64,000 nt of DNA from Pyrococcus yayanosii CH1 (GTDB lineage Archaea; Methanobacteriota_B; Thermococci; Thermococcales; Thermococcaceae), in contig NC_015680.1 in NCBI RefSeq assembly GCF_000215995.1, forward strand, positions 248,001 to 312,000. Direction: 5' to 3'. The translations under genes and the position numbers were made by a program. This document shows positions 1-64,000 of the stretch, in pieces. How positions within the stretch are numbered: the first letter of the stretch is position 1; each line of letters opens with the position of its first letter. The notes beneath the pieces were generated by a model. It ran no database searches. It worked only from the letters and a program-made list of their open reading frames with translations, and had not been told where the DNA came from.

Positions 1-444
1 GAGGGTGTCCTTGACGCTAAAGGTGTTCTCGAGGGCTATCCTTATGTCAAACTTGGAGGCTATGTCGGCGAGGCTCTGGATGGCCTCTATTTCCAAATCA
101 AGCCTGCCCGTCTTTCCACTTTGCATGACTATTATCTTGGCCCCAAGCTTTATGGCGACGTCAAGGGTGGCCTTTGCGACCTTAAAGTGCCTCGAATAGT
201 ACACGCTGTCCCTGAGGTTCACCGAGACGGGCATCCTCACGATATAGTCAATTCCAACCCCTCTCAGGGCCGTCTCTATGTCCCCTAAATGGTTCTCGAC
301 GACGGTTCCGTTCTTTATGAGACCGAGCGCATGGGGGAATATCTGGACGAAGTCGTAATCCTTTATCTTGACTTCGGCTAGGATTGAGGGCAAGCTCTTC
401 GTTCCGCTTATGAAGTGAGGATAAATACTGACTCCAACCTTCAT
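1..444 (-). CDS. TIM-barrel sugar isomerase / AP endonuclease family 2 protein, partial (3' end outside window)
   Basis: Reading back from the ATG at 444, 148 codons stay open to the window edge. The product begins MKVGVSIYPHF and contains alternating strand-helix segments such as YDFVQIFPHA, AKIIVMQSGK and IRIALENTF. This is the pattern of xylose isomerase-like TIM barrels (AP endonuclease 2 family), whose conserved Glu-Asn near the ALENTF segment usually binds metal. GGAGGT lies 6 bases before the ATG. The substrate cannot be deduced, because members include sugar-phosphate isomerases and endonuclease IV-like proteins. The family is fairly sure, the function is not. Confidence 0.75.
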   Translation of the reverse strand, partial: MKVGVSIYPHFISGTKSLPSILAEVKIKDYDFVQIFPHALGLIKNGTVVENHLGDIETALRGVGIDYIVRMPVSVNLRDSVYYSRHFKVAKATLDVAIKLGAKIIVMQSGKTGRLDLEIEAIQSLADIASKFDIRIALENTFSVKDTL

Positions 445-488
445 AGTCGGATACCTCCGGGTTTGCCTTGAACTTCCCTCGGGCGAAA

Positions 489-500
489 GATTTAAAAGTC
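489..500. promoter_or_regulatory. Bidirectional TATA element
   Basis: The AT-rich stretch gatttaaaagtc reads as a TATA box on both strands. On the plus strand it is about 30 bases before the tRNA at 528. On the minus strand it is about 45 bases before the ATG at 444. Near-symmetric TATA boxes serving divergent genes recur in this window. Confidence 0.55.
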
Positions 501-527
501 TTCCGCGGGTGAGGTATTCCGGGCAGT

Positions 528-637
528 GCCGGGGTAGCTTAGCCTGGTCAAAGCGCCCGGCTCATAGGGCTACTCCCCCGGGAGGGGGAGCCTGAGAAAC
601 CGGGAGATCCGGGGTTCGAAGCCCCGCCCCGGCACCA
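528..637 (+). tRNA. tRNA-Met (CAU, elongator type) with a 32-nt intron
   Basis: The acceptor stem GCCGGGG pairs with CCCCGGC, the T arm is CGGGGTTCGAAGCCCCG, and a genomic CCA ends the gene at 637. The anticodon CAT is at 563-565. Between A566 and A599 is a 32-base insert (567-598). The insert forms a textbook bulge-helix-bulge: CTCA (561-564) pairs with TGAG (593-596), the bulges are TAG (565-567) and AAA (597-599), and GGCT (568-571) pairs with AGCC (589-592). Cutting between the second and third bulge base gives a 7-base loop, CTCATAA. The GCCGGGG acceptor fits the elongator tRNA-Met known to carry an intron in Thermococcales. It lacks initiator features. Confidence 0.93.
567..598 (+). other. 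tRNA intron with bulge-helix-bulge splice sites
   Basis: This 32-base insert lies after the position-37 base of the tRNA. Both 3-nt bulges and the 4-bp central helix expected by the archaeal splicing endonuclease are present. The body CTCCCCC...GGGGGAG folds on itself. Confidence 0.9.
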
Positions 638-693
638 TCTATTCTCACCAACGAGTTTTTAAGTTGGAACGTCTAAAGGAAGAGGGGATGACG

Positions 694-1734
694 ATGCACC
701 TAATAGAGTTCCCGCGAGAAGTTCTTCTAGGTGAGAACTTGAAAAGCGAGGTTAAGAACGTTGCGAGACGATTGAATCTCGGGGAACGTGTTCTCGTTCT
801 TTATGGACCCAAGACGAAGGAGATAGCGGGGAAGGAAGTTGAGCTGGACCTTAAGGATGCATTTGACGTTCATTCCCTCACGGTCTGGGGGCCCTACATG
901 AAAGAAGTCGAGAAGGTCGAGAAGAAAATCTTAGACCTTGCAATCGAATGGGTTGTGGCGGTTGGCGGCGGGAGCATAATAGATGTTGCGAAGCTCGCGT
1001 CATTCAGGGCGAACGTTCCCTTCGTAAGCTTCCCAACCACCGCCTCCCATGACGGTATAGCGAGTGCCAACGCCTCTATAAAGGATCTGGGGGCTAAAAC
1101 ATCGGTCAAGGCTAGGCCCCCCATAGCGGTCATAGCCGACGTTAGGGTCATAAAGACGGCCCCCCACCGCTACCTCGCGGCCGGGGTTGGGGACGTGATA
1201 AGCAACATAACCGCGGTTAGGGACTGGAAACTGGCCCACAAGATAAAGGGGGAATACTTCAGCGAGTACGCGGCTGCCCTCAGTCTCATGAGCGCAAAGA
1301 TGGTCATGAAAAACGCCGACGTGATTAGGTTGGGCAATGAGGACGCCGTGAGGAAGGTCGTTAAGGCCCTGATATCGAGCGGGGTTGCCATGAGCATAGC
1401 GGGCTCGTCCAGGCCGGCTAGCGGTGCCGAGCACCTTTTTAGTCATGCCCTCGACATGCTTGCATCGAAGCCTGCTCTTCATGGTGAGCAGACGGGCGTC
1501 GGGACGATAATCATGGCATACCTCCATGGCATCAACTGGAGAAAGATAAGGGAGGCCCTTAAACGGGTTGGCGCGCCGACGAATGCTTACGAGCTTGGTA
1601 TAGACCCAGAGATAATCGTAGAGGCCCTGACGATTGCTCACACCATAAGGCCAGAGCGCTACACAATCCTTGGCAGGGACGGGCTCACGAAGGAGGCCGC
1701 GAGGAGGGCCGCTGAAATAACCGGGGTAATATGA
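694..1734 (+). CDS. egsA: sn-glycerol-1-phosphate dehydrogenase
   Basis: This enzyme reduces dihydroxyacetone phosphate to sn-glycerol-1-phosphate, the backbone of archaeal membrane lipids. The product has 346 residues and starts [10 protein letters not shown]. Key features are the nucleotide-binding [10 protein letters not shown] (about 91-100), the conserved PTTASHDG (about 115-121), and likely zinc ligands: the Asp in GVGD (about 167) and His in EHLFSH and LHGEQ (about 247 and 263). An in-frame TTG (664) and ATG (688) lie upstream, but the ATG at 694 has gagggg at proper spacing. A TATA box at 655-663 serves it. UPF0179 follows 16 bases later on the same transcript. Confidence 0.95.
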
Positions 1735-1750
1735 GGGGGAGGTGTTGGAG

Positions 1751-2176
1751 ATGGTAATCACGCTGGTTGGGGAAAAGCTCGCCAAACCTGGTCTCGAGTT
1801 CATATATTATGGACCGGCCGAGCCCTGTAAGACTTGCAGGCTGGCAAGGGTCTGCACAGGCAATTTGGAGCCGGGAAGGAGGTACAAGATAGTTAGGGTC
1901 AGGAACATAGAGCATCCCTGTCCGCTCCACGAGGGGAAGGTTAGAGTTGTGGAAGTTGTTGAGCCCGCCATAGAGGTTGCAGTGGAGCCGAGGCTCGCTA
2001 TAGTTGGTAGTAAGATCAAGCTCAGCTTCGTGGACTGTGATGACCCCGAGAAGGCCGAGCTGGTAAGGCCAGAGGGTCTCTTCGAGGGCGATACCGTGAA
2101 GATACTGGACATTGTCGGCGAGTTCGAGTGCAGGGGGAGGACTTACAAAATAGTGAAGGTGATGCGAGAAGGCTGA
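1751..2176 (+). CDS. UPF0179 family protein
   Basis: The product has 141 residues and is similar to the archaeal UPF0179 family, whose function is unknown. Six cysteines are visible. CKTC and VC sit in the first 40 residues, [11 protein letters not shown] near 58, and further Cys in FVDCDDP and FECRG. This suggests metal or Fe-S binding, which is inference. The middle part carries short beta strands. The ATG at 1751 is chosen over GTG 1742 because GGGGGAGGTG ends 6 bases before it. The gene is co-transcribed with egsA and converges on argS, whose stop is 2 bases away. Confidence 0.85.
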
Positions 2177-2177
2177 A

Positions 2178-5148
<2,971 letters not shown>

Positions 5149-5152
5149 GGCC

Positions 5153-5515
5153 TCACCTCCATCCGAATTCCGAGAGGAACTTCCTCTTCAGTCTTCTTAT
5201 GGTCCCCGATACGCCGAGCGTCCTCACGATAAGCCTCGTCCCGTTGAACTCCGTGATCAGGGCGAGGGCGAAGCGAATCCTCTCAACATGGTTTCTATCG
5301 CACCTCACTATTCCTGTCTGGCTCTCTTCGTCGAAGTCTATGAACCAGGGCTTTGCCTCCGCAGTTCCCAGCTCGCCGAGAACCCTGAGGGATGCCTCCC
5401 AGATGAGCCTCTTCACATCATTCCTTTTCAGGGGCCTCTCTCCTATTATCTGGAAGGCTATGTAGCGGTGCTTGTCCCTGAGGGTCGGCGGGAGCGTCTT
5501 TGGCTTTTCCCTCAT
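5153..5515 (-). CDS. rnp2: Ribonuclease P protein component 2 (Pop5/Rpp14 family)
   Basis: This is the Pop5 subunit of archaeal RNase P, which pairs with Rpp30 and activates the catalytic RNA for 5' tRNA trimming. The product has 120 residues starting [21 protein letters not shown], typical for the family. The fold core is seen in [16 protein letters not shown] and the late [13 protein letters not shown]. The ATG at 5515 is used because the frame upstream (to 5575) carries no family sequence. It heads the rnp2-pelA-argS operon, with a likely TATA (CCCTTTAATACG, minus strand) near 5538-5549. Confidence 0.93.
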
Positions 5516-5585
5516 GGTAGTCCCTTGGAGGGGGCGTATTAAAGGGTTTGGGTCAATCCAGAAGTTCCATCCCACTGGCCCAAAT

Positions 5586-5595
5586 CTTTATATAC
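5586..5595 (+). promoter_or_regulatory. TATA box of tfb
   Basis: ctttatatac preceded by caaat fits a BRE-TATA element. The predicted transcript start is near 5615, leaving a leader of about 30 bases that ends in ggcgggggtgttgg before the GTG. Confidence 0.6.
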
Positions 5596-5647
5596 CTTTC
5601 GGTATCCGTAGTTATATTGACTTGCATCCGCCGGCGGGGGTGTTGGG

Positions 5648-6550
5648 GTGAATAAGCAGAGGGTTTGTCCCGTTTGTGGTTGGACGGAATTCATATATGA
5701 TCCCGAGAGGGGGGAAATCGTCTGTGCAAAGTGCGGCTACGTTGTCGAGGAGAACATAATCGACATGGGACCTGAATGGAGGGCCTTTGACGCTTCTCAG
5801 AGGGAGAGAAGGTCTAGGACAGGAGCTCCTGAGAGTATTCTTCTTCATGATAAGGGTCTCTCCACGGACATAGGCATAGATCGCTCTCTCACGGGTTTGA
5901 TGAGGGAGAAGATGTATAGGCTTAGGAGGTGGCAGTCTCGTTTGAGGGTTAGTGATGCTGCGGAGCGTAATCTTGCTTTTGCTCTTAGTGAGCTTGATAG
6001 GATTACGGCCCAGCTTAAGCTTCCGAAGCATGTTGAGGAGGAGGCGGCTAGGCTTTATAGGGAGGCTGTTAGGAGGGGGCTTATTAGGGGCCGCTCAATT
6101 GAGAGTGTTATTGCAGCTTGCGTTTACGCCGCCTGCAGGCTCCTAAAAGTCCCAAGAACCCTCGACGAAATCAGCGACATCTCAAGAGTTGATAAGAAGG
6201 AAATTGGGAGAAGTTATCGCTTCATAGCCCGCAATTTAAACCTCACACCCAAGAAATTATTCGTGAAACCCACGGATTACGTGAACAAGTTTGCCGATGA
6301 ACTAGGCTTGAGTGAAAAGGTTAGAAGAAAAGCCGTGGAAATTTTGGAAGAAGCTTATAGGAAGGGATTGACAAGCGGGAAAAGCCCCGCTGGTTTAGTA
6401 GCAGCAGCCCTCTACATCGCCTCCCTCCTCGAAGGAGAAAAAAGAACCCAAAGAGAGGTTGCTGAGGTCGCTCGCGTTACCGAGGTAACCGTTAGGAACC
6501 GCTACAAGGAGCTTGTGGAAAAGCTGGGAATAAAGGTTCCGATAGCCTAA
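5648..6550 (+). CDS. tfb: Transcription initiation factor B (TFB/TFIIB)
   Basis: TFB bridges TBP-TATA and RNA polymerase and reads the BRE. The product has 300 residues. An N-terminal zinc ribbon has Cys at 7, 10, 26 and 29 (CPVC and CAKC). A B-reader/linker follows, then two cyclin folds (about 105-195 and 200-298) ending VTEVTVRNRYKEL with a recognition helix. The start is GTG. Codon use changes inside the gene: about 5880-6115 is rich in CTT, GTT, GCT, ATT and AGT codons, the next part is C-ending, and 6190-6420 is A-rich. This looks like a mosaic with a paralogue or foreign copy. It converges on fen 4 bases downstream. Confidence 0.96.
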   Translation: MNKQRVCPVCGWTEFIYDPERGEIVCAKCGYVVEENIIDMGPEWRAFDASQRERRSRTGAPESILLHDKGLSTDIGIDRSLTGLMREKMYRLRRWQSRLRVSDAAERNLAFALSELDRITAQLKLPKHVEEEAARLYREAVRRGLIRGRSIESVIAACVYAACRLLKVPRTLDEISDISRVDKKEIGRSYRFIARNLNLTPKKLFVKPTDYVNKFADELGLSEKVRRKAVEILEEAYRKGLTSGKSPAGLVAAALYIASLLEGEKRTQREVAEVARVTEVTVRNRYKELVEKLGIKVPIA

Positions 6551-6554
6551 CTCT

Positions 6555-7580
6555 TCACTTTTTCCCAAACCAGCTTTCCAAGGTGACCTGTTTTCCGGCC
6601 TTTACTGCTGTCTTCAGTCTCTCGATGCCGTTCTTGACGCGCTCTTCACTGAAGTCGTGCTCGTCGCAGAGGAATTTCAGTATGCCCTCCTCGTCAGGCT
6701 CCTTCCATTTGAGCTCATAGTTGTCCGTGACGGGCGGGTTCAGGAAGAACTCCTTTATGGCGTAAAGGTCGACGTCGCTGACCTTCTGCCACTTCGCCAA
6801 CGGATCCTTGGAGTGCCTGACTATCTCAAGGGCCTTTTTTGGGCCAATCCCCTTAACGCCGCCGGGATTGTAATCGGTACCCACGAGGATAGCCAGCTCT
6901 ATGAGCTTCTCCCTGTCTATCTTCAGGGCTTTGAGGACCTCCTCAAGCACTATGAGCTCCGGCTTTACGTCCACGTAAACGTCCTTCCCGGGAAGCTTCC
7001 TTTTCCCCGTAATCGTTAGGTTTCTTACGAGCCTCGGGGCACCGAAGAGAAGGGAGTCGTAGTCTTGGCTGGCGGAAGCATAAACAGCTCCCTTGGCAGC
7101 TATGTAGGCAGCTTGGGCCTCTCCCTCGCTTGGAGCTTGGATAACAGGTATTCCCATGAGCTCGAGGAGCTTCTTGGCATCCTCCACAAGAGCCTCGTTA
7201 ACCCTAGTAGCCCTCTGGGCGTACTTCCTAGCCTCTTCAATGTTCCCCCGCTCTAGGGCTTCACGCCACCTTTCCTCAGCTTCCTCCCTTGCCTCTCTTC
7301 TCTTTTCAAGCTCCTTTTTCTTGAAGGCAGGCGGCTTCCCATCGAAGACGTAGGCAGGCTTTATTCCCGCCTCCATGAGGTTTATCGTCCTGTAGAAGAG
7401 CCCGCTCAGATGGGATGTTATCCGCCCCTTAGAGTCCATGAGGGGCGTTCCGTCCCTTTGCCTTATGGTGGAGAGAAACTGATAGATGGCGTTGAGAGCG
7501 TCAATCGCGACCTTCTTCCCATATAGGTTCTCAAGCTCTATCTCCTTCCTCGGCAGGAGCTCACCTATGGGAACTCCCAT
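6555..7580 (-). CDS. fen: Flap endonuclease 1
   Basis: FEN-1 removes 5' flaps during Okazaki fragment maturation and repair. The product has 341 residues from [10 protein letters not shown]. The N-terminal XPG region contains [11 protein letters not shown] and YVFDGKPP; the internal region contains [10 protein letters not shown] and [12 protein letters not shown] with the metal-binding acidic residues; a helix-hairpin-helix [11 protein letters not shown] lies at about 235. The C-terminal [11 protein letters not shown] is a PCNA-interacting PIP box. The ATG at 7580 has GAGGTG 7 bases before it, and this site overlaps the stop of the upstream psiE-like gene, so translation is probably coupled. 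Confidence 0.96.
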
Positions 7581-7585
7581 CTCAA

Positions 7586-8017
7586 TCACCTCAGCCTACC
7601 GGTGTGCTCATCACTTATCAGATGAGGGGAAGGCTCATCATCCCCTACCTTTCCATAGACCCATCCCAGGGCGAACACGAGGGCGGCGAGTCCGAAGAGC
7701 AGATAGGGTCCGAGCTCCCTGAAGTCCGTCGTTATAACGAGCTTTCGAACGATGGCCATCATACCCAGCTCGGCAACCCTTCTCATGCTGACGTGGTGCT
7801 CCTTAAGGTAAAGGGACAGGAGTTCGTAGACCTCGACGAATATTATGACGAGCATAAAGTCGTCAAGGATGGCGTTAAGATTTTCTCCCGAGATTATGGC
7901 GAAGAACATCCTGTATATAGCCATGCCTATCAAGGCCATTGTAGCCAGCTCGAGCATAACAACAATTACATCGAAAGCCGGGTCTAGGAGCCGGAACAGA
8001 GATCCTCTCTTCATCAT
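7586..8017 (-). CDS. PsiE-like integral membrane protein
   Basis: The product has 143 residues with about four hydrophobic segments (15-40, 50-67, 83-92 and 103-122). The region [19 protein letters not shown] resembles the phosphate-starvation-inducible PsiE family, whose biochemical role is unknown. Tail residues are polar and acidic. It is the first gene of a two-gene operon with fen, the stop overlapping the fen ribosome-binding site. An alternative start is the second ATG, 3 bases on. Confidence 0.75.
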
Positions 8018-8067
8018 CCGATGTTTGGAAAGGTTCCGTTAATAAGCTTTTGGAAAAGAAAAGAAGG

Positions 8068-9048
8068 TTATGCCTTAGCGTAGAGCCAGCAGGCAACGTA
8101 ATGGTCCTTCTCGGCCTCAACAATCGTTGGCTCCTTTCCATCGCATAGGCCAGCCTTGGCGAAAGGACAGCGGGGATGGAAGCGGCATCCTTTCGGCGGA
8201 TTAATGGGGCTTGGAGGCTCACCTTTTATCGGTTGTCTCTTTGCCTTCATTTCCCTCGCTATGTCCGGATCGGGGACTGGTATGGCGGACAGGAGCATCT
8301 GCGTGTATGGGTGCAATGGATTCTCGAATATCCTGTCTGAGGGTCCAACCTCGACGAGCTTGCCAAGATACATGACGCCTATGCGGTCGCTCATGTATTT
8401 GACGACACCGAGGTCGTGGGATATGAAGAGGTAAGTGAAGCCGTGCTTTTCCTGAAGCTCCTTGAGGGTGTTGAGGATATTAGCTTGTACGGATACGTCG
8501 AGAGCGGAGGTGGGCTCATCGAGTACTATGAACTCAGGCTTGAGTGCCAGAATCCTTGCAAGGGCTATTCTCTGCCTCTGCCCACCTGAGAACTCGTGAG
8601 GGTAGCGGTAAAGATGCATTTCGTTCAGGCCGACACTCTTCAACAACCCTACCACGAATTCCTCGGGGTCATCCACCTCTATGCCGTGGAACCGGACTGG
8701 CTCCATGATTATCTGGAAAACCGTCTGCCTCGGGTTGAGCGATGAGTACGGGTCTTGGAACATAATCTGGGCCTTTCTGCGGAACCATTTCATTTCCTCG
8801 CCCTTGAGCTTGGTAACCTCCTTTCCCATGAAGATTATCTTACCATCCGTGGGCTCTATGAGCCTGAGTATGGTCCTCCCCGTCGTTGTCTTGCCACATC
8901 CGCTCTCCCCGACTAAACCAAAGGTTTCGCCCCTATCTATCTCGAAGCTCACGCCGTCAACGGCCTTCACCCAGCCGATCGTCCTGATGAGGCCCCTGAC
9001 AGGGAAGTACTTCTTGAGGTTCTCAACCTTGAGCACGGGTTCTCCCAT
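8068..9048 (-). CDS. Oligopeptide ABC transporter ATPase, OppF/DppF type
   Basis: This is one of two ATPases that energise the peptide importer encoded just upstream in the operon. The product has 326 residues. It contains the Walker A GESGCGKTT, the Q loop MFQDPYSSLNPR, the ABC signature FSGGQRQRIALAR, Walker B FIVLDEPTSALD and the switch FISHDLGVV. The C-terminal oligopeptide/dipeptide module (HPYTQMLLSAIP) ends with the cysteine-rich CRFHPRCPFA..C stretch, which in related ATPases binds an Fe-S cluster. It is the last gene of the operon, 11 bases after the DppD homologue. Confidence 0.93.
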   Translation of the reverse strand: MGEPVLKVENLKKYFPVRGLIRTIGWVKAVDGVSFEIDRGETFGLVGESGCGKTTTGRTILRLIEPTDGKIIFMGKEVTKLKGEEMKWFRRKAQIMFQDPYSSLNPRQTVFQIIMEPVRFHGIEVDDPEEFVVGLLKSVGLNEMHLYRYPHEFSGGQRQRIALARILALKPEFIVLDEPTSALDVSVQANILNTLKELQEKHGFTYLFISHDLGVVKYMSDRIGVMYLGKLVEVGPSDRIFENPLHPYTQMLLSAIPVPDPDIAREMKAKRQPIKGEPPSPINPPKGCRFHPRCPFAKAGLCDGKEPTIVEAEKDHYVACWLYAKA

Positions 9049-9059
9049 GGTTAATCACC

Positions 9060-10040
9060 TCAGTAGAGATGGCAGGCCACAAAGTGTCCGGGCTCCATCT
9101 CCTTCAGCTCGGGAACCTTTTCCTTGCATATGGACATGACCCGGGGACACCTGGGGTGGAAGCGGCATCCGCTGGGTGGATTGATGAGGTTTGGCACGGT
9201 TCCTGGTATTGCTTCCAGTTTCTCTATCTTCGTCATTGGGTTGGGGACGGCCCTGAGGAGGCCCTGTGTGTAGGGGTGAAGTGGATTCTTGAATATCTGA
9301 TCCACTGAACCAATCTCTACGATTTTACCGGCGTACATAACTGCGACCCTGTCAGCAATTTCGGCGACGACGCCGAGGTTGTGGGTTATAAGGATGACGG
9401 TCGCCTTGTACATCTCCTTCATCCTCTCCAGCAGGTCGAGTATCTGGGCCTGGACGGTAACGTCTAGGGCAGTGGTGGGCTCGTCAGCTATGAGTATGCG
9501 GGGGTTATTGGCAACACCAATTCCTATGACGACACGCTGCTTCATTCCACCGGAGAGCTCGTGGGGATAGTTCTTCACTCTCCTCTCCGGATCGGGTATG
9601 AGGACAGACCTGAGGATTTCAATTGCCCTCTTTATTCCTTCCTTTATGTCCTTAACCTTGCCGTGAACCCCCATGGCCTCGGCTATTTGATAGCCGACGG
9701 TATAGAGGGGGTCAAGAGAGGCGTGCGGGTCCTGGAAGATGTAGGCTATCTCGTTGCCCCTTATCTGCCTGATCTCTTCCTCTTTGAGCTTGAGGAGGTC
9801 GACTACGCTTCCATCTTCCTTGTGGTAGAGGACCTGACCACTAACTATCCTGCCGGGGCTCTCTATGAGCTGGGTTAGGGCCCTCGACGTTACGCTCTTA
9901 CCGCAACCAGTCTCCCCGACGAGGGCAAACGTTTCTCCCCTGTAAACGTCGAAGGATACCTTCTCTATCGCTTTAACAATGCCCGCGTAGGTATAGAAGT
10001 GAACGGTAAGGTCACGAACTTGGAGTATTGGCTCAGGCAC
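9060..10040 (-). CDS. Oligopeptide ABC transporter ATPase, OppD/DppD type
   Basis: This is the second ATPase of the peptide importer. The product has 326 residues and begins (GTG) PEPILQVRDL. It shows Walker A GETGCGKSV, signature LSGGMKQRVVIG, Walker B RILIADEPTTALDV, and the C-terminal HPYTQGLLRAVP with CRFHPRCPRVMSIC. The GTG at 10040 is chosen because AAGGAGG lies 9 bases upstream; another GTG at 10049 overlaps that site. The start lies inside the end of the DppC homologue, giving an 8-base overlap and probable coupling. Confidence 0.92.
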   Translation of the reverse strand: MPEPILQVRDLTVHFYTYAGIVKAIEKVSFDVYRGETFALVGETGCGKSVTSRALTQLIESPGRIVSGQVLYHKEDGSVVDLLKLKEEEIRQIRGNEIAYIFQDPHASLDPLYTVGYQIAEAMGVHGKVKDIKEGIKRAIEILRSVLIPDPERRVKNYPHELSGGMKQRVVIGIGVANNPRILIADEPTTALDVTVQAQILDLLERMKEMYKATVILITHNLGVVAEIADRVAVMYAGKIVEIGSVDQIFKNPLHPYTQGLLRAVPNPMTKIEKLEAIPGTVPNLINPPSGCRFHPRCPRVMSICKEKVPELKEMEPGHFVACHLY

Positions 10041-11184
10041 CCTCCTCACCCTCCTTCTTCTTAACCTTGAACTCTATGCTCCTTCTCGTCTTAGGATCAA
10101 GGATGTCCCTAAGGCCGTCACCAAGGAGGTTCCAGCCGAGGGCCGTCAGGAGAACCACAAGGCCAGGGTAGAACACGAGCCACCAGCACCTTGGGAAGTA
10201 CTGAGCACCGTCGTACACTATCCTTCCCCAGTCGGCTATCGGTGGAGTTGCACCGAGACCGAGAAAACTCAGGCCGGCTTCCATGAGGACGACGCCGCCG
10301 AAGTCGAGGGTTATGTACACCAAGATGGGTCCGATGATGTTGGGAAGGATGTGTCTCAGCATTATGGTCCTCGATGGGAGCCCTATGGCCCTTGCCGCCT
10401 CAACGTAAAGCTTCTCCCTCTCCGTGAGAGTTGAACCTCTTGTTATTCTGGCGTAGCCTGGCCACCAGACTATTATCATGGCAACTATAACTGCCAGTAA
10501 CCTTCCAATGTTGCCGGCCTCTCTCTGGTCGAGAGCGAAGAGTGCCAGTATAAAGTCCTGTAGGGCCGGGTGGGCCGATATGAATCCCTGTATCCTGTCA
10601 GGAAGCACCGCCGAGAAGGCTATGGCCAAGATGAGTGCTGGGAACGCGAGGAACATGTCCGTGATACGCATTATCAGCTCGTCTATCTTTCCTCCATAGT
10701 ACCCGGCTATCAGACCAAGGATTATGCCGAGAGGAACACCGAGGGCTATGACGATTATCGATATCACGAAGCTCGTCCTCGCACCCTGCAGTATTAGGCT
10801 GAGCAGGTCCCTGCCGTAGTGGTCAGAACCGAGCGGGTAGTAGACCACTGTATTGTTATAAAACTCCAGTGTGGCCCTGCTACCGGGCGGGACGAGATAT
10901 ACCTGGTCGTAATTGGCAGTATAGAGGGTCGGAAAGAAGTTGTACTTCCAGGGGGCGAGGTAGGGGCCAAAGATACCGAGGAAGATGAATATCAATACGA
11001 GGAATAGGCCTATCAGGGCGGGAGGGGAGCGATTGAGGGCGTAGAGCATTAGGCGCCATTCTTCCAACTTTGAGCGATTCTTCTCTATCCACCCTTTCTT
11101 GAAAAGGCTTATGAACTTTCCGAGACCATAGACAAGTTTATCCGCAAGCTTGTCAAGTATCGTCTTCTTGTATTCCTCCTGCAT
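10033..11184 (-). CDS. Oligopeptide ABC transporter permease, OppC/DppC type
   Basis: This inner-membrane permease has 383 residues. A long polar N-terminal region (about 1-45) precedes the first membrane helix (IGLFLVLIFIFLGIFGPY). An extracytoplasmic loop carries YYPLGSDHYGRDLLS, typical of the DppC N-terminal domain. The BPD_transp_1 region has the EAA loop EAARAIGLPSRTIMLRHILPN that docks on the ATPases. GAGGTG is 6 bases before the ATG at 11184. Confidence 0.93.
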   Translation of the reverse strand: MQEEYKKTILDKLADKLVYGLGKFISLFKKGWIEKNRSKLEEWRLMLYALNRSPPALIGLFLVLIFIFLGIFGPYLAPWKYNFFPTLYTANYDQVYLVPPGSRATLEFYNNTVVYYPLGSDHYGRDLLSLILQGARTSFVISIIVIALGVPLGIILGLIAGYYGGKIDELIMRITDMFLAFPALILAIAFSAVLPDRIQGFISAHPALQDFILALFALDQREAGNIGRLLAVIVAMIIVWWPGYARITRGSTLTEREKLYVEAARAIGLPSRTIMLRHILPNIIGPILVYITLDFGGVVLMEAGLSFLGLGATPPIADWGRIVYDGAQYFPRCWWLVFYPGLVVLLTALGWNLLGDGLRDILDPKTRRSIEFKVKKKEGEEGA

Positions 11185-11194
11185 GGGAATCACC

Positions 11195-12196
11195 TCAGTA
11201 CCTAACTCTCGGGTCGATTATCGCGTAGAGGATGTCCACTATCAGGTTGGTCGTTACGTAGATTATCGCGTAGATGAATGTCACGGCGATGACCACTGGA
11301 AAGTCAAGGTTCTGAATTGCCTGGACCGCATATCTACCCATTCCCGGTAATGAAAAGACGGTCTCGGTGATGGGAGTTCCGCCGAGCAGGCCTCCGAACT
11401 GAAGACCAAGAACCGTGACTATGGGAACGAGGGCGTTCTTGAGGGCATGCCTGTATACCCTCATCTTTGGAACTCCTTTGGCTTTTAGGAACTGTACGAA
11501 GTCAGAGCTAAGGGCTTCGAGGAAGCTGTTTCTGACAAACCTTGCAACGACACCCATGCCAAGGAAGCCAAGGGTAAAGCCTGGCAGCCAGAACCTTGCG
11601 AGGTGTTGCTTGAAGAGTGCGAAGTCTCCGGTCAGGAGGGCGTCTATCATGGGAACGTGGGTTATTTGAGTTGCGGGAGTGGGTGGGACGCCCGCCAGGG
11701 TAGTGACCCTAAGCTTCACGAAGAATACGTATATCATCAAGTATCCGAGCCAAAAAGCTGGGGTCGAGACGCCAAGGAGGGCGAATATTCTAACAAGGGT
11801 ATCAACCCAGGAGTTCCTCTTTAGGGCGGATATAAGGCCGAGCGGGATTCCTATTATGAGCATGAAGGTGAACGCTATTATAGCCAGTTGCAACGTTACG
11901 GGGAACCTGCGGGAGATGTCCGTCATAACGGGGTTAGATGTTCTGGGGTCAATTATCGAGTTCGTCAGCAGGCCCTTCATGAGGAAGATGTACTGGTCGT
12001 ACCAAGGCTTGTCGAGGTGGTACTCTCTGATTATTCTTTCGATGGCCTCCTGGGAGGCCTTCTCACCGCCAGCCCATGCTCTGGCCGGGTCTGCTGGTAT
12101 CTTGTAGGCTATTAGAAACACTATGAGCGTTACTCCAATTATCGTCGGTATGAAAGTCAGCATCCTCCTTATCAGGAACTTTTTCAGGTTCGCCAT
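11195..12196 (-). CDS. Oligopeptide ABC transporter permease, OppB/DppB type
   Basis: This partner permease has 333 residues. The first helix (LTFIPTIIGVTLIVFLIAYKI) is followed by an extracytoplasmic region and five further helices. The EAA loop reads FLKAKGVPKMRVYRHALKN and is followed by LVPIVTVLGLQFGGLLGG, typical of DppB. It lies 10 bases upstream of the DppC gene and 75 bases after the binding-protein gene. Confidence 0.93.
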   Translation of the reverse strand: MANLKKFLIRRMLTFIPTIIGVTLIVFLIAYKIPADPARAWAGGEKASQEAIERIIREYHLDKPWYDQYIFLMKGLLTNSIIDPRTSNPVMTDISRRFPVTLQLAIIAFTFMLIIGIPLGLISALKRNSWVDTLVRIFALLGVSTPAFWLGYLMIYVFFVKLRVTTLAGVPPTPATQITHVPMIDALLTGDFALFKQHLARFWLPGFTLGFLGMGVVARFVRNSFLEALSSDFVQFLKAKGVPKMRVYRHALKNALVPIVTVLGLQFGGLLGGTPITETVFSLPGMGRYAVQAIQNLDFPVVIAVTFIYAIIYVTTNLIVDILYAIIDPRVRY

Positions 12197-12271
12197 CCCT
12201 GACCCTCCATGAAGATTGTTACACGTAAACTGACATCGAATTTAGGGGCAAAATCAAAAAGAAAAGAAACA
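12197..12271 (-). terminator. T-rich attenuating terminator candidate between dppA-like and dppB-like genes
   Basis: Read on the minus strand, the 75-base gap starts with TTTCTTTTCTTTTTGATTTTG just after the binding-protein stop. T tracts terminate archaeal RNA polymerase. Partial termination here would make much more binding protein than permease, the ratio usually needed. No separate promoter is obvious. Confidence 0.45.
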
Positions 12272-14392
12272 TCATCCGGAAACTTCGATGTTGACCTCCT
12301 TGAACTTTGTGGCTCCGTAGAGGAATGGTCCAACCCAGTTGTCGGAGTCGAGGTAGTCGGGCACCCATCCCACGACATATACGTCATAGTCACCGTGCGA
12401 AGTCTTCTGGAGGTACACTGGCCACTCGTAGCTCTCCACAGTAACCTGGAATCCGAGCTGGCTCCAGATGTTCTGGAGTAGTGTCATTATTTTCTCACGC
12501 TGGGAGTTGCCGGCGTTGTAGTAGAGCTTGATGGAGTACTTGCTCGGGTCAATGCCAGCCTCCTGGAGAAGCTGCTTGGCCTTCGCGAGGTTGTAGTCGT
12601 ACTTGATTATGCCGTACTCGGTATAGCCGGGCCAAGGCTTGGGTATTGGACCCCAGTTCCTCTCGAGGAGGCCATTGTATACGACGTTGGCTATCTGGTC
12701 ATACGGGATTGCGTAGGCGAGGGCTTGCCTGACCTTGACGTTGTTGAAGGGCTCCCTCTGGGTGTTGAAGACTATGAACGTCAGGATGGGCTGGAGGAGC
12801 TCCGTCTGGACGACGACCTTATAGTTGCCAAGGGTCTTGCCCTTGACATCCTCAATCTTTTCCGTTGGCAGGGCGACGATGTCAACGGTGCCAGTCAGGA
12901 AGAGGTTAACCCTCGAGACAGCGTCGTCGTTGATGATGTAGATGACCCTCTTGTGACCGGGATTTGCGGTGGCGTTCCAGTAGTACGGGTTGTATTCAAG
13001 CACGATGTAGCTGTTCTCCTGGTAGTCCTTGACGTAGAACGGCCCAGTGCCAACGGGCTGCCTGTGCATGAGCTGGTGAGTGGCGTCGTCGGCTCCCTCC
13101 TTGACGTAGTCAGCCCAGGCATCGGGGTTCTTACCGTAGTTACTGGCCTTGAGGGCTTCCTCGTACTTGTCGCCAAGGAGGTACTCCATCGGCACGACGC
13201 TGAGGAACGGATCGGCCACTATGTTCAGTATGGCGGCGTACGGGTGCGGCAGGACGAGCTTGAAGACTCCAGCTGTTTTGCCGCTGTATCCGAAGAACTG
13301 GAGGAGCTCGTCAAGGGACCTTATCTCCTTGGTCTTGCCATTGTACTCGGCAATGAGCGGGTGGTCCTTGAGGTAGTTGTTGAACTCCTCTTCGGTGAGG
13401 GCCTGAGAAGCGGAGACATCCATGAACTCGGCTACCATCCAGCTGACGGAGTGGCCGAGCCTCTGGACGCGCCAGAAGGTGAAGAGCACGTCAACAGCGT
13501 CGATCGGGTAAGTCTTCTCGTTCCATGGGTCGTAGGCGACGACGCCTCCCCTGATGACGAAGTACCATTCGGTGCCCTCCTTGTTGTGAGCCCACGCTAC
13601 CGCTAGGTCGGGGGTGACGTGCTCAGTTTCCTCCTTCCAGTAGGTAACAAGGGTGTCGCCTATCTCGTGCCATATCTCCCATCCGAAGGTCTCATAGGTC
13701 CATGCCGGGTCAAAGCTCTCGGGCCATCCGATGGTGCCTATGACGAGGGTTTCGGCATCGTTCTTGTAGCTCCCAATACCAGTGTCAACCGAAGGGGCGT
13801 TTGGATCCTCCCAGAGGAGGTCGTAGCGCTCGGGTAGGGTTGGGTGGTAGTAGCGCCCCTTGACCCAGTCCCAATAGACACGGAGCTGCCTGTTCTGGCC
13901 GAGGATGACCTCGGGCACGTAGTAGTTGCCGAGAATGTAGAGTGCCTTGAACAGCTCGGTCCTTATCTCGGGCTGGGTCTCTCTCCTAGCGGCTATAACG
14001 AGAGCGTCCACGTGAGTTTCCCTGAAGAAGGCGGGATTAATAGCACCGAATCCCTGGCCCTGCTCCATCAGGGTCTTGACGTCGGGCGTGTTGGCTTCGT
14101 CTACAACATATGTGACCCTTATGACCTTCTTACCGCTCGGTATTGAGACAGTTGGCTCCTCTCCCTTCGGACCTACTACCACTATAGCGGTACCCGTGTC
14201 AATCACGGCAACTTTATCAAGCTCAAGGATGGCCTGAGTTACGCCTTGAGGCTGAGTCTCGGTGGGCCCCGTCTGGGTGGGGCGTGGTGCTGTTGTGGTG
14301 GTACCAGTTTCACCGCCTCCAATACAACCGCTGGCAATTGTTCCGAAAATCAAAACGCTTACTAGCAGAAGGGAAAAGATGGTCCTTTTCAT
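12272..14392 (-). CDS. Oligopeptide-binding lipoprotein of ABC transporter (SBP family 5, apparently permuted)
   Basis: This is the extracytoplasmic peptide receptor. The product has 706 residues. A signal peptide with lipobox ASGC (Cys23) is followed by a Thr/Pro-rich linker (about 28-50). The main SBP_bac_5 domain runs from about 215 (TIGWPESFDPA) to the end. Residues about 115-195 (VDALVIAARRETQ, LGQNRQLRVYWDWVKG) look like the segment that normally ends these proteins, whereas the true C terminus stops at FLYGATKFKEVNIEVSG without it. This suggests a circular permutation. It is the first gene of the operon. A TATA (AAAAATTTATTAG, minus) sits near 14444-14456. Confidence 0.9.
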   Translation of the reverse strand: MKRTIFSLLLVSVLIFGTIASGCIGGGETGTTTTAPRPTQTGPTETQPQGVTQAILELDKVAVIDTGTAIVVVGPKGEEPTVSIPSGKKVIRVTYVVDEANTPDVKTLMEQGQGFGAINPAFFRETHVDALVIAARRETQPEIRTELFKALYILGNYYVPEVILGQNRQLRVYWDWVKGRYYHPTLPERYDLLWEDPNAPSVDTGIGSYKNDAETLVIGTIGWPESFDPAWTYETFGWEIWHEIGDTLVTYWKEETEHVTPDLAVAWAHNKEGTEWYFVIRGGVVAYDPWNEKTYPIDAVDVLFTFWRVQRLGHSVSWMVAEFMDVSASQALTEEEFNNYLKDHPLIAEYNGKTKEIRSLDELLQFFGYSGKTAGVFKLVLPHPYAAILNIVADPFLSVVPMEYLLGDKYEEALKASNYGKNPDAWADYVKEGADDATHQLMHRQPVGTGPFYVKDYQENSYIVLEYNPYYWNATANPGHKRVIYIINDDAVSRVNLFLTGTVDIVALPTEKIEDVKGKTLGNYKVVVQTELLQPILTFIVFNTQREPFNNVKVRQALAYAIPYDQIANVVYNGLLERNWGPIPKPWPGYTEYGIIKYDYNLAKAKQLLQEAGIDPSKYSIKLYYNAGNSQREKIMTLLQNIWSQLGFQVTVESYEWPVYLQKTSHGDYDVYVVGWVPDYLDSDNWVGPFLYGATKFKEVNIEVSG

Positions 14393-14443
14393 ACCGCCAT
14401 CACCTCGGGATTCCTGCAGAAGTATGTTGAAATGCCTGAGCTA

Positions 14444-14456
14444 ATAAATTTTTCGA
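14444..14456 (-). promoter_or_regulatory. TATA box of the oligopeptide transporter operon
   Basis: Minus strand AAAAATTTATTAG is about 50 bases before the ATG at 14392, and CCGAGGTGATGGCGGT precedes that ATG. The rest of the 222-base gap (14393-14614) is AT-rich with no recognisable gene. Confidence 0.55.
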
Positions 14457-14614
14457 CCTTAGGCATGCCCTTACACCAGATTGAGAGAATTGTCGATCAT
14501 TCATCTGAGCATGTGTAATGCCAATATGGAAAAATATAACAAAAAGTTCCGACAAAGATGGACAGTGTACGATTTTACATCCTATCCGAGGCCTTCTCTG
14601 ACCAAACTGGTACA

Positions 14615-15343
<729 letters not shown>

Positions 15344-15371
15344 TCAAGAAGAGGATTATTAAGGATTGAGG

Positions 15372-15458
15372 TGGCGCCGGGGCGGGGATTTGAACCCCGG
15401 TGGGCGAACGCCCACGGGCTCTCCAGGCCCGCGCCTTCCCTGGCTAGGCTACCCCGGC
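15372..15458 (-). tRNA. tRNA-Ser (GGA)
   Basis: On the minus strand, acceptor GCCGGGG pairs with CCCCGGC, the anticodon stem CGGGC/GCCCG holds loop CTGGAGA (anticodon GGA), and a long variable arm TGGGCGTTCGCCCA marks a class II tRNA. The T arm is CGGGGTTCAAATCCCCG, the discriminator base is G and CCA is encoded. It lies just downstream of the S10 gene on the same strand. Confidence 0.95.
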
Positions 15459-15470
15459 GCATAAAAGTGT

Positions 15471-15779
15471 TCAGGAGATAAGCTCAATTTCGATTGTGAC
15501 ATCTTCAGGAACGCGGATGCGCATAATCTGGCGCATAGCCCTCTCATCGGCCTCGATGTCAATAAGCCTCTTGTGGATGCGGAGCTCCCAGCGGTCGAAC
15601 GTGGCACTTCCTTCTCCGTCAGGGCTCTTCCTGGTGGTGATCCTAATCCTCTTCGTCGGGAGCGGTATGGGGCCGCTCATCCTAACACCTGTCCTCTCGG
15701 CTATCTGCCTGATCTGGTTGGCGACCTCGTCGAGGGAGCGAACATTAGTGCTGGCAAGCTTGATCCTTGCCTTCTGCAT
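15471..15779 (-). CDS. rps10: 30S ribosomal protein S10
   Basis: S10 is a head protein of the small subunit. The product has 102 residues, which is standard. Conserved segments are VDEV-like [10 protein letters not shown], the loop region [22 protein letters not shown] and the C-terminal [12 protein letters not shown]. It follows the EF-1alpha gene by 36 bases, an arrangement kept in many Euryarchaeota, and is followed by tRNA-Ser. Confidence 0.97.
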
Positions 15780-15815
15780 TTCAGCCCCTCCTAAAAAGTT
15801 AAGGAAGAAAGGGCC

Positions 15816-17102
15816 TCACTCGGCCTTCTGGATGGACATGACCATACCGGCGGCGACGGTCATGCCCATGTCACGGATGGCGAACCTACCGAGCTGCGGT
15901 ATCTCCTTGACGGGCTCGAGGACGATGGGCTTCATGGGCCTAAGGATGACGATGGCGGAGTCACCGGTCTTGATGAACTGCGGGTTCTCCTCAACGATGT
16001 TTCCAGTCCTCGGGTCGAGCTTAGCCAGGAGTTGCTCGAACCTGACGGGAACCTGGGCGGTGTGGGCGTGGAGGACTGGGCTGTAGCCGACGGTGATAGC
16101 TGTTGGGTGGTTGAGGACTATGATCTGGGCCTTGAAGGTGTCCTTGGTCCTGACGACGGATGGAGGCTTGTCGGTGTGGCCAGCAACGTCACCTCTCTTG
16201 ATGTCGTTCTTGCTGACACCACGGACGTTGAATCCGATGTTGTCACCAGGAAGGGCCTCCTGGAGGGGCTCGTGGTGCATCTCAATGCTCTTGACTTCAC
16301 CCTGGATCGGCTTGTGGAAGATGGTGCTGGCCGGCTCGAAGATAACTACATCACCGACCTTCAGCTTACCGGTCTCGACCCTACCAACGGGAACGGTACC
16401 GACGCCCTTGATGGAGTAGACGTCCTGGATTGGTATCCTGAGAGGCTTGTCGACCGGCTTTGGCGGCTCTGGTATCTGGTCGAGGGCCTCGATGAGGATT
16501 GGGCCATTGTACCAGGGCATCTTGTCGCTCCTCTTGACGACGTTGTCACCGTTCCAAGCGCTTATCGGAATGATCGGGAAGTCCTTGTAGCCGAGCATCT
16601 TAAGGAGCTTCTCGACCTGGGCCTTGACCTTCTCGTAGACCTTCTGGTCGTAGTTGACCATGTCCATCTTGTTGATGGCGACGATGATGTGGTTGATACC
16701 GAGGGTTCTCGCAAGGAAGGCGTGCTCCTTGGTCTGGGGCATGACACCGTCGGTGGCAGCAACTACGAGAACTGCCGCGTCAGCCTGGCTGGCACCGGTG
16801 ATCATGTTCTTAACGAAGTCTCTATGTCCGGGAGCGTCGATGATGGTGATGTACCTGTGCGGGGTCTCGAACTTGGTGTGGGCGACGTCGATGGTGATAC
16901 CCCTCTCCCTCTCCTCCTTGAGCCTGTCCATGACCCAGGCGAACTTGAAGGACTTACCCTTCTCACCCATCTCCTCGAACTTCTTGATGATGGTCTCTGG
17001 TATGTTGCCGGTGTCGTAGAGCAGCCTTCCGATGGTGGTGCTCTTTCCGTGGTCGACGTGGCCAATAAAGACTATGTTAACGTGCGGCTTCTCCTTCGGC
17101 AT
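15816..17102 (-). CDS. tuf: Translation elongation factor 1-alpha
   Basis: This GTPase delivers aminoacyl-tRNA to the ribosome and, in archaea, also carries aRF1 and Pelota. The product has 428 residues. G1 is [10 protein letters not shown]3 DAPGHRDF, G4 NKMD and G5 SAWNGDN, followed by two beta-barrel domains. Codon use is strongly biased to preferred codons, as expected for a highly expressed gene. The promoter is at 17146-17160. Confidence 0.98.
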
Positions 17103-17145
17103 CTTTAATCACCCCCAAACTTCTGCCTAACCCTACTTTTGAGCG

Positions 17146-17160
17146 GGCTTTTTAAAGGTT
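17146..17160 (-). promoter_or_regulatory. BRE/TATA promoter of EF-1alpha-S10
   Basis: Minus strand AACCTTTAAAAAGCC, preceded by GCGA, is a strong archaeal promoter core. The predicted start near 17127 leaves a leader of about 25 bases with GGGGGTGATTAAAG just before the ATG. Confidence 0.65.
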
Positions 17161-17336
17161 TCGCACCTCGGCCCCCTCGGCGGGAAACCCGCCGTAACGA
17201 GAGGGCCTCATTAGCCTCGGGGAAAGTTCAGGTGTGGGTTTAAAAAATTAACTGAAGCTCGGCGGTGACCACTTTCATCATAATTCAGTCAAGACCGATT
17301 TCCTCATCGCGAGGACCGCTTTGGAGTTGGGGATTA
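17161..17336. other. Intergenic DNA with a GC-rich inverted-repeat element
   Basis: The gap lies between divergent EF-1alpha and lipoate ligase promoters. At 17171-17208 the sequence folds into a stem: ggcccc-ctcg pairs with cgag-agggcc, with an inner GGCGGG-aaa-CCCGCC hairpin (17180-17194). It lies upstream of the EF-1alpha promoter core, and another TATA-like tract (ttaaaaaatta) is near 17239-17249. No open frame or known RNA family is recognised. Confidence 0.4.
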
Positions 17337-17376
17337 GGATTATAAAGATAAGGTCGGGAAAGTTGGGGGTGATGTT

Positions 17377-18126
17377 ATGAGGTTTGTCCCCCTCATAGTC
17401 GCCCGACCTGAGGTCCAGATGGCGATAGATGAGGCGATATTTAGGGCTAGAATTGAGGGGAAGGTGCCCGACACGGTGAGGCTCTACGTTTTTAAGCCGA
17501 GCTCCGTGACAATTGGCCGGTTCCAGAGTATTAGGCATGATGTTGACATCGAGAGGGCCCGGGATCTGGGAATCCCGGTGGTCAGAAGAATAACTGGCGG
17601 TGGAAGCGTCTTTCACGACGAATATGGCGAGATAACGTATTCTGTCATCATCGGAGAGGACTATCACCCGTCCTTGAGAAACGTTCAAGAGAGTTACAGG
17701 TATTTGGCAGGCCCCCTAATCGATGCACTCAAGGAGCTAGGCCTAAACGCTGAGTTTTCGGGTCTTAACGATGTAGTAGTTAGGGGTAAGAAGATAAGTG
17801 GCTCGGCTCAAACGAGGGCCAAGGGAGTTATCCTTCAGCACGGCACCTTCATGTACGCGACGAGGCTTGATGTTCTCGCATCGGTTCTAAAAGTATCGAG
17901 GGAGAAGCTGAAGGACAAGGGTGTCTCCAGCATATACGAGAGGGTGACAACCCTTGAAAGGGAAGGGGTGAGGTTATCGAGAAGCGAGGCCTACGAGTTG
18001 CTAAAGGAAAGCTTCTTCAGGGCGTTCCCCCTTGAAGAGGCTCCCCTGACGGACTACGAGCTCGAACTCGCCGAAAGGCTCGTGGAGGAGAGATATGGGA
18101 ACCCGAATTGGAACCTCTCTAAGTAG
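17377..18126 (+). CDS. lplA: Lipoate-protein ligase A, catalytic (large) domain
   Basis: This domain activates lipoate and transfers it to lipoyl domains such as GcvH. The product has 249 residues. It shows the BPL/LplA fold signatures RRITGGGSVFHDEYGEI (about 70-86), the catalytic-lysine region GKKISGSAQTRAKG (about 127-140) and LQHGTF. The C-terminal adenylation-assisting domain found in bacterial LplA is missing; a separate gene at 52489-52773 encodes it. GGGGGTGAT is 4 bases before the ATG. The TATA is near 17340-17347. It overlaps the convergent CDF gene by 8 bases. Confidence 0.92.
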   Translation: MRFVPLIVARPEVQMAIDEAIFRARIEGKVPDTVRLYVFKPSSVTIGRFQSIRHDVDIERARDLGIPVVRRITGGGSVFHDEYGEITYSVIIGEDYHPSLRNVQESYRYLAGPLIDALKELGLNAEFSGLNDVVVRGKKISGSAQTRAKGVILQHGTFMYATRLDVLASVLKVSREKLKDKGVSSIYERVTTLEREGVRLSRSEAYELLKESFFRAFPLEEAPLTDYELELAERLVEERYGNPNWNLSK

Positions 18127-18979
18127 TAACACCTTTGATGTCTACGTGAACAAATGCAACTTCAACCTCGGGCAGCCTCTCAATTTTCTTTTTAACCTCT
18201 TCGCTTATGTCGTGGGCTTCCTTGAGGGTCATCATGGGCGGAACCTCTATGTGGAGCTCGACATGAAGTCTGCTTCCCACGTAGTGGGCTCTCAAATCGT
18301 GGACGCCGAGAACGTTGGGAACGCTGAGTGCTGCCTCCTCAATCTTCTTGCACACTTCTAAGGGAGGAGCCTTTCCGGTCAGGTAGTGGACGTTTTCAAG
18401 GATGATCTCGATGGCGACCTTGGCTATGAAAAGACTAACTATTACACCTGCAACTCCGTCACCCCATGCCATACCACCCTTTTCGAGGATAAGGCCAATG
18501 AGAACTGCCACGGTGCTCAGGACGTCGCTCCTGTGGTGGTAGGCATCGGCTATGAGGATGCTGTTGTTGAGCCTTTTGCCAACGGCCAGAGTGTACTGGG
18601 TCATGGCCTCCTTGAGGAGTATTGATATCAGGGCCACTCCTATCATCACGGGCGTAACCTCTATGGGGACGCCTCTTATAATCCTTTCAAGAGAGTCTCT
18701 GCCTATCTCGTAGGCCGCGAGGAGGAGCAGTTCTCCCATAAAGAAAGCGAAGAGTGGTTCAAACCTAGAATGGCCAAAGGGATGGGTGCTGTCGGGGGGC
18801 TTCTTCGATATCCTTATGCCGACGAACCCTATAACGCTGGTAACAAGATCGCTGAGGGAGTGGATTCCATCGGATATGAGGGCTATGCTCGAGCTTATAA
18901 TGCCAACGGCTATTTTCAGGGCCGCGAGCAGGAGGTTACCAACTATGCTCACGGCAATTGGCTTGTAGGCTTCCTCCAT
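18119..18979 (-). CDS. Cation diffusion facilitator family transporter
   Basis: This is a proton-coupled exporter of Zn2+, Fe2+ or similar ions. The product has 286 residues. About five to six membrane helices occupy 1-200; the metal site motifs are SDGIHSLSDL (about 33-42) and ADAYHHRSDV (about 144-153), each with the HxxxD spacing. A cytoplasmic domain (about 205-286, VLGVHDLRAHYVGSRLHVEL) follows. The ATG at 18979 has GGGGTGAT 4 bases upstream, directly after a box C/D sRNA on the same strand. Metal specificity cannot be told. Confidence 0.92.
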   Translation of the reverse strand: MEEAYKPIAVSIVGNLLLAALKIAVGIISSSIALISDGIHSLSDLVTSVIGFVGIRISKKPPDSTHPFGHSRFEPLFAFFMGELLLLAAYEIGRDSLERIIRGVPIEVTPVMIGVALISILLKEAMTQYTLAVGKRLNNSILIADAYHHRSDVLSTVAVLIGLILEKGGMAWGDGVAGVIVSLFIAKVAIEIILENVHYLTGKAPPLEVCKKIEEAALSVPNVLGVHDLRAHYVGSRLHVELHIEVPPMMTLKEAHDISEEVKKKIERLPEVEVAFVHVDIKGVTT

Positions 18980-18986
18980 CCTATCA

Positions 18987-19046
18987 CCCCGGTCAGTCCG
19001 TCACTCCCTCATCACACCTCAGTTAAGGCTGAACTCATCATCCCGT
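18987..19046 (-). ncRNA. Box C/D sRNA (rRNA/tRNA 2'-O-methylation guide)
   Basis: On the minus strand, every element of an archaeal C/D guide RNA is in order. Box C is ATGATGA (19041-19035), guide 1 is GTTCAGCCTTAA (19034-19023) and D' is CTGA (19022-19019). After a 3-base spacer come C' GTGATGA (19015-19009), guide 2 GGGAGTGACGGA (19008-18997) and D CTGA (18996-18993). CGGG and CC flank the ends. A TATA box (CCTTTTAATGG, 19073-19063) lies about 25 bases upstream. The 3' end abuts the ribosome-binding site of the CDF gene, so the sRNA may be processed from that transcript. Targets were not identified. Boundaries are approximate. Confidence 0.85.
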
Positions 19047-19061
19047 TCTTCCTGCCCCGTA

Positions 19062-19073
19062 CCCATTAAAAGG
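19062..19073 (-). promoter_or_regulatory. TATA box for the C/D sRNA and CDF transporter
   Basis: Minus strand CCTTTTAATGGG is centred about 25 bases before the predicted 5' end of the sRNA (about 19045). It is the only promoter-like element before the CDF gene. Confidence 0.6.
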
Positions 19074-19077
19074 TTTT

Positions 19078-19133
19078 GGCTCAGAGATCACCTCTGTCCT
19101 CATCAATCGGGTCGCCCATCATTCATCATCGCC
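19078..19133 (-). ncRNA. Second, weaker box C/D sRNA candidate
   Basis: On the minus strand, GGC starts a stem closed by GCC. Between them are C ATGATGA (19129-19123), a 12-base guide, D' CCGA (19110-19107), C' TTGATGA (19106-19100), a 15-base guide, and D CTGA (19084-19081). D' and C' each deviate by one base and guide 2 is long. No clear TATA is seen in front. The 5' part overlaps the decayed end of sfsA. It could be chance. Confidence 0.35.
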
Positions 19134-19715
19134 CAATATCATTTCGAGCTCGCCATCGATCGATGTGCATGCCGAATGCCATAATCTCAACGCCCGCTTC
19201 GGAGGCATCCTTTAAAAGTCTCGCCATCTCAGGGTCGGCGGAGGAGTTGGGCTTGAAAGCTCTAACGTTGGGCAGGGCCGCGATGAAGACTATGGCGGCG
19301 TTCTTTCCAGCTCTCTTGAGAGCTATCAACTCCTTTACGTGCTTCCTCCCTCTCGCGGAAGGGCGGTCCGGGTAAGAGGCGTAGCCGTCAAGCCTCAACA
19401 CGGCACTCACCTCTCTCCTTACCAGGGAGCGTCCCCTAAAGACGAGGCCCAGCTCGAGGGCCTTCTCGAAGGCCCTTGCCTGTGTTCTCGTGTCCACTAT
19501 TGCGTATCCTCCTTCATCTGCTAAAGGCTACCAAAACGAAGTCAGTCTTACCTCCCTTCTTTGGAATGCAGAGGGCTTTCCTTCCCGGAATGAGGAGCCC
19601 TTCCAACCTGCCGGCGTTGGCCAGAGGGGCCTCCTTCAAACTCTACAAGGGCCACGAAGCGGTTCACCCTTTCGAGGAAGCGGCACTCAACAAGGGGAAG
19701 TTCAAGGAGCTTCAT
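19119..19715 (-). pseudogene. sfsA: sfsA remnant (sugar fermentation stimulation protein A)
   Basis: From the ATG at 19715 the frame reads MKLLELPLVECRFLERVNRF, a normal SfsA start. The sequence continues only after a frame change near 19622-19632 (LANAGRLEGLLIPGRK). It changes frame again near 19517, where an in-frame TGA follows AFSR, giving YAIVDTRTQARAFEKALE. Near 19408-19412, LVRREV is joined directly to SAVLRLDGY, so roughly 25 residues with the conserved RFDF-LEVK core seem lost. Near 19153-19163 a CGAT tandem duplication shifts the end; removing it restores MHIDGELEMILGDDE-stop at 19119. SfsA is a putative nuclease-fold DNA-binding protein. A TATA (GATTTATTAAC) is near 19737-19747. 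Confidence 0.88.
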
Positions 19716-19764
19716 GCTTGTGCCTTCAAGCGAGAGTTAATAAATCTCCCGCCCAACATCCTCC

Positions 19765-20190
19765 ATGCGCCTGCGGATACCAGCGGAGCTCTTAGAGGAA
19801 ATTGTCAGTGCGGCCTCAGAGAGTAATGTCGAGGTCTGCGGCTTCCTATTCGGCGAAAGGAGAGGTGATGAGTGGGTCGTTAGGAAGGTTACGTTCGTCA
19901 AAAACAGGCTGAACTCTCCCACGGCCTTCGAGATGGAACCTGAGGATATGGTGAAGGCGCTGGATGATGCTGAAAAAGAAAACCTTGAAGTCGTTGGAAT
20001 CTTTCATTCCCACGTTAGCTGTCCGCCGAGACCAAGCTCAAAAGACGTCAAAGGTATGACACTCTGGCCGGTGCCTTGGCTCATCGTCACAGGCCATAAA
20101 GTGGCTGCCTTTATGTTGGAGAAAGGAAAGCCAAAGGAAATAGAATTGAAGATAATCAGCAGATGTCAGTCCAGCCGAACTCTTCCCTGA
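19765..20190 (+). CDS. JAMM/MPN domain metalloprotease
   Basis: This is a zinc isopeptidase-type protein of 141 residues. Archaeal relatives (JAMM1) remove SAMP ubiquitin-like modifiers from proteins. The JAMM motif is complete: a Glu in EVCGFLFGE (about 23), HSH (about 80-82), and S-x2-D in RPSSKD ten residues on. The TATA (TTAATAAATC, 19738-19747) is about 20-25 bases before the ATG and no ribosome-binding site is seen, so the mRNA is probably leaderless. The last 35 bases overlap the convergent small gene, so the final residues (about RCQSSRTLP) may be recent read-through. Confidence 0.85.
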   Translation: MRLRIPAELLEEIVSAASESNVEVCGFLFGERRGDEWVVRKVTFVKNRLNSPTAFEMEPEDMVKALDDAEKENLEVVGIFHSHVSCPPRPSSKDVKGMTLWPVPWLIVTGHKVAAFMLEKGKPKEIELKIISRCQSSRTLP

Positions 20191-20395
20191 CGATCTTGAT
20201 GAGCTCCTTGAGCTCATCCTTCTTAATGTTGACGGTACTGGTAGCCCCAACGAGCGCGATTATCCCGTGAATTTCCTCCTGGATCTGAATGACGTCATCG
20301 GCAACCTTGGTAACCTTAAGTTCTCTCCTGGCAACTTCATCTTCGCTTATCTTGAACCTGTCCTCCCCTATCTTGTAGTGACGGATCTCTGTCAT
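20156..20395 (-). CDS. Conserved hypothetical protein, 79 residues
   Basis: The product starts MTEIRHYKIGEDRFKISEDEVARREL and ends WTDIC. Segments KVTKVADDVIQIQEEIHGIIALVG and STVNIKKDELKELIKIVRE suggest a small alpha/beta or beta-rich fold. I do not recognise a family. The ATG at 20395 has GGTGA 6 bases upstream. It overlaps the end of the JAMM gene by 35 bases tail to tail. Confidence 0.7.
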   Translation of the reverse strand: MTEIRHYKIGEDRFKISEDEVARRELKVTKVADDVIQIQEEIHGIIALVGATSTVNIKKDELKELIKIVREEFGWTDIC

Positions 20396-20510
20396 GGCAT
20401 TCACCATGTAAAATTTAGCTACCTCTGCTAATAAACTTTTCCAGGTGGCTGTTAAAGAGCCCCCAACCGTAACTTTTATAAACTCCTCTCCCACCCATTC
20501 TGTTGGGCGA

Positions 20511-20586
20511 GCCGCCGTAGCTTAGCTGGTGGAGCGCCGGACTGTTAATCCGGCGGTCCCCGGTTCGAATCCGGGCGGCGGCGCCA
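20511..20586 (+). tRNA. tRNA-Asn (GUU)
   Basis: Acceptor GCCGCCG pairs with CGGCGGC. The anticodon stem CCGGA/TCCGG holds loop CTGTTAA with anticodon GTT. The T arm is CCCGGTTCGAATCCGGG, the discriminator is G, and CCA is encoded. The TATA cttttataaa at 20473-20482 is about 33 bases upstream and probably also serves the next tRNA, 4 bases downstream. Confidence 0.96.
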
Positions 20587-20590
20587 GAGG

Positions 20591-20668
20591 GGGCCCGTAG
20601 CTCAGCCTGGTCAGAGCGCGCGGCTCATAACCGCGTGGTCCGGGGTTCAAATCCCCGCGGGCCCACCA
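20591..20668 (+). tRNA. tRNA with CAU anticodon, probably tRNA-Ile2 (agmatidine-modified)
   Basis: Acceptor GGGCCCG pairs with CGGGCCC, anticodon stem CGCGG/CCGCG holds loop CTCATAA, the discriminator is A, and CCA is encoded. No intron is present. Another CAU tRNA at 528-637 fits elongator Met. The GGGCCCG acceptor stem here resembles archaeal tRNA-Ile, in which C34 becomes agmatidine by TiaS and reads AUA. AUA codons are very common in this window. The assignment to Ile2 is inference; a second Met tRNA is the alternative. Confidence 0.9.
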
Positions 20669-21511
20669 TCATCCCCTACCCCTAGCTATTCTTGCACCCA
20701 TGAGAATCAGGGCAAGCCCCACAATTGTGGATGCTCTAAGCGGCTCCCTGACGATTGTGGTTATGAAGAAAAGGGAGAGAACGGGCGTCAGGTAAACAAG
20801 GCCCGCGACCTTTGAGGCTTCCTCCTTCTCAAGGGCTCTTAACCAAAGGAGGAATGTAACACCCATCTCGAAGAGGCCCACGTACACGGATCCAATGATC
20901 CCCAGGGCGTCAAGGACTAGCTTACCTCTCCACGCGACGTATGTGAGGATGTAAAGGGAGCCGAAAAGGAAGTTCCAGAACATCTTAACTTCTGCCTTTC
21001 TCCCGTCTCTCAGGTTCAAAACCCAGTATGAGGCCCAGATAAGGGCGCTGGAAAGGGCCAGCAGATCTCCGAGGATGTTTGATAAGCTTAAAGAACCTAT
21101 GCTACCTTTTGAAGATACAATCAGTGCTCCAAGGAACCCCATGAAGACGCCGAAAATTCCCCTTACTCTCAGAGGCTGGCTCAGAAAAAGCCACGCGAAG
21201 ACCGTCAGAATGAGGGGCCAGGTGTAGTTCAAGGCCTGAGCTTCTTGGGCCGGAAGTATGGAGTATGCGTTGAATAAGACTAGGTAGTACAGGAAAGGGT
21301 TCAGGAAGCCGAGGATGGCGGACTGGAGATTTTTCCTAAGGGAGTTCCAGCCTTTTGGCTTTTTCACAAGCACCGCGAACGTGAAAACTGTCAAGGAAGT
21401 TAGGGAAGCGTAGAGAAGCATGCTGGCCGGGCTCATTCTTGAAAGGGTGAGCTTGAACGCGGAGGCGACAGTAGACCAGAGGAGAATCGCGAGTAGGGCA
21501 TTGTGGTTCAT
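20669..21511 (-). CDS. EamA/DMT family transporter
   Basis: This drug/metabolite exporter-type permease has 280 residues with about ten hydrophobic helices in two EamA repeats (about 3-130 and 145-278). The second repeat starts ILGDLLALSSALIWASYWVLN. The substrate is unknown. Its stop is immediately after the CAU tRNA, tail to tail. A TATA-like GTTAAAAGC (minus) sits near 21535-21543. Confidence 0.88.
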   Translation of the reverse strand: MNHNALLAILLWSTVASAFKLTLSRMSPASMLLYASLTSLTVFTFAVLVKKPKGWNSLRKNLQSAILGFLNPFLYYLVLFNAYSILPAQEAQALNYTWPLILTVFAWLFLSQPLRVRGIFGVFMGFLGALIVSSKGSIGSLSLSNILGDLLALSSALIWASYWVLNLRDGRKAEVKMFWNFLFGSLYILTYVAWRGKLVLDALGIIGSVYVGLFEMGVTFLLWLRALEKEEASKVAGLVYLTPVLSLFFITTIVREPLRASTIVGLALILMGARIARGRG

Positions 21512-21545
21512 GGGGGAGAATAGGGAGAGGAGCTTTTAACGGTTT

Positions 21546-21573
21546 CTTCCGGGAAGCAACAACTCCCGAGAAG
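21546..21573 (-). terminator. Hairpin after the L7Ae-S28e-L24e cluster
   Basis: Minus strand cttctcgggag and cttcccggaag pair over 11 positions with one mismatch around a ttgttg loop. It lies between the L24e stop (21629) and the EamA start (21511). It may end the ribosomal transcript or be an operator for the transporter. No long T tract follows. Confidence 0.4.
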
Positions 21574-21628
21574 TGAGGCTTTCATGCTAAACAAATGGCA
21601 AGTGCACGTTAAGAGGAAAGAAGGGAGA

Positions 21629-21829
21629 CTACTTCTTGCCTCTCTGGAGCCTTGCTTCCTGGTAAGCTTTAGTCCACTTGAGCTTCCTCGGGTTCCTGCC
21701 CATGAAGAAGTACCTCTCACACTTCCTTGAGCAGAAGAAGAACACCCTGCCGTCGTTCCTCACGAACATCTTGCCTGTTCCGGGCTCAAAGGGCTTGCCG
21801 CAGTAGGAGCAGATGTTCCACCTGGCCAA
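21629..21829 (-). CDS. rpl24e: 50S ribosomal protein L24e
   Basis: This zinc-ribbon protein of the large subunit has 66 residues. The start (TTG)[10 protein letters not shown] is the family start, with Cys pairs CSYCG and FCSRKC binding zinc, and the conserved [18 protein letters not shown] at 21829 is chosen because GGAGGTG lies 6 bases upstream; GTG 21838 overlaps that site and would add three residues absent from relatives. The gene follows S28e with a 5-base gap. Confidence 0.93.
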
Positions 21830-21834
21830 CTCCT

Positions 21835-22050
21835 TCACCTCCTGCTCTTAATCTCCCTGGCTTCCCTCTCCGTTTCCCTGAGTATGAGTATGTCGCCGAC
21901 GCGGACGGGACCCCTGACGTTCCTCCTTATGACCCTTCCTTTATCCCTTCCCTCGAGTATCCTAACCTTGACCTGCGTAACATCTCCCGTGGTTCCAGTT
22001 CTCCCTATTATCTCGATAACCTCTGCTGGGTACCCCTCATCCTCAGCCAT
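21835..22050 (-). CDS. rps28e: 30S ribosomal protein S28e
   Basis: This small-subunit protein has 71 residues. It begins [20 protein letters not shown] and contains the conserved [20 protein letters not shown] and [14 protein letters not shown], ending REIKSRR. It lies between L7Ae and L24e, the usual archaeal order. Confidence 0.96.
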
Positions 22051-22092
22051 ACCTCACACCCCGCGGTGAGCGTAAAGGGAAAGGGAGGGAGC

Positions 22093-22464
22093 TCACTTCA
22101 TGAGCTCCCTAACCTTCATGGCGATTTCCTCAACGAGCTCCTTAGCCTTGCCGGGCTCGATTATAGCCACGCTCGCGGCCGCGACCTCGATACCGGCCGC
22201 GGCACCGAGCTCCTTCTTGCTCGGAACGTAGATGTAGGGTATCTCCTTCTCCTCACAGAGCGGCGGGAGGTGGGCGACTATCTCCTCAGGGTCAACGTCT
22301 TCAGCTATTATAACGAGCTTGGCCTGGCCCCTCTCGACGGCCTTGGTGGTCTCGTTGGTACCCTTCCTTATCCTTCCGGTGTCCCTGGCAATCTCGACAG
22401 CCTCGAGGGCCTTCTCGGCGAGCTCCTTGGGAACCTCAAACTTCACATAGCTCGGCTTCGCCAT
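22093..22464 (-). CDS. rpl7ae: 50S ribosomal protein L7Ae
   Basis: L7Ae binds kink-turns. In archaea it is a ribosomal protein, a subunit of RNase P and the core protein of box C/D and H/ACA sRNPs. The product has 123 residues. The RNA-binding helix [13 protein letters not shown] (about 34-46), [14 protein letters not shown] and the loop [15 protein letters not shown] (about 87-101) are intact. It heads the S28e-L24e cluster. The TATA (CCTTTTAAATTC, minus) is at 22517-22528. The C/D sRNAs at 18987, 47417 and elsewhere here would be its ligands. Confidence 0.97.
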
Positions 22465-22545
22465 CTTCTATCCCTCCTTACGTCATCGTTCATCTGTCGA
22501 GCTTGGTTGAGGATGTGAATTTAAAAGGCTTGTGGTCCTGGAAAC

Positions 22546-22555
22546 GTTTTTAAAG
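22546..22555 (+). promoter_or_regulatory. TATA box of the rhomboid gene
   Basis: gtttttaaag lies about 22-25 bases before the ATG at 22573 and there is no ribosome-binding site, so this mRNA is probably leaderless. Confidence 0.55.
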
Positions 22556-22572
22556 TTGAAGGCACTCAGGCG

Positions 22573-23169
22573 ATGGGGGCTAACTTGAGGAATCTAGTTA
22601 AATACTTTCCTGCAACGGCAGGGTTGCTCACTATAATAGCCCTAGTTTTTATCTACGAGCTGATCGTGGGATTTGACACTGCGATAGTCCAGCTCGCCCA
22701 GATAAACCTCCTCGTTTTTTACGCTGGCCAGTGGTGGAGATTAGTAACGGCAATATTCGTGCACATGGGCTTCATACACTTTGCCTTGAACACGTTCTGG
22801 CTCTTCTACTTAGGAATGGATCTCGAGGGGATCGTTGGGAGTAAAAGGTTTCTGCTCGTTTTCTTTCTATCCGCGATAGTTGGCAATGTACTAAGCCTGT
22901 TTACCCTGCCTTTAGATGTGGCCTCAGGAGGGGCGAGCGGGGGTTTGTTTGGAATAGTTGGGGCTTCTCTCGCCATAGAGGGGGTTTTGAAGAGGAACAT
23001 GCAGAAGGCCTTAATGAACGCAATAATCCTGTTTTTGATTAATAGCATATTCCCGGGAGTGAACATAGTTGCACACTTCGGTGGGTTGGCCGCGGGTTTG
23101 GCGTTGGGTTATATATACGGCAGATGGTTGAGGAGAAAGCTGATGGACATGAGCTACTGGTTTGAGTAG
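22573..23169 (+). CDS. Rhomboid family intramembrane serine protease
   Basis: The product has 198 residues with six hydrophobic helices. The catalytic Ser is in GGASGGLFGIVG (about 118-129), the catalytic His in NIVAHFGGLAAG (about 163-174), and the conserved helix-2 His/Asn in HFALNTFWLFY. The WR motif of loop 1 is present (GQWWRLVTAIFVHMG). It cleaves membrane proteins within the bilayer; substrates are unknown. Its stop abuts that of endonuclease III. Confidence 0.94.
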   Translation: MGANLRNLVKYFPATAGLLTIIALVFIYELIVGFDTAIVQLAQINLLVFYAGQWWRLVTAIFVHMGFIHFALNTFWLFYLGMDLEGIVGSKRFLLVFFLSAIVGNVLSLFTLPLDVASGGASGGLFGIVGASLAIEGVLKRNMQKALMNAIILFLINSIFPGVNIVAHFGGLAAGLALGYIYGRWLRRKLMDMSYWFE

Positions 23170-23874
23170 CTAGGTCCCGAATTTGATACCAACCTTTGGG
23201 CAGAGGTTCCTTACGGGACACTCATTGCATTTCGGCTTAATCGGCCTGCACACCTTCTTCCCGTGATCCACCATGGCGTGGTTGACGTACAGCCACTCCT
23301 CCTTTGGTATAAGGACCTTCAGATATTCCTCGACCTTTTCGGGTGAGGCCTCTAGAGGAGCGAGACCGAGGCGCTTGCTTACCCGGTTTACGTGGGTATC
23401 GACGGGTATGGCCGGCTTTCCAAAGCCGTAGGCTAGGACTATATTGGCGCACTTTCTCCCGATTCCAGGCAATTTCATGAGCTCTTCGAGTGTGTCAGGG
23501 ACGCGGCCATCGTACCTCTCAAGTATGATCCGAGACACCTCAACTATCCACCTTCCCTTGCTCCTCCAGAGTCCAACCTTGAGGCTCCTAAGGAATTCTT
23601 GCATCTTCTCCACGCTCGCATTGGCTATGTCATTTATGGTAGGGTACTTCCTAAACAGCTCTTCAGCTACCCTGTCGGTAACTTCATCCCTGTTTCTCTG
23701 AGAGATTATGCACTTGATCAGTGTCCTGTAAGGTTCTCCCGAAACGTGCCTCTCCCTTGGGTATACTTCCTTGAGGATTCTAACTATTTCCTCGGCTCGC
23801 CTCTTCTTTTCGGCCCAGCTTTCCTCGAAGGCGAAGCCCTCAGGGCTTAATGAGCCTGACCCTCTTTTCCCCAT
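23170..23874 (-). CDS. nth: Endonuclease III
   Basis: This is a bifunctional DNA glycosylase/AP lyase for oxidised pyrimidines. The product has 234 residues. The helix-hairpin-helix LMKLPGIGRKCANIVL carries the catalytic Lys, and VDTHVNRVSKRLGL carries the catalytic Asp. The tail CRPIKPKCNECPVRNLCP gives the C-x6-C-x2-C-x5-C ligands of a 4Fe-4S cluster. Its start overlaps the end of the upstream gene by 35 bases. Confidence 0.95.
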   Translation of the reverse strand: MGKRGSGSLSPEGFAFEESWAEKKRRAEEIVRILKEVYPRERHVSGEPYRTLIKCIISQRNRDEVTDRVAEELFRKYPTINDIANASVEKMQEFLRSLKVGLWRSKGRWIVEVSRIILERYDGRVPDTLEELMKLPGIGRKCANIVLAYGFGKPAIPVDTHVNRVSKRLGLAPLEASPEKVEEYLKVLIPKEEWLYVNHAMVDHGKKVCRPIKPKCNECPVRNLCPKVGIKFGT

Positions 23875-24271
23875 GCACTATCACCACCACGTCACCCGAA
23901 ACGCTCACTTCGTTGAGCTCCTCAAACTCATCACTATAAATCTTTTGCCCATTTTGGTTTAAAATTAGAACCTTCTTGGGAAACACTATGACAAAGCCTT
24001 TTTCGAACGGAATCACACCCTTGACGGGTTCGTCGAACTCAATGTCAAGGATGAAGGTATCTCCCCCGGTAATCTCTACTCTCGTTCTATCGTTTACGAT
24101 AAGAGGCTCTGGCTCCGCATAGAGAACTTGGAATCGTAGGGGCTTTCCGAGGAGGTCGACTTCGATTTCTTGCCCGGTCTTGACTACTCTTCCCTTTAGC
24201 TTTGCCCTAAGGATGTCCTCGAAGCCGACCGGAAGCTCTACATCGAAAAGGGGCTTCAGGACGAGCCTCAT
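23840..24271 (-). CDS. Conserved hypothetical beta-rich protein, 143 residues
   Basis: The N-terminal half (LKGRVVKTGQEIEVDLLGKPLRF and EPLIVNDRTRVEITGG) resembles the second part of the CDC48/VAT N domain, a beta barrel, but there is no ATPase. The C-terminal half is a run of short strands (FVIVFPKKVLILNQNGQ, VSVSGDVVVIVHGEKRV). The function is unknown. It sits between an Lrp-type regulator, 0 bases upstream, and nth, which it overlaps. Confidence 0.8.
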   Translation of the reverse strand: MRLVLKPLFDVELPVGFEDILRAKLKGRVVKTGQEIEVDLLGKPLRFQVLYAEPEPLIVNDRTRVEITGGDTFILDIEFDEPVKGVIPFEKGFVIVFPKKVLILNQNGQKIYSDEFEELNEVSVSGDVVVIVHGEKRVRLIKP

Positions 24272-24718
24272 TTAGAACACCCTCGCGTACCCCCACTTCT
24301 TGACGCTCGTCAGTATCGATGTCTCCGTGCTCTTGACGCCATCTATTTTTCCGAGCTTCTCAATTAGGAACTCTTCGAGCTCTCTCAGACTTCTGACGGT
24401 GACCTGCATGAATATGTCATGGGCCCCGGTAGCTATCCCAAGGACATCTACCTCCGGTAGCTTTGCCAGTTCCTCGGCTACCTTTTTGACTTTGCTGGGC
24501 TCGGTGTCAACGGCTATCACCGCTACAACCTCGTAACCTGCCTTGAAGGGGTTTATCAAAGCCGCGAACTTTCTAATGACACCTCTCTCGACGAGCTTCC
24601 TCACGCGGAGGCGGACGGTCGACTCGGGCACCCCCAGCTTCCTCGCTATCTCGGCATAGCTCACCCTCCCGTCCTCTTGAAGGATTTGGAGTATCCCTCT
24701 GTCTAGCTCATCGAGCAT
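24272..24718 (-). CDS. Lrp/AsnC family transcriptional regulator
   Basis: The product has 148 residues. An N-terminal winged helix-turn-helix (LDELDRGILQILQEDGRVSY ... VPESTVRLRVRKL) is joined to a C-terminal RAM/ACT ligand domain (YEVVAVIAVDTEPS ... VDVLGIATGAHDIFMQVTV). Such proteins sense amino acids. It is divergent from a class III PLP aminotransferase/racemase (105-base gap), which is a natural target. ATG 24718 has GGTGAT 8 bases upstream; ATG 24727 is possible. Confidence 0.92.
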   Translation of the reverse strand: MLDELDRGILQILQEDGRVSYAEIARKLGVPESTVRLRVRKLVERGVIRKFAALINPFKAGYEVVAVIAVDTEPSKVKKVAEELAKLPEVDVLGIATGAHDIFMQVTVRSLRELEEFLIEKLGKIDGVKSTETSILTSVKKWGYARVF

Positions 24719-24836
24719 TTTGGCCATCACCAATTTCCTTTTTCGGCAGATTACTTATTAAGTCTTTTGCTAATTCATCAGAATTTAAGCGAAAAAGTTA
24801 TCGGTTCCAAGAGCAATGATCTTAGGGGTGAGGGCT

Positions 24837-26168
24837 GTGGATCCTGAAGAGGTTGTGGCTGGGTATGAGAGGGTCATAGCCCCGGCCAACAGGACGACGT
24901 ACTTTCCCCTCGTTCCTGTAAGAGCTGAGAACGCGAGAATCTGGGATGTAAAGGGAAGGGAATACATAGACTTCCTTAGCGACGCCGCCGTCCAGAACGT
25001 CGGCCACAATAACCCTCGCATCGTCATGGCAATCAAGGAGCAAGCCGAGAGGCTCCTTCACGCGAGCTTTATCTATGCCTTCCCCATAGAGCCCCTCCTT
25101 CTCGCCGAGAAGCTCGTTCAGCTCGTTCCAATCAGGAATGCCAAGGTCTCCTTCGGGCTGAGCGGAGCCGACGCCAACGACGGCGCCATAAAGTTCGCCC
25201 GTGCTTATACGGGCCGTTTGACAATCCTTAGCTACATGAGAAGCTTCTACGGTTCCACGTATGGGGCCATGAGCATAACGGGTCTCGATTTCCACGTGAG
25301 GGCCCTCGTCGGGGAGCTAAGCGGGGTCCACTATATACCCTTCCCCAACTGTTATCGTTGCCCCTTCGGAAAGGAGTCCGGGAAGTGCAGGTTTGAGTGT
25401 GTGGAGTACCTCAAGGAAAAGTTCGAGGGAGAGGTGTACGCCGAGGGCGTGGCCGCGCTCTTCGCGGAGGCCATCCAGGGCGACGCTGGAATGGTTGTGC
25501 CGCCCGAGAATTACTTTAAGAGGATTGAGCGGATTCTGGATGAGCACGGCATACTTCTCGTGGTGGATGAAATCCAAAGTGGCCTCGGAAGGACAGGAAA
25601 ATGGTTTGCCATAGAACACTTCGGGGTCGAGCCTGACATAATAACCGTGGCCAAGCCTCTCGGCGGTGGCCTTCCCATAAGTGCCACTATTGGAAGGGCC
25701 GAGATAATGGATGCCCTACCACCCCTCAGCCACGCCTTCACCCTGTCGGGCAACCCGACGGCCGCGAGGGCGGCTCTCGCCGTGATAGAGGAGATTGAGG
25801 AAAAAGACCTAGTGAAGCGGGCTGAGAGGCTGGGAGAGAAAGCTAAAAGGCGGCTTGAACGTATGAAGGCAAGGCACGAGCTGATAGGGGACGTTCGTGG
25901 TCTGGGCCTCATGCTGGGAGTGGAGCTCGTGAAAGATAGAGAGACCAAGGAGAGGGCTCTCGATGAAACGAAGAAGGTCGTCTGGAGGGCATTCGAGCTG
26001 GGTCTAATCGTTGCCTTTCTCCAGGGAAACGTCCTGAGGATACAGCCTCCCCTAACTATAGAGGAGGAGCTTCTGGAAGAGGGTCTTGAAAGGCTGGAGG
26101 AGGCGATAGAAGACGTTGAGGCCGGAAAGGTTCCGGATGATGTGGTGAAAAAAGTCAGAGGATGGTAA
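24837..26168 (+). CDS. Class III PLP-dependent aminotransferase / amino-acid racemase family
   Basis: The product has 443 residues. It contains the PLP phosphate loop [14 protein letters not shown], the Asp-containing [18 protein letters not shown] (about 245) and the Schiff-base lysine in [13 protein letters not shown] (about 280). Thermococcales paralogues of this family include a broad-specificity amino-acid racemase, leucine/methionine racemase and ornithine aminotransferase; which applies here cannot be told. An unusual CYRCPFG..C.FEC cysteine set occurs near 178-192. The GTG at 24837 has AGGGGTGAGGG upstream; ATG 24816 lacks a site. Confidence 0.9.
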
Positions 26169-26183
26169 TCCCCTGCGTCTGAG

Positions 26184-26240
26184 GGAGGGCAGGCCTGGAA
26201 GAGCCGAAAGAGCGGGCCTGTGCACTCCTTTCTTTTTCTT
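26184..26240 (+). terminator. Hairpin plus T tract after the PLP enzyme
   Basis: GGAG..GCAGGCC and GGCCTGTGC..CTCC form an imperfect stem (26184-26228) followed by TTTCTTTTTCTT. This resembles a rho-independent type terminator. Confidence 0.5.
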
Positions 26241-26269
26241 GGGGGGCCATACTTGGAGTCGGGCACGTT

Positions 26270-26311
26270 TTGTGCACAAGGTTTTTAAACGATATATCGA
26301 ACGATATGTCG
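26270..26311 (+). promoter_or_regulatory. Promoter and operator region of the PadR-ABC exporter operon
   Basis: A perfect palindrome TTGTGCACAA (26270-26279) abuts the TATA tttttaaac (26282-26290). Just downstream are the palindrome CGATATATCG (26290-26299) and its near copy CGATATGTCG (26302-26311), 12 bases apart. Sites right after the TATA and before the ATG at 26320 fit repression by the product of the first gene. The operator role is inferred from position and symmetry. Confidence 0.5.
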
Positions 26312-26319
26312 GTGGTTAT

Positions 26320-26775
26320 ATGGAGAGGCCAAGACTAAGGGGCTACCTCAAGTTGCTGATCCTGCACATGCTAAGGGAAAACCCAATGCACGGCTACGCG
26401 ATAATGAGTGAGTTGGAGAAAAGGTATGGAATCCCAGGGCCGAGCGCTGGGGCAGTTTATCCGGTCTTGTCTGAGCTTAAAAGACTAGGCCTCATCGAAG
26501 TTACAGGGCAGGGAAAGAGGGAGAAGAAAGTTTACAGTATAACCCAGGAAGGCTTTGAGTTTCTTGAGGAAAATAAGGGGAAGTTAGAGGAAATTCTAAG
26601 GAAGGTTGAGGCTTACAAGGAATTTTCGAAGCTGGGCGGGAGGGAGTTAGCGAAAACCATGAAGGAACTCCTTGAGAAGCTTCCTGAGATGAGCGAGGAA
26701 GAGAAGGAGAAGATTAGAGAGGAAATCCTGGAGTTCACGAGGAAGATCAGGCTCATCCTTTTGGGAGGTGATTGA
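26320..26775 (+). CDS. PadR family transcriptional regulator
   Basis: The product has 151 residues. The N-terminal winged helix is typical of PadR: LKLLILHMLRENPMHGYAI, PSAGAVYPVLSELKRLGLIE and KKVYSITQEGFEFL. A C-terminal helical part (LEEILRKVEAYKEF ... IREEILEFTRKIRLIL) is the dimerisation region. The ATG at 26320 follows GGTGG. It is the first gene of an operon with an ABC exporter, whose ATPase starts 0 bases after its stop. Such regulators usually sense toxic compounds. Confidence 0.9.
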   Translation: MERPRLRGYLKLLILHMLRENPMHGYAIMSELEKRYGIPGPSAGAVYPVLSELKRLGLIEVTGQGKREKKVYSITQEGFEFLEENKGKLEEILRKVEAYKEFSKLGGRELAKTMKELLEKLPEMSEEEKEKIREEILEFTRKIRLILLGGD

Positions 26776-27762
26776 ATGTACGCGATTGAAGTTGAGAACC
26801 TCGTCAAGAAGTACGGCGACTTCGAAGCCGTGAGGGGAATTTCCTTCAAAATCAAGCGCGGGGAGATATTCGCCTTTTTAGGACCGAACGGTGCCGGAAA
26901 GACAACAACCGTCCACGTCCTCACTACCCTTCTGAGGCCGACTTCAGGCAGGGCGATAGTCGCTGGTCATGATGTCGTTGAGGAGCCTATGGAAGTGAGG
27001 AGGAAGATAGGCATAGTTTTTCAGGACCCGAGCGTTGACAGGGAGCTCACGGCGTGGGAAAACATGTACATACACGGAAGGATTTACGGTCTCGGTGGAA
27101 GGGAGCTCAGGGAGAGAATCGAGAGGCTTCTGAAGTTCGTCGAGCTATGGGAATTCAGGGACAGACCTGTAAAGTTCTTCTCGGGAGGGATGCAGAGAAG
27201 ACTTGAAATAGCAAGGGCACTCCTCCATGAGCCGGAAGTTCTCTTCCTCGACGAGCCGACCATAGGCCTAGATCCCCAGACGAGGGCAAAGATATGGGAG
27301 TACATCAGAACCATGAAGGAGGAGCATGACATGACGATTTTCCTTACCACGCACTACATGGATGAAGCAGAGCAGCTGGCCGATAGGATAGCTATAATGG
27401 ACCATGGCAAAATCATAGCCGAGGGGGCCGCCGAGGAACTGAAGAAGCTCGTGGGCAACGACATAATATATCTAAGGCTTGAAAGCCCAGAGGAGGAGCT
27501 GAAGCGCCTAAAGGCGGAGTTCATAAGAGGTTGCAAGCTCCTGCCCGACGGCAGGGTGAGACTCGACGTCGAGAACGCGGCTGAGGCCCTGCCGAAGCTC
27601 TTCGAGCTCGCCCAGCGGAGCGGGGTCAAGATACTCGAGGTCACCTACCACAGACCCACCCTAAACGACGTCTTCCTGCACTTAACTGGAAGGGAAATCC
27701 GCGACGAAGGCAGCGATGGTAACGTGGCGAGGATGATAATGCGCGCGAGGATGAGGAGGTGA
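26776..27762 (+). CDS. ABC-2 type transporter ATPase (DrrA-like)
   Basis: The product has 328 residues. It contains Walker A FLGPNGAGKTTTVH, Q loop VFQDPSVDREL, signature FSGGMQRRLEIARAL, Walker B VLFLDEPTIGLDPQTR, switch FLTTHYMDEAEQ and a DrrA-type C-terminal domain (about 220-310, ILEVTYHRPTLNDVFLHLTG). It powers export of a lipophilic or toxic compound with the permease next to it. GGGAGGTGATTG precedes the ATG. Confidence 0.94.
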   Translation: MYAIEVENLVKKYGDFEAVRGISFKIKRGEIFAFLGPNGAGKTTTVHVLTTLLRPTSGRAIVAGHDVVEEPMEVRRKIGIVFQDPSVDRELTAWENMYIHGRIYGLGGRELRERIERLLKFVELWEFRDRPVKFFSGGMQRRLEIARALLHEPEVLFLDEPTIGLDPQTRAKIWEYIRTMKEEHDMTIFLTTHYMDEAEQLADRIAIMDHGKIIAEGAAEELKKLVGNDIIYLRLESPEEELKRLKAEFIRGCKLLPDGRVRLDVENAAEALPKLFELAQRSGVKILEVTYHRPTLNDVFLHLTGREIRDEGSDGNVARMIMRARMRR

Positions 27763-27767
27763 GAGCG

Positions 27768-28535
27768 GTGAGGGTGCTTACAACGATGATATATAGGGAG
27801 CTGAAGCGCTTCCTCCATTCGAGGGCGAGGGTAGTAGGTTCCCTTCTCAACCCACTCATCTGGCTGATATTCTTCGGAAAGGGCTGGGCAGGGGCATTCA
27901 AATTCCCTGGGGCAAATATGCTCTTCGGTGGCGTTGACTACATGACGTTCATGGTGCCCGGTATAGTGGCGATGACCGTCTTCAACATGGGCTTCATGCA
28001 GGGGATAACACTCATCTGGGACAGGCAGTTCGGCTTCCTCAAGGAGCTTTTAGTTGCCCCTGCCTCGAGGGTAGAGGCTATAATAGGGAGGAGCGTTGGC
28101 GGGGCCCTGATGGCGATAATTCAGGGCACGATAATCCTAGCCCTGAGCTTCCTCATCGTCGACGGACTCAAGCTCTCTGGGGTGTTCCCAACGTTGGCTC
28201 TAGCATTCCTTGTCGGTGTGGCCGTTTCGGGCCTTGGCATGGCGATAGGAATGAGAATGACCACCATGGAGGGCTTCCAGATAATTATCACCATGCTGAT
28301 GCTCCCGATGACCTTCCTCAGCGGGGCCTTCTATCCGGTAAGTACCATGCCCGACTGGATGCAGTTCTTGGCTAAGCTCAACCCGCTCACCTACGCCGTT
28401 GACGGTGCCCGTTATTACTTAGCTGGGATTGAGCCGACCTTCGGTATAGCAACCGACTGGGCGGTCTTGAGTACGCTTGCGGTGGTCTTCGTGGGAATAG
28501 CGGCCCTCGAGTTCAGGAAGGCAACGATAGACTGA
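27768..28535 (+). CDS. ABC-2 type transporter permease (DrrB-like)
   Basis: The product has 255 residues with six membrane helices. It shows the family segment NPLIWLIFFGKGWAG, the loop MVPGIVAMTVFNMGFMQGITLIWDRQFGFLKELLVAP, and the C-terminal MTFLSGAFYPVSTMPDWMQFLAKLNPLTYAVDGAR. GTG 27768 has GGAGGTGA 5 bases upstream; GTG 27759 overlaps the ATPase stop and the ribosome-binding site. Confidence 0.92.
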   Translation: MRVLTTMIYRELKRFLHSRARVVGSLLNPLIWLIFFGKGWAGAFKFPGANMLFGGVDYMTFMVPGIVAMTVFNMGFMQGITLIWDRQFGFLKELLVAPASRVEAIIGRSVGGALMAIIQGTIILALSFLIVDGLKLSGVFPTLALAFLVGVAVSGLGMAIGMRMTTMEGFQIIITMLMLPMTFLSGAFYPVSTMPDWMQFLAKLNPLTYAVDGARYYLAGIEPTFGIATDWAVLSTLAVVFVGIAALEFRKATID

Positions 28536-28538
28536 GAG

Positions 28539-28559
28539 TTTTTTTAATTTTTGTTTTGT
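28539..28559 (+). terminator. Poly-T terminator of the PadR-ABC operon
   Basis: tttttttaatttttgttttgt directly follows the permease stop. T-rich tracts are the main intrinsic terminators in Thermococcales. The convergent infB gene ends 36 bases on. Confidence 0.65.
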
Positions 28560-28594
28560 GGGGAATAATGGGAAGTTGAAGGCGGCCGGTATCG

Positions 28595-31500
28595 TTAGAT
28601 GGCCCTCCAGAACGGGTCCTCCTTTGCTTTTACCTCAGCCGTCATCTTTAGCGCCTTTATGTCCGTATCTTCAAGCTCGGACCTTAGCTGTTTTAGGAGG
28701 ATTATCGCGTCGTCCCTGCCTATGTCCACGTATAAGATTTCGCCTGGATGTATGTGCCTGCCCACTATGGCCCCTTCGATGGCTATCGCGACGGCCTGAC
28801 CCTTCCTAGCCTCCTGCAGGAACTCGTCTCTGCTCTTTATCGACTTTATAACGCCGACCTTCTGTCCGTTCTGCTTGATGAGCGTGACTCCGGGCTTTAT
28901 CCTGCCCTCCAGCACCTCTATGCCCACTATGGCCGGATTACTCCTTCTGAAGACGTAGCGCTCGTCAGGGTATAGCCTGATGACGCCGGGGAACGTCACC
29001 CTGCTCAGCAATTCACGCTTCTTTTTCTCTTCCTCTGCCTTCATCCACGCCTCGTAATCCTCGATGAGCTTGTAGATGACGTTGCCAACGAATATTGGCA
29101 CGCCTTTAGCCTTTGCAACTTCTTCCGCATCCTCATTGACCTTGACGTTGAAGCCGAGGACAACGCCGTACTTCTCTTCCTCTTCCTTAACGCTCAAGGC
29201 CTCCATGACGTCGGTCTTGCTGATGTTCCCAACGTCGGCCTTCCTTATCGGGATGTTCTTCTCTTGTAGCTCCTTGCTGAGGGCCTCCAAACTGCCGAGG
29301 GTGTCGGCCTTAACTATCACGCCAACCTTTCCCGTGCTGATGACCACGCTCTGAATCTGGCTGAGTATCTCCTGTTTGGCCCTCTCAATCTCCTCCTCAG
29401 TGCGAGCCGCTATTACCGGCGAGCCTGCAAGGGCCTCCTCGAGGTCGGGCGCCGCTATCTTGACACCTGCGGCGGCTGTGACTTCCTCCACTTGGTCGAA
29501 GCGGAAGCGTGGGTCTCTAATCTCGTCGAGGGGTTTCGGCTTGAGCAGGGCACGGATTTTTGTCACTATCGCCTTGTCTTTACCACCGACGACTATGATG
29601 TCGTCCTTTCTGAGCGTTCCGTCGTAGATTATGACGTCTATCGTTGTCCCGAGGCCTGGCTCCTCCCTGACCTCCAGTATCGTGCCTCTACCTGGCCCCT
29701 CAACCTCAATCCTGAGCTTCTCCTCCAGGTACTTCTGGCTGAGGCCCGCGATGAGGACTAGGAGTTCAGGTATGCCTATGCCGTACTTGGCCGAGATGGG
29801 AACTATGGCCAGCTCGCGGGTGAAGTTCTGGACGCGGTCGAAGCGGTTGGCCTGGAAGCCCATCTCGTAGAACTTTCCTATCAGCTCCCAGAGCTTAGTC
29901 TCCAGCTCTTGGACGACCCTCTGATCCTGCTTCTTGATGTTCACGAGGAAGGGCTCGTCCTCCTCGATGACCCAGCCCCTTATACGGTCAATCTTGTTTG
30001 CCGCAACGACAAAGGGAGTCTTGTACCTCCTAAGTATTTCTATGCTCTCTATTGTCTGGGGTTGGAAGCCCTCGTTTATATCCACGACGAGGACGGCAAG
30101 ATCGGCGAGGCTACCGCCTCTGGCGCGCAGGCTCGTGAAGGCCTCGTGGCCGGGTGTGTCTATGAACAGAAGGCCGGGAAGCTTTATCTCAGCCTTCCAA
30201 AGCTTGATGAGCGGGCCGGCGATTTTCTTCACAACCTCAATCGGAACCTCGGTCGCGCCTATGTGCTGAGTTATCCCGCCGGCTTCCTTCGCCGCTACGT
30301 TGGTTTTGCGGATGCGGTCAAGCAGGGTTGTATTGTGGACAAGCACGCCGTTGGCTATGAAGTTGTGGGTCTCAGTGGTGAGGTCGTAGACGTAGCCGTC
30401 GTAGTCGAGCTCCTCAACGGCCTCAACGGGAATGAAGACGAGGCTTTCAGCGATGTTCCTCACGTACTCAACGTCACGACTGTCGAACTCCCTGTTGCGC
30501 CACACCTCCAGCAGTTCCCTGCCTAGCTCGGTCAGGTGGCCATCTTTGATTAGACCATCGCGCTCAAGGGCCTTCAGGTAATTGACGTCTTTAGCTCTGC
30601 CCTCGAGGACGGCTATCTTCTTTGCCAGCGTTGGAGAGCCTCTCTCAATCGCATCGAGAATCTGCATCAGGGTCTCATAACTGGGCGCCTCGCTCTCCTC
30701 ATATTTGCTGTAGAATGGAACCTCGGAGTCCAGTTCGGCTCTCGTGAATCCGAAGAGAAGCCTGAGCCTCTTGAGCTCCTCGAAGATTGGGTAGGCCTCG
30801 CTCCCCCTGCTTTTATCAATAGCCCTCTTGAGCATCTCGGCCTTCTCCCTCACCGTAAAACCTATGTGCCTCCTGAAGGCGTCGAGGTTCCGCCTTCCTG
30901 AGATCACCAGCGTGGTGTAGCCGGAGCGGTATATCTTAGACACTATGCCGAAGCGAAGTAGAACGAGCGAGAGCCCTTCAATGAACTCTCTGGACGCGCC
31001 CGTGACCTCTACCCTATCGTCTTCGAGGCTTCCATGGACATCAAAGTAGCCCCTAAGGAATTCCGCAACGTAATCCTTCGGTGCCAAGAATAACACGTCG
31101 GGAATCCCATCGGAATAGTCAAAGAGAACCCTGAGGAGCTTGAGCTCCACGCCTAGCTTTTCAATACTCTCCAGCCTTTCGAAGACCTCGGCATAATCGT
31201 TGGTTACCTTCTGGCTACCGTCGCCGAACATGACTCCGGCAAAGTAGAAGAAAGCCCTCCACTCGTCATCACTCCTCGGAAGTCTTGCATACCTCCCATC
31301 CCTCTTTGAAAGCTTCGAGTAAACGAAGGCCATGAAGCGCTCCCTGCTCTCGTTGCCATGGATGTACCTGGGGACGGCAACGTAGTCGCCCGGCTTAAGC
31401 TGGTCGGCCCTCTTCCAGCCTCTCGTCGTCAAGAACGGGTGTTCCGGAGTCACGCTTACCGAGTGCCAGTTCTTCAACTTTACCCTCACTATCTTGCCCC

Positions 31501-31756
31501 TGTGCCTGAGCCTCCAGACGTAGGAGCCTTCTACCATAGCTATTGCCCCATTCCCGTCTACTGCCGTCAGGGGGATTCTGAGCTTCCTAATCTCCTTCTC
31601 ATCGTCTCTCTCAACGATTTCATCGGCGATCTCGAAGAGCTCCTCAAGAGTTAGGCTTCCGAGCCCGGGAACAACGACACGCTCCTCCGGAAGGAGACAC
31701 TTGCCGTGATCCACGTGACCGAGCACCGCTATTATGGGCTGCCTTATCCTCTTCAT
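28595..31756 (-). CDS. infB: Translation initiation factor aIF5B/IF2 with in-frame intein
   Basis: This GTPase promotes subunit joining. The precursor has 1053 residues. The extein starts MKRIRQPIIAVLGHVDHGK (1-19), is broken in the P loop by a 456-residue intein (Cys20-Asn475) and resumes with TTLLDRIRK. G3 is DTPGHEAF and G4 NKIDR. Domain II, the alpha/beta/alpha domain III and C-terminal barrel IV follow, ending VKAKEDPFWRAI. The spliced factor has 597 residues, the normal archaeal length. AAGGTGGTTGTG precedes the ATG at 31756. The TATA (CCCTTTAAAAG, minus) is near 31789-31800. Confidence 0.96.
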   Translation of the reverse strand: MKRIRQPIIAVLGHVDHGKCLLPEERVVVPGLGSLTLEELFEIADEIVERDDEKEIRKLRIPLTAVDGNGAIAMVEGSYVWRLRHRGKIVRVKLKNWHSVSVTPEHPFLTTRGWKRADQLKPGDYVAVPRYIHGNESRERFMAFVYSKLSKRDGRYARLPRSDDEWRAFFYFAGVMFGDGSQKVTNDYAEVFERLESIEKLGVELKLLRVLFDYSDGIPDVLFLAPKDYVAEFLRGYFDVHGSLEDDRVEVTGASREFIEGLSLVLLRFGIVSKIYRSGYTTLVISGRRNLDAFRRHIGFTVREKAEMLKRAIDKSRGSEAYPIFEELKRLRLLFGFTRAELDSEVPFYSKYEESEAPSYETLMQILDAIERGSPTLAKKIAVLEGRAKDVNYLKALERDGLIKDGHLTELGRELLEVWRNREFDSRDVEYVRNIAESLVFIPVEAVEELDYDGYVYDLTTETHNFIANGVLVHNTTLLDRIRKTNVAAKEAGGITQHIGATEVPIEVVKKIAGPLIKLWKAEIKLPGLLFIDTPGHEAFTSLRARGGSLADLAVLVVDINEGFQPQTIESIEILRRYKTPFVVAANKIDRIRGWVIEEDEPFLVNIKKQDQRVVQELETKLWELIGKFYEMGFQANRFDRVQNFTRELAIVPISAKYGIGIPELLVLIAGLSQKYLEEKLRIEVEGPGRGTILEVREEPGLGTTIDVIIYDGTLRKDDIIVVGGKDKAIVTKIRALLKPKPLDEIRDPRFRFDQVEEVTAAAGVKIAAPDLEEALAGSPVIAARTEEEIERAKQEILSQIQSVVISTGKVGVIVKADTLGSLEALSKELQEKNIPIRKADVGNISKTDVMEALSVKEEEEKYGVVLGFNVKVNEDAEEVAKAKGVPIFVGNVIYKLIEDYEAWMKAEEEKKKRELLSRVTFPGVIRLYPDERYVFRRSNPAIVGIEVLEGRIKPGVTLIKQNGQKVGVIKSIKSRDEFLQEARKGQAVAIAIEGAIVGRHIHPGEILYVDIGRDDAIILLKQLRSELEDTDIKALKMTAEVKAKEDPFWRAI
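30332..31699 (-). mobile_element. IF2 intein with LAGLIDADG endonuclease domain
   Basis: The element has 456 residues and is inserted after GHVDHGK in the GTPase P loop, the known IF2 site of Thermococcales inteins. Block A begins with Cys (CLLPEERVVVPG). Block B has SVTPEHPFLTTRGW with the TxxH pair. Block F/G reads YVYDLTTETHNFIANGVLVHN, ending His-Asn before Thr+1. LAGLIDADG motifs are FAGVMFGDG (about 191-199 of the uncleaved frame) and LRGYFDVHG (about 253-261). In the second, position 8, normally the catalytic Asp or Glu, is His, so cleavage activity may be lost while splicing residues look intact. Confidence 0.95.
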
Positions 31757-31818
31757 CACAACCACCTTGGGCTTAGCTTGGGGGCACGCTTTTAAAGGGT
31801 TCCGATTATCCATTGAAT

Positions 31819-32007
31819 ATGGCCTTGAAGCTTCAGACGGCTGTTCCTCCGGAGGAGCTGGGGGAGATAAAGAAGAGGGCCGGGGCCAATGTTGAGCTGA
31901 GGGTCTTGGGGAAGGACGGACGCCTCTGGGTCGTGGAAGTGCTCGGGAGCTCCGGTGAGCTTCAGAAGTTCATGGAGAAGCTCAGGCTCGCAAGAGCTGG
32001 CGGCTGA
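31819..32007 (+). CDS. Conserved small hypothetical protein, 62 residues
   Basis: The product starts MALKLQTAVPPEELGEIKKR and has beta-like segments VELRVLGKDGRLWVVEVLG followed by a helix ELQKFMEKLRLAR. I recognise no family; the pattern could be a small ACT-like alpha/beta unit. It is divergent from infB with a 62-base gap. No ribosome-binding site precedes the ATG, so a leaderless start is likely. Codon use matches neighbours. Confidence 0.7.
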   Translation: MALKLQTAVPPEELGEIKKRAGANVELRVLGKDGRLWVVEVLGSSGELQKFMEKLRLARAGG

Positions 32008-32030
32008 TTCTGAGCTTCAGAGTTTCGCCG

Positions 32031-32044
32031 GGTTATAAATATTC
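32031..32044 (+). promoter_or_regulatory. TATA box before membrane protein / wHTH pair
   Basis: ggttataaatattc is about 35-40 bases before the ATG at 32076, placing the transcript start near 32062, ahead of GAGGTG. Confidence 0.55.
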
Positions 32045-32075
32045 TGGAAGCTGAATTTTAATCGAGGTGTGGGCT

Positions 32076-32690
32076 ATGGAAGAAGTTAGGGAGCTCAAGG
32101 AGGTTCTTGAGCGGGTCGAGGGTAAGCTCATCGCCGCTGGGAAGATATATGCAGCTATAAACTTCGCCTTCTGGCTGCTGGTAATGGCCATCTACTACGT
32201 GGTCATTGGGCTCACTGAGCTTCCGGGGTGGGCAAATGGGCTGTACTGGGGAAGTGCGGTAGTTGTGGCGATTTTCTTCATAGGGAAGGTCTGGGGGAGG
32301 TTCGTGAAGCTTTACCGTGCGGTTGAAAAAGGTGGCGAAATTGGAAGGGCCTGGATACTCCCGATAGTTGCCTCGTGGATGATCGGTTCGGTAATCGGCT
32401 GGGGAATAATTCCAAGGACCTCCATGGCGGTAAATGAGACGGCAAGGCTCGCAGTTGGTTTTCTGACCTTCATCGGAATTTCCCTGCTCGGGCAGTGGCT
32501 GGTGCTCACTGGGGGCCACTGGAGGGAGAGGGAGATGATACCGTCGTTCCTCCTGCCGCTCCTTGCGGTGCCCATAGCGTGGAAGATGGAGAACGGTGCC
32601 ATAGTCTGGGCTGGGTTCGTCGTTACGGTGGGCTTTACTGCAACGGTGCTTTTGTACCTCTACTCGGCCTTCAGAGCAATAGAGCGGTGA
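32076..32690 (+). CDS. Integral membrane protein of unknown function
   Basis: The product has 204 residues. A charged N-terminal helix (EEVRELKEVLERVEGKL) precedes six hydrophobic segments, including FAFWLLVMAIYYVVIGL, SAVVVAIFFIG and AGFVVTVGFTATVLLYLY. GAGGTG lies 7 bases before the ATG at 32076. It is 4 bases upstream of a winged-helix gene. This membrane protein plus small wHTH layout is common in archaea, and the regulator may control this gene. Confidence 0.8.
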   Translation: MEEVRELKEVLERVEGKLIAAGKIYAAINFAFWLLVMAIYYVVIGLTELPGWANGLYWGSAVVVAIFFIGKVWGRFVKLYRAVEKGGEIGRAWILPIVASWMIGSVIGWGIIPRTSMAVNETARLAVGFLTFIGISLLGQWLVLTGGHWREREMIPSFLLPLLAVPIAWKMENGAIVWAGFVVTVGFTATVLLYLYSAFRAIER

Positions 32691-32694
32691 TAGC

Positions 32695-32946
32695 ATGGAG
32701 GCTCTAATGCTCTACCTCCTTCTAAGGGAGAAGGCCCTCTTCAAGGAGCTCCTCGATGTCTTAGAGGTGACGCCGGGTAACCTTGACTCCCATTTAAAGG
32801 CTCTCGAAAGAGCCGGCTACGTGAAGCTCTACAAGGTCTTCGCCGATAGACCAAGAACGGCAGTGAGAATAACGGGGAAGGGAACGGAGGAGACCCTCAG
32901 GTATCTGAGGGTTCTGAGGAGCGTAGTTGAAAGGCTCGAAGGCTGA
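32695..32946 (+). CDS. Small winged-helix transcriptional regulator
   Basis: The product has 83 residues. The sequence LREKALFKELLDVLEVTPGNLDSHLKALERAGYVKLYKV matches the helix-turn-helix of the ArsR/MarR-like HTH_27 group, followed by a beta wing (RPRTAVRITGKGTEE) and a C-terminal helix for dimerisation. It is the second gene after the membrane protein. Its end overlaps the convergent membrane gene by 50 bases. Confidence 0.87.
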   Translation: MEALMLYLLLREKALFKELLDVLEVTPGNLDSHLKALERAGYVKLYKVFADRPRTAVRITGKGTEETLRYLRVLRSVVERLEG

Positions 32947-33541
32947 AGGGATATTCCCTCTTCTCAACCATCCAGAGGCCGAACAAAGCGCCAAGCGTGT
33001 TCATCACGAGGTCCCTTCCCTTGTTGGCGGGAGTCTCCCGAATGAAGCTTATCTGGCTCTCGCTGAGCTTTTCCGCAACCTCCCATGCCACTGAGAGAGC
33101 GAAGAATACGATGAAGGAGTAAAGGATAAGCTTCTTCCTCTCTAGGCGGAACCATGTGTCGTTCAGCCCAGTGAGGATTTCGGCAGTTATTAGCCACGTA
33201 GTCAAGCCACCTAGGAAGTGGCTTATCATGTCGGCATCGCGCCATTCCTTGTGGAAGAGGTCTATCGTGGTGAAGGGAACGTTCACGAGAGAAACATGGA
33301 CCGCTATGAAGACCGCGAGAACGGCTATGGTTCCTCTGTTATAGAGGGGCCTAACGAACGGCTCAAGCTTCTCGGGTGGCTTCCAGAACCTCGGAAGGAG
33401 AAGCGGGAGGGAAAGGCCGATTAAAGCTGTTGTGCTCCTGTAGATATGGTCCGTTCGGCCATAAACGATACCCGTGATTAGGCCGAGAAGGACGACGAAA
33501 ATTGAGGCCTTGATAACTGTCTCTTCTCTCGTCTCAACCAC
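32897..33541 (-). CDS. VanZ/DUF2238-like membrane protein
   Basis: The product has 214 residues with about six hydrophobic segments. Conserved-looking polar residues lie in DADMISHFLGGLTTWLI, ALSVAWEVAEKL and GRDLVMNTLGALFG. This pattern (His in a helix, WE, D..N.LG) is shared with DUF2238/VanZ-like membrane proteins of unknown function. The start is GTG 33541. The TATA (CTTTTAATATC, minus, 33557-33567) is so close that the mRNA is almost leaderless. Confidence 0.75.
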   Translation of the reverse strand: MVETREETVIKASIFVVLLGLITGIVYGRTDHIYRSTTALIGLSLPLLLPRFWKPPEKLEPFVRPLYNRGTIAVLAVFIAVHVSLVNVPFTTIDLFHKEWRDADMISHFLGGLTTWLITAEILTGLNDTWFRLERKKLILYSFIVFFALSVAWEVAEKLSESQISFIRETPANKGRDLVMNTLGALFGLWMVEKREYPFSLRAFQLRSSEPSDT

Positions 33542-33556
33542 CGCATAGGGTAGGGA

Positions 33557-33570
33557 AAAGATATTAAAAG
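33557..33570. promoter_or_regulatory. Bidirectional TATA element
   Basis: agatattaaaaggg reads as a TATA on both strands. On the minus strand it serves the membrane gene starting at 33541. On the plus strand it is about 25 bases before the C/D sRNA candidate at 33592. Confidence 0.45.
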
Positions 33571-33591
33571 GGCTTCGCCTAAGACTTTAAG

Positions 33592-33655
33592 AGGTCGATG
33601 AGGAGTAAGCTGTTAGCCGAGCGGTGATGAGAGGATGGCTGGCCGAGACGCTCAC
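33592..33655 (+). ncRNA. Box C/D sRNA candidate with variant boxes
   Basis: After GGTC comes GATGA (variant C box TCGATGA, 33595-33601), a 15-base guide, then CCGA (D'), GCG, a canonical C' box GTGATGA, a 12-base guide GAGGATGGCTGG, and CCGA (D) followed by GACG, which can pair with the leading GGTC. C and D each carry one U-to-C change, so the terminal kink-turn is atypical. A TATA lies about 25 bases upstream. The 3' end touches the DUF1699 stop. Confidence 0.45.
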
Positions 33656-34050
33656 CTTCCGCTTATCATGTAGTAGAGGGTTCTGAGGGGTATTCCTAGG
33701 GTCTCGCTAATTTCCCGGGCAGTCTTACCGCTCCTTATGAGCTCCTGAATCCTGCGCACGGTTTCCTCATCGTACTTTCTCGGCCTCCCCCTGCGCCTCT
33801 CGACGGGCACGAGCTTGATGCCCATCTGCTCAAGGGCCCTTATAACTTTCTTCGAAACCTTAGGATAGAGGCTGGGAGGGCACCCTATCAGCCGAACGTT
33901 GGGGGCGTTTTCCAGTATTCGGACGATTATCTCCTTCGTTGGCCTCATGTTTATGTAAACCTCGGTAACGTCCTCTCCCAGCATCTCATCGAGCTTTCTC
34001 AGGAGCTCGCGCGTGTTTCTCGCAGTTACCACCACCCTCACACGCCTCAC
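33652..34050 (-). CDS. DUF1699 family protein with helix-turn-helix
   Basis: The product has 132 residues. The N-terminal part (RVVVTARNTRELLRKLDEML ... PNVRLIGCPPSLYPKVSKKV) fits the archaeal DUF1699 family. The C-terminal RRRGRPRKYDEETVRRIQEL and TAREISETLGIPLRTLYYMI is a Hin-resolvase type helix-turn-helix with an AT-hook-like GRPRK, so DNA binding is likely. It overlaps the DUF530 gene by 4 bases, in line with the topoisomerase VI operon. Confidence 0.85.
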   Translation of the reverse strand: MRRVRVVVTARNTRELLRKLDEMLGEDVTEVYINMRPTKEIIVRILENAPNVRLIGCPPSLYPKVSKKVIRALEQMGIKLVPVERRRGRPRKYDEETVRRIQELIRSGKTAREISETLGIPLRTLYYMISGR

Positions 34051-35294
34051 CCCTGAAGCAGCTCCAAGAACTTCTTGGCCCGCTCACTCTTTGGCATGAA
34101 CTTCTCAAACTTTTCAATGTTCGTAAACAGGGATTCGTGGAGGCCGGAAACCACGAACTTCCTTATAGCTTCCTTTAGCTCTCCTTCCTCAATCCCGAGT
34201 AGCTCGGAGACCTCGGTCTCGTTGAAGGGAGAGATGGCGTAGAGTATCACCCCTCCAAGCAGATAGTTAGGGATGCCCGCTATCTCGCTCCTCCTCCTCG
34301 TCAGAAGCCTTTCAATCTCACACTTCCTTATGAGGAGCATGCTCCCAAAGCCGACCTTGAAGTCCTTTCTCCCCCTGAATGGAAGGTCGAAAAGGGAGTA
34401 GTGACAGTCAACGCACCCTCTTATCCCGGGGTAGATCGTCAAGGTTTCCCTCTCCTTCTCCGACGTCAGGAAGTAGTAGCGGAAGAGATCCATCGCCAGG
34501 AGCTCGGCTCCCCGGGAGGGGTCAAGCGAGGAGTAGGCGAGGGCGAGGTTATCGACGGTGTAGTGGTTGTTTATCAACACGCCCACGGTCTTCACATAGC
34601 TGAGCACGCGCCACCTGAACCTCTTTCCGAACCTTTTCCTAAGCTCTCCCTCTATGTCCGCATCAACTGGCAGCTCCACTCTCTCTTTCTTGAGCTTTCC
34701 TCCTTCCCAGTACTCGACCTCTATGCGGAAGCTCTCCTTCCTAAGGGTGCCCTCCTCCCTTAGTTTCCCTTTTATGAATTTGAAGTGCTCCCTAACATCC
34801 AGTCCTCTCTGGCCGAGTAGCTTTAGGACGTCGCCCGAATAGGCGAGATATGGTAGGATGTCAACGCGGGCGAGCCTTGGGCTCTTCTCCACTACCTTTA
34901 TCTTGCCGAGATCTTTCCCTTTGAGGGACTCCGGCTCTACCTCCGACCTTCCCTTCCTAAAGGAATAGGAAGTCTCGAGGATTGCTAGGGCTATCTTGTG
35001 GGCTGTAATTGCAGATCTCAGCCTCTCAAGGGTCAGGACGCGATAATGCCTCTTCCTGTAGAGCCATGAGAGGTGCGGGTCCTTTGACTTCTTGTCCTTA
35101 AACACTGGGATTGGTCCGAAATCTCCCACCCTTCTCTCAAGCTCTTCTTCCAGCTCCTTCAGAACTTCGAGTCTTGATCTGAGGGTGAAGAAGATGTGAG
35201 GGACGTCGGGATCCTCAAATAACCCGGGCGTGTCGATAGCGATGTCGTCAAGGATTTTGTTTATTCTTGCCACTAGTTCTTCCGTCGTCGGCAT
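34047..35294 (-). CDS. DUF530 family protein
   Basis: The product has 415 residues and is an archaeal family of unknown function. The N-terminal half is helical with coiled-coil-like heptads (LRSRLEVLKELEEELERR). A central cysteine pair GCVDCHYS is present, with another Cys in RKCEIERLLTRRRSEIAG. The C-terminal part (NETEVSELLGIEEGELKEAIRKFV) looks like a winged helix. It lies 6 bases after top6A and overlaps DUF1699, so it is co-transcribed with topoisomerase VI. Confidence 0.87.
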   Translation of the reverse strand: MPTTEELVARINKILDDIAIDTPGLFEDPDVPHIFFTLRSRLEVLKELEEELERRVGDFGPIPVFKDKKSKDPHLSWLYRKRHYRVLTLERLRSAITAHKIALAILETSYSFRKGRSEVEPESLKGKDLGKIKVVEKSPRLARVDILPYLAYSGDVLKLLGQRGLDVREHFKFIKGKLREEGTLRKESFRIEVEYWEGGKLKKERVELPVDADIEGELRKRFGKRFRWRVLSYVKTVGVLINNHYTVDNLALAYSSLDPSRGAELLAMDLFRYYFLTSEKERETLTIYPGIRGCVDCHYSLFDLPFRGRKDFKVGFGSMLLIRKCEIERLLTRRRSEIAGIPNYLLGGVILYAISPFNETEVSELLGIEEGELKEAIRKFVVSGLHESLFTNIEKFEKFMPKSERAKKFLELLQG

Positions 35295-35300
35295 GGGTCA

Positions 35301-36449
35301 TCACGGCAACAGCTTGCCTTCTCTAATCTTCTCGGGCAAATACTCCTTCGCCACGAACTCCAGTGACTTGTTTGCCAGGGCCTGCTGCTCGATCCTGACG
35401 CCCCACTTGAGGGCCAATTTTAGTTGCCTCTGCCACTCCTTGTTCTGGAACCAGGGGTAGTTAAGCTCCTCTATGAGCCTCTTGTAATCTCCGGTAGGCC
35501 CTCCCTTCTTGTCGGGCGGTATCCCCTTGAGCTTCTCGGTAACGTTCTCGAGGCCGTACTCCTTTATATCGTCCATCGTCATGCCCACGAACTTGGCCCC
35601 CGGCGTTGCCAACTTTTCGCTAAGGTATGCGAGGTTTATGGAGCCCTGCTTTATGGTGGAGTAGATGTACCAACCGTAGGGGTCGCCATCAGTGAAGACA
35701 ATTATTGGAAGGCCCTCCTCGTAGTGGAGCCTGTGGATTAGACGCCGAACACCTCTCGACGCCTGCCCCTGCGTGGCTATTATGAGGGCTCTCTCCCTCT
35801 TCGGATACTTCTCCTCTATTAGACGGTCGGCCATGGCGGCGGTCTCGACGACAAGGACGTAGTCCACGTTTATCTCTGGGAACTGGATGTGCTCAACGGT
35901 TCCGGGAACGGCCCAACCCCCCATACCGAGCTTGCTGGCGTTGAACTCGTCCTCTCCGTCCTTGATTACGATGTCTCCGTAGACGTATCCTCTCCTGTCG
36001 GCGGTTATGTGCATCTCCTCCCTGAGGATACCGAGCATCCTCTCGAGGTCCTCGATAATCGGGTCGCTTTCACTCTGATCCTCGAAAGTGTTCTCTCTAG
36101 TCCCCGGTATCGTGTGCTTGTTGGCGTAATATGCTTCTCTCAAGCTCGCGTGCTTGCCCTCGCTCACGAGCCTCTTGATATATGCCATCAGCAGCAGGGT
36201 CTGCATGAACTTTCTTGCATGGGCCACGTTGAGGAAATATCTGCGGGAGAGCTTGTCTCCCATCCTGATGAGCTTGGCCTCCTCGTCAAAGTAAACGTTG
36301 GTCAGACCCCTCGTCGGAACGTCGAAGTAGGGGTTCTTTCCGGCCTTCACGTCCTCGAGGATTCTCCGGCCGAGCTCCTCTATCTTTCTCAGAACTTTCT
36401 GGGGATCGTAGCTGAACTTCTCCTTGGGCTTCCCCCGTTTAAGCCTCAT
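35301..36449 (-). CDS. top6A: DNA topoisomerase VI subunit A
   Basis: This Spo11-like subunit cuts both DNA strands. The product has 382 residues. A winged-helix domain carries the catalytic tyrosine in [11 protein letters not shown] (Tyr pair at about 107-108). The Toprim domain has the metal-binding Glu in VVETAAM and the DxD in FTDGDPYGW. The ATG at 36449 sits inside the end of top6B (11-base overlap), with GGAGGTG about 8 bases upstream, so expression of the two subunits is coupled. Confidence 0.96.
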
Positions 36450-38130
36450 TCTCTGCCACCTCCTCGATTCCCTCAATGCTCTGGAACCTGCTCTCTATCA
36501 GGTTCAAGAAGTACTCCTTGATCTTCTCCTCGGGCTCGCCCGTTATGATGTGTAGGGACCTCGTTATCTCTGGCAGGTATTTTTCGAAGGTCTTCCTCCT
36601 CTTGACTTGGTAGAGCCTTCTGTACTTACCACCCAAGTAGGTGGCAAGCTTCCTGGCGGCGTCCATTATCGCAAGACGGATCTCGTTGTATATCTCCTCG
36701 ACGTCGGCTATGCTCTGCTTGCCCGTGCTCGTGTATGGAACGTGAACGCTAACGACGTTTACCATGACGACGAGGGGAGCGTTCTCGAAGCTATCTATCC
36801 GGTAGCGCTTCCAGTCGATGCTTCTTACCGCGGAAGTTATCACACAGCTCCCAGCGTCGAAGAGCAAGGGAACGCGGTTGGCGTAGCGGAGGATCTCTGG
36901 ACCGGTTATCTGTCCTCCGTAGGCTAAGCCAACCTCGACCTGAAAGGGGATTCCGCCCGCGTAGACCCTTGGTGCCCTCGTAACGGCCGTGACGAACTCG
37001 GGCTTCAGGATACCCATTAGGCCCTTTTCTATGTTCTCCTCCCCTATCGGTCTCAAGCCGTGCGTCGGCGGTGCCAGGAATTTCATGAGTTTGAACGCCT
37101 CGACGATTTCTTCGGCCTCATGCCACGTGAGCTTCTCGGGGGGCTTCTCCATTATCTTCTCAACTTCCCTAACAACCTTCCTCCACTTTCTCCCGAAGGA
37201 CTTGAGGACTCCATCGACATCGCCATTGGCGAGCCTCTCGTAGATCTGATCTCTAACCGCCTTGTCATCCTCTTCCTTTATGAGCCTGAGGGCGGCTATG
37301 TATTTGACGAGCTCATCGACCTTCTTGTCGCTTATCCTTGAGAACTCACTAACGAGGAACCTCCTTACGGTGCTCCTACCCGTTTTGTGGGCCATCGTAT
37401 AGACGTCGTCGGTCATGACCCCCTTGGGATGCGGTTTCATCTCGACCGGTGGTTTTGGAATTTCTTCGCTCGACCTCGGGAAGATAATGAGCTTCCCGTC
37501 GGGCTCTATGAGCTCGATGTGGGCGTGTGGGTTCGCTATGGCGGTGAGCTTGAGATACCAGTAAACACCCTGCTTGGAGCGAACGTACCTCACGTCCTTA
37601 ACCTCAAGCTCTATCCTCGTTCCTCTCCAGCCTTTCGGGTTGGGGTGCCTGACCTTCTTCACTATCTTGCCCTCATTCTTCTGAACGTCTATCTTCACCC
37701 AAGCTTCGACTATGTCCCCGCCCGTGGATGTAATGACACGCGTCGCTTTGCCGCTCGTTATCTGGGCGAACATTACTGCACCGGAAATTCCTATGCCCTG
37801 CTGCCCCCTGCTCTGGATGTTCCTGTGGGCCTTTGTTCCCGCGAGCATCTTACCGAAGACGTGGGGGATGAACTTCTCTGGTATTCCGGGCCCGTTGTCC
37901 TCGACGATGATCTTGTAGTGCTCCTTCCCGAGCTCCTCGATCTCAACCCTAATGTATGGGAGTATACCCGCTTCTTCGCATGCATCCAGGGAGTTCGTAA
38001 CTGCCTCGTGCACTATCGTCGTCAGGGAGCGAACTTTACCGGTATAGCCAAGCATTGCGGCGTTTCTCCTAAAGAACTCACTGACGCTCTGAACCTTAAA
38101 CTCCTTGAAGATGTCCTTTGCCTCGGCCAT
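36439..38130 (-). CDS. top6B: DNA topoisomerase VI subunit B
   Basis: This ATPase subunit has 563 residues. The GHKL fold shows [12 protein letters not shown] (N box), [11 protein letters not shown] (G1 box) and [12 protein letters not shown] (G2/lid). An H2TH segment (about 225-310), a transducer domain with the switch Lys in STGKQSIAD and a C-terminal tail follow. ATP binding closes the dimer and drives strand passage together with Top6A. Its start is 10 bases downstream of the KH-protein gene. Confidence 0.96.
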
Positions 38131-38140
38131 TCACCACACC

Positions 38141-38803
38141 TCACAGGTTCTCATAATACATGGCCCCCTCGAGCTCGAGGTCCTTCTTGCGCCTCTCTAA
38201 GTATCTGTAAACGGTTCCGTGGGGGGCCCCTCTCGCGAGCTTCTCGATGGCGGTCTTGGCTATCTCAATCTGGATGGGGTTCCCTATTATTGCGACGGTC
38301 TTTCCGTAGACGCTCACACTAGCTCCGCTCATCTCCTCGATTATCTCCCTTGTCCTTCCCTTCCTCCCGATTATCCTGCCCCTGACACGGGGGAGGGCGT
38401 TCTTCTCGTTTCCGATGATCATATCGGTTAAGTTTATTATCTCGAGGTATTCGCCCTCGTTAAGTAGTCTAAAGGCTCTCTCGGGCGAGAAACCGCGCCC
38501 TATCGCGAGGACTATATCCCTGGCCTTCCAGACGGCCAGCGGGTCGTTAGTTTCCTTTGTCGATGTTATCCAGACCTCCCCAGTCTCGCTGTCAACTTCA
38601 ATTCTCGTCTTCGTCCTTCTCTCTATCTCTCTCTTCGTGCTGCCCTTCTTCCCTATGAGGACGGCTATTCTCTCCTTTGGAATCTTAACGTACTCCTCTT
38701 GCCTGAACTCCTCTTCCCACTCATCCTCTTCTTCCTCAATAGGCTCGCCGTCCTTACTTACCTTCTCAAACTTCTTCAGGAGCTTCTCAAATTCTTCCTC
38801 CAT
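38141..38803 (-). CDS. KH-domain ribosome biogenesis protein (Dim2/Pno1/Krr1-like)
   Basis: The product has 220 residues. After an acidic N-terminal region (about 1-37), two KH domains follow, with IPKERIAVLIGKKGSTKREIE (first GxxG, GKKG) and RGRIIGRKGRTREIIEEMSG (second GxxG, GRKG). Eukaryotic Dim2/Pno1 helps mature the 3' end of 18S rRNA; the archaeal orthologue binds aIF2alpha and 16S rRNA. ATG 38803 has GGGTGAT upstream inside the end of rio1. Being next to RIO1 and aIF1A supports a small-subunit role. Confidence 0.93.
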   Translation of the reverse strand: MEEEFEKLLKKFEKVSKDGEPIEEEEDEWEEEFRQEEYVKIPKERIAVLIGKKGSTKREIERRTKTRIEVDSETGEVWITSTKETNDPLAVWKARDIVLAIGRGFSPERAFRLLNEGEYLEIINLTDMIIGNEKNALPRVRGRIIGRKGRTREIIEEMSGASVSVYGKTVAIIGNPIQIEIAKTAIEKLARGAPHGTVYRYLERRKKDLELEGAMYYENL

Positions 38804-39575
38804 ACTCATCACCCGCGAGCTCCCGGAACTTCTCTTCCGGGTCGTCAACGCTCACGCCCTTTCTCGCGAAGTAGCTCGTTATGTTCTTTATGTCACGATA
38901 GAGCAAGGTCAGGCTCATCCTGTTCCTCTTTACCGTCGCCTGGGACCAGTCGATTATGACGGGCTCCTCCCAGATGAGGATGTTGTACTCGCTCAAATCC
39001 CCATGAACCATGTCGCCCCTCTTCCAGAGCCTCTCTATCGAGCCCATTGCGAAGTCGTAGAGCTCCTCGAAGTCCTTCTTCTCTAGGGACTTCTCCACGT
39101 CCTTTAGCCTTGGAGCTGGGGTCTCGTCTCCTATGAACTCCATTATCAGGACGTTGTTGCGGAAGGCTATAGGTTCTGGGGCTCTAACTGCATATTTCAT
39201 GGCCCTCTGGAGGTTCTTGAACTCTCTCCTCGTCCATACGAAGACGAGCTTCCTTATGTCCTTTGGCAGATATCCCACACGAGGGTCGGCCGCGAGGTAC
39301 TCCCATATCCTGCGGAACTCCGTGGTGTAGGTGCGGTATATCTTTACGGCTATCCTGTTGCCCTGTGCGTCGAAGCCCGCGAAGACATTGGCTTCTTTGC
39401 CCGTGCTGAGGACACCATAGAGTAGATCTATCTTCCCACGCCTGTAAAAGTAGCTTATCGTCTCAACGGTGGTCCGGTCGAAAACCTCGCTGAAGACCTT
39501 GAACAGCTCGCTGTCTTTCTCTCTCCTCTCCCTCAGACCAAGGACTTCCGCTATCTCCCTGTCAAGTCTCTCCAT
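38787..39575 (-). CDS. rio1: RIO1 family serine protein kinase
   Basis: This atypical kinase/ATPase acts in late small-subunit maturation. The product has 262 residues. The ATP loop is STGKEANVF, the Lys is in IAVKIYRT, the catalytic loop HGDLSEYNILIW carries the Asp, and the metal site is IDWSQAT. The N-terminal helical RIO domain is present (FDRTTVETISYFYRRGKID). It overlaps the KH-protein gene by 17 bases and follows aIF1A by 6. Confidence 0.95.
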   Translation of the reverse strand: MERLDREIAEVLGLRERREKDSELFKVFSEVFDRTTVETISYFYRRGKIDLLYGVLSTGKEANVFAGFDAQGNRIAVKIYRTYTTEFRRIWEYLAADPRVGYLPKDIRKLVFVWTRREFKNLQRAMKYAVRAPEPIAFRNNVLIMEFIGDETPAPRLKDVEKSLEKKDFEELYDFAMGSIERLWKRGDMVHGDLSEYNILIWEEPVIIDWSQATVKRNRMSLTLLYRDIKNITSYFARKGVSVDDPEEKFRELAGDEYGGRI

Positions 39576-39581
39576 AGTTCA

Positions 39582-39923
39582 TCACTCGAAAGTGAGGCCA
39601 CCGCCTGTGAGGAACTCTTGGCTTATCTTGCCCTTCCTCAGGAGCCAGTCGACCTGGGTCTGGGTGTAGCGGTAGACTATGTCTCCCCTCTTGTCGCTCT
39701 GAACTGGCCATGGCTGGACTATGACGAGGTCGCCGACCCTGATCCATACCCTCCTTCTGAGCTTGCCCGGTATTCTGCATCGCCTCACCTTGCCGTCCTC
39801 GCAACGAACGTCCATCCAGCCCGCCCCGAGTGCCTGTTCCACTACCCCGAAGAGCTGGTTTCCCTCTGGGAGGGGCACCCTAATTACCTCTTCTCCCTCT
39901 ACCTTTCTCTCCTTCTTCGGCAT
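39582..39923 (-). CDS. eif1A: Translation initiation factor aIF1A
   Basis: This A-site initiation factor has 113 residues, starting [19 protein letters not shown]. The OB-fold core is [39 protein letters not shown] and [15 protein letters not shown]. The ATG at 39923 has GGGGTGA 6 bases upstream; two earlier in-frame ATGs are unlikely. It leads the operon aIF1A-rio1-KH-top6B-top6A-DUF530-DUF1699. Confidence 0.95.
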
Positions 39924-39978
39924 GAGCATCACCCCTCTTGATTTTTGCAAAATTTTTCTACCCCTACCTTCCTCTTAA

Positions 39979-39993
39979 CCTTTAAAAATTTTT
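39979..39993. promoter_or_regulatory. Shared TATA between aIF1A operon and sppA operon
   Basis: cctttaaaaattttt reads as a TATA box in both directions. It is about 55 bases before the aIF1A start on the minus strand and about 30 before sppA on the plus strand. Confidence 0.55.
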
Positions 39994-40016
39994 GCACCAC
40001 CGCAAATCTCTAAAGG

Positions 40017-41054
40017 ATGAGGAGCGAGAGAGGGCTGGTGGACAACGTGGAGAGAGGGGTATGGAAGTATCTCACGTTCATCCTCGCCCTCATCCTCGGC
40101 TTCTCCCTCGTTGCCAATGTGCTCCTTTACGTTCAGGTCGGAACCCTTCAAAAGACATCCTTCGACAATGTCACGAGAACCATAGTGATTAGGGAGAACG
40201 CGACCAGCTCAACCTTCGAGAACGTTAGTCTTCTAAAGGTTCAAATCGAGGAGATGCGGAGGGAAATCGAGTACTTGAGGGCTCAGTTGAGGGCATCCAG
40301 AGGAACTTTTGGAAACGCCACAATTGCCGTGGTCCCGATATTTGGCCCAATAGACGATTACCTCGCCCTTCACGTTGTTAGGATTCTCAGGGAACTTAGG
40401 GACAACTCGAGCGTTGGGGGAGTGCTTCTTTGGATAGAGAGCCCGGGGGGATATATAGGGCCCGTGAGGGCGATATACGAGGAGGTCAAAAAACTTGCCT
40501 ACGAGAAGCCGGTGGTAGCCTACACGGCCGGTTACGCGGATTCTGGAGCCTATTACATAGCCTGTGCCGCCGAAAAGATAATAGCCGACCCCCTCGCTGA
40601 AGTTGGAAGCATAGGCGTCATTTACGTCCACTTCAACGCGGAGCAATATTATGCCATGAACGGCATAAAGGTGGATGTCTTCAAGACGGGCCCCCACAAG
40701 GACATGGGAGCCGACTGGAGGGGACTAACAGAGGAGGAGAAGAAAATTATAACGGAACAGATAGACGCCTACTTTCAGGAGTTCCTCAGAGTTGTCAGTG
40801 AGAGCCGCAACATGACGCTCAACAAGACTAAAGAGTTCGCTGACGGGAGGGTTTGGTTCGCCTATCAAGTCAAAGGCACGCTCGTGGACGACACGGGAGA
40901 CATGGACTACGCCTTAAAGGTGCTGGTGGATATGATGGGGGTTGAGGGAGCTAGGGTAATCGTTTATGATTCCCCAACGTCTGACTTTGGCATAGCACAA
41001 AGCTCCGCCCTTTACATGCCGGCCCGCTATGTTTACTCCTACATCGGGAGGTGA
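40017..41054 (+). CDS. sppA: Signal peptide peptidase SppA
   Basis: This membrane-anchored serine protease clears cleaved signal peptides. The product has 345 residues. One N-terminal membrane helix (YLTFILALILGFSLVANVLLYV, about 18-39) is followed by a coiled-coil-like stalk (VQIEEMRREIEYLRAQL). The protease domain has the nucleophile Ser in GYADSGAYYIACAAEKI (about 180) and the general-base Lys in KTGPHKDMGADW (about 229). No ribosome-binding site is clear and the TATA is about 30 bases upstream, so it may be leaderless. It heads an operon with the next two genes. Confidence 0.94.
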   Translation: MRSERGLVDNVERGVWKYLTFILALILGFSLVANVLLYVQVGTLQKTSFDNVTRTIVIRENATSSTFENVSLLKVQIEEMRREIEYLRAQLRASRGTFGNATIAVVPIFGPIDDYLALHVVRILRELRDNSSVGGVLLWIESPGGYIGPVRAIYEEVKKLAYEKPVVAYTAGYADSGAYYIACAAEKIIADPLAEVGSIGVIYVHFNAEQYYAMNGIKVDVFKTGPHKDMGADWRGLTEEEKKIITEQIDAYFQEFLRVVSESRNMTLNKTKEFADGRVWFAYQVKGTLVDDTGDMDYALKVLVDMMGVEGARVIVYDSPTSDFGIAQSSALYMPARYVYSYIGR

Positions 41055-41059
41055 GGGCC

Positions 41060-41530
41060 GTGCAGTGCGAAGAGAAACTTGAGGTCTTTGAGAACGGCTT
41101 TGAGGATGGTAAGTTCAATATAAGGGTGGAGGTTTACGGCGGGGATGCTAGGAAGGTGCTCCTCGCCCTGATCTACGAGCTTTACTTGCCCGACTATGGC
41201 TCCGACTACATCTATCCCTTCGAGTGCGCCAAAGAGTTCTGGGGAATATACATGGACGGAAGCGAGGTCGAGCCGGAGGAAATGAAGCTCAGCGAGCCGA
41301 AGTTCGTTTCGAGGAGCGTGATTGATAAGCTTGATAAGGTCTTGAAGGGGTTAGACGCCCCCCAGGAAGTCAAAGCTCTTGTCGACCTTGAGAGAGCGAA
41401 GATATACAAGGTCAAGGAGGGCTACCTGGCCGTCGGCAAGAACTTCCTCCTCGATCACAGGGACAGGCTCTTCATCTTCAACAAGCCGAGCGTGGCCGAG
41501 ATGCTCCTGAAGTACATCGGGAGATGGTAA
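41060..41530 (+). CDS. Conserved hypothetical protein, 156 residues
   Basis: The product begins (GTG)[16 protein letters not shown] and is acidic, with alpha/beta-like segments [24 protein letters not shown] and a run [28 protein letters not shown]. There is no membrane segment. I recognise no family. GTG 41060 is preferred because GGAGGTG sits 6 bases before it. It lies between sppA and an AI-2E-type permease, with tight spacing, so one transcript is likely. Confidence 0.75.
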
Positions 41531-41531
41531 G

Positions 41532-42551
41532 ATGGAGAGGGAGACGATAGTCTGGACGGCCGTTGCCCTTATAGTCATCTTCCTCGTGTGGAAGACCATA
41601 GCGCCTCTATTCACCCCCATAGTCTTTGGGTTTGCGGCCGCCTATATCCTGCACCCCTTTCACGTCAGGCTCTCGGAAAAGGTTGGAAATAGGGCATCCT
41701 CTCTTATCATAACCAGCTTGATGCTCGTGGCCTCCATCGGCTTTCTAATAGGAGCTGCCCTCTGGGTTACCGATGTCCTCCGAAACATTTACGTTTATCT
41801 CGATAAGTTCTTCATATGGCTCAAGGGTCTGAACGTTCCGCCCGCCCTTAACGCCGTTTTTGACGCCCTATCGGAGAGCTTTCCGGAAAGGCTAAGCCAT
41901 ATTCTCCTCGGATACACATTATCCCTTCCCAAGCTCGTCCTCCAGATAGTGGTCTTCTTGGCGGTCTTCTATGGAGCTCTTTTGAACGCAGACTTCCTCT
42001 CCACCGAAGTATACAGGCTCCTTCCCTCCACAAACAGGGAGCTCGGTGAGAAGCTGATAGAAAAGGCAAAAGAAACCCTTGATGCCATCCTGAAGACCTG
42101 GCTATTCCTCAGCGTCACCAAGGGGTTTCTTCTGGCGCTCGGCTTTTATATCTTTGGTATAAGTAACATCACAGGGTCTATAGCGGCAGGAATACTGTGT
42201 GTTGTGCTCGAGCTCCTTCCGGTGGTTGGAGGATGGATTATGTGGGCCGTTGGGGCATTTCTCCTCGTCCACCGCTCCCTGCTCCTCGCAATACTCTTTG
42301 CCCTCTACGGGGCGATATTCATATCTCCAGTTCCAGACATAATCGTCAAGCCCAAGCTCGTTGCCAGGAGGGCAAGGGTGAGCTCTGTGGTTGCCCTGGT
42401 GGGAATATTTGGGGGCATAATCGCCTTCGGAGCCGTGGGGATTGTAATTGGCCCGATAGCTCTTGGCCTTCTCTCGGCACTTCTCGATGCATGGAAGGAA
42501 AAGGAGACGGCTAAACAACCTTCCAGAGCTCATCGCTCTCGGGCCGCCTGA
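41532..42551 (+). CDS. AI-2E family transporter (PerM/YdiK-like)
   Basis: The product has 339 residues with about seven to eight hydrophobic helices. Family traits are [30 protein letters not shown] at the N terminus, the long amphipathic central part, [18 protein letters not shown] and the C-terminal [32 protein letters not shown]. Members include putative sodium/proton antiporters; the substrate here is unknown. The last 41 bases overlap the convergent AIR-synthase-like gene. Confidence 0.9.
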
Positions 42552-43488
42552 GTGGCCTTTCGACGCCCCCCTCTATTATGACCCTCTTTTTCTCCGCCAG
42601 GAACTCTCCTATTATGCCAGCCCTTATTCCCCTCGCCTCAAGCTTCTCGACGAGAATCCTCGCGTGGTCTCTCGGAACGGATATCAAAAGCGTTCCCGAG
42701 CTTATGAGGGCCAAGGGGTCGAGGTCGTAGAAGCGACATATCTTTCTTGTCTCATTCCTGATTGGAATCTTCTCGGCGAACACCCGGAAGCCCAAGTTGG
42801 CAACGTCTGCCATCTCGTGAAGACCGTTAGCGACGCCGCCTTCAGTCGGGTCGTGCATTGCCGTCGCCCACTCCCTGGCTATCATGGCCTCCTCGACGAC
42901 GCTTATCTCCTCGATGAATGCCTTCGCTCTCTCTACGAAGCTTCTCCCGAAGACTCCGGCGAGTTCCTCCTCCCTTTCATAGGCTATTATGGCCGTTCCC
43001 TCAATCCCTACCCCCTTGGTTAGGACTATGGCATCGCCTGCCCTTGGTCTCGGGATTACTAGCTTCTCCCTCTCAACCTCCCCAAGCATCGTCCCGATTA
43101 CTATCGGCTTCTTTAGGCCAAGCGTTACCTCCGTGTGGCCCCCTACTATAGTTACACCGAGCCTTTCGGCGTTCTCTCTGATTTCCTCCATTATCTTGGC
43201 GAGCATGATTTCATCAGCCCCCTCGGGCAAGAGTATCGTGACGAGGAACCACTTTGGTTTGGCGCCCAAAGTTGCAACATCGTTGGCGTTCACATGGACC
43301 GCGTAGAAACCTATCCTCTCTTCGGCCCCGGTTATGGGGTCAGTCGAGGCCACAAGGATCGTTTCTCCGAAGTCTAAGGCGGCCGCATCTATGCCAACGC
43401 CAGGCCCCACCAGAACCCTGCCGTTCTTCTTCAAGCCCTTGAAGACTATGCTTTCAAGAACTTCCGGTGGAACTTTTCCAGGGAGCAT
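42511..43488 (-). CDS. AIR synthase-related / HypE-like protein
   Basis: The product has 325 residues of the PurM/HypE ATP-dependent superfamily. It shows [48 protein letters not shown] and [18 protein letters not shown], the ATP- and metal-binding motifs. The C-terminal Cys that HypE needs for cyanide ligand synthesis is not seen (it ends ELWKVV), and no hydrogenase genes are nearby, so HypE function is unlikely. GGGTGATGAA precedes the ATG at 43488. Confidence 0.87.
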
Positions 43489-43518
43489 TTCATCACCCGA
43501 TGATGTGTCGAGCAAAGG

Positions 43519-43531
43519 CTATAAATATTGT
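43519..43531 (+). promoter_or_regulatory. TATA box of the DUF89 remnant
   Basis: ggctataaatatt lies about 30 bases before the GTG at 43556, and GGGGTGAT precedes the GTG. The intact start signals contrast with the damaged gene. Confidence 0.5.
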
Positions 43532-43555
43532 TAAGGCTTTCAAAGGGGTGATGAC

Positions 43556-44346
43556 GTGAAGGTTCACTACGAATGTCTCCCTTGCCTGGTCTCTCAGTGC
43601 CAGAGGATAACCGAAATGGCCACTTCCGGCCATAACTGGAAGTAAGATTTTCCTCGACCTCTAGGGTTCCTTCGTAAGGATGGCCCATTCGAGGAATACA
43701 AAAGGGTTTCAGATGAAATGGCTCGAAGGATTGTCAAGCTCGTTGAAGAGAAGTTAAGGCCAGATCTGAAGACGACCCTGAAGCTCGCCATAATTGGGAA
43801 CGTCATTGACTTCTCCGTTGGCTATGATCCAGCGAGACTTGAGAGGGACGTCGAGGAAATGCTGAAGCTTCCCCTTTACATCGACGAGAGCGAAGAGCTC
43901 TTCCAAGAGCTCAAGAAGGCGAAGACCCTCCTTTACTTAACGGACAATGTTGGTGAAATTCACTTCGACGCCATATTCCTGAGGAGGGTAAGGGAGGAGT
44001 TCGCCGTTGAAATATATATCGCTGGCAAAGAAGGGCCCATAATAAACGACGCCACCGTTGAGGACCTCAGAAGGGCGGGTCTCGGTGAGCTAGGCATGAT
44101 AATCTCCACAGGGACACGCATAGTGGGAGTTCCACTTGGGGAAGTCAGCGAGGAGTCAGAAGGGTCTTTGAGGCGGCCGACGTGATAATAGCGAAGGGAC
44201 AGGGCAACTTTGAGACTCTGAGCGAGATAAAGGACAGCAGGTTGTTCTTCCTCCTTAAGGCCAAATGTCCGCCGATGGCAAGGGAGCTAAGAGTTCCTAG
44301 GGGATCGCTCGTGTGCATGAGGAACAGAATGATTAAGAAGAGCTGA
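43556..44346 (+). pseudogene. DUF89 family (ARMT1-like phosphatase) remnant
   Basis: The start GTG KVHYECLPCLVSQCQRITEM is a normal archaeal DUF89 N terminus with the CxxC pair. It stops at TAA 43643 after 29 codons. SKIFLDL is then in the +1 frame (43641-43661), and FLRKDGPFEEYKRVSDEMARR returns to frame 0. From these joins roughly 30-40 codons of the helical N-terminal part seem lost. The main body (43718-44150) includes YLTDNVGEIHFD and GPIINDATVEDL. A 1-base deletion near 44153 shifts the rest; correcting it gives VRRVFEAADVIIAKGQGNFE to the TGA at 44344. The family comprises metal-dependent phosphatases. Confidence 0.88.
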
Positions 44347-46036
44347 AGAGGAGCTCCCTCAACCTCTTCGGGAGCTCCTCTATCTTAACCCTCTCCTGCT
44401 CTCTCGTGTCGCGGTCCCTTATCGTGACGGTGCCGTCCTCGGGCGTTTGATTATCGATGGTGATGCAGTAGGGCGTCCCTATCTCATCGTAGCGTAGGTA
44501 TCGCTTTCCTATGCTGTCTTTCTCGTCGTAGACTACTATAAAGCCTTCCTTCTGGAGCGTCCTGAATATTTCGTAGGCTATGCTTGTAAGGGGCTCTTTG
44601 GCCACCAGCGGGAGGACGGCAACCTCAATCGGGGCCATGTCCTTCTTTATCTTCAGGTAAATTCTGCCGTCCTCTTCGACGAGGGAGTTCTCGAGGAGCA
44701 GATAGAAGGGCCTGTCTATGCCAAAGCTCGGCTCGAGCACGTGCGGGATTATTTTCTCCCCAGTCACCTTCTCCTCAATTTCCTTGATCACGAAGTCCTC
44801 CTTTTCGAGCTCGTAGCCCTCTACCGTAACTTTGCCCTTCTCTTCAACCTCCTTGACGAGCCTCTCGAGCTCCTCCTGAGACATCGCCTTGAGCCTCTCG
44901 TTCACCTTCTTTGCGTCCCCCTTGAGCCTCGGGCCGACACGCTTCATGTTTAGGCTCACTTGGAGTCTCTTGACAACCTTGGGCTCATCGTAGTGTATCA
45001 TAACCGTCAAGTCGGCTCCGCTCTCCTTTATGTGCCTCTTCAGGTCGTAGTCGGTCCTGTAAGCTATACCCACGCATTCAACCCAGCCGAAGCGCTCGCT
45101 GTGTATCTCCGCGTCCCAAGTGTCGGTGGAGTAGTGGGCTCTCTCTTCAGGAAGTTGTTGTCTGAACCTTATGGCCTTCTCGGGGATGCCGATGTCAAGA
45201 AGGATGCGCTTGACCATGACCATGTAGTAGGCAAAGAGGGTGTTGAGGACGTAGCCCTTCTTGACCGCCTCCTCGGCCGTAATCTCTATCTCGCCGAGCC
45301 CCTTGAGTTGGTGCTCTGTGGGGTAGAGCCTTAGAACCTCGTCCTTGACCTCATCGAAGTGCGGGTGCTCTGGGTTCCTCGGGTCGAAGAATATCTCGGC
45401 CTCCGCCTGCGTGAACTCTCTCAGCCTTATCATCCCCTGCCTTGGCGAGATCTCGTTTCTGTAGGCTTTACCTATCTGAAAAACGCCAAAGGGAAGCCTG
45501 TTGCGGGCAAAGGCGTTCAAGCGTTTGAAGTTCACAAAGATACCCTGGGCCGTCTCGGGCCTCAGATAGGCCTTCTTATCCTTATAGGGCCCTATGTAGG
45601 TCTCGAACATAAGGTTGAAGTACCAGACGTCGGAGAGCTCGCCGCCACACTCGGGACACTTCAGCTCATGCTCCCTTATTATCCTCGTAAGCTCCTCGGC
45701 CGAAAGACCTTCCGTCTCAATGTTAAGGGCCTCCTCTATTAGATGGTCAGCCCTGAAGCGGGCACCGCACTTCTTGCACTCTACCAACGGGTCGACGAAC
45801 TTCTCGACGTGGCCGCTCGCGATGAAAACCCTTTCGGGCGTTATGTCCGGCGTCTCGATTTCAAAGAAGCCCTCCCTTATGAAGGCCCTTCTTATCTTCT
45901 CCTCTATCTTCCTCTTTATCGTCGCGCCCAGCGGCCCATAATCGTAAAAGCCCCTCGCGCCCCCGTAGATTTCAAAGCTCCCCCAGGCGAAGCCTCTCCT
46001 CCTCATGAGATCTTGGAGGTACTCGTACTTGTCCAT
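44333..46036 (-). CDS. glyS: Glycyl-tRNA synthetase
   Basis: This class II synthetase of the archaeal/eukaryotic alpha2 type has 567 residues and starts MDKYEYLQDLMRRRGFAWGS. Motif 1 is near GFFEIETPDITPERVF, motif 2 is AYRNEISPRQGMIRLREFTQAEAEIF, motif 3 is SFGIDRPFYLLLE. The C-terminal anticodon-binding domain follows (KDMAPIEVAVLPLV). A Cys-rich zinc-like insertion (VECKKCGARF ... LKCPECGGEL) lies near 90-145. The ATG at 46036 has AGGGGG upstream. Its end overlaps the DUF89 remnant by 14 bases. Confidence 0.95.
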   Translation of the reverse strand: MDKYEYLQDLMRRRGFAWGSFEIYGGARGFYDYGPLGATIKRKIEEKIRRAFIREGFFEIETPDITPERVFIASGHVEKFVDPLVECKKCGARFRADHLIEEALNIETEGLSAEELTRIIREHELKCPECGGELSDVWYFNLMFETYIGPYKDKKAYLRPETAQGIFVNFKRLNAFARNRLPFGVFQIGKAYRNEISPRQGMIRLREFTQAEAEIFFDPRNPEHPHFDEVKDEVLRLYPTEHQLKGLGEIEITAEEAVKKGYVLNTLFAYYMVMVKRILLDIGIPEKAIRFRQQLPEERAHYSTDTWDAEIHSERFGWVECVGIAYRTDYDLKRHIKESGADLTVMIHYDEPKVVKRLQVSLNMKRVGPRLKGDAKKVNERLKAMSQEELERLVKEVEEKGKVTVEGYELEKEDFVIKEIEEKVTGEKIIPHVLEPSFGIDRPFYLLLENSLVEEDGRIYLKIKKDMAPIEVAVLPLVAKEPLTSIAYEIFRTLQKEGFIVVYDEKDSIGKRYLRYDEIGTPYCITIDNQTPEDGTVTIRDRDTREQERVKIEELPKRLRELLFSSS

Positions 46037-46092
46037 GGGCAACCCCCTACCCCTGAATGCCAAAGGTCTAAAAAGCTTTACCCGGTGTAAAC

Positions 46093-46100
46093 CTTTATAA
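46093..46100 (+). promoter_or_regulatory. TATA box of the radical SAM gene
   Basis: aaaCCTTTATAAcccc, about 25-28 bases before the ATG at 46124. GGAGGTG at 46107-46113 may fall outside the mRNA if the start is at the ATG. Confidence 0.5.
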
Positions 46101-46123
46101 CCCCACGGAGGTGGGCCCCTTCG

Positions 46124-47383
46124 ATGATAAGGCTTAGGCTACCGAACTCCCGCTTCGAGGACCTCGGAGATTTCGTCCGGCTCGTGTGGAGGAAAACCCT
46201 CATAGCCGACTTTAAGAAGGGGGAGCTAGAAAGGGCCGTCCGAAGGAAGTTCAGAGTCGAGGTTAGCGTGGGTGCCGAGGATGGGGCCCTCACGGTAACA
46301 ACGGACAATCCAGATGTCGAGAGATTCATAGCCTTCTACATCCAGAGCAATCTCGGGGCAATGTTGCGGAACAGGTACACCGGGCGGAGGGTCATCTACA
46401 TTCACGAGGGCATGGACGTTCCCCTTCTCGGCTACAACGCCTTTGGCCTCATAGACAGGGGGACGAATCTCATACAGGTAAGGGGTGTGAGCGGCTGTAA
46501 CATGAGCTGCATCTTTTGCTCCGTGGATGAGGGGCCATATTCGAGGACGAGGGCGTTAGACTTCGTTGTTGACGTCGAATACCTCATGAAATGGTTCGAC
46601 TGGGTAGCAAGAGAGAAGGGGAAGGGCCTTGAAGCTCATCTGGACGCCCAAGGAGAGCCGCTCCTTTACCCCTTTATTGTGGAGCTCGTTCAGGCCCTTA
46701 GGGATCATCCTCACGTCTCAGTAATATCTATGCAGAGCAACGGCACCCTCTTGGATGATAGGTTAGTTGAAGAGCTCGCTGAGGCTGGCCTGGACAGGGT
46801 GAACCTCTCCATTCACTCCCTCAATCCAGAAAAGGCTAAGATACTCATGGGCCGGAAGGACTACGACCTTGAGCATGTCCTCGAGATGGCGGAGGCGTTG
46901 GTTAACGCGGGGATAGACGTCCTGATAGCCCCCGTCATAATATTCGGGGTGAACGACGACGAGGCTGAGGCCTTCATAGAGTTCGCCCGTAGGATTGGGG
47001 CAGGAAAACGCTGGCCGGCAATTGGCTTCCAGAACTACATACCCTACAAGTTTGGGAGAAACCCTGCCATAGCGAGGCCTATCCCATTCAAGGAATTCTA
47101 TGCGTGGCTCAGGAGGCTTGAAGAGAAGACGGGCATGAAACCTCTCGTGCTCAGACCGGAGCACTTCGGCATGCACAGAAGGCCCTTCATTCCCCTCGCG
47201 TTCCAGAGGGGGGAGGTAGTCAAGGCTGAGGTCGTCCTTCCGGGCAGGATGGAGGGTGAGATGATTGCCAAGGCAAGGAACAGGCTCATTCAGGTCATAG
47301 ATGCGAACGCCCGGGTGGGCGAGAAAATTAAGGTCAAGATAGTGAGGACAAGGCACGGGATATACGTTGGGACGAGGGCGTAA
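46124..47383 (+). CDS. Radical SAM protein with C-terminal TRAM domain (COG2100-like)
   Basis: The product has 419 residues. A 115-residue N-terminal domain precedes the radical SAM core, whose 4Fe-4S ligands are in SGCNMSCIFCS (CxxxCxxC, about 125-132). SAM-binding features are DAQGEPLLYP and MQSNGTLL; NLSIHSLNPEKAKILMG follows. The C-terminal VVKAEVVLPGRMEGEMIAKARNRLIQV ... GEKIKVKIVRTRHGIYVG is a TRAM domain, which binds RNA in related tRNA-modifying enzymes. The substrate is unknown; RNA modification is an inference from TRAM. A box C/D sRNA starts 34 bases after the stop. Confidence 0.88.
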   Translation: MIRLRLPNSRFEDLGDFVRLVWRKTLIADFKKGELERAVRRKFRVEVSVGAEDGALTVTTDNPDVERFIAFYIQSNLGAMLRNRYTGRRVIYIHEGMDVPLLGYNAFGLIDRGTNLIQVRGVSGCNMSCIFCSVDEGPYSRTRALDFVVDVEYLMKWFDWVAREKGKGLEAHLDAQGEPLLYPFIVELVQALRDHPHVSVISMQSNGTLLDDRLVEELAEAGLDRVNLSIHSLNPEKAKILMGRKDYDLEHVLEMAEALVNAGIDVLIAPVIIFGVNDDEAEAFIEFARRIGAGKRWPAIGFQNYIPYKFGRNPAIARPIPFKEFYAWLRRLEEKTGMKPLVLRPEHFGMHRRPFIPLAFQRGEVVKAEVVLPGRMEGEMIAKARNRLIQVIDANARVGEKIKVKIVRTRHGIYVGTRA

Positions 47384-47416
47384 CGCCTTTAAATCTTCCC
47401 ATTCAATAATTTTCTG

Positions 47417-47486
47417 GCGGGCTCGTGATGAGCTTTCCCTACGGCCCGAGCACGTGCAATGAGGAGTACAGCCAGGGCTGATGACC
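47417..47486 (+). ncRNA. Box C/D sRNA
   Basis: In order: C box GTGATGA (47425-47431), guide 1 GCTTTCCCTACGGC (47432-47445), D' CCGA (47446-47449), a 9-base spacer, C' ATGAGGA (47459-47465), guide 2 GTACAGCCAGGG (47466-47477), D CTGA (47478-47481). Box C and D are canonical, D' and C' differ by one base each, as is usual for internal boxes. A TATA-like CTTTAAATC at 47390-47398 lies about 25 bases before the predicted 5' end. It occupies the gap between the radical SAM and phosphoesterase genes and holds no open frame. Targets are undetermined; ends are approximate. Confidence 0.75.
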
Positions 47487-47549
47487 ATGAGGCGGACCTT
47501 CTCCTTCTATTCTATCCATCGAGGCGATTGGCGAGCTAGGTGATGTCCC

Positions 47550-48242
47550 ATGATAGCCCTAATCTCTGACATCCACTCCAACTGGGAGGCCCTCAGGGCC
47601 GTGTGGAAGGAGATAAGAGATGCCGACATGATAGTCTGCCTTGGCGACCTCGTAGGCTACGGCGCGAGCCCCAACGAGGTCGTGGAGTTTTTCAGAAGGC
47701 TGAGGGAGAGAAAAAATGTCATATGCGTTCGTGGCAATCACGACAACGCGGTAGCCTTTGGCACAGACTGGGGCTTCAATCCATACGCCCGCCAGGCCGT
47801 CAGATGGCATCAGCGCGTGATGAGCGTTGAGAACCTCGAGTTCCTGAGAGGGCTTCCCGTGAGGGCCTCCTTCACTGCCGGAAACAGGGTCTATTACGTC
47901 ATTCACGGATCTCCTAGGGCCCCCCTTGATGAGTATCTGTTTCCCTGGCTTCCAGATAGTGAGTTTAGGGCGGTGCTGGGCTTCATAAGGGAAGATGACC
48001 TTCTCGTCGGTCACACCCACGTGCCAATGCTCGTAAAGGTAGGGGATAGGAGGATAATAAACCCAGGCTCCGTCGGTCAGCCGAGGGATGGCGACTGGAG
48101 GGCGAGCTATGCCCTTCTAGATGAGGAGACTGGGGAGGTGAGCTTTTATAGGGTCGAGTATGACGTTGAAGAGGCGGCGAGGAAGATATTGGAGGCAGGT
48201 CTTCCCAGGTTCCTTGCGGAGAGGCTGTTTGAGGGCTTTTAA
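47550..48242 (+). CDS. Metallophosphoesterase (YfcE/MJ0936-like)
   Basis: This calcineurin-like phosphodiesterase has 230 residues. All five metal-binding blocks are present: ISDIHSN, LGDLVGYG, RGNHDN, VIHGSPR and VGHTHVPM, then the NPGSVGQPRDGD motif typical of the YfcE group. These enzymes hydrolyse phosphodiesters in vitro; the in vivo substrate is unknown. GGTGATGTCCC precedes the ATG. Confidence 0.93.
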   Translation: MIALISDIHSNWEALRAVWKEIRDADMIVCLGDLVGYGASPNEVVEFFRRLRERKNVICVRGNHDNAVAFGTDWGFNPYARQAVRWHQRVMSVENLEFLRGLPVRASFTAGNRVYYVIHGSPRAPLDEYLFPWLPDSEFRAVLGFIREDDLLVGHTHVPMLVKVGDRRIINPGSVGQPRDGDWRASYALLDEETGEVSFYRVEYDVEEAARKILEAGLPRFLAERLFEGF

Positions 48243-48252
48243 ATGGCATCGC

Positions 48253-49386
48253 TCAAATAAACCGAGAACTCTTCACTTTGAGGGCCCCTTTTGTGTACAG
48301 GTCGAGGAGGATTTCAGCTATTCTTTCTCCTGCCTTCCCGTCGCCGAAGGGGTTGGAGGCGCTCGCCATCTTCTCGTAGAACTCTGAATCGCTTAGTAGC
48401 CGCTCCACGTAAGCAAGGGCCCTCTCCTTCTCGAGGCCCACGAGAACGTTTCCCCCGGCCTTCAAGGTCTCCGGCCTCTCCGTGTTGTAGCGGAGCGTCA
48501 GGCATGGGACGTTGAGGATTATTGCCTCCTCTTGGATGCCACCGGAGTCCGTCATGATTATCTTCGCGTTTCTCTCCAGCTTCAGAAAATCAAGGTAGGC
48601 AAGAGGCTTCGTCAGGATTACGTGTTCCGCCTTTTCCAGCCTCTCCCAGAGCCCGAAGGCCTTAAGCCTCTTCTCGGTCCTTGGGTGGACGGGATAGACT
48701 AGGGTAATGGGGAGGGCCTCGAGTATCTCGACGAGCTTTTTCAGCATGTTCGGGTTGTCAACGTTCTCCTTCCTGTGGGCCGTTACGAGGATGTACTCCT
48801 TCTCCTTCAAGCCAAGTCTCTCAAGTATGTTGCTCTTTTTTTCCGCTATTTCGGAGTTCTGGAGGACAGCATCCACTATCGTGTTGCCGACGACGTAGAC
48901 GTTCTCCGTTATGCCCTCTCGCTCGAGGTTCCTCTTTGCTTCCTCAGTCGGGGCGAACAGAACCTCACTGGCGTGGTCCGTGAGGATCCTGTTTATCTCT
49001 TCGGGCATCGTTCTGTCGAAGCTTCTTAAACCTGCCTCAACGTGGGCCACCGGGATGAGAAGCTTGACGCTCGCGAGCGCACCAGCAAGGACGGTGTTCG
49101 TGTCGCCTTGCACGATGGTTACGTCCGGCTTTTCCTTCATTAGAACATTCTCGATTTCAATCATGGCCTTTCCGGTCTGCTCCCCCTGGGTCCCTGAGCC
49201 AACCTCGAGGTGATAATCTATTGGGGGGAGCTCAAGCTCCTCCAGAAAGACCTCGCTCATCTCATAATCGTAGTGCTGGCCGGTGTGGACTATGAGGGGT
49301 TCAACGCTTCTCTCGAGTAAGGCACGGACGACGGGGGAGAGCTTTATTATCTCGGGCCTCGTGCCGAAGATTATTGCGGGCCTCAA
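48253..49386 (-). CDS. wecB: UDP-N-acetylglucosamine 2-epimerase (non-hydrolysing)
   Basis: This enzyme converts UDP-GlcNAc to UDP-ManNAc. The product has 377 residues. It shows IIFGTRPEIIKLSPVV, HTGQHYD, VQGDTNTVLAGAL, HVEAGLRSFDRTMPEEINR, TAHRKENVDNP and DSGGIQEEA. It overlaps wecC by 4 bases; the two make UDP-ManNAcA for surface glycans or N-glycans. Confidence 0.96.
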   Translation of the reverse strand: MRPAIIFGTRPEIIKLSPVVRALLERSVEPLIVHTGQHYDYEMSEVFLEELELPPIDYHLEVGSGTQGEQTGKAMIEIENVLMKEKPDVTIVQGDTNTVLAGALASVKLLIPVAHVEAGLRSFDRTMPEEINRILTDHASEVLFAPTEEAKRNLEREGITENVYVVGNTIVDAVLQNSEIAEKKSNILERLGLKEKEYILVTAHRKENVDNPNMLKKLVEILEALPITLVYPVHPRTEKRLKAFGLWERLEKAEHVILTKPLAYLDFLKLERNAKIIMTDSGGIQEEAIILNVPCLTLRYNTERPETLKAGGNVLVGLEKERALAYVERLLSDSEFYEKMASASNPFGDGKAGERIAEILLDLYTKGALKVKSSRFI

Positions 49387-50639
49387 ACGTCTCCCCTCCC
49401 TATCCCCCTGAAGACGAAACCCTTTGGGGGATCCTTCACGACGTGCCTTCCGTCCACAAGGATGCGGGTTCTCATGAGCCTTCCAAGCTGTTCCCAGTTC
49501 AACGACCTGAAGATTGAGTGGTCAGTTGCAATGACGATTGCGTCAGCTCCCTTCACGGCCTTCTCAACGCTCTCGTGCGTTCCTCCGACGAAGGGATCGT
49601 AGGTTCTAACATCGGCTACATCTCCCTCTATGGCCTCGATGAATGCAAGGGCCGGAGAGTTTCTCGTGTCGTCGCTGTCCCCCTTGTAGGCCAAGCCGAG
49701 AACCACCACTATCGCATCCTCCCGAGGTACACCCGCCTCTTTGAAGGCGTCAAAGAGAAGATCCTTTGCGAAGAGGGGCATGTCCTCGTTTATCTCTCTC
49801 GCCTTCCTGATGAGCCCGAAGTCCTCCCTCGCGCCGCTAAGCAGGAGGTAAGGATCCTTTGGCAGACAGTGGCCACCGACGCCAATGCCGGGCCAATGTA
49901 TGCTCACGCGGGGATGTGTGTTGGCGAGTCTTATGGCCTCGATTACGTTCACGCCGTATTGGTGTGCCAGAAGGGCGAACTCGTTCGCGAGGGCTATGTT
50001 CACATCTCGGAAGGTGTTCTCCATAAGCTTGACCATCTCCGCGGTTGTAGCATCCGTTAGGAGGATTTCACCCCTGACAAATGAGTGGTATAGAATCTCG
50101 GCCCTCTTGGCCGACTCGGGGGTTACGCCGCCGATTATTCTTGAGTTGTAAACAAGCTCGTGGAATATTCTGCCTGGCATAACCCTCTCGGGCGCGTGGG
50201 CCATGTGGAAATCCTGCCCGACCTTCAAGCCGGTCAGCTCCTCTATAAGCCGGGCCATCCTGAGGGTTGTGCCCGGTGGAACTGTGCTTTCTATTATGAC
50301 GAGGGCTCCCCTTTCGATTACCCCTGCCACCGTTCTCACGGCGTTCTCCAAGTAGCTGAGGTCGACCTTTCCATCCTTTAGGGGGGTCTGCACGCATATT
50401 ATGAAGGCGTCGGCCCCCTTGATGTCCTCGGGATTCGTGGTGGCCCTGAGCTTACCCTCCTCAACGGCCCTCCTAAGCCTCTCTTCCACTTCGGGCTCCG
50501 CTATGTGAGCCCTTCCCGAATTGAGCTTCTTGACGATGTCCTCCCTTATCTCCAGCCCCACTACCTCGTGGCCTGCGCTCGCGAACATTATCGCGGTTGG
50601 AAGGCCAATGTATCCAAGGCCTATTACTGCTATCCTCAT
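49383..50639 (-). CDS. wecC: UDP-N-acetyl-D-mannosamine dehydrogenase
   Basis: This enzyme oxidises UDP-ManNAc to UDP-ManNAcA with two NAD+. The product has 418 residues. The Rossmann motif is IGLGYIGLPTAIMFA, the central domain contains ESTVPPGTT and AHAPERVMPGR, the catalytic Cys is in GIGVGGHCLPKDPYLL, and the third domain has LGLAYKGDSDDTRNSPAL. It is the first gene of the wecC-wecB pair. A TATA-like CCTTAAAACC (minus) is near 50668-50677. Confidence 0.96.
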   Translation of the reverse strand: MRIAVIGLGYIGLPTAIMFASAGHEVVGLEIREDIVKKLNSGRAHIAEPEVEERLRRAVEEGKLRATTNPEDIKGADAFIICVQTPLKDGKVDLSYLENAVRTVAGVIERGALVIIESTVPPGTTLRMARLIEELTGLKVGQDFHMAHAPERVMPGRIFHELVYNSRIIGGVTPESAKRAEILYHSFVRGEILLTDATTAEMVKLMENTFRDVNIALANEFALLAHQYGVNVIEAIRLANTHPRVSIHWPGIGVGGHCLPKDPYLLLSGAREDFGLIRKAREINEDMPLFAKDLLFDAFKEAGVPREDAIVVVLGLAYKGDSDDTRNSPALAFIEAIEGDVADVRTYDPFVGGTHESVEKAVKGADAIVIATDHSIFRSLNWEQLGRLMRTRILVDGRHVVKDPPKGFVFRGIGRGDV

Positions 50640-50690
50640 GACGACCCCCAGGTGGAGTGCAGCTAGCCGGTTTTAAGGATTTCCTGGACG

Positions 50691-50719
50691 GCTCGATTTC
50701 AGAGGCTAGGAAATCGAGC
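50691..50719. repeat. Perfect 10-bp inverted repeat in the wecC/DUF354 intergenic region
   Basis: GCTCGATTTC (50691-50700) and GAAATCGAGC (50710-50719) flank a 9-base loop. It lies just upstream of the wecC promoter core and about 155 bases before the TATA of the DUF354 gene. It could be an operator or an RNA hairpin. The rest of the 273-base gap has only a short open frame (50657-50839) that looks non-coding. Confidence 0.6.
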
Positions 50720-50872
50720 TTAAAAGTGGGGAGTAGCGATAAACGTTCTATGTCTAAAATGGCGAATGGGGATAGGTCTTTTGGATGGCTAAAGAGTGTC
50801 GACGTCAGGGACCGCGAGAGAAAGGATGGGAAAGCTTAAGAACACACGGAAGAAAGCGATGCTGGAAAAACC

Positions 50873-50880
50873 CTTATAAT
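50873..50880 (+). promoter_or_regulatory. TATA box of the DUF354 gene
   Basis: cttataat, preceded by aaaaacc, is about 35 bases before the ATG at 50913. GGCGGTGATCCC precedes the start. Confidence 0.55.
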
Positions 50881-50912
50881 GGACAAAGTCGGTCATAGTA
50901 GGCGGTGATCCC

Positions 50913-52007
50913 ATGAAGGTCTGGGTCGATATTACCAACTCACCTCACGCTCATTTCTTCAAGGGGGTAATAAGGGAACTTGAGAAGAGGGGTCATGAGG
51001 TTCTTGTTACCACGAGGGAGTTTGACGGGCTCACGGGAATCCTTGATATGCTTGGGATAGAGTACGTGGTTGTGGGGAAGCACGGCGGGGCTAGCCTTGA
51101 GGGTAAGCTCCTTGCGAGCACGGAGAGAGTTCACCTCCTCGCCAGGCTCATAGTAAAGGAAAGGCCCAACGTCGCCCTCTACAAGAACAATCCTGAGGCT
51201 CCGAGGATAGCCTTTGGCCTCAAGATACCCTCTATAGGGTTCGTTGACAACGAAACGGCGATTCCCCAGAACAAGCTGATGTTTCCCTTTACCTCCCGTC
51301 TCATCTATCCCCGGGCAATAGATGCCTACGAGCTCTTGAAGTGTGGGGCTGATCCCAATTCCCTGAGGCCCATCAATGGAATAGCCGAAATAGCGAACGT
51401 TTACGGGTTCATGCCAAGCGAGGAGCCCTTGAAGGAGCTCGGGTTGAAGAGGTACTCCTACATAGTCATGAGGCCTGAGCCGGTGAAGGCCAACTACTTC
51501 ACCGGAGACCCTGAGAGGAGTGTCCTTGAGGACGTTATACCCCTCCTCCCTGACCTCCCAATAGTTCTCTTTCCGAGGACAGAAGAGCAGGCAAGAATCT
51601 TCAGCAGGTTTGAGAACGTTATAATACCGGAGAGGCCCCTTGACAGCCTTAGCCTTCTTTACTACGCCAAGCTGATGATAGGTGCGGGGGGCACGATGAA
51701 CAGGGAGGCTCTTGTCCTCGGAACACCGGCCATCTCGACGTATCCAGGAAAGTTACTGGCCGTAACGAGGTGGCTCATAGAGCTCGGCGTTAACTTCCAC
51801 TCCACGAATCCGATAGAGGTTGCGGCAAAGGCCTGGGAGATTCTCAGGAAGAACGGCGCCTATAGAAGGCAGATAAGAGAAGTTACGAGCTCCATGGAGA
51901 ATCCCGTTGATGCCATTGTAGAAGAAGTTGAGGCCCTATCCTACACCGGCCAGCTCAGGAGTTACGAAGGCCTCTACGAGGGCCGCCACAAACAGGAGGG
52001 CTATTGA
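50913..52007 (+). CDS. DUF354 family protein (glycosyltransferase-B-like)
   Basis: The product has 364 residues and starts MKVWVDITNSPHAHFFKGVI, the family signature. Two Rossmann-like halves resemble UDP-GlcNAc 2-epimerase and GT-B enzymes: N-terminal HVLVTTREFDG-like loop (EVLVTTREFDGL) and KNNPEAPRIAFGL; C-terminal VLFPRTEEQ, ERPLDSLSLLYYAKLMIGAGGTMNREALVLGTPAIS. Being beside wecB-wecC fits surface polysaccharide work, but activity is not established. Its end overlaps the convergent SpoIIM-like gene by 72 bases. Confidence 0.88.
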   Translation: MKVWVDITNSPHAHFFKGVIRELEKRGHEVLVTTREFDGLTGILDMLGIEYVVVGKHGGASLEGKLLASTERVHLLARLIVKERPNVALYKNNPEAPRIAFGLKIPSIGFVDNETAIPQNKLMFPFTSRLIYPRAIDAYELLKCGADPNSLRPINGIAEIANVYGFMPSEEPLKELGLKRYSYIVMRPEPVKANYFTGDPERSVLEDVIPLLPDLPIVLFPRTEEQARIFSRFENVIIPERPLDSLSLLYYAKLMIGAGGTMNREALVLGTPAISTYPGKLLAVTRWLIELGVNFHSTNPIEVAAKAWEILRKNGAYRRQIREVTSSMENPVDAIVEEVEALSYTGQLRSYEGLYEGRHKQEGY

Positions 52008-52496
52008 TAGGGCTAGGCGCCTGAGCATCTTCTTTAGACCCCTTTTCATCCTTTTTTCCATCTTTCCTTTCCCTTCTACTACCTCCAGAAACCATTCCAG
52101 CCCGCCGAGGCCCGCGATAGCGAAAGCGGGTATCTCAATGACTCCGTGGGGAACTATCGTGAGGAGAACCTTCCCAAGGGGCTCTCCCGTTCCGATAACG
52201 TGTTGAACCACTATCCCGACGATCATGCCGTTGAAGAGGAGCACCGCAAATGGCACTATTCCAAAGGCTATGCCTCCAAAGGCCATTATGGCTGCTACCC
52301 TAGCGTTGTTGAGAAATATCATCAGGAACAGCTCGAAGCCATCGGGTAGCTTACTACCTCCCCCGAGCAACCTTCTTATTCCTTCTACAACACTATCGGC
52401 GAATTCGGGGTTGGCCCGTGCTACCATGACACCAACTACTGCGCCAACCATGAATGTTCCAAGGAGGGCCAGTAAGAGCTTCGCACTTCTACTCAT
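51936..52496 (-). CDS. Stage II sporulation protein M family membrane protein
   Basis: The product has 186 residues of the SpoIIM/COG1300 family found in many non-sporulating archaea. It shows LFLMIFLNNARVAAIMAFGGIAFGIVPFAVLLFNGMIVG and the conserved IVPHGVIEIPAFAIAGLGGLEWF, with about five membrane helices. Its role in archaea is unknown. The ATG overlaps the stop of the lipoate ligase C-domain gene by 8 bases, so the two are coupled. Confidence 0.9.
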   Translation of the reverse strand: MSRSAKLLLALLGTFMVGAVVGVMVARANPEFADSVVEGIRRLLGGGSKLPDGFELFLMIFLNNARVAAIMAFGGIAFGIVPFAVLLFNGMIVGIVVQHVIGTGEPLGKVLLTIVPHGVIEIPAFAIAGLGGLEWFLEVVEGKGKMEKRMKRGLKKMLRRLALSIALLFVAALVEAFVTPELAGVG

Positions 52497-52773
52497 TCCA
52501 TTCCCCCAGCGCCTTCTTTATGGCCAGCTTGAAATCTTCCACGTTTAGATAAGGCATTTCAATGTCGTGCCTCATCGAGAAGAAGTCATCTACAACTGCT
52601 TCGAGCTCCTTCAACTTTCGGCCCTTTAGAGCATTCTCAAGCTCGTCCACGACGCTCTCCGGATATATGAAGAAATCACCCGTTATCTTGACGTCCTCGA
52701 CTATACCATCTCTTTCCTCTATCTCCACCCTTATGAGGCCCTTTCTTGCCTTGTGCTCTCCAAGGTACCTCAT
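52489..52773 (-). CDS. lplB: Lipoate-protein ligase C-terminal domain (separate subunit, LplB)
   Basis: The product has 94 residues starting MRYLGEHKARKGLIRVEI. The sequence KARKGLIRVEIEERDGIVEDVKITGDFFIYP matches the accessory C-terminal domain of LplA, which in Thermoplasma is a separate protein needed for lipoate adenylation. The large domain is at 17377-18126 in this window. The ATG at 52773 has GGGGATAAGG before it; the frame extends further upstream but without family similarity. Confidence 0.88.
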   Translation of the reverse strand: MRYLGEHKARKGLIRVEIEERDGIVEDVKITGDFFIYPESVVDELENALKGRKLKELEAVVDDFFSMRHDIEMPYLNVEDFKLAIKKALGEWNE

Positions 52774-52880
52774 CCTTATCCCCACTCGTGGTATTCTGAT
52801 GGGCCTTATTAGTGTTTTGCTAGGAAAAGTTTCGGAACCGTTTTTAAGGTTCGAGGTCAAATATACTTTCGGTGATTCCG

Positions 52881-53312
52881 ATGGTCGAGTTCAAGGACCT
52901 ACCTATAAAGGTTTCAGCCAAGGCTTTGAGCCCTACTAAGACTCTCGTTCGCTGCGGTGATTATGAGGTGATTACCGATAAGCTTGGTGGAGAGGCACCG
53001 TCTCCAATAGAGTATATCCTCGCTGCTCTGGCGGGATGCATAAACATAGTGGGCCACATGGTTGCGAAGGATATGGGTTTCGAGATAGAGGGCTTAGAGA
53101 TTGAAGTTGAAGGAACGTTTAACCCGGCCAAGTTCATGGGGAAGAACGGGGATAGGGCTGGCTATAAGGATGTGAAGGTCGTCGTGAAGGTCAGGGCAGA
53201 TGTTGACGAAGAAACTTTGGGGGAGTGGCTTAAGAGAGTGGAGGAGCGCTGCCCTGTCAGCGACAATCTCGTCAATCCGACGCCGACGGAGGTAGTCGTC
53301 GAGAAAATTTGA
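52881..53312 (+). CDS. OsmC family protein
   Basis: The product has 143 residues. OsmC/Ohr proteins reduce organic hydroperoxides using two cysteines. Here Cys in AALAGCINIVGHM (about 53) and in VEERCPVSDNL (about 119) are at the expected places, with the Arg/Glu context partly kept (GGEAPSPIEYILAA). The C-terminal NPTPTEVVVEK is short. GGTGATTCCG precedes the ATG at 52881; ATG 52872 lies inside no site. Confidence 0.92.
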   Translation: MVEFKDLPIKVSAKALSPTKTLVRCGDYEVITDKLGGEAPSPIEYILAALAGCINIVGHMVAKDMGFEIEGLEIEVEGTFNPAKFMGKNGDRAGYKDVKVVVKVRADVDEETLGEWLKRVEERCPVSDNLVNPTPTEVVVEKI

Positions 53313-53401
53313 ACATCGGCCCGAAGGAAGGCTTGTTGACTACGAGCGGCCATCGACAGCTTTAAGTATTTCCAAGATTCTTACTCTTTTTGGTGACGCC
53401 C

Positions 53402-53740
53402 GTGAAGGTTCTGAAGGAATGGAACATCAAAGTTAAGTTGGTCAAAACAAAGCGTGGGGCGATTCTTCACATGATAGAGCTTGAACCGGGGCACTTCTAC
53501 CTCGAGCAGAACCCTCTGAAGGACTCCAAGTATGGGGTGGCCTACAGGAAGATTAAGGAAAACTTCCCCGAGTTCTATATGTTCTGGGAGATAAAGGACA
53601 ACCGTTACACGGGCAAGCTCCTTGCCGGGGCCTTCCTCGAGAAGCCTGAGATTGACGAGTTCATCACGCTTTTAGCCAAGACCGAGGACTTCAAGAAGTT
53701 CGAGGAAATTCTCGAAGAAATCGAAGAAGTGGGAGAGTGA
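53402..53740 (+). CDS. Conserved hypothetical protein, 112 residues
   Basis: The product begins (GTG)KVLKEWNIKVKLVKTKRGA and contains HMIELEPGHFYLEQNPLKDSKYGVAYRK, FYMFWEIKDNRYTGKLLAGAF and an acidic helical tail (FKKFEEILEEIEEVGE). It is probably a small alpha/beta protein; I recognise no family. GGTGA is 5 bases before the GTG and a TATA-like ctttaagtat is near 53361-53370. Converges on DNA ligase. Confidence 0.75.
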   Translation: MKVLKEWNIKVKLVKTKRGAILHMIELEPGHFYLEQNPLKDSKYGVAYRKIKENFPEFYMFWEIKDNRYTGKLLAGAFLEKPEIDEFITLLAKTEDFKKFEEILEEIEEVGE

Positions 53741-53779
53741 GGCTACCCTTTGGCTCTTGTCCGTTCATCTGGAATAGGC

Positions 53780-55465
53780 TTAGGCGATCTTCTTCCCCTT
53801 CATCCTCTCCTGGAGCTCGTAGAGCTGGGCGATGCGCTCTATCGTGTCGGCATCCTCCGGCCCCTTGTCGTCTCTGAGAGCTACGTAGCGAGGGAAACGA
53901 AGGGCGAAGCCACTTCTGTACTTGGGGCTCTTCTGTATCTCCTGGTAGGTAACCTCAATGACGACCTTTGGCTCGAACCATACCCTCTTGCCCTCCTCCT
54001 TAGTTATTAGGCGCTTCAGCATCTTGGTGAACTCGATGAGGTCTTCATCGGTAAAGCCGCTCCCAACCTTGCCGACCTCCACGAACTCTCCCGTATGCGG
54101 GTCATAGGCACCGAGGATGAAGGAGCCGAAGACGTGGGCCCTCCTTCCCTCGCCCCATTCCGCGCCAATGATGACCAAATCGAGGTTCTCCATTGTCGGC
54201 TTTATCTTAAGCCATTTCTTGCCCCTGTTGCCGGGCTCGTAGACGGAGTCAAGACGCTTGGCCATCAGGCCCTCATGGCCCATGCCGAGGGCCTTTCTGT
54301 AAAAGCTCTCCGCCTCCTCGACGCTCTTCGTTATCAAATTCTCGGCGACCTTTATCCATCCATCGGCCTCAATTATCCCCTCCAGCGTCTTTCTCCTCTC
54401 TATGAAGGGCTCGTCTATTAGGGCCTTTCCGCCCACGTATAGGACGTCGAAGAGGTTGAGCTCCAGTGGAATCTTTTCAATCATCTCCTCGATGTTGTAC
54501 TTCCTTCTAAAGCGCCTGAGGACGTACTGGAAGGGTAGCGGTCTGCCGTCCTCACCCACTGCCACGAGCTCTCCCTCAACTATGGCCTTCTCAGCCTTTA
54601 TAGCTCTCTTAAGCCTCTCGACGACCTCCGGGATGGAACGGGTGACGTTCTCCAGCCTGCGGGAATAGACTATTATCCTGTCCCCATCCTTGTGCACCTG
54701 AACTCTGGCTCCGTCGTACTTTATCTCGAACTCCGCCTCGCCGCCCATCTCGAGTAGGGCATCCTTGATGCTCGCGGCCTGCTGGGCAAGCATCGGCTTT
54801 ATGGGCTTCCCAACCTGAATGGTCACCTTCGCCAGGCCCTCGTTGCCCTCGAGCTTTGCAACCTTCGTAACGAACCCAAAATCGCTTGTGAGCATGTAGG
54901 CCCTCTCCACGAGCTCCACCTTGACGTGGAAGGCCTCCGCTATGGCATCCCTGAGGATTCCCTCCGCTACACCTGTTCTCATAATCCCAAGGATCGTGCG
55001 GGCTAAGTATTTGGCCTCAATTGGCTCCGCGTCCATGAAAAGATTAGCTAGGTACTTCAGCTTCTTATCTTGGCTACCCTCACCGGAAATCTCGGCTACC
55101 TTTACGAGCGTGTCGTAAACCCGCTTTATCGTGAGCGGCTGGGAGAAGAAGCTCCTCTGTTTCCTCTTCTTGATGGCGAGGGCGACGCTCTCACCAAGAT
55201 CGCCCGTCTCTTTCACGGAATTCTCAATTTCCTTAGCATCGACCCCGGTGGCCATGGAAACAGCCCTTATAAGGAGCTTCTCACCGACCCCGAGCTCCCT
55301 CTCGTCCCACTCAGGGAAGACATCGCCGAGGATGAGATAGGGAATTATCTCAAGCAGGTCATTGGGCACCTTCTTCAGGAAATCCGCGACGAGCCTCGTT
55401 TTGAGAGTTTTGAGCGTGGTTTTCTCGAGCCTCTGGTAGAGTTGAGCGAGTTCAAGATACCTCAT
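53780..55465 (-). CDS. lig: ATP-dependent DNA ligase
   Basis: This replicative ligase has 561 residues, starting [22 protein letters not shown]. The N-terminal DNA-binding domain (about 1-210) is followed by the nucleotidyltransferase domain with [13 protein letters not shown] (catalytic Lys near 249), and motifs EGELVA, DVLY and [15 protein letters not shown], then the OB domain with KWLKIKP. Thermococcales enzymes also contact PCNA. GGTGGTGCCC precedes the ATG at 55465. Confidence 0.96.
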
Positions 55466-55515
55466 GGGCACCACCGTAGGAACTATTCGGAGAGAGAAAT
55501 AAGGGTTGCGCACAA

Positions 55516-55525
55516 CTTTTATATC
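55516..55525 (+). promoter_or_regulatory. TATA box of the ASCH gene
   Basis: cttttatatc is centred 25 bases before the ATG at 55545 and there is no ribosome-binding site, so a leaderless transcript is expected. The same short gap also holds the DNA ligase promoter on the other strand. Confidence 0.6.
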
Positions 55526-55544
55526 CCTCCAACCATCTCCCTCC

Positions 55545-56072
55545 ATGCAGCACGTCATCGCCTTGCACCAGGTCTACGGGGAGTTGATATTCAGGGGGCT
55601 CAAGTGGCACGAGATTCGGAGGAGTCGCGTGTTCGATGAAGGGGACATGGTCTTTCTTTACATAGCGAGAGGAGATCTCTACACGCTGAAGAGGACCATG
55701 AGGCGACTTGGACTAACGGAGGAGCAAACCCTAACCCGGAGGGGCACGATAGCTGGGGGCTTTGAGGTTGGCGAGGTGATAAAGGCGGACTTCGAAACAC
55801 TCTGGGAACTCACAAAGGACACTAGTGGCCTGACGTTCGTTCACGGAGAGAGCGAGGGTAGGAGGTGGCTGAAGAGCTACATAAACGACTACGGCTATGC
55901 CTTCGTCATAGAGAGGCCGTTCCTCTTCAAGGAGCCTGTTACGAGGGTGGAGCTAAAGGCCAGGTACGGTGTGCACGTCGAGGGGATAATCCACATCTCA
56001 ACTAGGACGAGGAGACCTTGGGTCAAGAGCCTGCTTGAGGACCTCATGTGCAGGGAGGTCATGTACCTGTAA
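55545..56072 (+). CDS. ASCH domain (PUA-like) protein
   Basis: The product has 175 residues starting [20 protein letters not shown]. The ASCH fold signature is [38 protein letters not shown], with [16 protein letters not shown] later. ASCH proteins bind nucleic acids and are linked to RNA or translation functions; one bacterial group hydrolyses N4-acetylcytidine. The archaeal role is unknown. The ATG at 55545 suits a leaderless mRNA; earlier in-frame codons lie before the promoter. Confidence 0.87.
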
Positions 56073-56157
56073 GAATTACCCAAATCTGTTACGGAATGCT
56101 ACATTTTAAGACAAAACTTTTAAGCTCCTTCGGTCCACCTAACTGTCGGTGATCGGT

Positions 56158-57039
56158 ATGACGATTAAGGCTCCGACGATAAACGTCCCCGGGCTCGGCG
56201 TTGATCCGCTCGTCCAGAGGATAAAGGAGAAGGAGAAGAAATGGAAGTATAAGGTGGCCGTTCTAAGCGGAAAGGGCGGCGTTGGAAAGAGCACTGTGGC
56301 TGTTAATCTCGCGGCGGCCCTCGCCAAGATGGGCTACTTCGTTGGGGTGCTCGATGCTGATGTACATGGTCCCAACATTGCCAAGATGTTGGGGGTTGAG
56401 AAGACTGAGGTCCTCGCTGAGAAGGTGGACGAGAGGTTTGAGATGATACCCCCCACGGCAGACTTCATGGGACAGGTCACGCCCATAAAGGTCATGAGCA
56501 TGGGCATGCTTGTGGGAGAGGATCAGCCCATAATCTGGCGTGGTCCCCTAGTGACGAAGGCCATAAAGCAGCTTCTTGGCGATGTGAAGTGGGGCGAGCT
56601 GGACTTCATGATAATAGACTTCCCGCCCGGCACGGGTGACGAGATACTCACAGTCATCCAGAACATAAGCCTCGACGCCGCAATAATTGTAACCACGCCG
56701 CAGGAGGTAGCCCTTCTCGACACGGGTAAGGCTGTAAACATGATGAAGCAGATGGAGGTTCCCTACATAGCTGTAATCGAGAACATGAGCTACCTTATCT
56801 GCCCTCACTGCGGCAACAAGATAGATATCTTCGGGGAGGGCGGTGGCGAGAGGCTCGCTCAGAAGGAGGGTGTCGAGTTCCTTGGAAAGGTGCCTATAGA
56901 CCTGAAGGCGAGGGAGGCGAGTGACCTCGGCATACCCATAGTTCTTTACGGGGACACCCCCGCCGCAAAGGCCTTCATGACAATAGCGGAAAAGCTCGTG
57001 GAGAAGCTCAAGGGGCTGAAGGATGGAGGAGAGGAATAA
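56158..57039 (+). CDS. Mrp/NBP35 family Fe-S carrier ATPase
   Basis: This P-loop protein assembles and delivers Fe-S clusters. The product has 293 residues. It has the deviant Walker A SGKGGVGKSTVAVNLA (about 36-51), switch I DADVHGPNIAKMLG, Walker B DFMIIDFPPGTGDE, and the CPHCG pair (about 213-216) that holds the cluster. The ATG at 56158 has GGTGAT upstream. An EamA transporter gene overlaps its end by 17 bases. Confidence 0.94.
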   Translation: MTIKAPTINVPGLGVDPLVQRIKEKEKKWKYKVAVLSGKGGVGKSTVAVNLAAALAKMGYFVGVLDADVHGPNIAKMLGVEKTEVLAEKVDERFEMIPPTADFMGQVTPIKVMSMGMLVGEDQPIIWRGPLVTKAIKQLLGDVKWGELDFMIIDFPPGTGDEILTVIQNISLDAAIIVTTPQEVALLDTGKAVNMMKQMEVPYIAVIENMSYLICPHCGNKIDIFGEGGGERLAQKEGVEFLGKVPIDLKAREASDLGIPIVLYGDTPAAKAFMTIAEKLVEKLKGLKDGGEE

Positions 57040-57832
57040 GGGCGTTGCTCTTGCCCTCTTTGGTATGTTCATCTACGGATTAGAGCCCATCGTCATAAAG
57101 GCCAATCCCTCCAACCCAGTTAGCTTCGCCTTTTTCTCCGCCCTCTTCGCGGCAATTTTCTTGGCATTCTACCCGGGAGCAGTTCGGGAGGCGGCGAATG
57201 GTATCAGAAAGGGGTTTTTCGTTGGCCTCTTCGGAACGGCTCTAGCATATATAAGCTATTCCTATGGGGCCAAGCTCTCAACGGCGACCAACGCCGCCCT
57301 GATAACAAGGGCAGAGGTGCTTTTCTCCTTTCTCCTGGCAGGTATGCTCCTCCGCGAGAGGATTACTGGAGCCAGGCTCATCAATGCCCTAATAGTCCTG
57401 ACGGGAGTGGTACTCGTCCTAACCCATGGTGCGGCCGTGAAACCCGGGGTGGGAGACGTTCTGCTCCTTCTCGTTCCCCTGTTCTGGCAGCTCGGCCATG
57501 TAATCGCGAAGACCATGGATATCTCCCCGCAGTCGATAGCACTCTTGAGGAACTCCTTTGGAGCACTCCTCCTATTCCCAGCCGCCCTTCTCACGGGTCT
57601 TGAGTTCACGCCCTATGCCGTCCTTGAGGGCCTCATAATAGCGCTCGGCCAAGTAGTCTGGTACGCCTCCATAAGGAGGATAGAGCTCTCCCTAGCGACC
57701 GCAATTATAACGCCGGCCCCGGTGGTTGCCATAGGAATGTCCTTGCTCTTAGGGGAGTCAGTTACATTTTGGCACTTGGCAGGCTTCGTTCTCATAACCC
57801 TCGGAACCCTCGGGCTCATTCGTAGTTCTTAA
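57023..57832 (+). CDS. EamA/DMT family transporter
   Basis: The product has 269 residues with about ten hydrophobic helices in two repeats; the first starts [25 protein letters not shown] and the second [23 protein letters not shown]. The substrate is unknown. It overlaps the Mrp gene upstream and the convergent panB downstream (17 bases each). Confidence 0.9.
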
Positions 57833-58673
57833 GCCTTTCCAGGACCCTCCTCTTTTTGCCCTCGAAGTCCTCCTTGTCGAGGAACTCCCAGTAGTGATCC
57901 CTTCCCGGGAACCTGCCCGCCTTGACGTCCTCCCTGAATTTGACGAGGGCCTCAAGGATAACCTCTCTAAGGTTGGCGTAGCGCTTGGCGAAGGGGGGCT
58001 GGTTTTCGTAAAGGCCAAGGACGTCGTGCCACACCAGGACTTGCCCATCTACATAGGGACCTGCTCCAATCCCTATGGTCGGTATCGAGACTTCTTCCGT
58101 TACCAGACGGGCGACGTCGGCGAGCGTGAACTCTATGACGATGGCAAAGGCTCCAGACTTTTCTAAGGACTTGGCATCGCGCAGGATTTCTTCAATCTCT
58201 TCCTCCGTCTCGCCCATCAGGCGGTAGCCACCGAGCTGGAGGTAGCGCTGGGGTGTTAAGCCAGTGTGACCCATAACAGGAATTCCCATGCGGACGAGCT
58301 TTCTCACGAGCTTTCTATGGTCGTAGCCACCTTCGATTTTGACGGCATCTGCCCCAGCTCGGATGAGCCTCACGGCGTTTCTGACGCCTTCCTCTACATC
58401 TATCTCATAGCTGGCGAAGGGCATGTCGGCTAAAACGAGGGCCCTCTTGACGGCCTTAGCAACGGCCCCCGTGTGGAGGACCATTTGCTCCATAGAGACG
58501 TTGAGGGTGTTTTTCTCCCCATATACCACCATTCCGAGGGAGTCACCGACGAAGATTATGTCAATGCCCGCCTTGTCAGCTATTAGGGCTGAGGGATAAT
58601 CGTAGGCGGTTATCATCGTTATCTTCTCCTTCCCCTTCATCTCGATGATTCTTCGAGGCGTTACCTCACGCAT
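57816..58673 (-). CDS. panB: Ketopantoate hydroxymethyltransferase
   Basis: This is the first step from ketoisovalerate to pantoate for coenzyme A, using methylene-tetrahydropterin. The product has 285 residues. Conserved parts are [42 protein letters not shown] (metal and substrate contacts), [21 protein letters not shown] and [25 protein letters not shown] with the catalytic Glu/Asp. It stands alone on this strand. Confidence 0.96.
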
Positions 58674-58714
58674 ACCTTCGCACCCTCCTAACGCTAAGCG
58701 CTGAACTTAATAAA

Positions 58715-58734
58715 CGATGCCCCTCGGGAGGCAT
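58715..58734 (+). repeat. Hairpin sequence before archease
   Basis: GATGCC and GGCATC flank cctcggga, giving a stable short stem. It lies about 85 bases before the archease ATG, near the predicted promoter (acatttatca, 58736-58745). Its role is unknown. Confidence 0.4.
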
Positions 58735-58815
58735 CACATTTATCAGGCTGACGCGTTCCAGATAGTAACGGTCAAATACATGAACGCGGGCGGGAAACCA
58801 TTTGGGGGTGAGCCT

Positions 58816-59244
58816 ATGAGGACATGGGAGCATTACGAGCATACGGCCGACATAGGGATTCGTGGCTATGGTGACACTTTGGAGGAGGCCTTTGAGGCGG
58901 TTGCCTTGGCCCTCTTCGACGTCATGGTCGACGTGAGGAAGGTGGAGTCAAAGGAAGTGAGGGAAGTTGAAGTTGAGGGTGAAGATTTAGAGGCCCTGCT
59001 GTACTCCTTCCTCGAGGAACTCCTCGTCCTTCACGACATGGAGGGCCTTGTCTTCGGCGACTTCAGGGTGAAAATAGAGAAGACCGAGAACGGTTATAAG
59101 CTCATGGCAGAAGCTTATGGGGAGCTCCTCGACCCGGAGAAACACGAGCCGAAGGAGGAGGTTAAGGCGATAACTTACCATGATATGAAGATTGAGAGGC
59201 TCCCGGACGGTCGCTGGATGGCTCAGCTCGTGCCCGACATATGA
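58816..59244 (+). CDS. Archease
   Basis: The product has 142 residues starting [19 protein letters not shown]. The conserved His/Asp (HTADIG) and C-terminal [14 protein letters not shown] motifs form the metal site. In Pyrococcus abyssi the archease gene is next to the tRNA m5C methyltransferase gene and its product raises that enzyme's specificity; archease also activates the RtcB RNA ligase. The same gene pair is present here, 9 bases apart. GGGGGTGAGCCT precedes the ATG. Confidence 0.96.
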
Positions 59245-59253
59245 GGTGGTCCC

Positions 59254-60195
59254 ATGAACGCCAAGGAGGAGTTCAAGAAGATGAACAGGGCCTTCTACGA
59301 GCGATATTCGAGGCTGGATGACAGCGACGACTTCTGGGCCTATCTCTTCAAGCCGGTAAGGCAGAGCATCAGGATAAACACCCTCAAGGCGCCCCTTGAG
59401 CTCGTCCTTGAGAGGTTAAGTGAGAGGTATGAGCTCGAACCAGTCCCTTGGGTGAGGGAGGGGTTCTTTATAAGGCCGCCCGGCGGCGGCACCGTGAACT
59501 TTGGAGAGATGCCCGAGTATTCGCTGGGCCTCGTCATTCCCCAGGAGGCGAGCTCGATGATTCCGCCGGTGGTCCTCGAGCCGAAGCCCGGCGAGCTTAT
59601 CCTCGACATGGCCGCCGCCCCCGGCAGCAAGACGACCCAGATAGCACAGTACATGGAGAACGAAGGGTGCATAATAGCGAACGACGCCAAGAGGGACAGG
59701 GCCAATATCCTCATAGCGAACCTCAACAGGGCCGGCGTTCTGATAGCGAAGGTCACTGTGAGGGATGGCGCTTACTTCGGCCGCTACGAGAACACATTTG
59801 ACCGCGTCCTCCTCGATGCCCCTTGCTCTAGCGTTGGAATGGTGAGGAAGAACTTCAAGTTCGCCTATACCTGGAGCATTCACAAGGTTCTTTATCATAC
59901 CCGCATCCAGAGAAAGCTCATACTGGCCGCCTACAGGGCTCTTAAGCCAGGGGGAGTTCTTGTTTATTCCACGTGTACCGTTGACCCCCTCGAGAACGAG
60001 GCTGTAGTGGATTTCCTCCTGCAGAGGACGGACGCCAAGCTTGAGAAGATTAAGCTCCCCGTCAAGGGAAGGGAGCCCATCCTTGAGTGGGAGGGTAGGG
60101 AGTTTTCCCCCGAGGTCAAGAAGACCCTCCGCATACACCCGCAGGACAACGATACGGAAGCCTTCTTCGTGGCGAAGATAAGGAAGCCGAGGTGA
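59254..60195 (+). CDS. tRNA (cytosine-5) methyltransferase (NSUN/NOL1-NOP2-Sun family)
   Basis: This SAM-dependent enzyme has 313 residues. It shows LDMAAAPGSKTTQIAQYM (SAM motif I), NDAKRDRANILIANLNRAG, LLDAPCSSVGMVRKN (first Cys, motif IV) and GGVLVYSTCTVDPLENEAVV (catalytic Cys, motif VI). The orthologue beside archease in P. abyssi methylates several tRNA cytosines. GAGGTGGTCCC precedes the ATG. A small gene overlaps its end. Confidence 0.95.
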   Translation: MNAKEEFKKMNRAFYERYSRLDDSDDFWAYLFKPVRQSIRINTLKAPLELVLERLSERYELEPVPWVREGFFIRPPGGGTVNFGEMPEYSLGLVIPQEASSMIPPVVLEPKPGELILDMAAAPGSKTTQIAQYMENEGCIIANDAKRDRANILIANLNRAGVLIAKVTVRDGAYFGRYENTFDRVLLDAPCSSVGMVRKNFKFAYTWSIHKVLYHTRIQRKLILAAYRALKPGGVLVYSTCTVDPLENEAVVDFLLQRTDAKLEKIKLPVKGREPILEWEGREFSPEVKKTLRIHPQDNDTEAFFVAKIRKPR

Positions 60196-60200
60196 GGGAG

Positions 60201-60449
60201 GTGTTGTTCAAAAAGAAGGGCGTCTTCACGGTTGAAGATGCCCTCAAGGTCATAGAGATTGCGAGTAGGGAAAACGCCTCGGAAATCATCGTGATGGCAG
60301 AGAAAGTTACGGAGGAAGCGAAGAGGCGCCTCTGGGACTACCAGAAGGGCGTCATGCTGATGGCCGACCTGATTGGGGAAGAGAGAAGCGTTCGCGTTGA
60401 GATCCTTGAGGGCTATGTCAGTGACAGGGTGAAAGGGATAGAGCTCTAG
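60201..60449 (+). CDS. Conserved small hypothetical protein, 82 residues
   Basis: The product reads (GTG)LFKKKGVFTVEDALKVIEIASRENASEI and ends ILEGYVSDRVKGIEL. Alternating helices and strands (IIVMAEKVTEEAKRRLW, VRVEILEGY) suggest a compact alpha/beta fold; I recognise no family. The gene overlaps or abuts the methyltransferase stop, with GAGGTGA upstream, so it belongs to the archease operon. GTG 60192 and TTG 60204 are alternative starts. Confidence 0.75.
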   Translation: MLFKKKGVFTVEDALKVIEIASRENASEIIVMAEKVTEEAKRRLWDYQKGVMLMADLIGEERSVRVEILEGYVSDRVKGIEL

Positions 60450-60478
60450 TTTTTACATGGCAAAAAGGGGAGCGAAAC

Positions 60479-60497
60479 GTGAAATGAAAAATTTCAC
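60479..60497. terminator. AT-rich inverted repeat between convergent genes
   Basis: GTGAAAT and ATTTCAC flank gaaaa. It lies between the archease operon end (60449) and the PmbA stop (60494-60496), a position suited to a two-way terminator. A short T run (gtttttac) precedes it on the plus strand. Confidence 0.45.
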
Positions 60498-61819
60498 TTT
60501 CCGGCAATCTTGACGTTCTCGAAGAGGATGTGGGGCGTTATGACGGTGTACATGGCTGGCATGACTGTGAGTTCCTTGCTAACCTCTCTAGCCTGCTTGA
60601 GGAGCTCGTAAACGTTGCCGGCTATCAGGAATACGCTCGCTCCCTTGACTTCTCCGTCCTCGATGAGATAGGCTGGGTTCGCGGTGACGGCGAAGTTTCC
60701 GTTGTCCGGGTTGCTGGAGTGGGCGCCTTGGAGGCCATCCACGAGGTACCCGCGCTCAATTTCGGAAATCATGTCCTCGAGGCTCCTCTTTCCGGGCTCT
60801 ATGACAACGGTGTTGAGTCCAATGCTTATCCCACCACTTCTCAAATCCCTCTTTCCGTTTCCAGTGCTCTCGGTTCCGTAAACCTTGGCCCAGTAGTTGT
60901 CCCAGACGAAGCCCTTGAAGATTCCTTTCTCGATGAGGACGTTCCTCCTCGTCGGGACGCCCTCGCCGTCCGCCACCATCTTGGCAAGGCTGAGCTCGTG
61001 GAAGGGATCGTCGTACATCGTTAGGACGTCGTTTGCCACCTGCTCCCCGATCTTCTCCGCGAGGGGGGTCGTCCCCTTTACGAGGCGCTCACCGCTGAAT
61101 GCTGGGAAGAGAGCGAAGCTGAAGAGGCCAGCAATAGCCCACGGGCTGAGGATTATCGGAACTTCTTCGTTTTTGCTGGCCTTGACGTTGTAGGCCCACT
61201 TGACCTTCTTCAAGGCTCTTTCAACTACCCCCTCGACGTCGAGGTTAAGGTCCGTGCGGGCGTCGAACTCGAAGATTCCAGGTGTTACTACGCCCTCCTT
61301 CCGTCCGACCAGTTCAAGGAACATGAAGGCGTTTCCGAAGGCCTGGTGGACGTCTATTCCGTGCGAATTGATTATGGAGCTCTCAAGCCACGAGACGGTA
61401 GTGGAACCGCCCGCCACCGTGATATGCGGGTCCTTTTCGCGGGCGAGCTTTATGCTCCTGACGGTCATCTCAACGAGGATGTCTGGGGAAACTTCCTTCA
61501 GCTCCTCGTTGGGCTTTGGTCTCTCACGGTACTTGCCCGGCTCCGGAAGCGAAACCCACTTCTCGTCTGGGCTGTTGAGTTTGGCCATCTTGGCGGCTGT
61601 CTCAATGGCCTCCCTTATCTTGGCAGGCTCCTCGCCGTCTATCACAGCCAAACCTAAGCGCTTGTCTTTTACTCCGCGGATTATCGTTATGGCCCTGCTC
61701 TTGACGCCCGCTATAGAGACCTCATTAAGCTCGACTCCAACGCCGACCTCCCTTTCCCTGTAGGTGGCAATCTCAAGCTCGTCGAAGAACTTCTCCCCGA
61801 AGCGGATTAGATTCTCCAT
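60494..61819 (-). CDS. TldE/PmbA family protein (metallopeptidase partner)
   Basis: The product has 441 residues and starts MENLIRFGEKFFDELEIATY. It is the non-catalytic member of the TldD/TldE pair: it lacks HExxxH and has family segments SWLESSIINSHGIDVHQ, SGERLVKGTTPLAEKIGEQV, VPTRRNVLIEKGIFKGFVWD and HSSNPDNGNFAVTAN. TldD-TldE heterodimers degrade unfolded or short peptides. It is 10 bases after tldD. GAGGTGGTGAGG precedes the ATG at 61819. Confidence 0.94.
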   Translation of the reverse strand: MENLIRFGEKFFDELEIATYREREVGVGVELNEVSIAGVKSRAITIIRGVKDKRLGLAVIDGEEPAKIREAIETAAKMAKLNSPDEKWVSLPEPGKYRERPKPNEELKEVSPDILVEMTVRSIKLAREKDPHITVAGGSTTVSWLESSIINSHGIDVHQAFGNAFMFLELVGRKEGVVTPGIFEFDARTDLNLDVEGVVERALKKVKWAYNVKASKNEEVPIILSPWAIAGLFSFALFPAFSGERLVKGTTPLAEKIGEQVANDVLTMYDDPFHELSLAKMVADGEGVPTRRNVLIEKGIFKGFVWDNYWAKVYGTESTGNGKRDLRSGGISIGLNTVVIEPGKRSLEDMISEIERGYLVDGLQGAHSSNPDNGNFAVTANPAYLIEDGEVKGASVFLIAGNVYELLKQAREVSKELTVMPAMYTVITPHILFENVKIAGK

Positions 61820-61829
61820 CCTCACCACC

Positions 61830-63197
61830 TCAGCCAATCAGTATTCCTCCGTCGAACCTCATGTGCGGTCCGCCTGAGCTGACGAAAGCAGTCTGTCCCT
61901 TCCCGCAGAATCCTACTTCAAGGCCGAAGTCCTTGCCTACAGCACTTATCTTCTTGAGAGCCTCTATTGCCACGCCGGTGATTGAGGTGTCCCTTATCGG
62001 CTCGGCAATTTCACCGTTTCTAATCACGTAGCCCTCCTGAATTCCAACCTGGAATGCCGAGTTGAGCTGGGCCTGGCCCCCCCTGAAATCGACCACGTAA
62101 TAGCCGAACTTAATGTCCTCGATGAGCTCCTCGAAGGAGTAATCGCCGGGTTCAAAAATCGTGTTCCTCATCCTGATTATCGGTGGATAGGTGTAGTCCT
62201 GGGCCCTAGCGTGGCCGTTGGGTTCCATGCCCCACTTGGCAGCGTACTCGCGGTTGAGCATTATTTCCTTAAGAATGCCATTCTCGATGATGTGGATATC
62301 CTTAACCGGAACGCCCTCGTCGTCGTACTTATCATTTCCAAAGCCGCCCTCAACGTAGCGCTCGCTCATGGTGACGAACTCTGGTGCTATCTGCTTTCCA
62401 ATGAGGTCCTTGAAGGGCGAGTTTATCGTTAGGTCAGCCTCCGCCAAGTGGCCAAGAGCCTCATGGGCGATTAGGCCAACAACTATGGGGCCCGCTACGA
62501 TGGGCCATTCGCCCCTCTTTGGCGCCACGCCGTTTAGCTGGGAGTGCATCTTTCTGAGCAGTCTTTCGGTAACCTTTTCGTTTGGTTCTATATCTGTCAT
62601 GAGCTCCCAGCCGTAGTCCACCGCTCCAATGCTGTCCCTTGCCATCGCGAGCCTCCCCTCCTTCTTGCCGGTGATGTAAGTTCCCTGCCATAGGTAGTTG
62701 TAGTCCCACTCTATTCTGGTGCCTTCGTTGGTTAGGAGTATTTTCTCGCCGCTCCCGTCCTCGTAGCGGATTTGGACGCTCTTGACAGCCTTGTCTTCCT
62801 TCAGAAGCTTCTCGAGTTCTCTGAGGTGGGCAACCTTCTCCTCTATGTCAACCTCCACAGGCTTAACTCTCATCTTGCTCTTCACGAAGTCCTCGACCGG
62901 CTTAATCTCTGCTAAGGTTATCTTCTCCTTCTTCGTCTGAGCAGCTGCCTTAGCTAGCTTGTATGCCTCTTCTATGGCCTTCTCAAGATTCTCCAACCTG
63001 CTGGTTGAAGAGAAGCCCCATGCACCATCGGCAAGGACTCTAATAGCGACGCCCCTCTGGAACTTCGTCGTGAAGCCCACGAAGACACCGTCCTTCAGGC
63101 TGAGGGCCGTCTTCTTCAGGTTCTCGTAGCGGAGTTCTATGTATTCGGCCTTCAAGTTATCCTCCGCCCAGCGGAGGGCTTTCTCCAGCGCTTCCAT
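61830..63197 (-). CDS. tldD: TldD metallopeptidase
   Basis: This is the catalytic subunit of the TldD/TldE peptidase. The product has 455 residues from MEALEKALRWAEDNLKAEYIELRY. The zinc motif is GLIAHEALGHLAEADL (HExxxH, near 250). A late CGKGQTAFVSSGGPHMRFDGGILIG contains the distal Cys typical of TldD. The ATG at 63197 has GGTGGTAACC upstream. The TATA (CTTTTATACCC, minus) is near 63241-63251. Confidence 0.94.
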   Translation of the reverse strand: MEALEKALRWAEDNLKAEYIELRYENLKKTALSLKDGVFVGFTTKFQRGVAIRVLADGAWGFSSTSRLENLEKAIEEAYKLAKAAAQTKKEKITLAEIKPVEDFVKSKMRVKPVEVDIEEKVAHLRELEKLLKEDKAVKSVQIRYEDGSGEKILLTNEGTRIEWDYNYLWQGTYITGKKEGRLAMARDSIGAVDYGWELMTDIEPNEKVTERLLRKMHSQLNGVAPKRGEWPIVAGPIVVGLIAHEALGHLAEADLTINSPFKDLIGKQIAPEFVTMSERYVEGGFGNDKYDDEGVPVKDIHIIENGILKEIMLNREYAAKWGMEPNGHARAQDYTYPPIIRMRNTIFEPGDYSFEELIEDIKFGYYVVDFRGGQAQLNSAFQVGIQEGYVIRNGEIAEPIRDTSITGVAIEALKKISAVGKDFGLEVGFCGKGQTAFVSSGGPHMRFDGGILIG

Positions 63198-63259
63198 GGT
63201 TACCACCGTTTCTATCTGTTCACTGATGAATCGCTGGCTGGGTATAAAAGTCTTTTGAG

Positions 63260-63338
63260 CCTTTCGATGGAGGTCGAAAGGAATATCTAAACGGAATGGA
63301 CTTAAGTCTGGAGTTTCAGACATTCCTCAGTTAGGAGG
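63260..63338. repeat. Cluster of three inverted repeats with 6-base spacers
   Basis: CCTTTCGA-n6-TCGAAAGG (63260-63281), GTCTG-n6-CAGAC (63306-63321) and CCTC-n6-GAGG (63325-63338) lie between the divergent tldD and secreted-protein promoters. The first is perfect over 8 bp. They may be operator sites; no regulator is assigned. Confidence 0.45.
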
Positions 63339-63390
63339 TTTCGAACGATAGTGTACATTTTGCAAGCATAAGTATACTTTCGCGAGTTTA

Positions 63391-63407
63391 GTTTTAAACC
63401 TTTGGTT
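63391..63407 (+). promoter_or_regulatory. SurR-like operator GTTn3AACn5GTT
   Basis: GTT-TTA-AAC-CTTTG-GTT matches exactly the extended site described for SurR, the redox-sensitive regulator of sulfur and hydrogen metabolism in Thermococcales. It ends 10 bases before the TATA (63418-63427), and SurR sites upstream of the BRE usually act in activation. The match is from sequence; binding is inferred. Confidence 0.6.
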
Positions 63408-63417
63408 GAAATAACCC

Positions 63418-63427
63418 TTATATATCA
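63418..63427 (+). promoter_or_regulatory. TATA box of the secreted cysteine-rich protein gene
   Basis: cttatatatc preceded by gaaataac is a strong core promoter. The predicted start near 63447 leaves a leader of about 22 bases with GGGGGGATCG before the ATG. Confidence 0.6.
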
Positions 63428-63469
63428 TTGGCAGTATAATATGTATGCAAAACCCCGTTGGGGGGATCG

Positions 63470-64000
63470 ATGCTGAGGCGTGCACTGCTGGCCATGTTTG
63501 TGGTTTTGCTGTTGATTGGGGCTTATGGGGCGTACGTGGTGAGCTACCCCAAGTATCCGGAGGTCAACGGCTGCGTGAATCCTTTCAGGGTTACAACACC
63601 CGTAAGCAGGGTTCAGGAAAACTGGTCGAAGGCTCACGTTTTCCTAAAGCTGGCAACGAGCAGGGACTTCTGGAAGCTGGCAAAACCTTGGGACGTTGAC
63701 TACTCGCACGTTAAGATTGTGAAGCACACGATCGAGTACAACGGCGAAAAAATAACAATGCTCGCCATGGGAATCCCGCTGAAGGACGGCAAGCACGTGA
63801 TAGCGCTGTACGAGTTTTCAAAGCCCGTGCAGGGAGTGAAAGTTAGAGGGTACCGTATCGATGTCTCTGAAGGGAAACTAAAGCCAGAGTTAATAAGTGT
63901 AAATGGAGGAAAGACTACTACACTCGGCAGTTGTAGACATGAGTGTAGTAGTAATGCTGACTGCCCGGGACCAAGAGAATATTGCACTGAATATTGCTGT
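63470..64000 (+). CDS. Secreted or membrane-anchored cysteine-rich protein, partial (3' end outside window)
   Basis: The ATG at 63470 opens 177 codons to the window edge. A signal or anchor helix (ALLAMFVVLLLIGAYGAYVV) leads into a beta-rich domain (VKIVKHTIEYNGEKITMLAMG, GKHVIALYEFSKPVQGVKV). After SVNGGKTTTLGS the tail becomes cysteine-dense: CRHEC, ADCPG, EYCTEYCC, six Cys in about 23 residues with a C-x3-C and CC pattern. This resembles small disulfide-knot modules. Extracellular disulfides are plausible in Thermococcales. I recognise no family. A SurR-like site precedes the promoter. Confidence 0.75.
   Translation, partial: MLRRALLAMFVVLLLIGAYGAYVVSYPKYPEVNGCVNPFRVTTPVSRVQENWSKAHVFLKLATSRDFWKLAKPWDVDYSHVKIVKHTIEYNGEKITMLAMGIPLKDGKHVIALYEFSKPVQGVKVRGYRIDVSEGKLKPELISVNGGKTTTLGSCRHECSSNADCPGPREYCTEYCC

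Follow-up and report, generated by a model that had tools for sequence, protein, structure and literature searches.

Archaeal box C/D sRNA genes mostly overlap or closely adjoin their neighbor genes (PMC7994747). As reviewed there, C/D sRNAs overlapping the 5′ ends of ORFs account for 7% of the genes, with transcription of the downstream gene being reduced (Tripp et al., 2017). In T. kodakarensis, 5′ leaders are reported to contain 11 potential snoRNAs (Jager et al., 2014; PMC4247193)—that is, guide RNAs in a probable mRNA leader, from which release is needed. In Sulfolobus acidocaldarius, L7Ae lowers the translation of its own mRNA via a kink-turn near the Shine-Dalgarno site (PMC5539422). 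Furthermore, the Thermococcales box C/D sRNA sR60 is already catalogued in Rfam (RF01309), and a literature search for sR60 in Pyrococcus found no paper on it in the collection searched.

The window analyzed here, a 64-kb stretch of the P. yayanosii CH1 genome, contains at 18990-19045 of the minus strand an orthologue of this archaeal box C/D guide sRNA. Compared with the Rfam family, the match is full-length, and the perfect boxes, 12-nt guides, and 3-nt internal loop are alike; there is no essential difference, the 13-nt spacing to a gene for a CDF cation-efflux transporter being particular to some species. As with the ORF-overlapping genes outlined in PMC7994747, the sRNA is packed against the start of a downstream gene, but it abuts rather than overlaps, with the CDF start codon lying 13 nt past the D box and the ribosome-binding site in between, unlike in the cases of Tripp et al. 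(2017) as summarized there. The arrangement is like that of the T. kodakarensis leader sRNAs in placing a guide RNA in a probable mRNA leader, and the passages of PMC4247193 on those leaders do not mention the sR60–CDF pair. The junction also shares with the L7Ae system a kink-turn beside a Shine-Dalgarno site; however, the latter is a single regulatory kink-turn on l7ae, whereas sR60 is a complete double-guide sRNA with predicted rRNA targets.

Boxes, closing stem, and predicted 16S rRNA targets of sR60

The Rfam match to sR60 spans 18991-19045 with a score of 83 bits (E 4.2e-19), exceeding the gathering cut-off of 50 bits. Read on the minus strand from 19041 to 18993, the order is ATGATGA-GTTCAGCCTTAA-CTGA-GGT-GTGATGA-GGGAGTGACGGA-CTGA, with the following elements:

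18990-19045, minus strand: sR60 box C/D sRNA (RF01309) including its 3-bp terminal stem, from Rfam and stem covariation
19045-19043 and 18992-18990, minus strand: terminal stem strands CGG and CCG, one loop base before box C
19035-19041, minus strand: box C, ATGATGA, from the sequence
19023-19034, minus strand: D′ guide, GTTCAGCCTTAA, 9 bp to the organism's own 16S rRNA
19019-19022, minus strand: box D′, CTGA, from the sequence
19009-19015, minus strand: box C′, GTGATGA, from the sequence
18997-19008, minus strand: D guide, GGGAGTGACGGA, 10 bp to the organism's own 16S rRNA
18993-18996, minus strand: box D, CTGA, from the sequence

The C and C′ boxes (RUGAUGA) and the D and D′ boxes (CUGA) are thus correctly ordered, and both guides fall within 10-14 nt. 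An earlier reading of the sequence alone had described four perfect boxes, 12-base guides, and a 3-base loop, all of which are confirmed by the sequence and the Rfam match. Among 80 distinct sequences from relatives, the two inner pairs of the terminal stem (pairs 1 and 2) never depart from standard pairing, each occurring as three pair types (G-C, C-G, and A-U), and the third pair is standard in 91%, with CGG/CCG, CCC/GGG, and AAA/TTT as examples of the covariation. This covarying 3-bp stem, together with the single loop base, would provide the closing stem and kink-turn geometry; the minimum-energy fold was uninformative. sR60 is one of six C/D RNAs detected by Rfam in the window, where Rfam also placed the following features away from the locus:

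7588-7645, minus strand: snoPyro_CD
17125-17217: SscA
17257-17311, minus strand: sR44
33595-33648, plus strand: sR24
47421-47483, plus strand: sR19

Targets were sought in the 16S and 23S genes of P. yayanosii CH1 itself, whose genome is a single contig of 1,716,818 bases. The D guide forms 10 bp with CCGTCACTCC of 16S rRNA (site 1364-1375), with U1368 facing the fifth base from the D box, and the D′ guide forms 9 bp with AAGGCTGAA (site 857-868), with G861 facing the fifth base from D′. Both guides therefore have the in-register complementarity that the sequence-only reading had proposed looking for, as far as 16S rRNA is concerned. Anchoring by universal primer sites of known E. coli coordinates makes U1368 equivalent to E. 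coli U1406 and G861 to E. coli G902. The longest in-register run in randomized rRNA pairs equaled the D-guide match in 0 of 200 cases and the D′-guide match in 9 of 200, which makes for a strong D target and, when taken alone, a moderate D′ target.

In the family search, sR60 was found in 91 of the 94 genomes of the taxonomic family, with 90 matches above the cut-off, and was absent from all 14 control genomes. Conservation was assessed in 89 loci collected by a pattern requiring the core GAGTGACG; the one locus missed by the pattern, out of 90 examined, carries the core too. In these 89 loci the D-guide sequence GGAGTGACG is invariant, in part by construction because the collecting pattern required GAGTGACG, and the adjoining G is kept in 88; counted from the D box, positions 3-11 are constant and position 2 is altered once. 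The D′-guide sequence TTCAGCCT is likewise invariant, with positions 4-11 from D′ constant and position 3 differing in eight, one pair of the D′ pairing being lost in those eight genomes. The unpaired guide ends and the spacers are variable, and the pairing bases are invariant or nearly so, which strengthens both target assignments. Thus, sR60 probably directs methylation at U1406 through the D guide and at G902 through the D′ guide, in or near the decoding region, with L7Ae, Nop5, and fibrillarin expected to assemble on its two kink-turn motifs and the resulting RNP to methylate 16S rRNA at both sites. The main text of a P. abyssi 30S cryo-EM paper gave no match for ribose-methylation terms or for these two sites.

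Tandem neighbor sR1, predicted promoter, and the CDF junction

A second box C/D sRNA, sR1, lies 33 nt upstream of sR60, and a TATA-like element is found between the two:

19079-19133, minus strand: sR1 box C/D sRNA (Rfam RF01152), 52.9 bits, E 2.4e-10
19122-19111 and 19096-19085, minus strand: sR1 D′ and D guides, respectively, from 16S matches
19066-19071, minus strand: TATA-like TTTTAA, centered about 28 nt before box C of sR60

The sR1 D′ guide pairs with 16S rRNA at E. coli C1402 through a duplex containing one G-U pair. The sR1 D guide, GAGGTGATC, forms 9 bp with GATCACCTC of the 16S tail, with C1533 as the target, a match reached in 0 of 200 randomized rRNA trials; sR1 is accordingly a guide RNA predicted to be aimed at the anti-Shine-Dalgarno sequence. 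The GGTGATC core of this D guide was present in all 65 loci where the search pattern, which included the D′ core, was found. As neighbors, sR1 and sR60 both appear to guide modification at the decoding end of 16S rRNA, and each receives a clean, checkable target assignment; the duplexes of the sR1 D′ guide and the sR60 D guide overlap, so that the two would be unable to bind there simultaneously. On the same strand, the SfsA gene (PF03749; 19126-19497 and upstream to ~19730) appears to be frameshift-broken in P. yayanosii CH1, and its stop codon (19128-19126) falls within box C of sR1.

The center of TTTTAA lies about 25 bases ahead of the 5′ end of the sR60 terminal stem, and its distance from box C is that expected if transcription starts at the 5′ end of sR60 itself. 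Transcription is thus predicted to begin near 19045-19042, from a promoter between sR1 and sR60. A TATA-like element centered 24-34 nt before box C was present at all 79 tested loci outside the genus of P. yayanosii; within the genus it precedes sR60 in only one of nine cases, P. yayanosii CH1, and sR1 and sR60 are closer together in the other members. In those members, which have no such element before sR60, transcription of sR60 may thus rely on the promoter of sR1, and the same could hold in P. yayanosii. A scan for bacterial promoters and terminators was uninformative for an archaeon, its terminator part covering bacterial signals only.

Downstream, sR60 meets the CDF gene:

18983-18988, minus strand: CDF ribosome-binding site, GGTGAT, complementary to the 16S tail GATCACCTCCT
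18119-18979, minus strand: CDF cation-efflux transporter gene, intact, 286 aa (PF01545, E 8e-48; PF16916, E 4e-21)

The gap from the D box to GGTGAT is 4 bases, and a single base separates the terminal stem from this site. No obvious stop precedes the CDF gene, and the read-through RNA would most likely double as the CDF mRNA; a shared transcript of sR60 and the CDF gene is likely in P. yayanosii, as predicted from the spacing and the TATA-like element. Since trimming to mature sR60 probably removes the ribosome-binding site or cuts close to it, a molecule so trimmed would probably no longer carry that site, and any given copy of the primary transcript would yield either the sRNA or the mRNA. 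The sequence-only reading had placed a TATA element 25 bases upstream and the D box 6 bases from the ribosome-binding site, with one promoter making both RNAs: the TATA-like element exists, with 25 being the distance to the stem and about 28 that to box C; the adjacency holds, at 4 bases rather than 6; and the single promoter stands as a prediction from the tight junction. Masking of the ribosome-binding site by secondary structure was rejected, the leader folding no better than shuffled sequences (z 0.88).

Conservation of the arrangement and alternative explanations

A CDF gene start lies downstream of sR60 in 77 of the 89 loci. The remaining 12 genomes keep a fully conserved sR60 without an intact adjoining CDF gene, and CDF fragments were left in five of these loci (tblastn), one of the five being weak; the search of genome contigs with the CDF protein returned four metagenome relatives only. 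Of the 77, 29 have a spacer of 9-40 nt and 48 one of 52-137 nt; in many of the long spacers a TATA-like box is present, along with the palindrome TGTGCATATGCACA immediately ahead of the ribosome-binding site. On a quick CDF protein tree from partial sequences and without bootstrap, the short-spacer state requires eight changes, at least five of them forced by well-supported branches. Retention of sR60 thus does not depend on the CDF gene, and the close junction recurs without being required. A conserved function of the sR60–CDF linkage was rejected on these grounds, namely spacers of 9-137 nt in 77 genomes and 12 genomes without an intact CDF gene, and the idea that processing links rRNA modification with transporter expression is not supported, given the 48 long spacers and the 12 loci without an intact CDF gene. 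A designed link between methylation and transporter is unsupported because the spacers vary, separate TATA-like boxes are frequent, and sR60 outlives the CDF gene.

That the motif is a chance resemblance to C/D boxes, or a leader structure of similar appearance, and no sRNA gene at all, might be suspected from the discussion in passages of PMC4247193 of 5′-leader kink-turn elements that may be non-guide RNAs. Given the Rfam score of sR60, its occurrence in 91 of 94 genomes, the in-register 16S guides, the covarying stem, and its persistence without the CDF gene, this has next to no chance of being correct, and it is practically refuted by the loci that lack the CDF gene yet keep the guide bases conserved. 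The CDF mRNA could, on the other hand, be separate from the sR60 transcript, starting at an unrecognized site near the ATG and being leaderless or very short-leadered, a reading to which the frequency of short leaders among archaeal mRNAs and the separate TATA-like box of the CDF gene in many relatives lend some weight. However, the 25-30 bases before any start in the spacer belong to a constrained guide RNA without a TATA-like element, and a good ribosome-binding site is present for which a leaderless mRNA would have no use; we regard a separate start as unlikely.

The junction might also act as a switch, with L7Ae or the full guide RNP, bound to the kink-turn by the ribosome-binding site, blocking translation or diverting the transcript to sRNA, so that CDF output would follow the supply of guide-RNP proteins. 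The single nucleotide between the terminal stem and GGTGAT, the precedent of L7Ae autoregulation in S. acidocaldarius (PMC5539422), and the appearance of short spacers anew in several lineages are all compatible with such a switch, but long spacers prevail among the relatives having both genes, sR60 stands without an intact CDF gene in 12 genomes, and none of the conserved features observed would benefit the CDF gene alone, making the switch very unlikely. In an L7Ae-type translational control element, the placement of the kink-turn relative to the Shine-Dalgarno site would be conserved along with the controlled gene, which the same variation in spacing and CDF content contradicts. Highly improbable, in our estimation, is a version confined to short-spacer lineages, in which the CDF gene would have lost the promoter and palindrome belonging to it, so that metal efflux came under the sRNA promoter, and RNP assembly at the ribosome-binding site would set the share of transporter mRNA; if true, metal efflux would be tied to guide-RNP supply. 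We consider it highly probable, taking the account as a whole, that the locus holds an sR60 orthologue guiding methylation of U1406 and G902, with read-through into the CDF gene and incidental packing, the sR60–CDF overlap being a by-product of compact gene packing with no conserved regulatory link. In about 90 genomes the sRNA and the downstream gene can be 9 or 137 bases apart, with repeated switching between such states, suggesting that packing of this kind is usually incidental and that a single tight junction is a poor ground for inferring function.

The TGTGCATATGCACA palindrome and a second CDF copy

The palindrome TGTGCATATGCACA occurs one to three times per genome in 85 of the 94 family genomes, and its reversed control occurs 0 times in every genome. 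It sits upstream of CDF genes and, from a reading of the proteins, of NifX-like and MRP-type ATPase genes, and is a candidate operator of a metal or cofactor regulon. P. yayanosii CH1 has a second CDF copy (G000:C1:103350-104175), which is 66-68% identical and broken into two pieces. This broken copy retains the upstream palindrome, and the CDF gene of the window is without it.

Follow-up and report, generated by a model that had tools for sequence, protein, structure and literature searches.

Between two protein-coding genes of Pyrococcus yayanosii CH1, within a 64,000-nucleotide stretch of its genome (the window), lies what is, judged by its sequence, the P. yayanosii copy of sR19, a known box C/D sRNA (Rfam RF01142). 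The best explanation of its role, which we hold to be likely, is that the sR19 C/D ribonucleoprotein (RNP) guides 2′-O-methylation of 16S rRNA at G763 and U818. A cmscan search of the 64-kb window placed an RF01142 match at 47421..47483 on the forward strand, with 78.1 bits against a gathering cut-off of 45, an E-value of 2.3e-16 and coverage of model positions 1-63 of 63. Because this match is full, the RNA is not new, and its family is already known. Both family guides are present as well, in the model alignment and in an alignment of nine genomes. A sequence-only reading of the window had proposed a box C/D sRNA with two guides at this place and a covariance search as a check; the RF01142 match bears the proposal out.

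The boxes named in that reading, and the lengths of its guides and spacer, can be read directly from the sequence where it had put them. Along positions 47416-47481, the elements follow one another on the forward strand as leader, box C, D′ guide, D′ box, spacer, C′ box, D guide and D box. The 5′ leader, GGCGGGC, occupies 47416..47422. Box C (GTGATGA, 47425..47431, inside the Rfam match) is followed by a 14-nt D′ guide (47432..47445), box D′ (47446..47449, here CCGA, and CCGA or CTGA across the genus), a 9-nt spacer (47450..47458), box C′ (ATGAGGA, 47459..47465, conserved in the genus), a 12-nt D guide (47466..47477) and box D (CTGA, 47478..47481, invariant in the genus). The RNA thus has boxes C, D′, C′ and D in the order of an archaeal box C/D sRNA, with guides of about 9-14 nt, and each guide is complementary to rRNA across the fifth nucleotide from its D or D′ box. 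A short terminal stem is usual for archaeal box C/D sRNAs, though not defining. Flanking boxes C and D, this stem has 0 pairs in seven of nine sR19 copies, and from 0 to 7 pairs, mostly at least 1, in 12 other groups.

Further RNAs recognized by Rfam lie elsewhere in the window. The box C/D sRNAs among them are sR60 (18991-19045), sR1 (19079-19133), sR44 (17257-17311) and snoPyro_CD (7588-7645), all on the reverse strand, and sR24 (33595-33648) on the forward strand; SscA (17125-17217, reverse strand) and three tRNAs are also present.

At E<=0.001, sR19 matches occur in 27 of 94 Thermococcales genomes, 18 of them exceeding the gathering cut-off, and in none of 14 control genomes. Divided by genus (labelled g1 to g6, where g1 is Pyrococcus, the genus of the window, and g3 is presumably Thermococcus), the matches at this threshold are found in 9/9 g1, 0/3 g2, 3/61 g3, 8/13 g4, 6/7 g5 and 1/1 g6 genomes. 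A looser pattern for the D half of the RNA detected one further g3 copy (G028), at the same locus as the others. The alignment of the nine g1 genomes shows next to no variation in boxes and guides, in contrast to the DNA upstream of the leader, which has diverged. Conservation of the guides in relatives, which the sequence-only reading expected to be Thermococcus although the organism is a Pyrococcus, had been named beforehand as a check, with guides that vary inside conserved flanking DNA counting against the sRNA; with the guides kept and the flank diverged, the comparison does not count against it.

The D guide is the same or nearly the same in every sR19 copy found. Its sequence, slightly altered, also recurs at another locus in eleven g3 genomes (L082, L083, L084, L085, L088-L090, L092 and L094-L096), within a different C/D-like RNA in which the D-like guide has the first position and the second half has a CGG/CCG stem and CCGA at its end. 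Rfam, at its cut-offs, had no match for the six of these eleven loci that were scanned. The recurrence suggests that D-site methylation may have been re-acquired or moved in g3 genomes.

The predicted targets come from pairing the guides with this organism's own 16S rRNA. The D guide forms 10 Watson-Crick pairs and one G-U with nucleotides 759-769, and the D′ guide forms 11 Watson-Crick pairs and one G-U with nucleotides 814-825. On this basis, the D guide is predicted to direct methylation of G763 (E. coli 808; P. abyssi G775). The D′ guide is predicted to direct methylation of U818 (E. coli 859; P. abyssi U830), an assignment held with less certainty, as the match to 16S U1469 is of similar quality. 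The predicted sites are 55 nt apart, in a region that we take to be helices 24 to 26, and the D-guide target is identical in 20 of 20 rRNA operons. When the guides were shuffled, rRNA was matched equally well by 7 of 2000 shuffles for the D′ guide, 8 of 2000 for the D guide and 0 of 2000 for both together. (E. coli numbers follow record L244, with a 16S of 1542 nt, since the 16S annotated at 468-1992 in record L243 is short, at 1525 nt, or 17 nt less. P. abyssi numbers use an offset of 12; with it, the published ac4C sites, 34 of 34, coincide with the second C of a CCG.) The available part of PMC4644070 describes double guides by at least 9 consecutive Watson-Crick pairs spanning position +5 and by two targets within 100 nt, and the sR19 duplexes have these properties. 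The D′ guide also has a 23S site to which the match is perfect in two genomes (G004 and G008), and at which this genome has a C at the fifth position.

Direct evidence covers the four boxes, both guides, the family to which the RNA belongs, its conservation and its complementarity to 16S rRNA. The steps of transcription, RNP binding and methylation we infer from what is established about how archaeal C/D RNPs work. sR19 would be transcribed from its own promoter, would bind L7Ae, Nop5 and fibrillarin, and would pair with nascent 16S rRNA at the two sites. Counted from box D or D′, the nucleotide in the fifth pair would then be methylated: G763 and U818, respectively. This paired visit probably also aids the folding of 16S helix 24 to helix 26. 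As far as the accessible text of PMC7005279 goes, a 3.2 Å cryo-EM structure of the P. abyssi 30S subunit has only Am373, Cm1376 and ac4Cm250 as ribose-methylated nucleotides, and neither predicted sR19 target is among its modified sites; this counts against the prediction, within the limits of that resolution. RiboMeth-seq data for P. furiosus have been deposited, according to the portion of PMC7758197 available.

The D′ target was also followed across the order: of 94 genomes, 60 yielded the 16S site. All g1 (8/8), g4 (9/9) and g5 (4/4) genomes in which it was found have U as the target nucleotide; the 38 g3 genomes with the site have A (29) or G (9), and one g2 genome (G002) has C. Wherever a recognizable D′ guide and the 16S were both found, the target is U (15/15 genomes: eight g1, three g4 and four g5). 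A D′ guide of the sR19 kind is seen only in the genera with U, and in g6, for whose single genome (G093) a search for the 16S found none. In all four g3 orthologs seen (G025, G028, G038 and G040) the D′ guide is gone. It is changed in five g4 genomes (G074, G076, G077, G080 and G081), and the first four of these nevertheless keep the U, so nucleotide and guide are not strictly linked. This distribution is suggestive, but few independent events stand behind it. The best target for the changed g4 guides has 9 pairs including one G-U and lies outside 16S, and a search for targets of the changed g3 guides gave nothing convincing. A guide compensating for the A-type target of g3 was looked for with one pattern, which matches in 50 of 94 genomes and whose reversed control matches in many too; none was seen among the 30 loci read of the matches listed. 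Among these 30, box C stands in front only in the nine g1 sR19 copies, and two loci (L113 and L115) belong to the rRNA gene.

These data also bear on a competing assignment, in which sR19 is genuine but the site served by its D′ guide is 16S U1469 (E. coli U1512; P. abyssi U1481), alone or together with U818. Pairing is nearly equal at the two places, box C plus the D′ guide gives −31.7 kcal/mol at U1469 versus −27.1 at U818, and the U1469 site is found in all 20 rRNA operons. However, it is U818, not U1469, that the D target and the complement of the leader adjoin, and the g3 orthologs seen have no D′ guide where U818 is replaced, although all four g3 operons read have an intact U1469 site. 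We regard action at U1469 as improbable and retain U818 as the predicted D′ target.

The surroundings of the gene can be read in a second way. Upstream, the frame for the radical SAM protein has its stop at 47383; downstream, a calcineurin-like phosphoesterase gene runs from 47550 to 48242 on the forward strand (Metallophos_2, E 3.4e-25), so the sRNA stretch is intergenic. Here the sequence-only reading fared well, with one exception: its phosphoesterase is confirmed, and on the same strand no gene frame runs through the sRNA, but of its upstream ‘radical SAM-TRAM’ gene only the radical SAM part is matched by Pfam, no TRAM domain being found at E<=0.001. The single listed frame of at least 60 amino acids that overlaps sR19 (46763-47488, reverse strand) is antisense to the radical SAM gene. 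The TATA element that had been noted upstream is present as TTTAAAT (47388..47394, forward strand), with a distance of 27 nt from its start to the conserved TGGCGGGC; in 9/9 genus genomes a TTTTAA or TTTAAA starts 27-29 nt before TGGCGGGC. It is thus plausible that sR19 has its own promoter.

If sR19 were instead co-transcribed with the phosphoesterase gene, it would form part of the 5′ UTR, and the locus might be mainly a kink-turn regulator through which L7Ae controls that gene, the guides being secondary. In the other genus genomes the gap between the end of box D and the ATG of the phosphoesterase gene is indeed short, from a few to about 16 nt, and PMC4247193 discusses T. kodakarensis transcripts with L7Ae-binding sites. 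However, sR19 has two neighbourhoods: it adjoins the phosphoesterase gene in g1, but at the g4, g5 and g3 loci read it sits between genes for a pterin-binding (DUF6513) protein and a DUF3216 protein, and hence has no fixed link to the phosphoesterase. Moreover, the guides are conserved and not the boxes alone, and about 45 extra nt precede the ATG in this genome. A regulatory role of this kind thus seems quite unlikely, and methylation guidance remains the preferred reading. The extra nucleotides lie between sR19 and the phosphoesterase start (47482-47549) and are absent from the 8 other genus genomes. In the g3 orthologs (L024-L026), the sRNA has no leader, and its sequence apparently overlaps with the 3′ end of the frame of the pterin-binding gene, a frame that was read for L024.

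Box-like motifs are short and common, but the idea that they came together by chance in an intergenic stretch can be dismissed, since it is already refuted by the Rfam E-value, by conservation in nine genomes despite diverged flanks and by two 16S guide matches only 55 nt apart.

The leader is the sole part of this otherwise ordinary sR19 gene that might surprise a specialist. GGCGGGC is invariant in 9/9 genus genomes, as is T47415, and in 18 genomes (nine g1, three g4 and six g5), covering both gene neighbourhoods, precisely 2 nt separate it from box C. A search for the leader pattern found 10 further places, all in g3, with no matching set of guides and boxes after them. Upstream of box C, 8 of 12 columns are invariant in sR19, versus 0-5 of 12 in the 12 other Pyrococcus C/D sRNA groups (a comparison of 80 loci, part of the matches listed, of which 67 were parsed and 13 unparsed ones dropped). 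We considered the leader as a general start-site motif and rejected this idea, as the 12 other groups have no such block. The leader complement, GCCCGCC, has a single copy per rRNA operon in each of the eight g1 genomes read and at least one in the other operons; one copy invariably lies at a place 8 nt to the 3′ side of the 11-pair D′ duplex. This place aligns to E. coli 873-880, which we take to be the 3′ strand of 16S helix 25. With the leader in the form found in the sister genomes, where it ends in UU and not UC as here, a 29-nt 16S window at this place was bound equally well by 3 of 5000 random 10-mers and 4 of 5000 shuffled leaders.

These observations could mean that sR19 is a three-point guide, in which the leader replaces the terminal stem and pairs with the 3′ strand of helix 25 beside the D′ target. 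The leader would then mimic the 5′ strand of helix 25, keep the 16S central domain open and strengthen a D′ duplex that has to form near 100 °C. We offer this idea tentatively and think it rather less probable than its failure; the leader was noticed first and its complement sought afterwards, and several findings speak against it. By energy, the leader alone has a second place of nearly equal strength beyond the 16S 3′ end (−17.9 versus −18.8 kcal/mol), and two control leaders score 6.9 and 7.2 in a wider D-target window, against 7.3 for sR19 in its D′ window. Moreover, g5 retains the leader with a weak D′ guide (10 pairs, 3 of them G-U), whereas the g6 genome (G093) retains a shortened D′ guide with no leader, and the RNA by itself folds the leader onto its own D′ guide.

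If the pairing of the leader with helix 25 is real, archaeal C/D sRNAs can use elements beyond their two guides, and the idea that C/D sRNAs act as chaperones could be tested with a small leader mutant. Apart from this, the reading adds one more correctly recognized sR19 gene, and its value lies chiefly in the fact that RNAs of this kind can escape gene annotation. A literature search under the names sR19 and Pyrococcus gave nothing on this RNA, its match concerning SRP19, and a search by terms showed, among the papers listed, no report of an archaeal counterpart of extra base-pairing.

Compared with the Rfam sR19 model, the P. yayanosii RNA agrees over the full length, in its boxes and in both guides. 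The model differs in beginning 5 nt before TGATGA, so most of the conserved leader lies outside it. With the double-guide archaeal C/D sRNAs described in the available parts of PMC4644070 and PMC7994747, sR19 shares two guides to nearby sites in one rRNA, an arrangement that the former predicts for 262 of 489 sRNAs; unlike them, sR19 is almost without a terminal stem and has an 8-nt invariant leader instead. Finally, the leader resembles the extra base-pairing of yeast snoRNAs such as snR13, as presented in the accessible text of PMC5389607, in that a stretch that is not a guide is complementary to rRNA near the target. The yeast case is eukaryotic and mutation-tested, whereas the sR19 leader is archaeal, lies 5′ of box C and is a prediction; if correct, it would be an archaeal counterpart of the yeast extra base-pairing.
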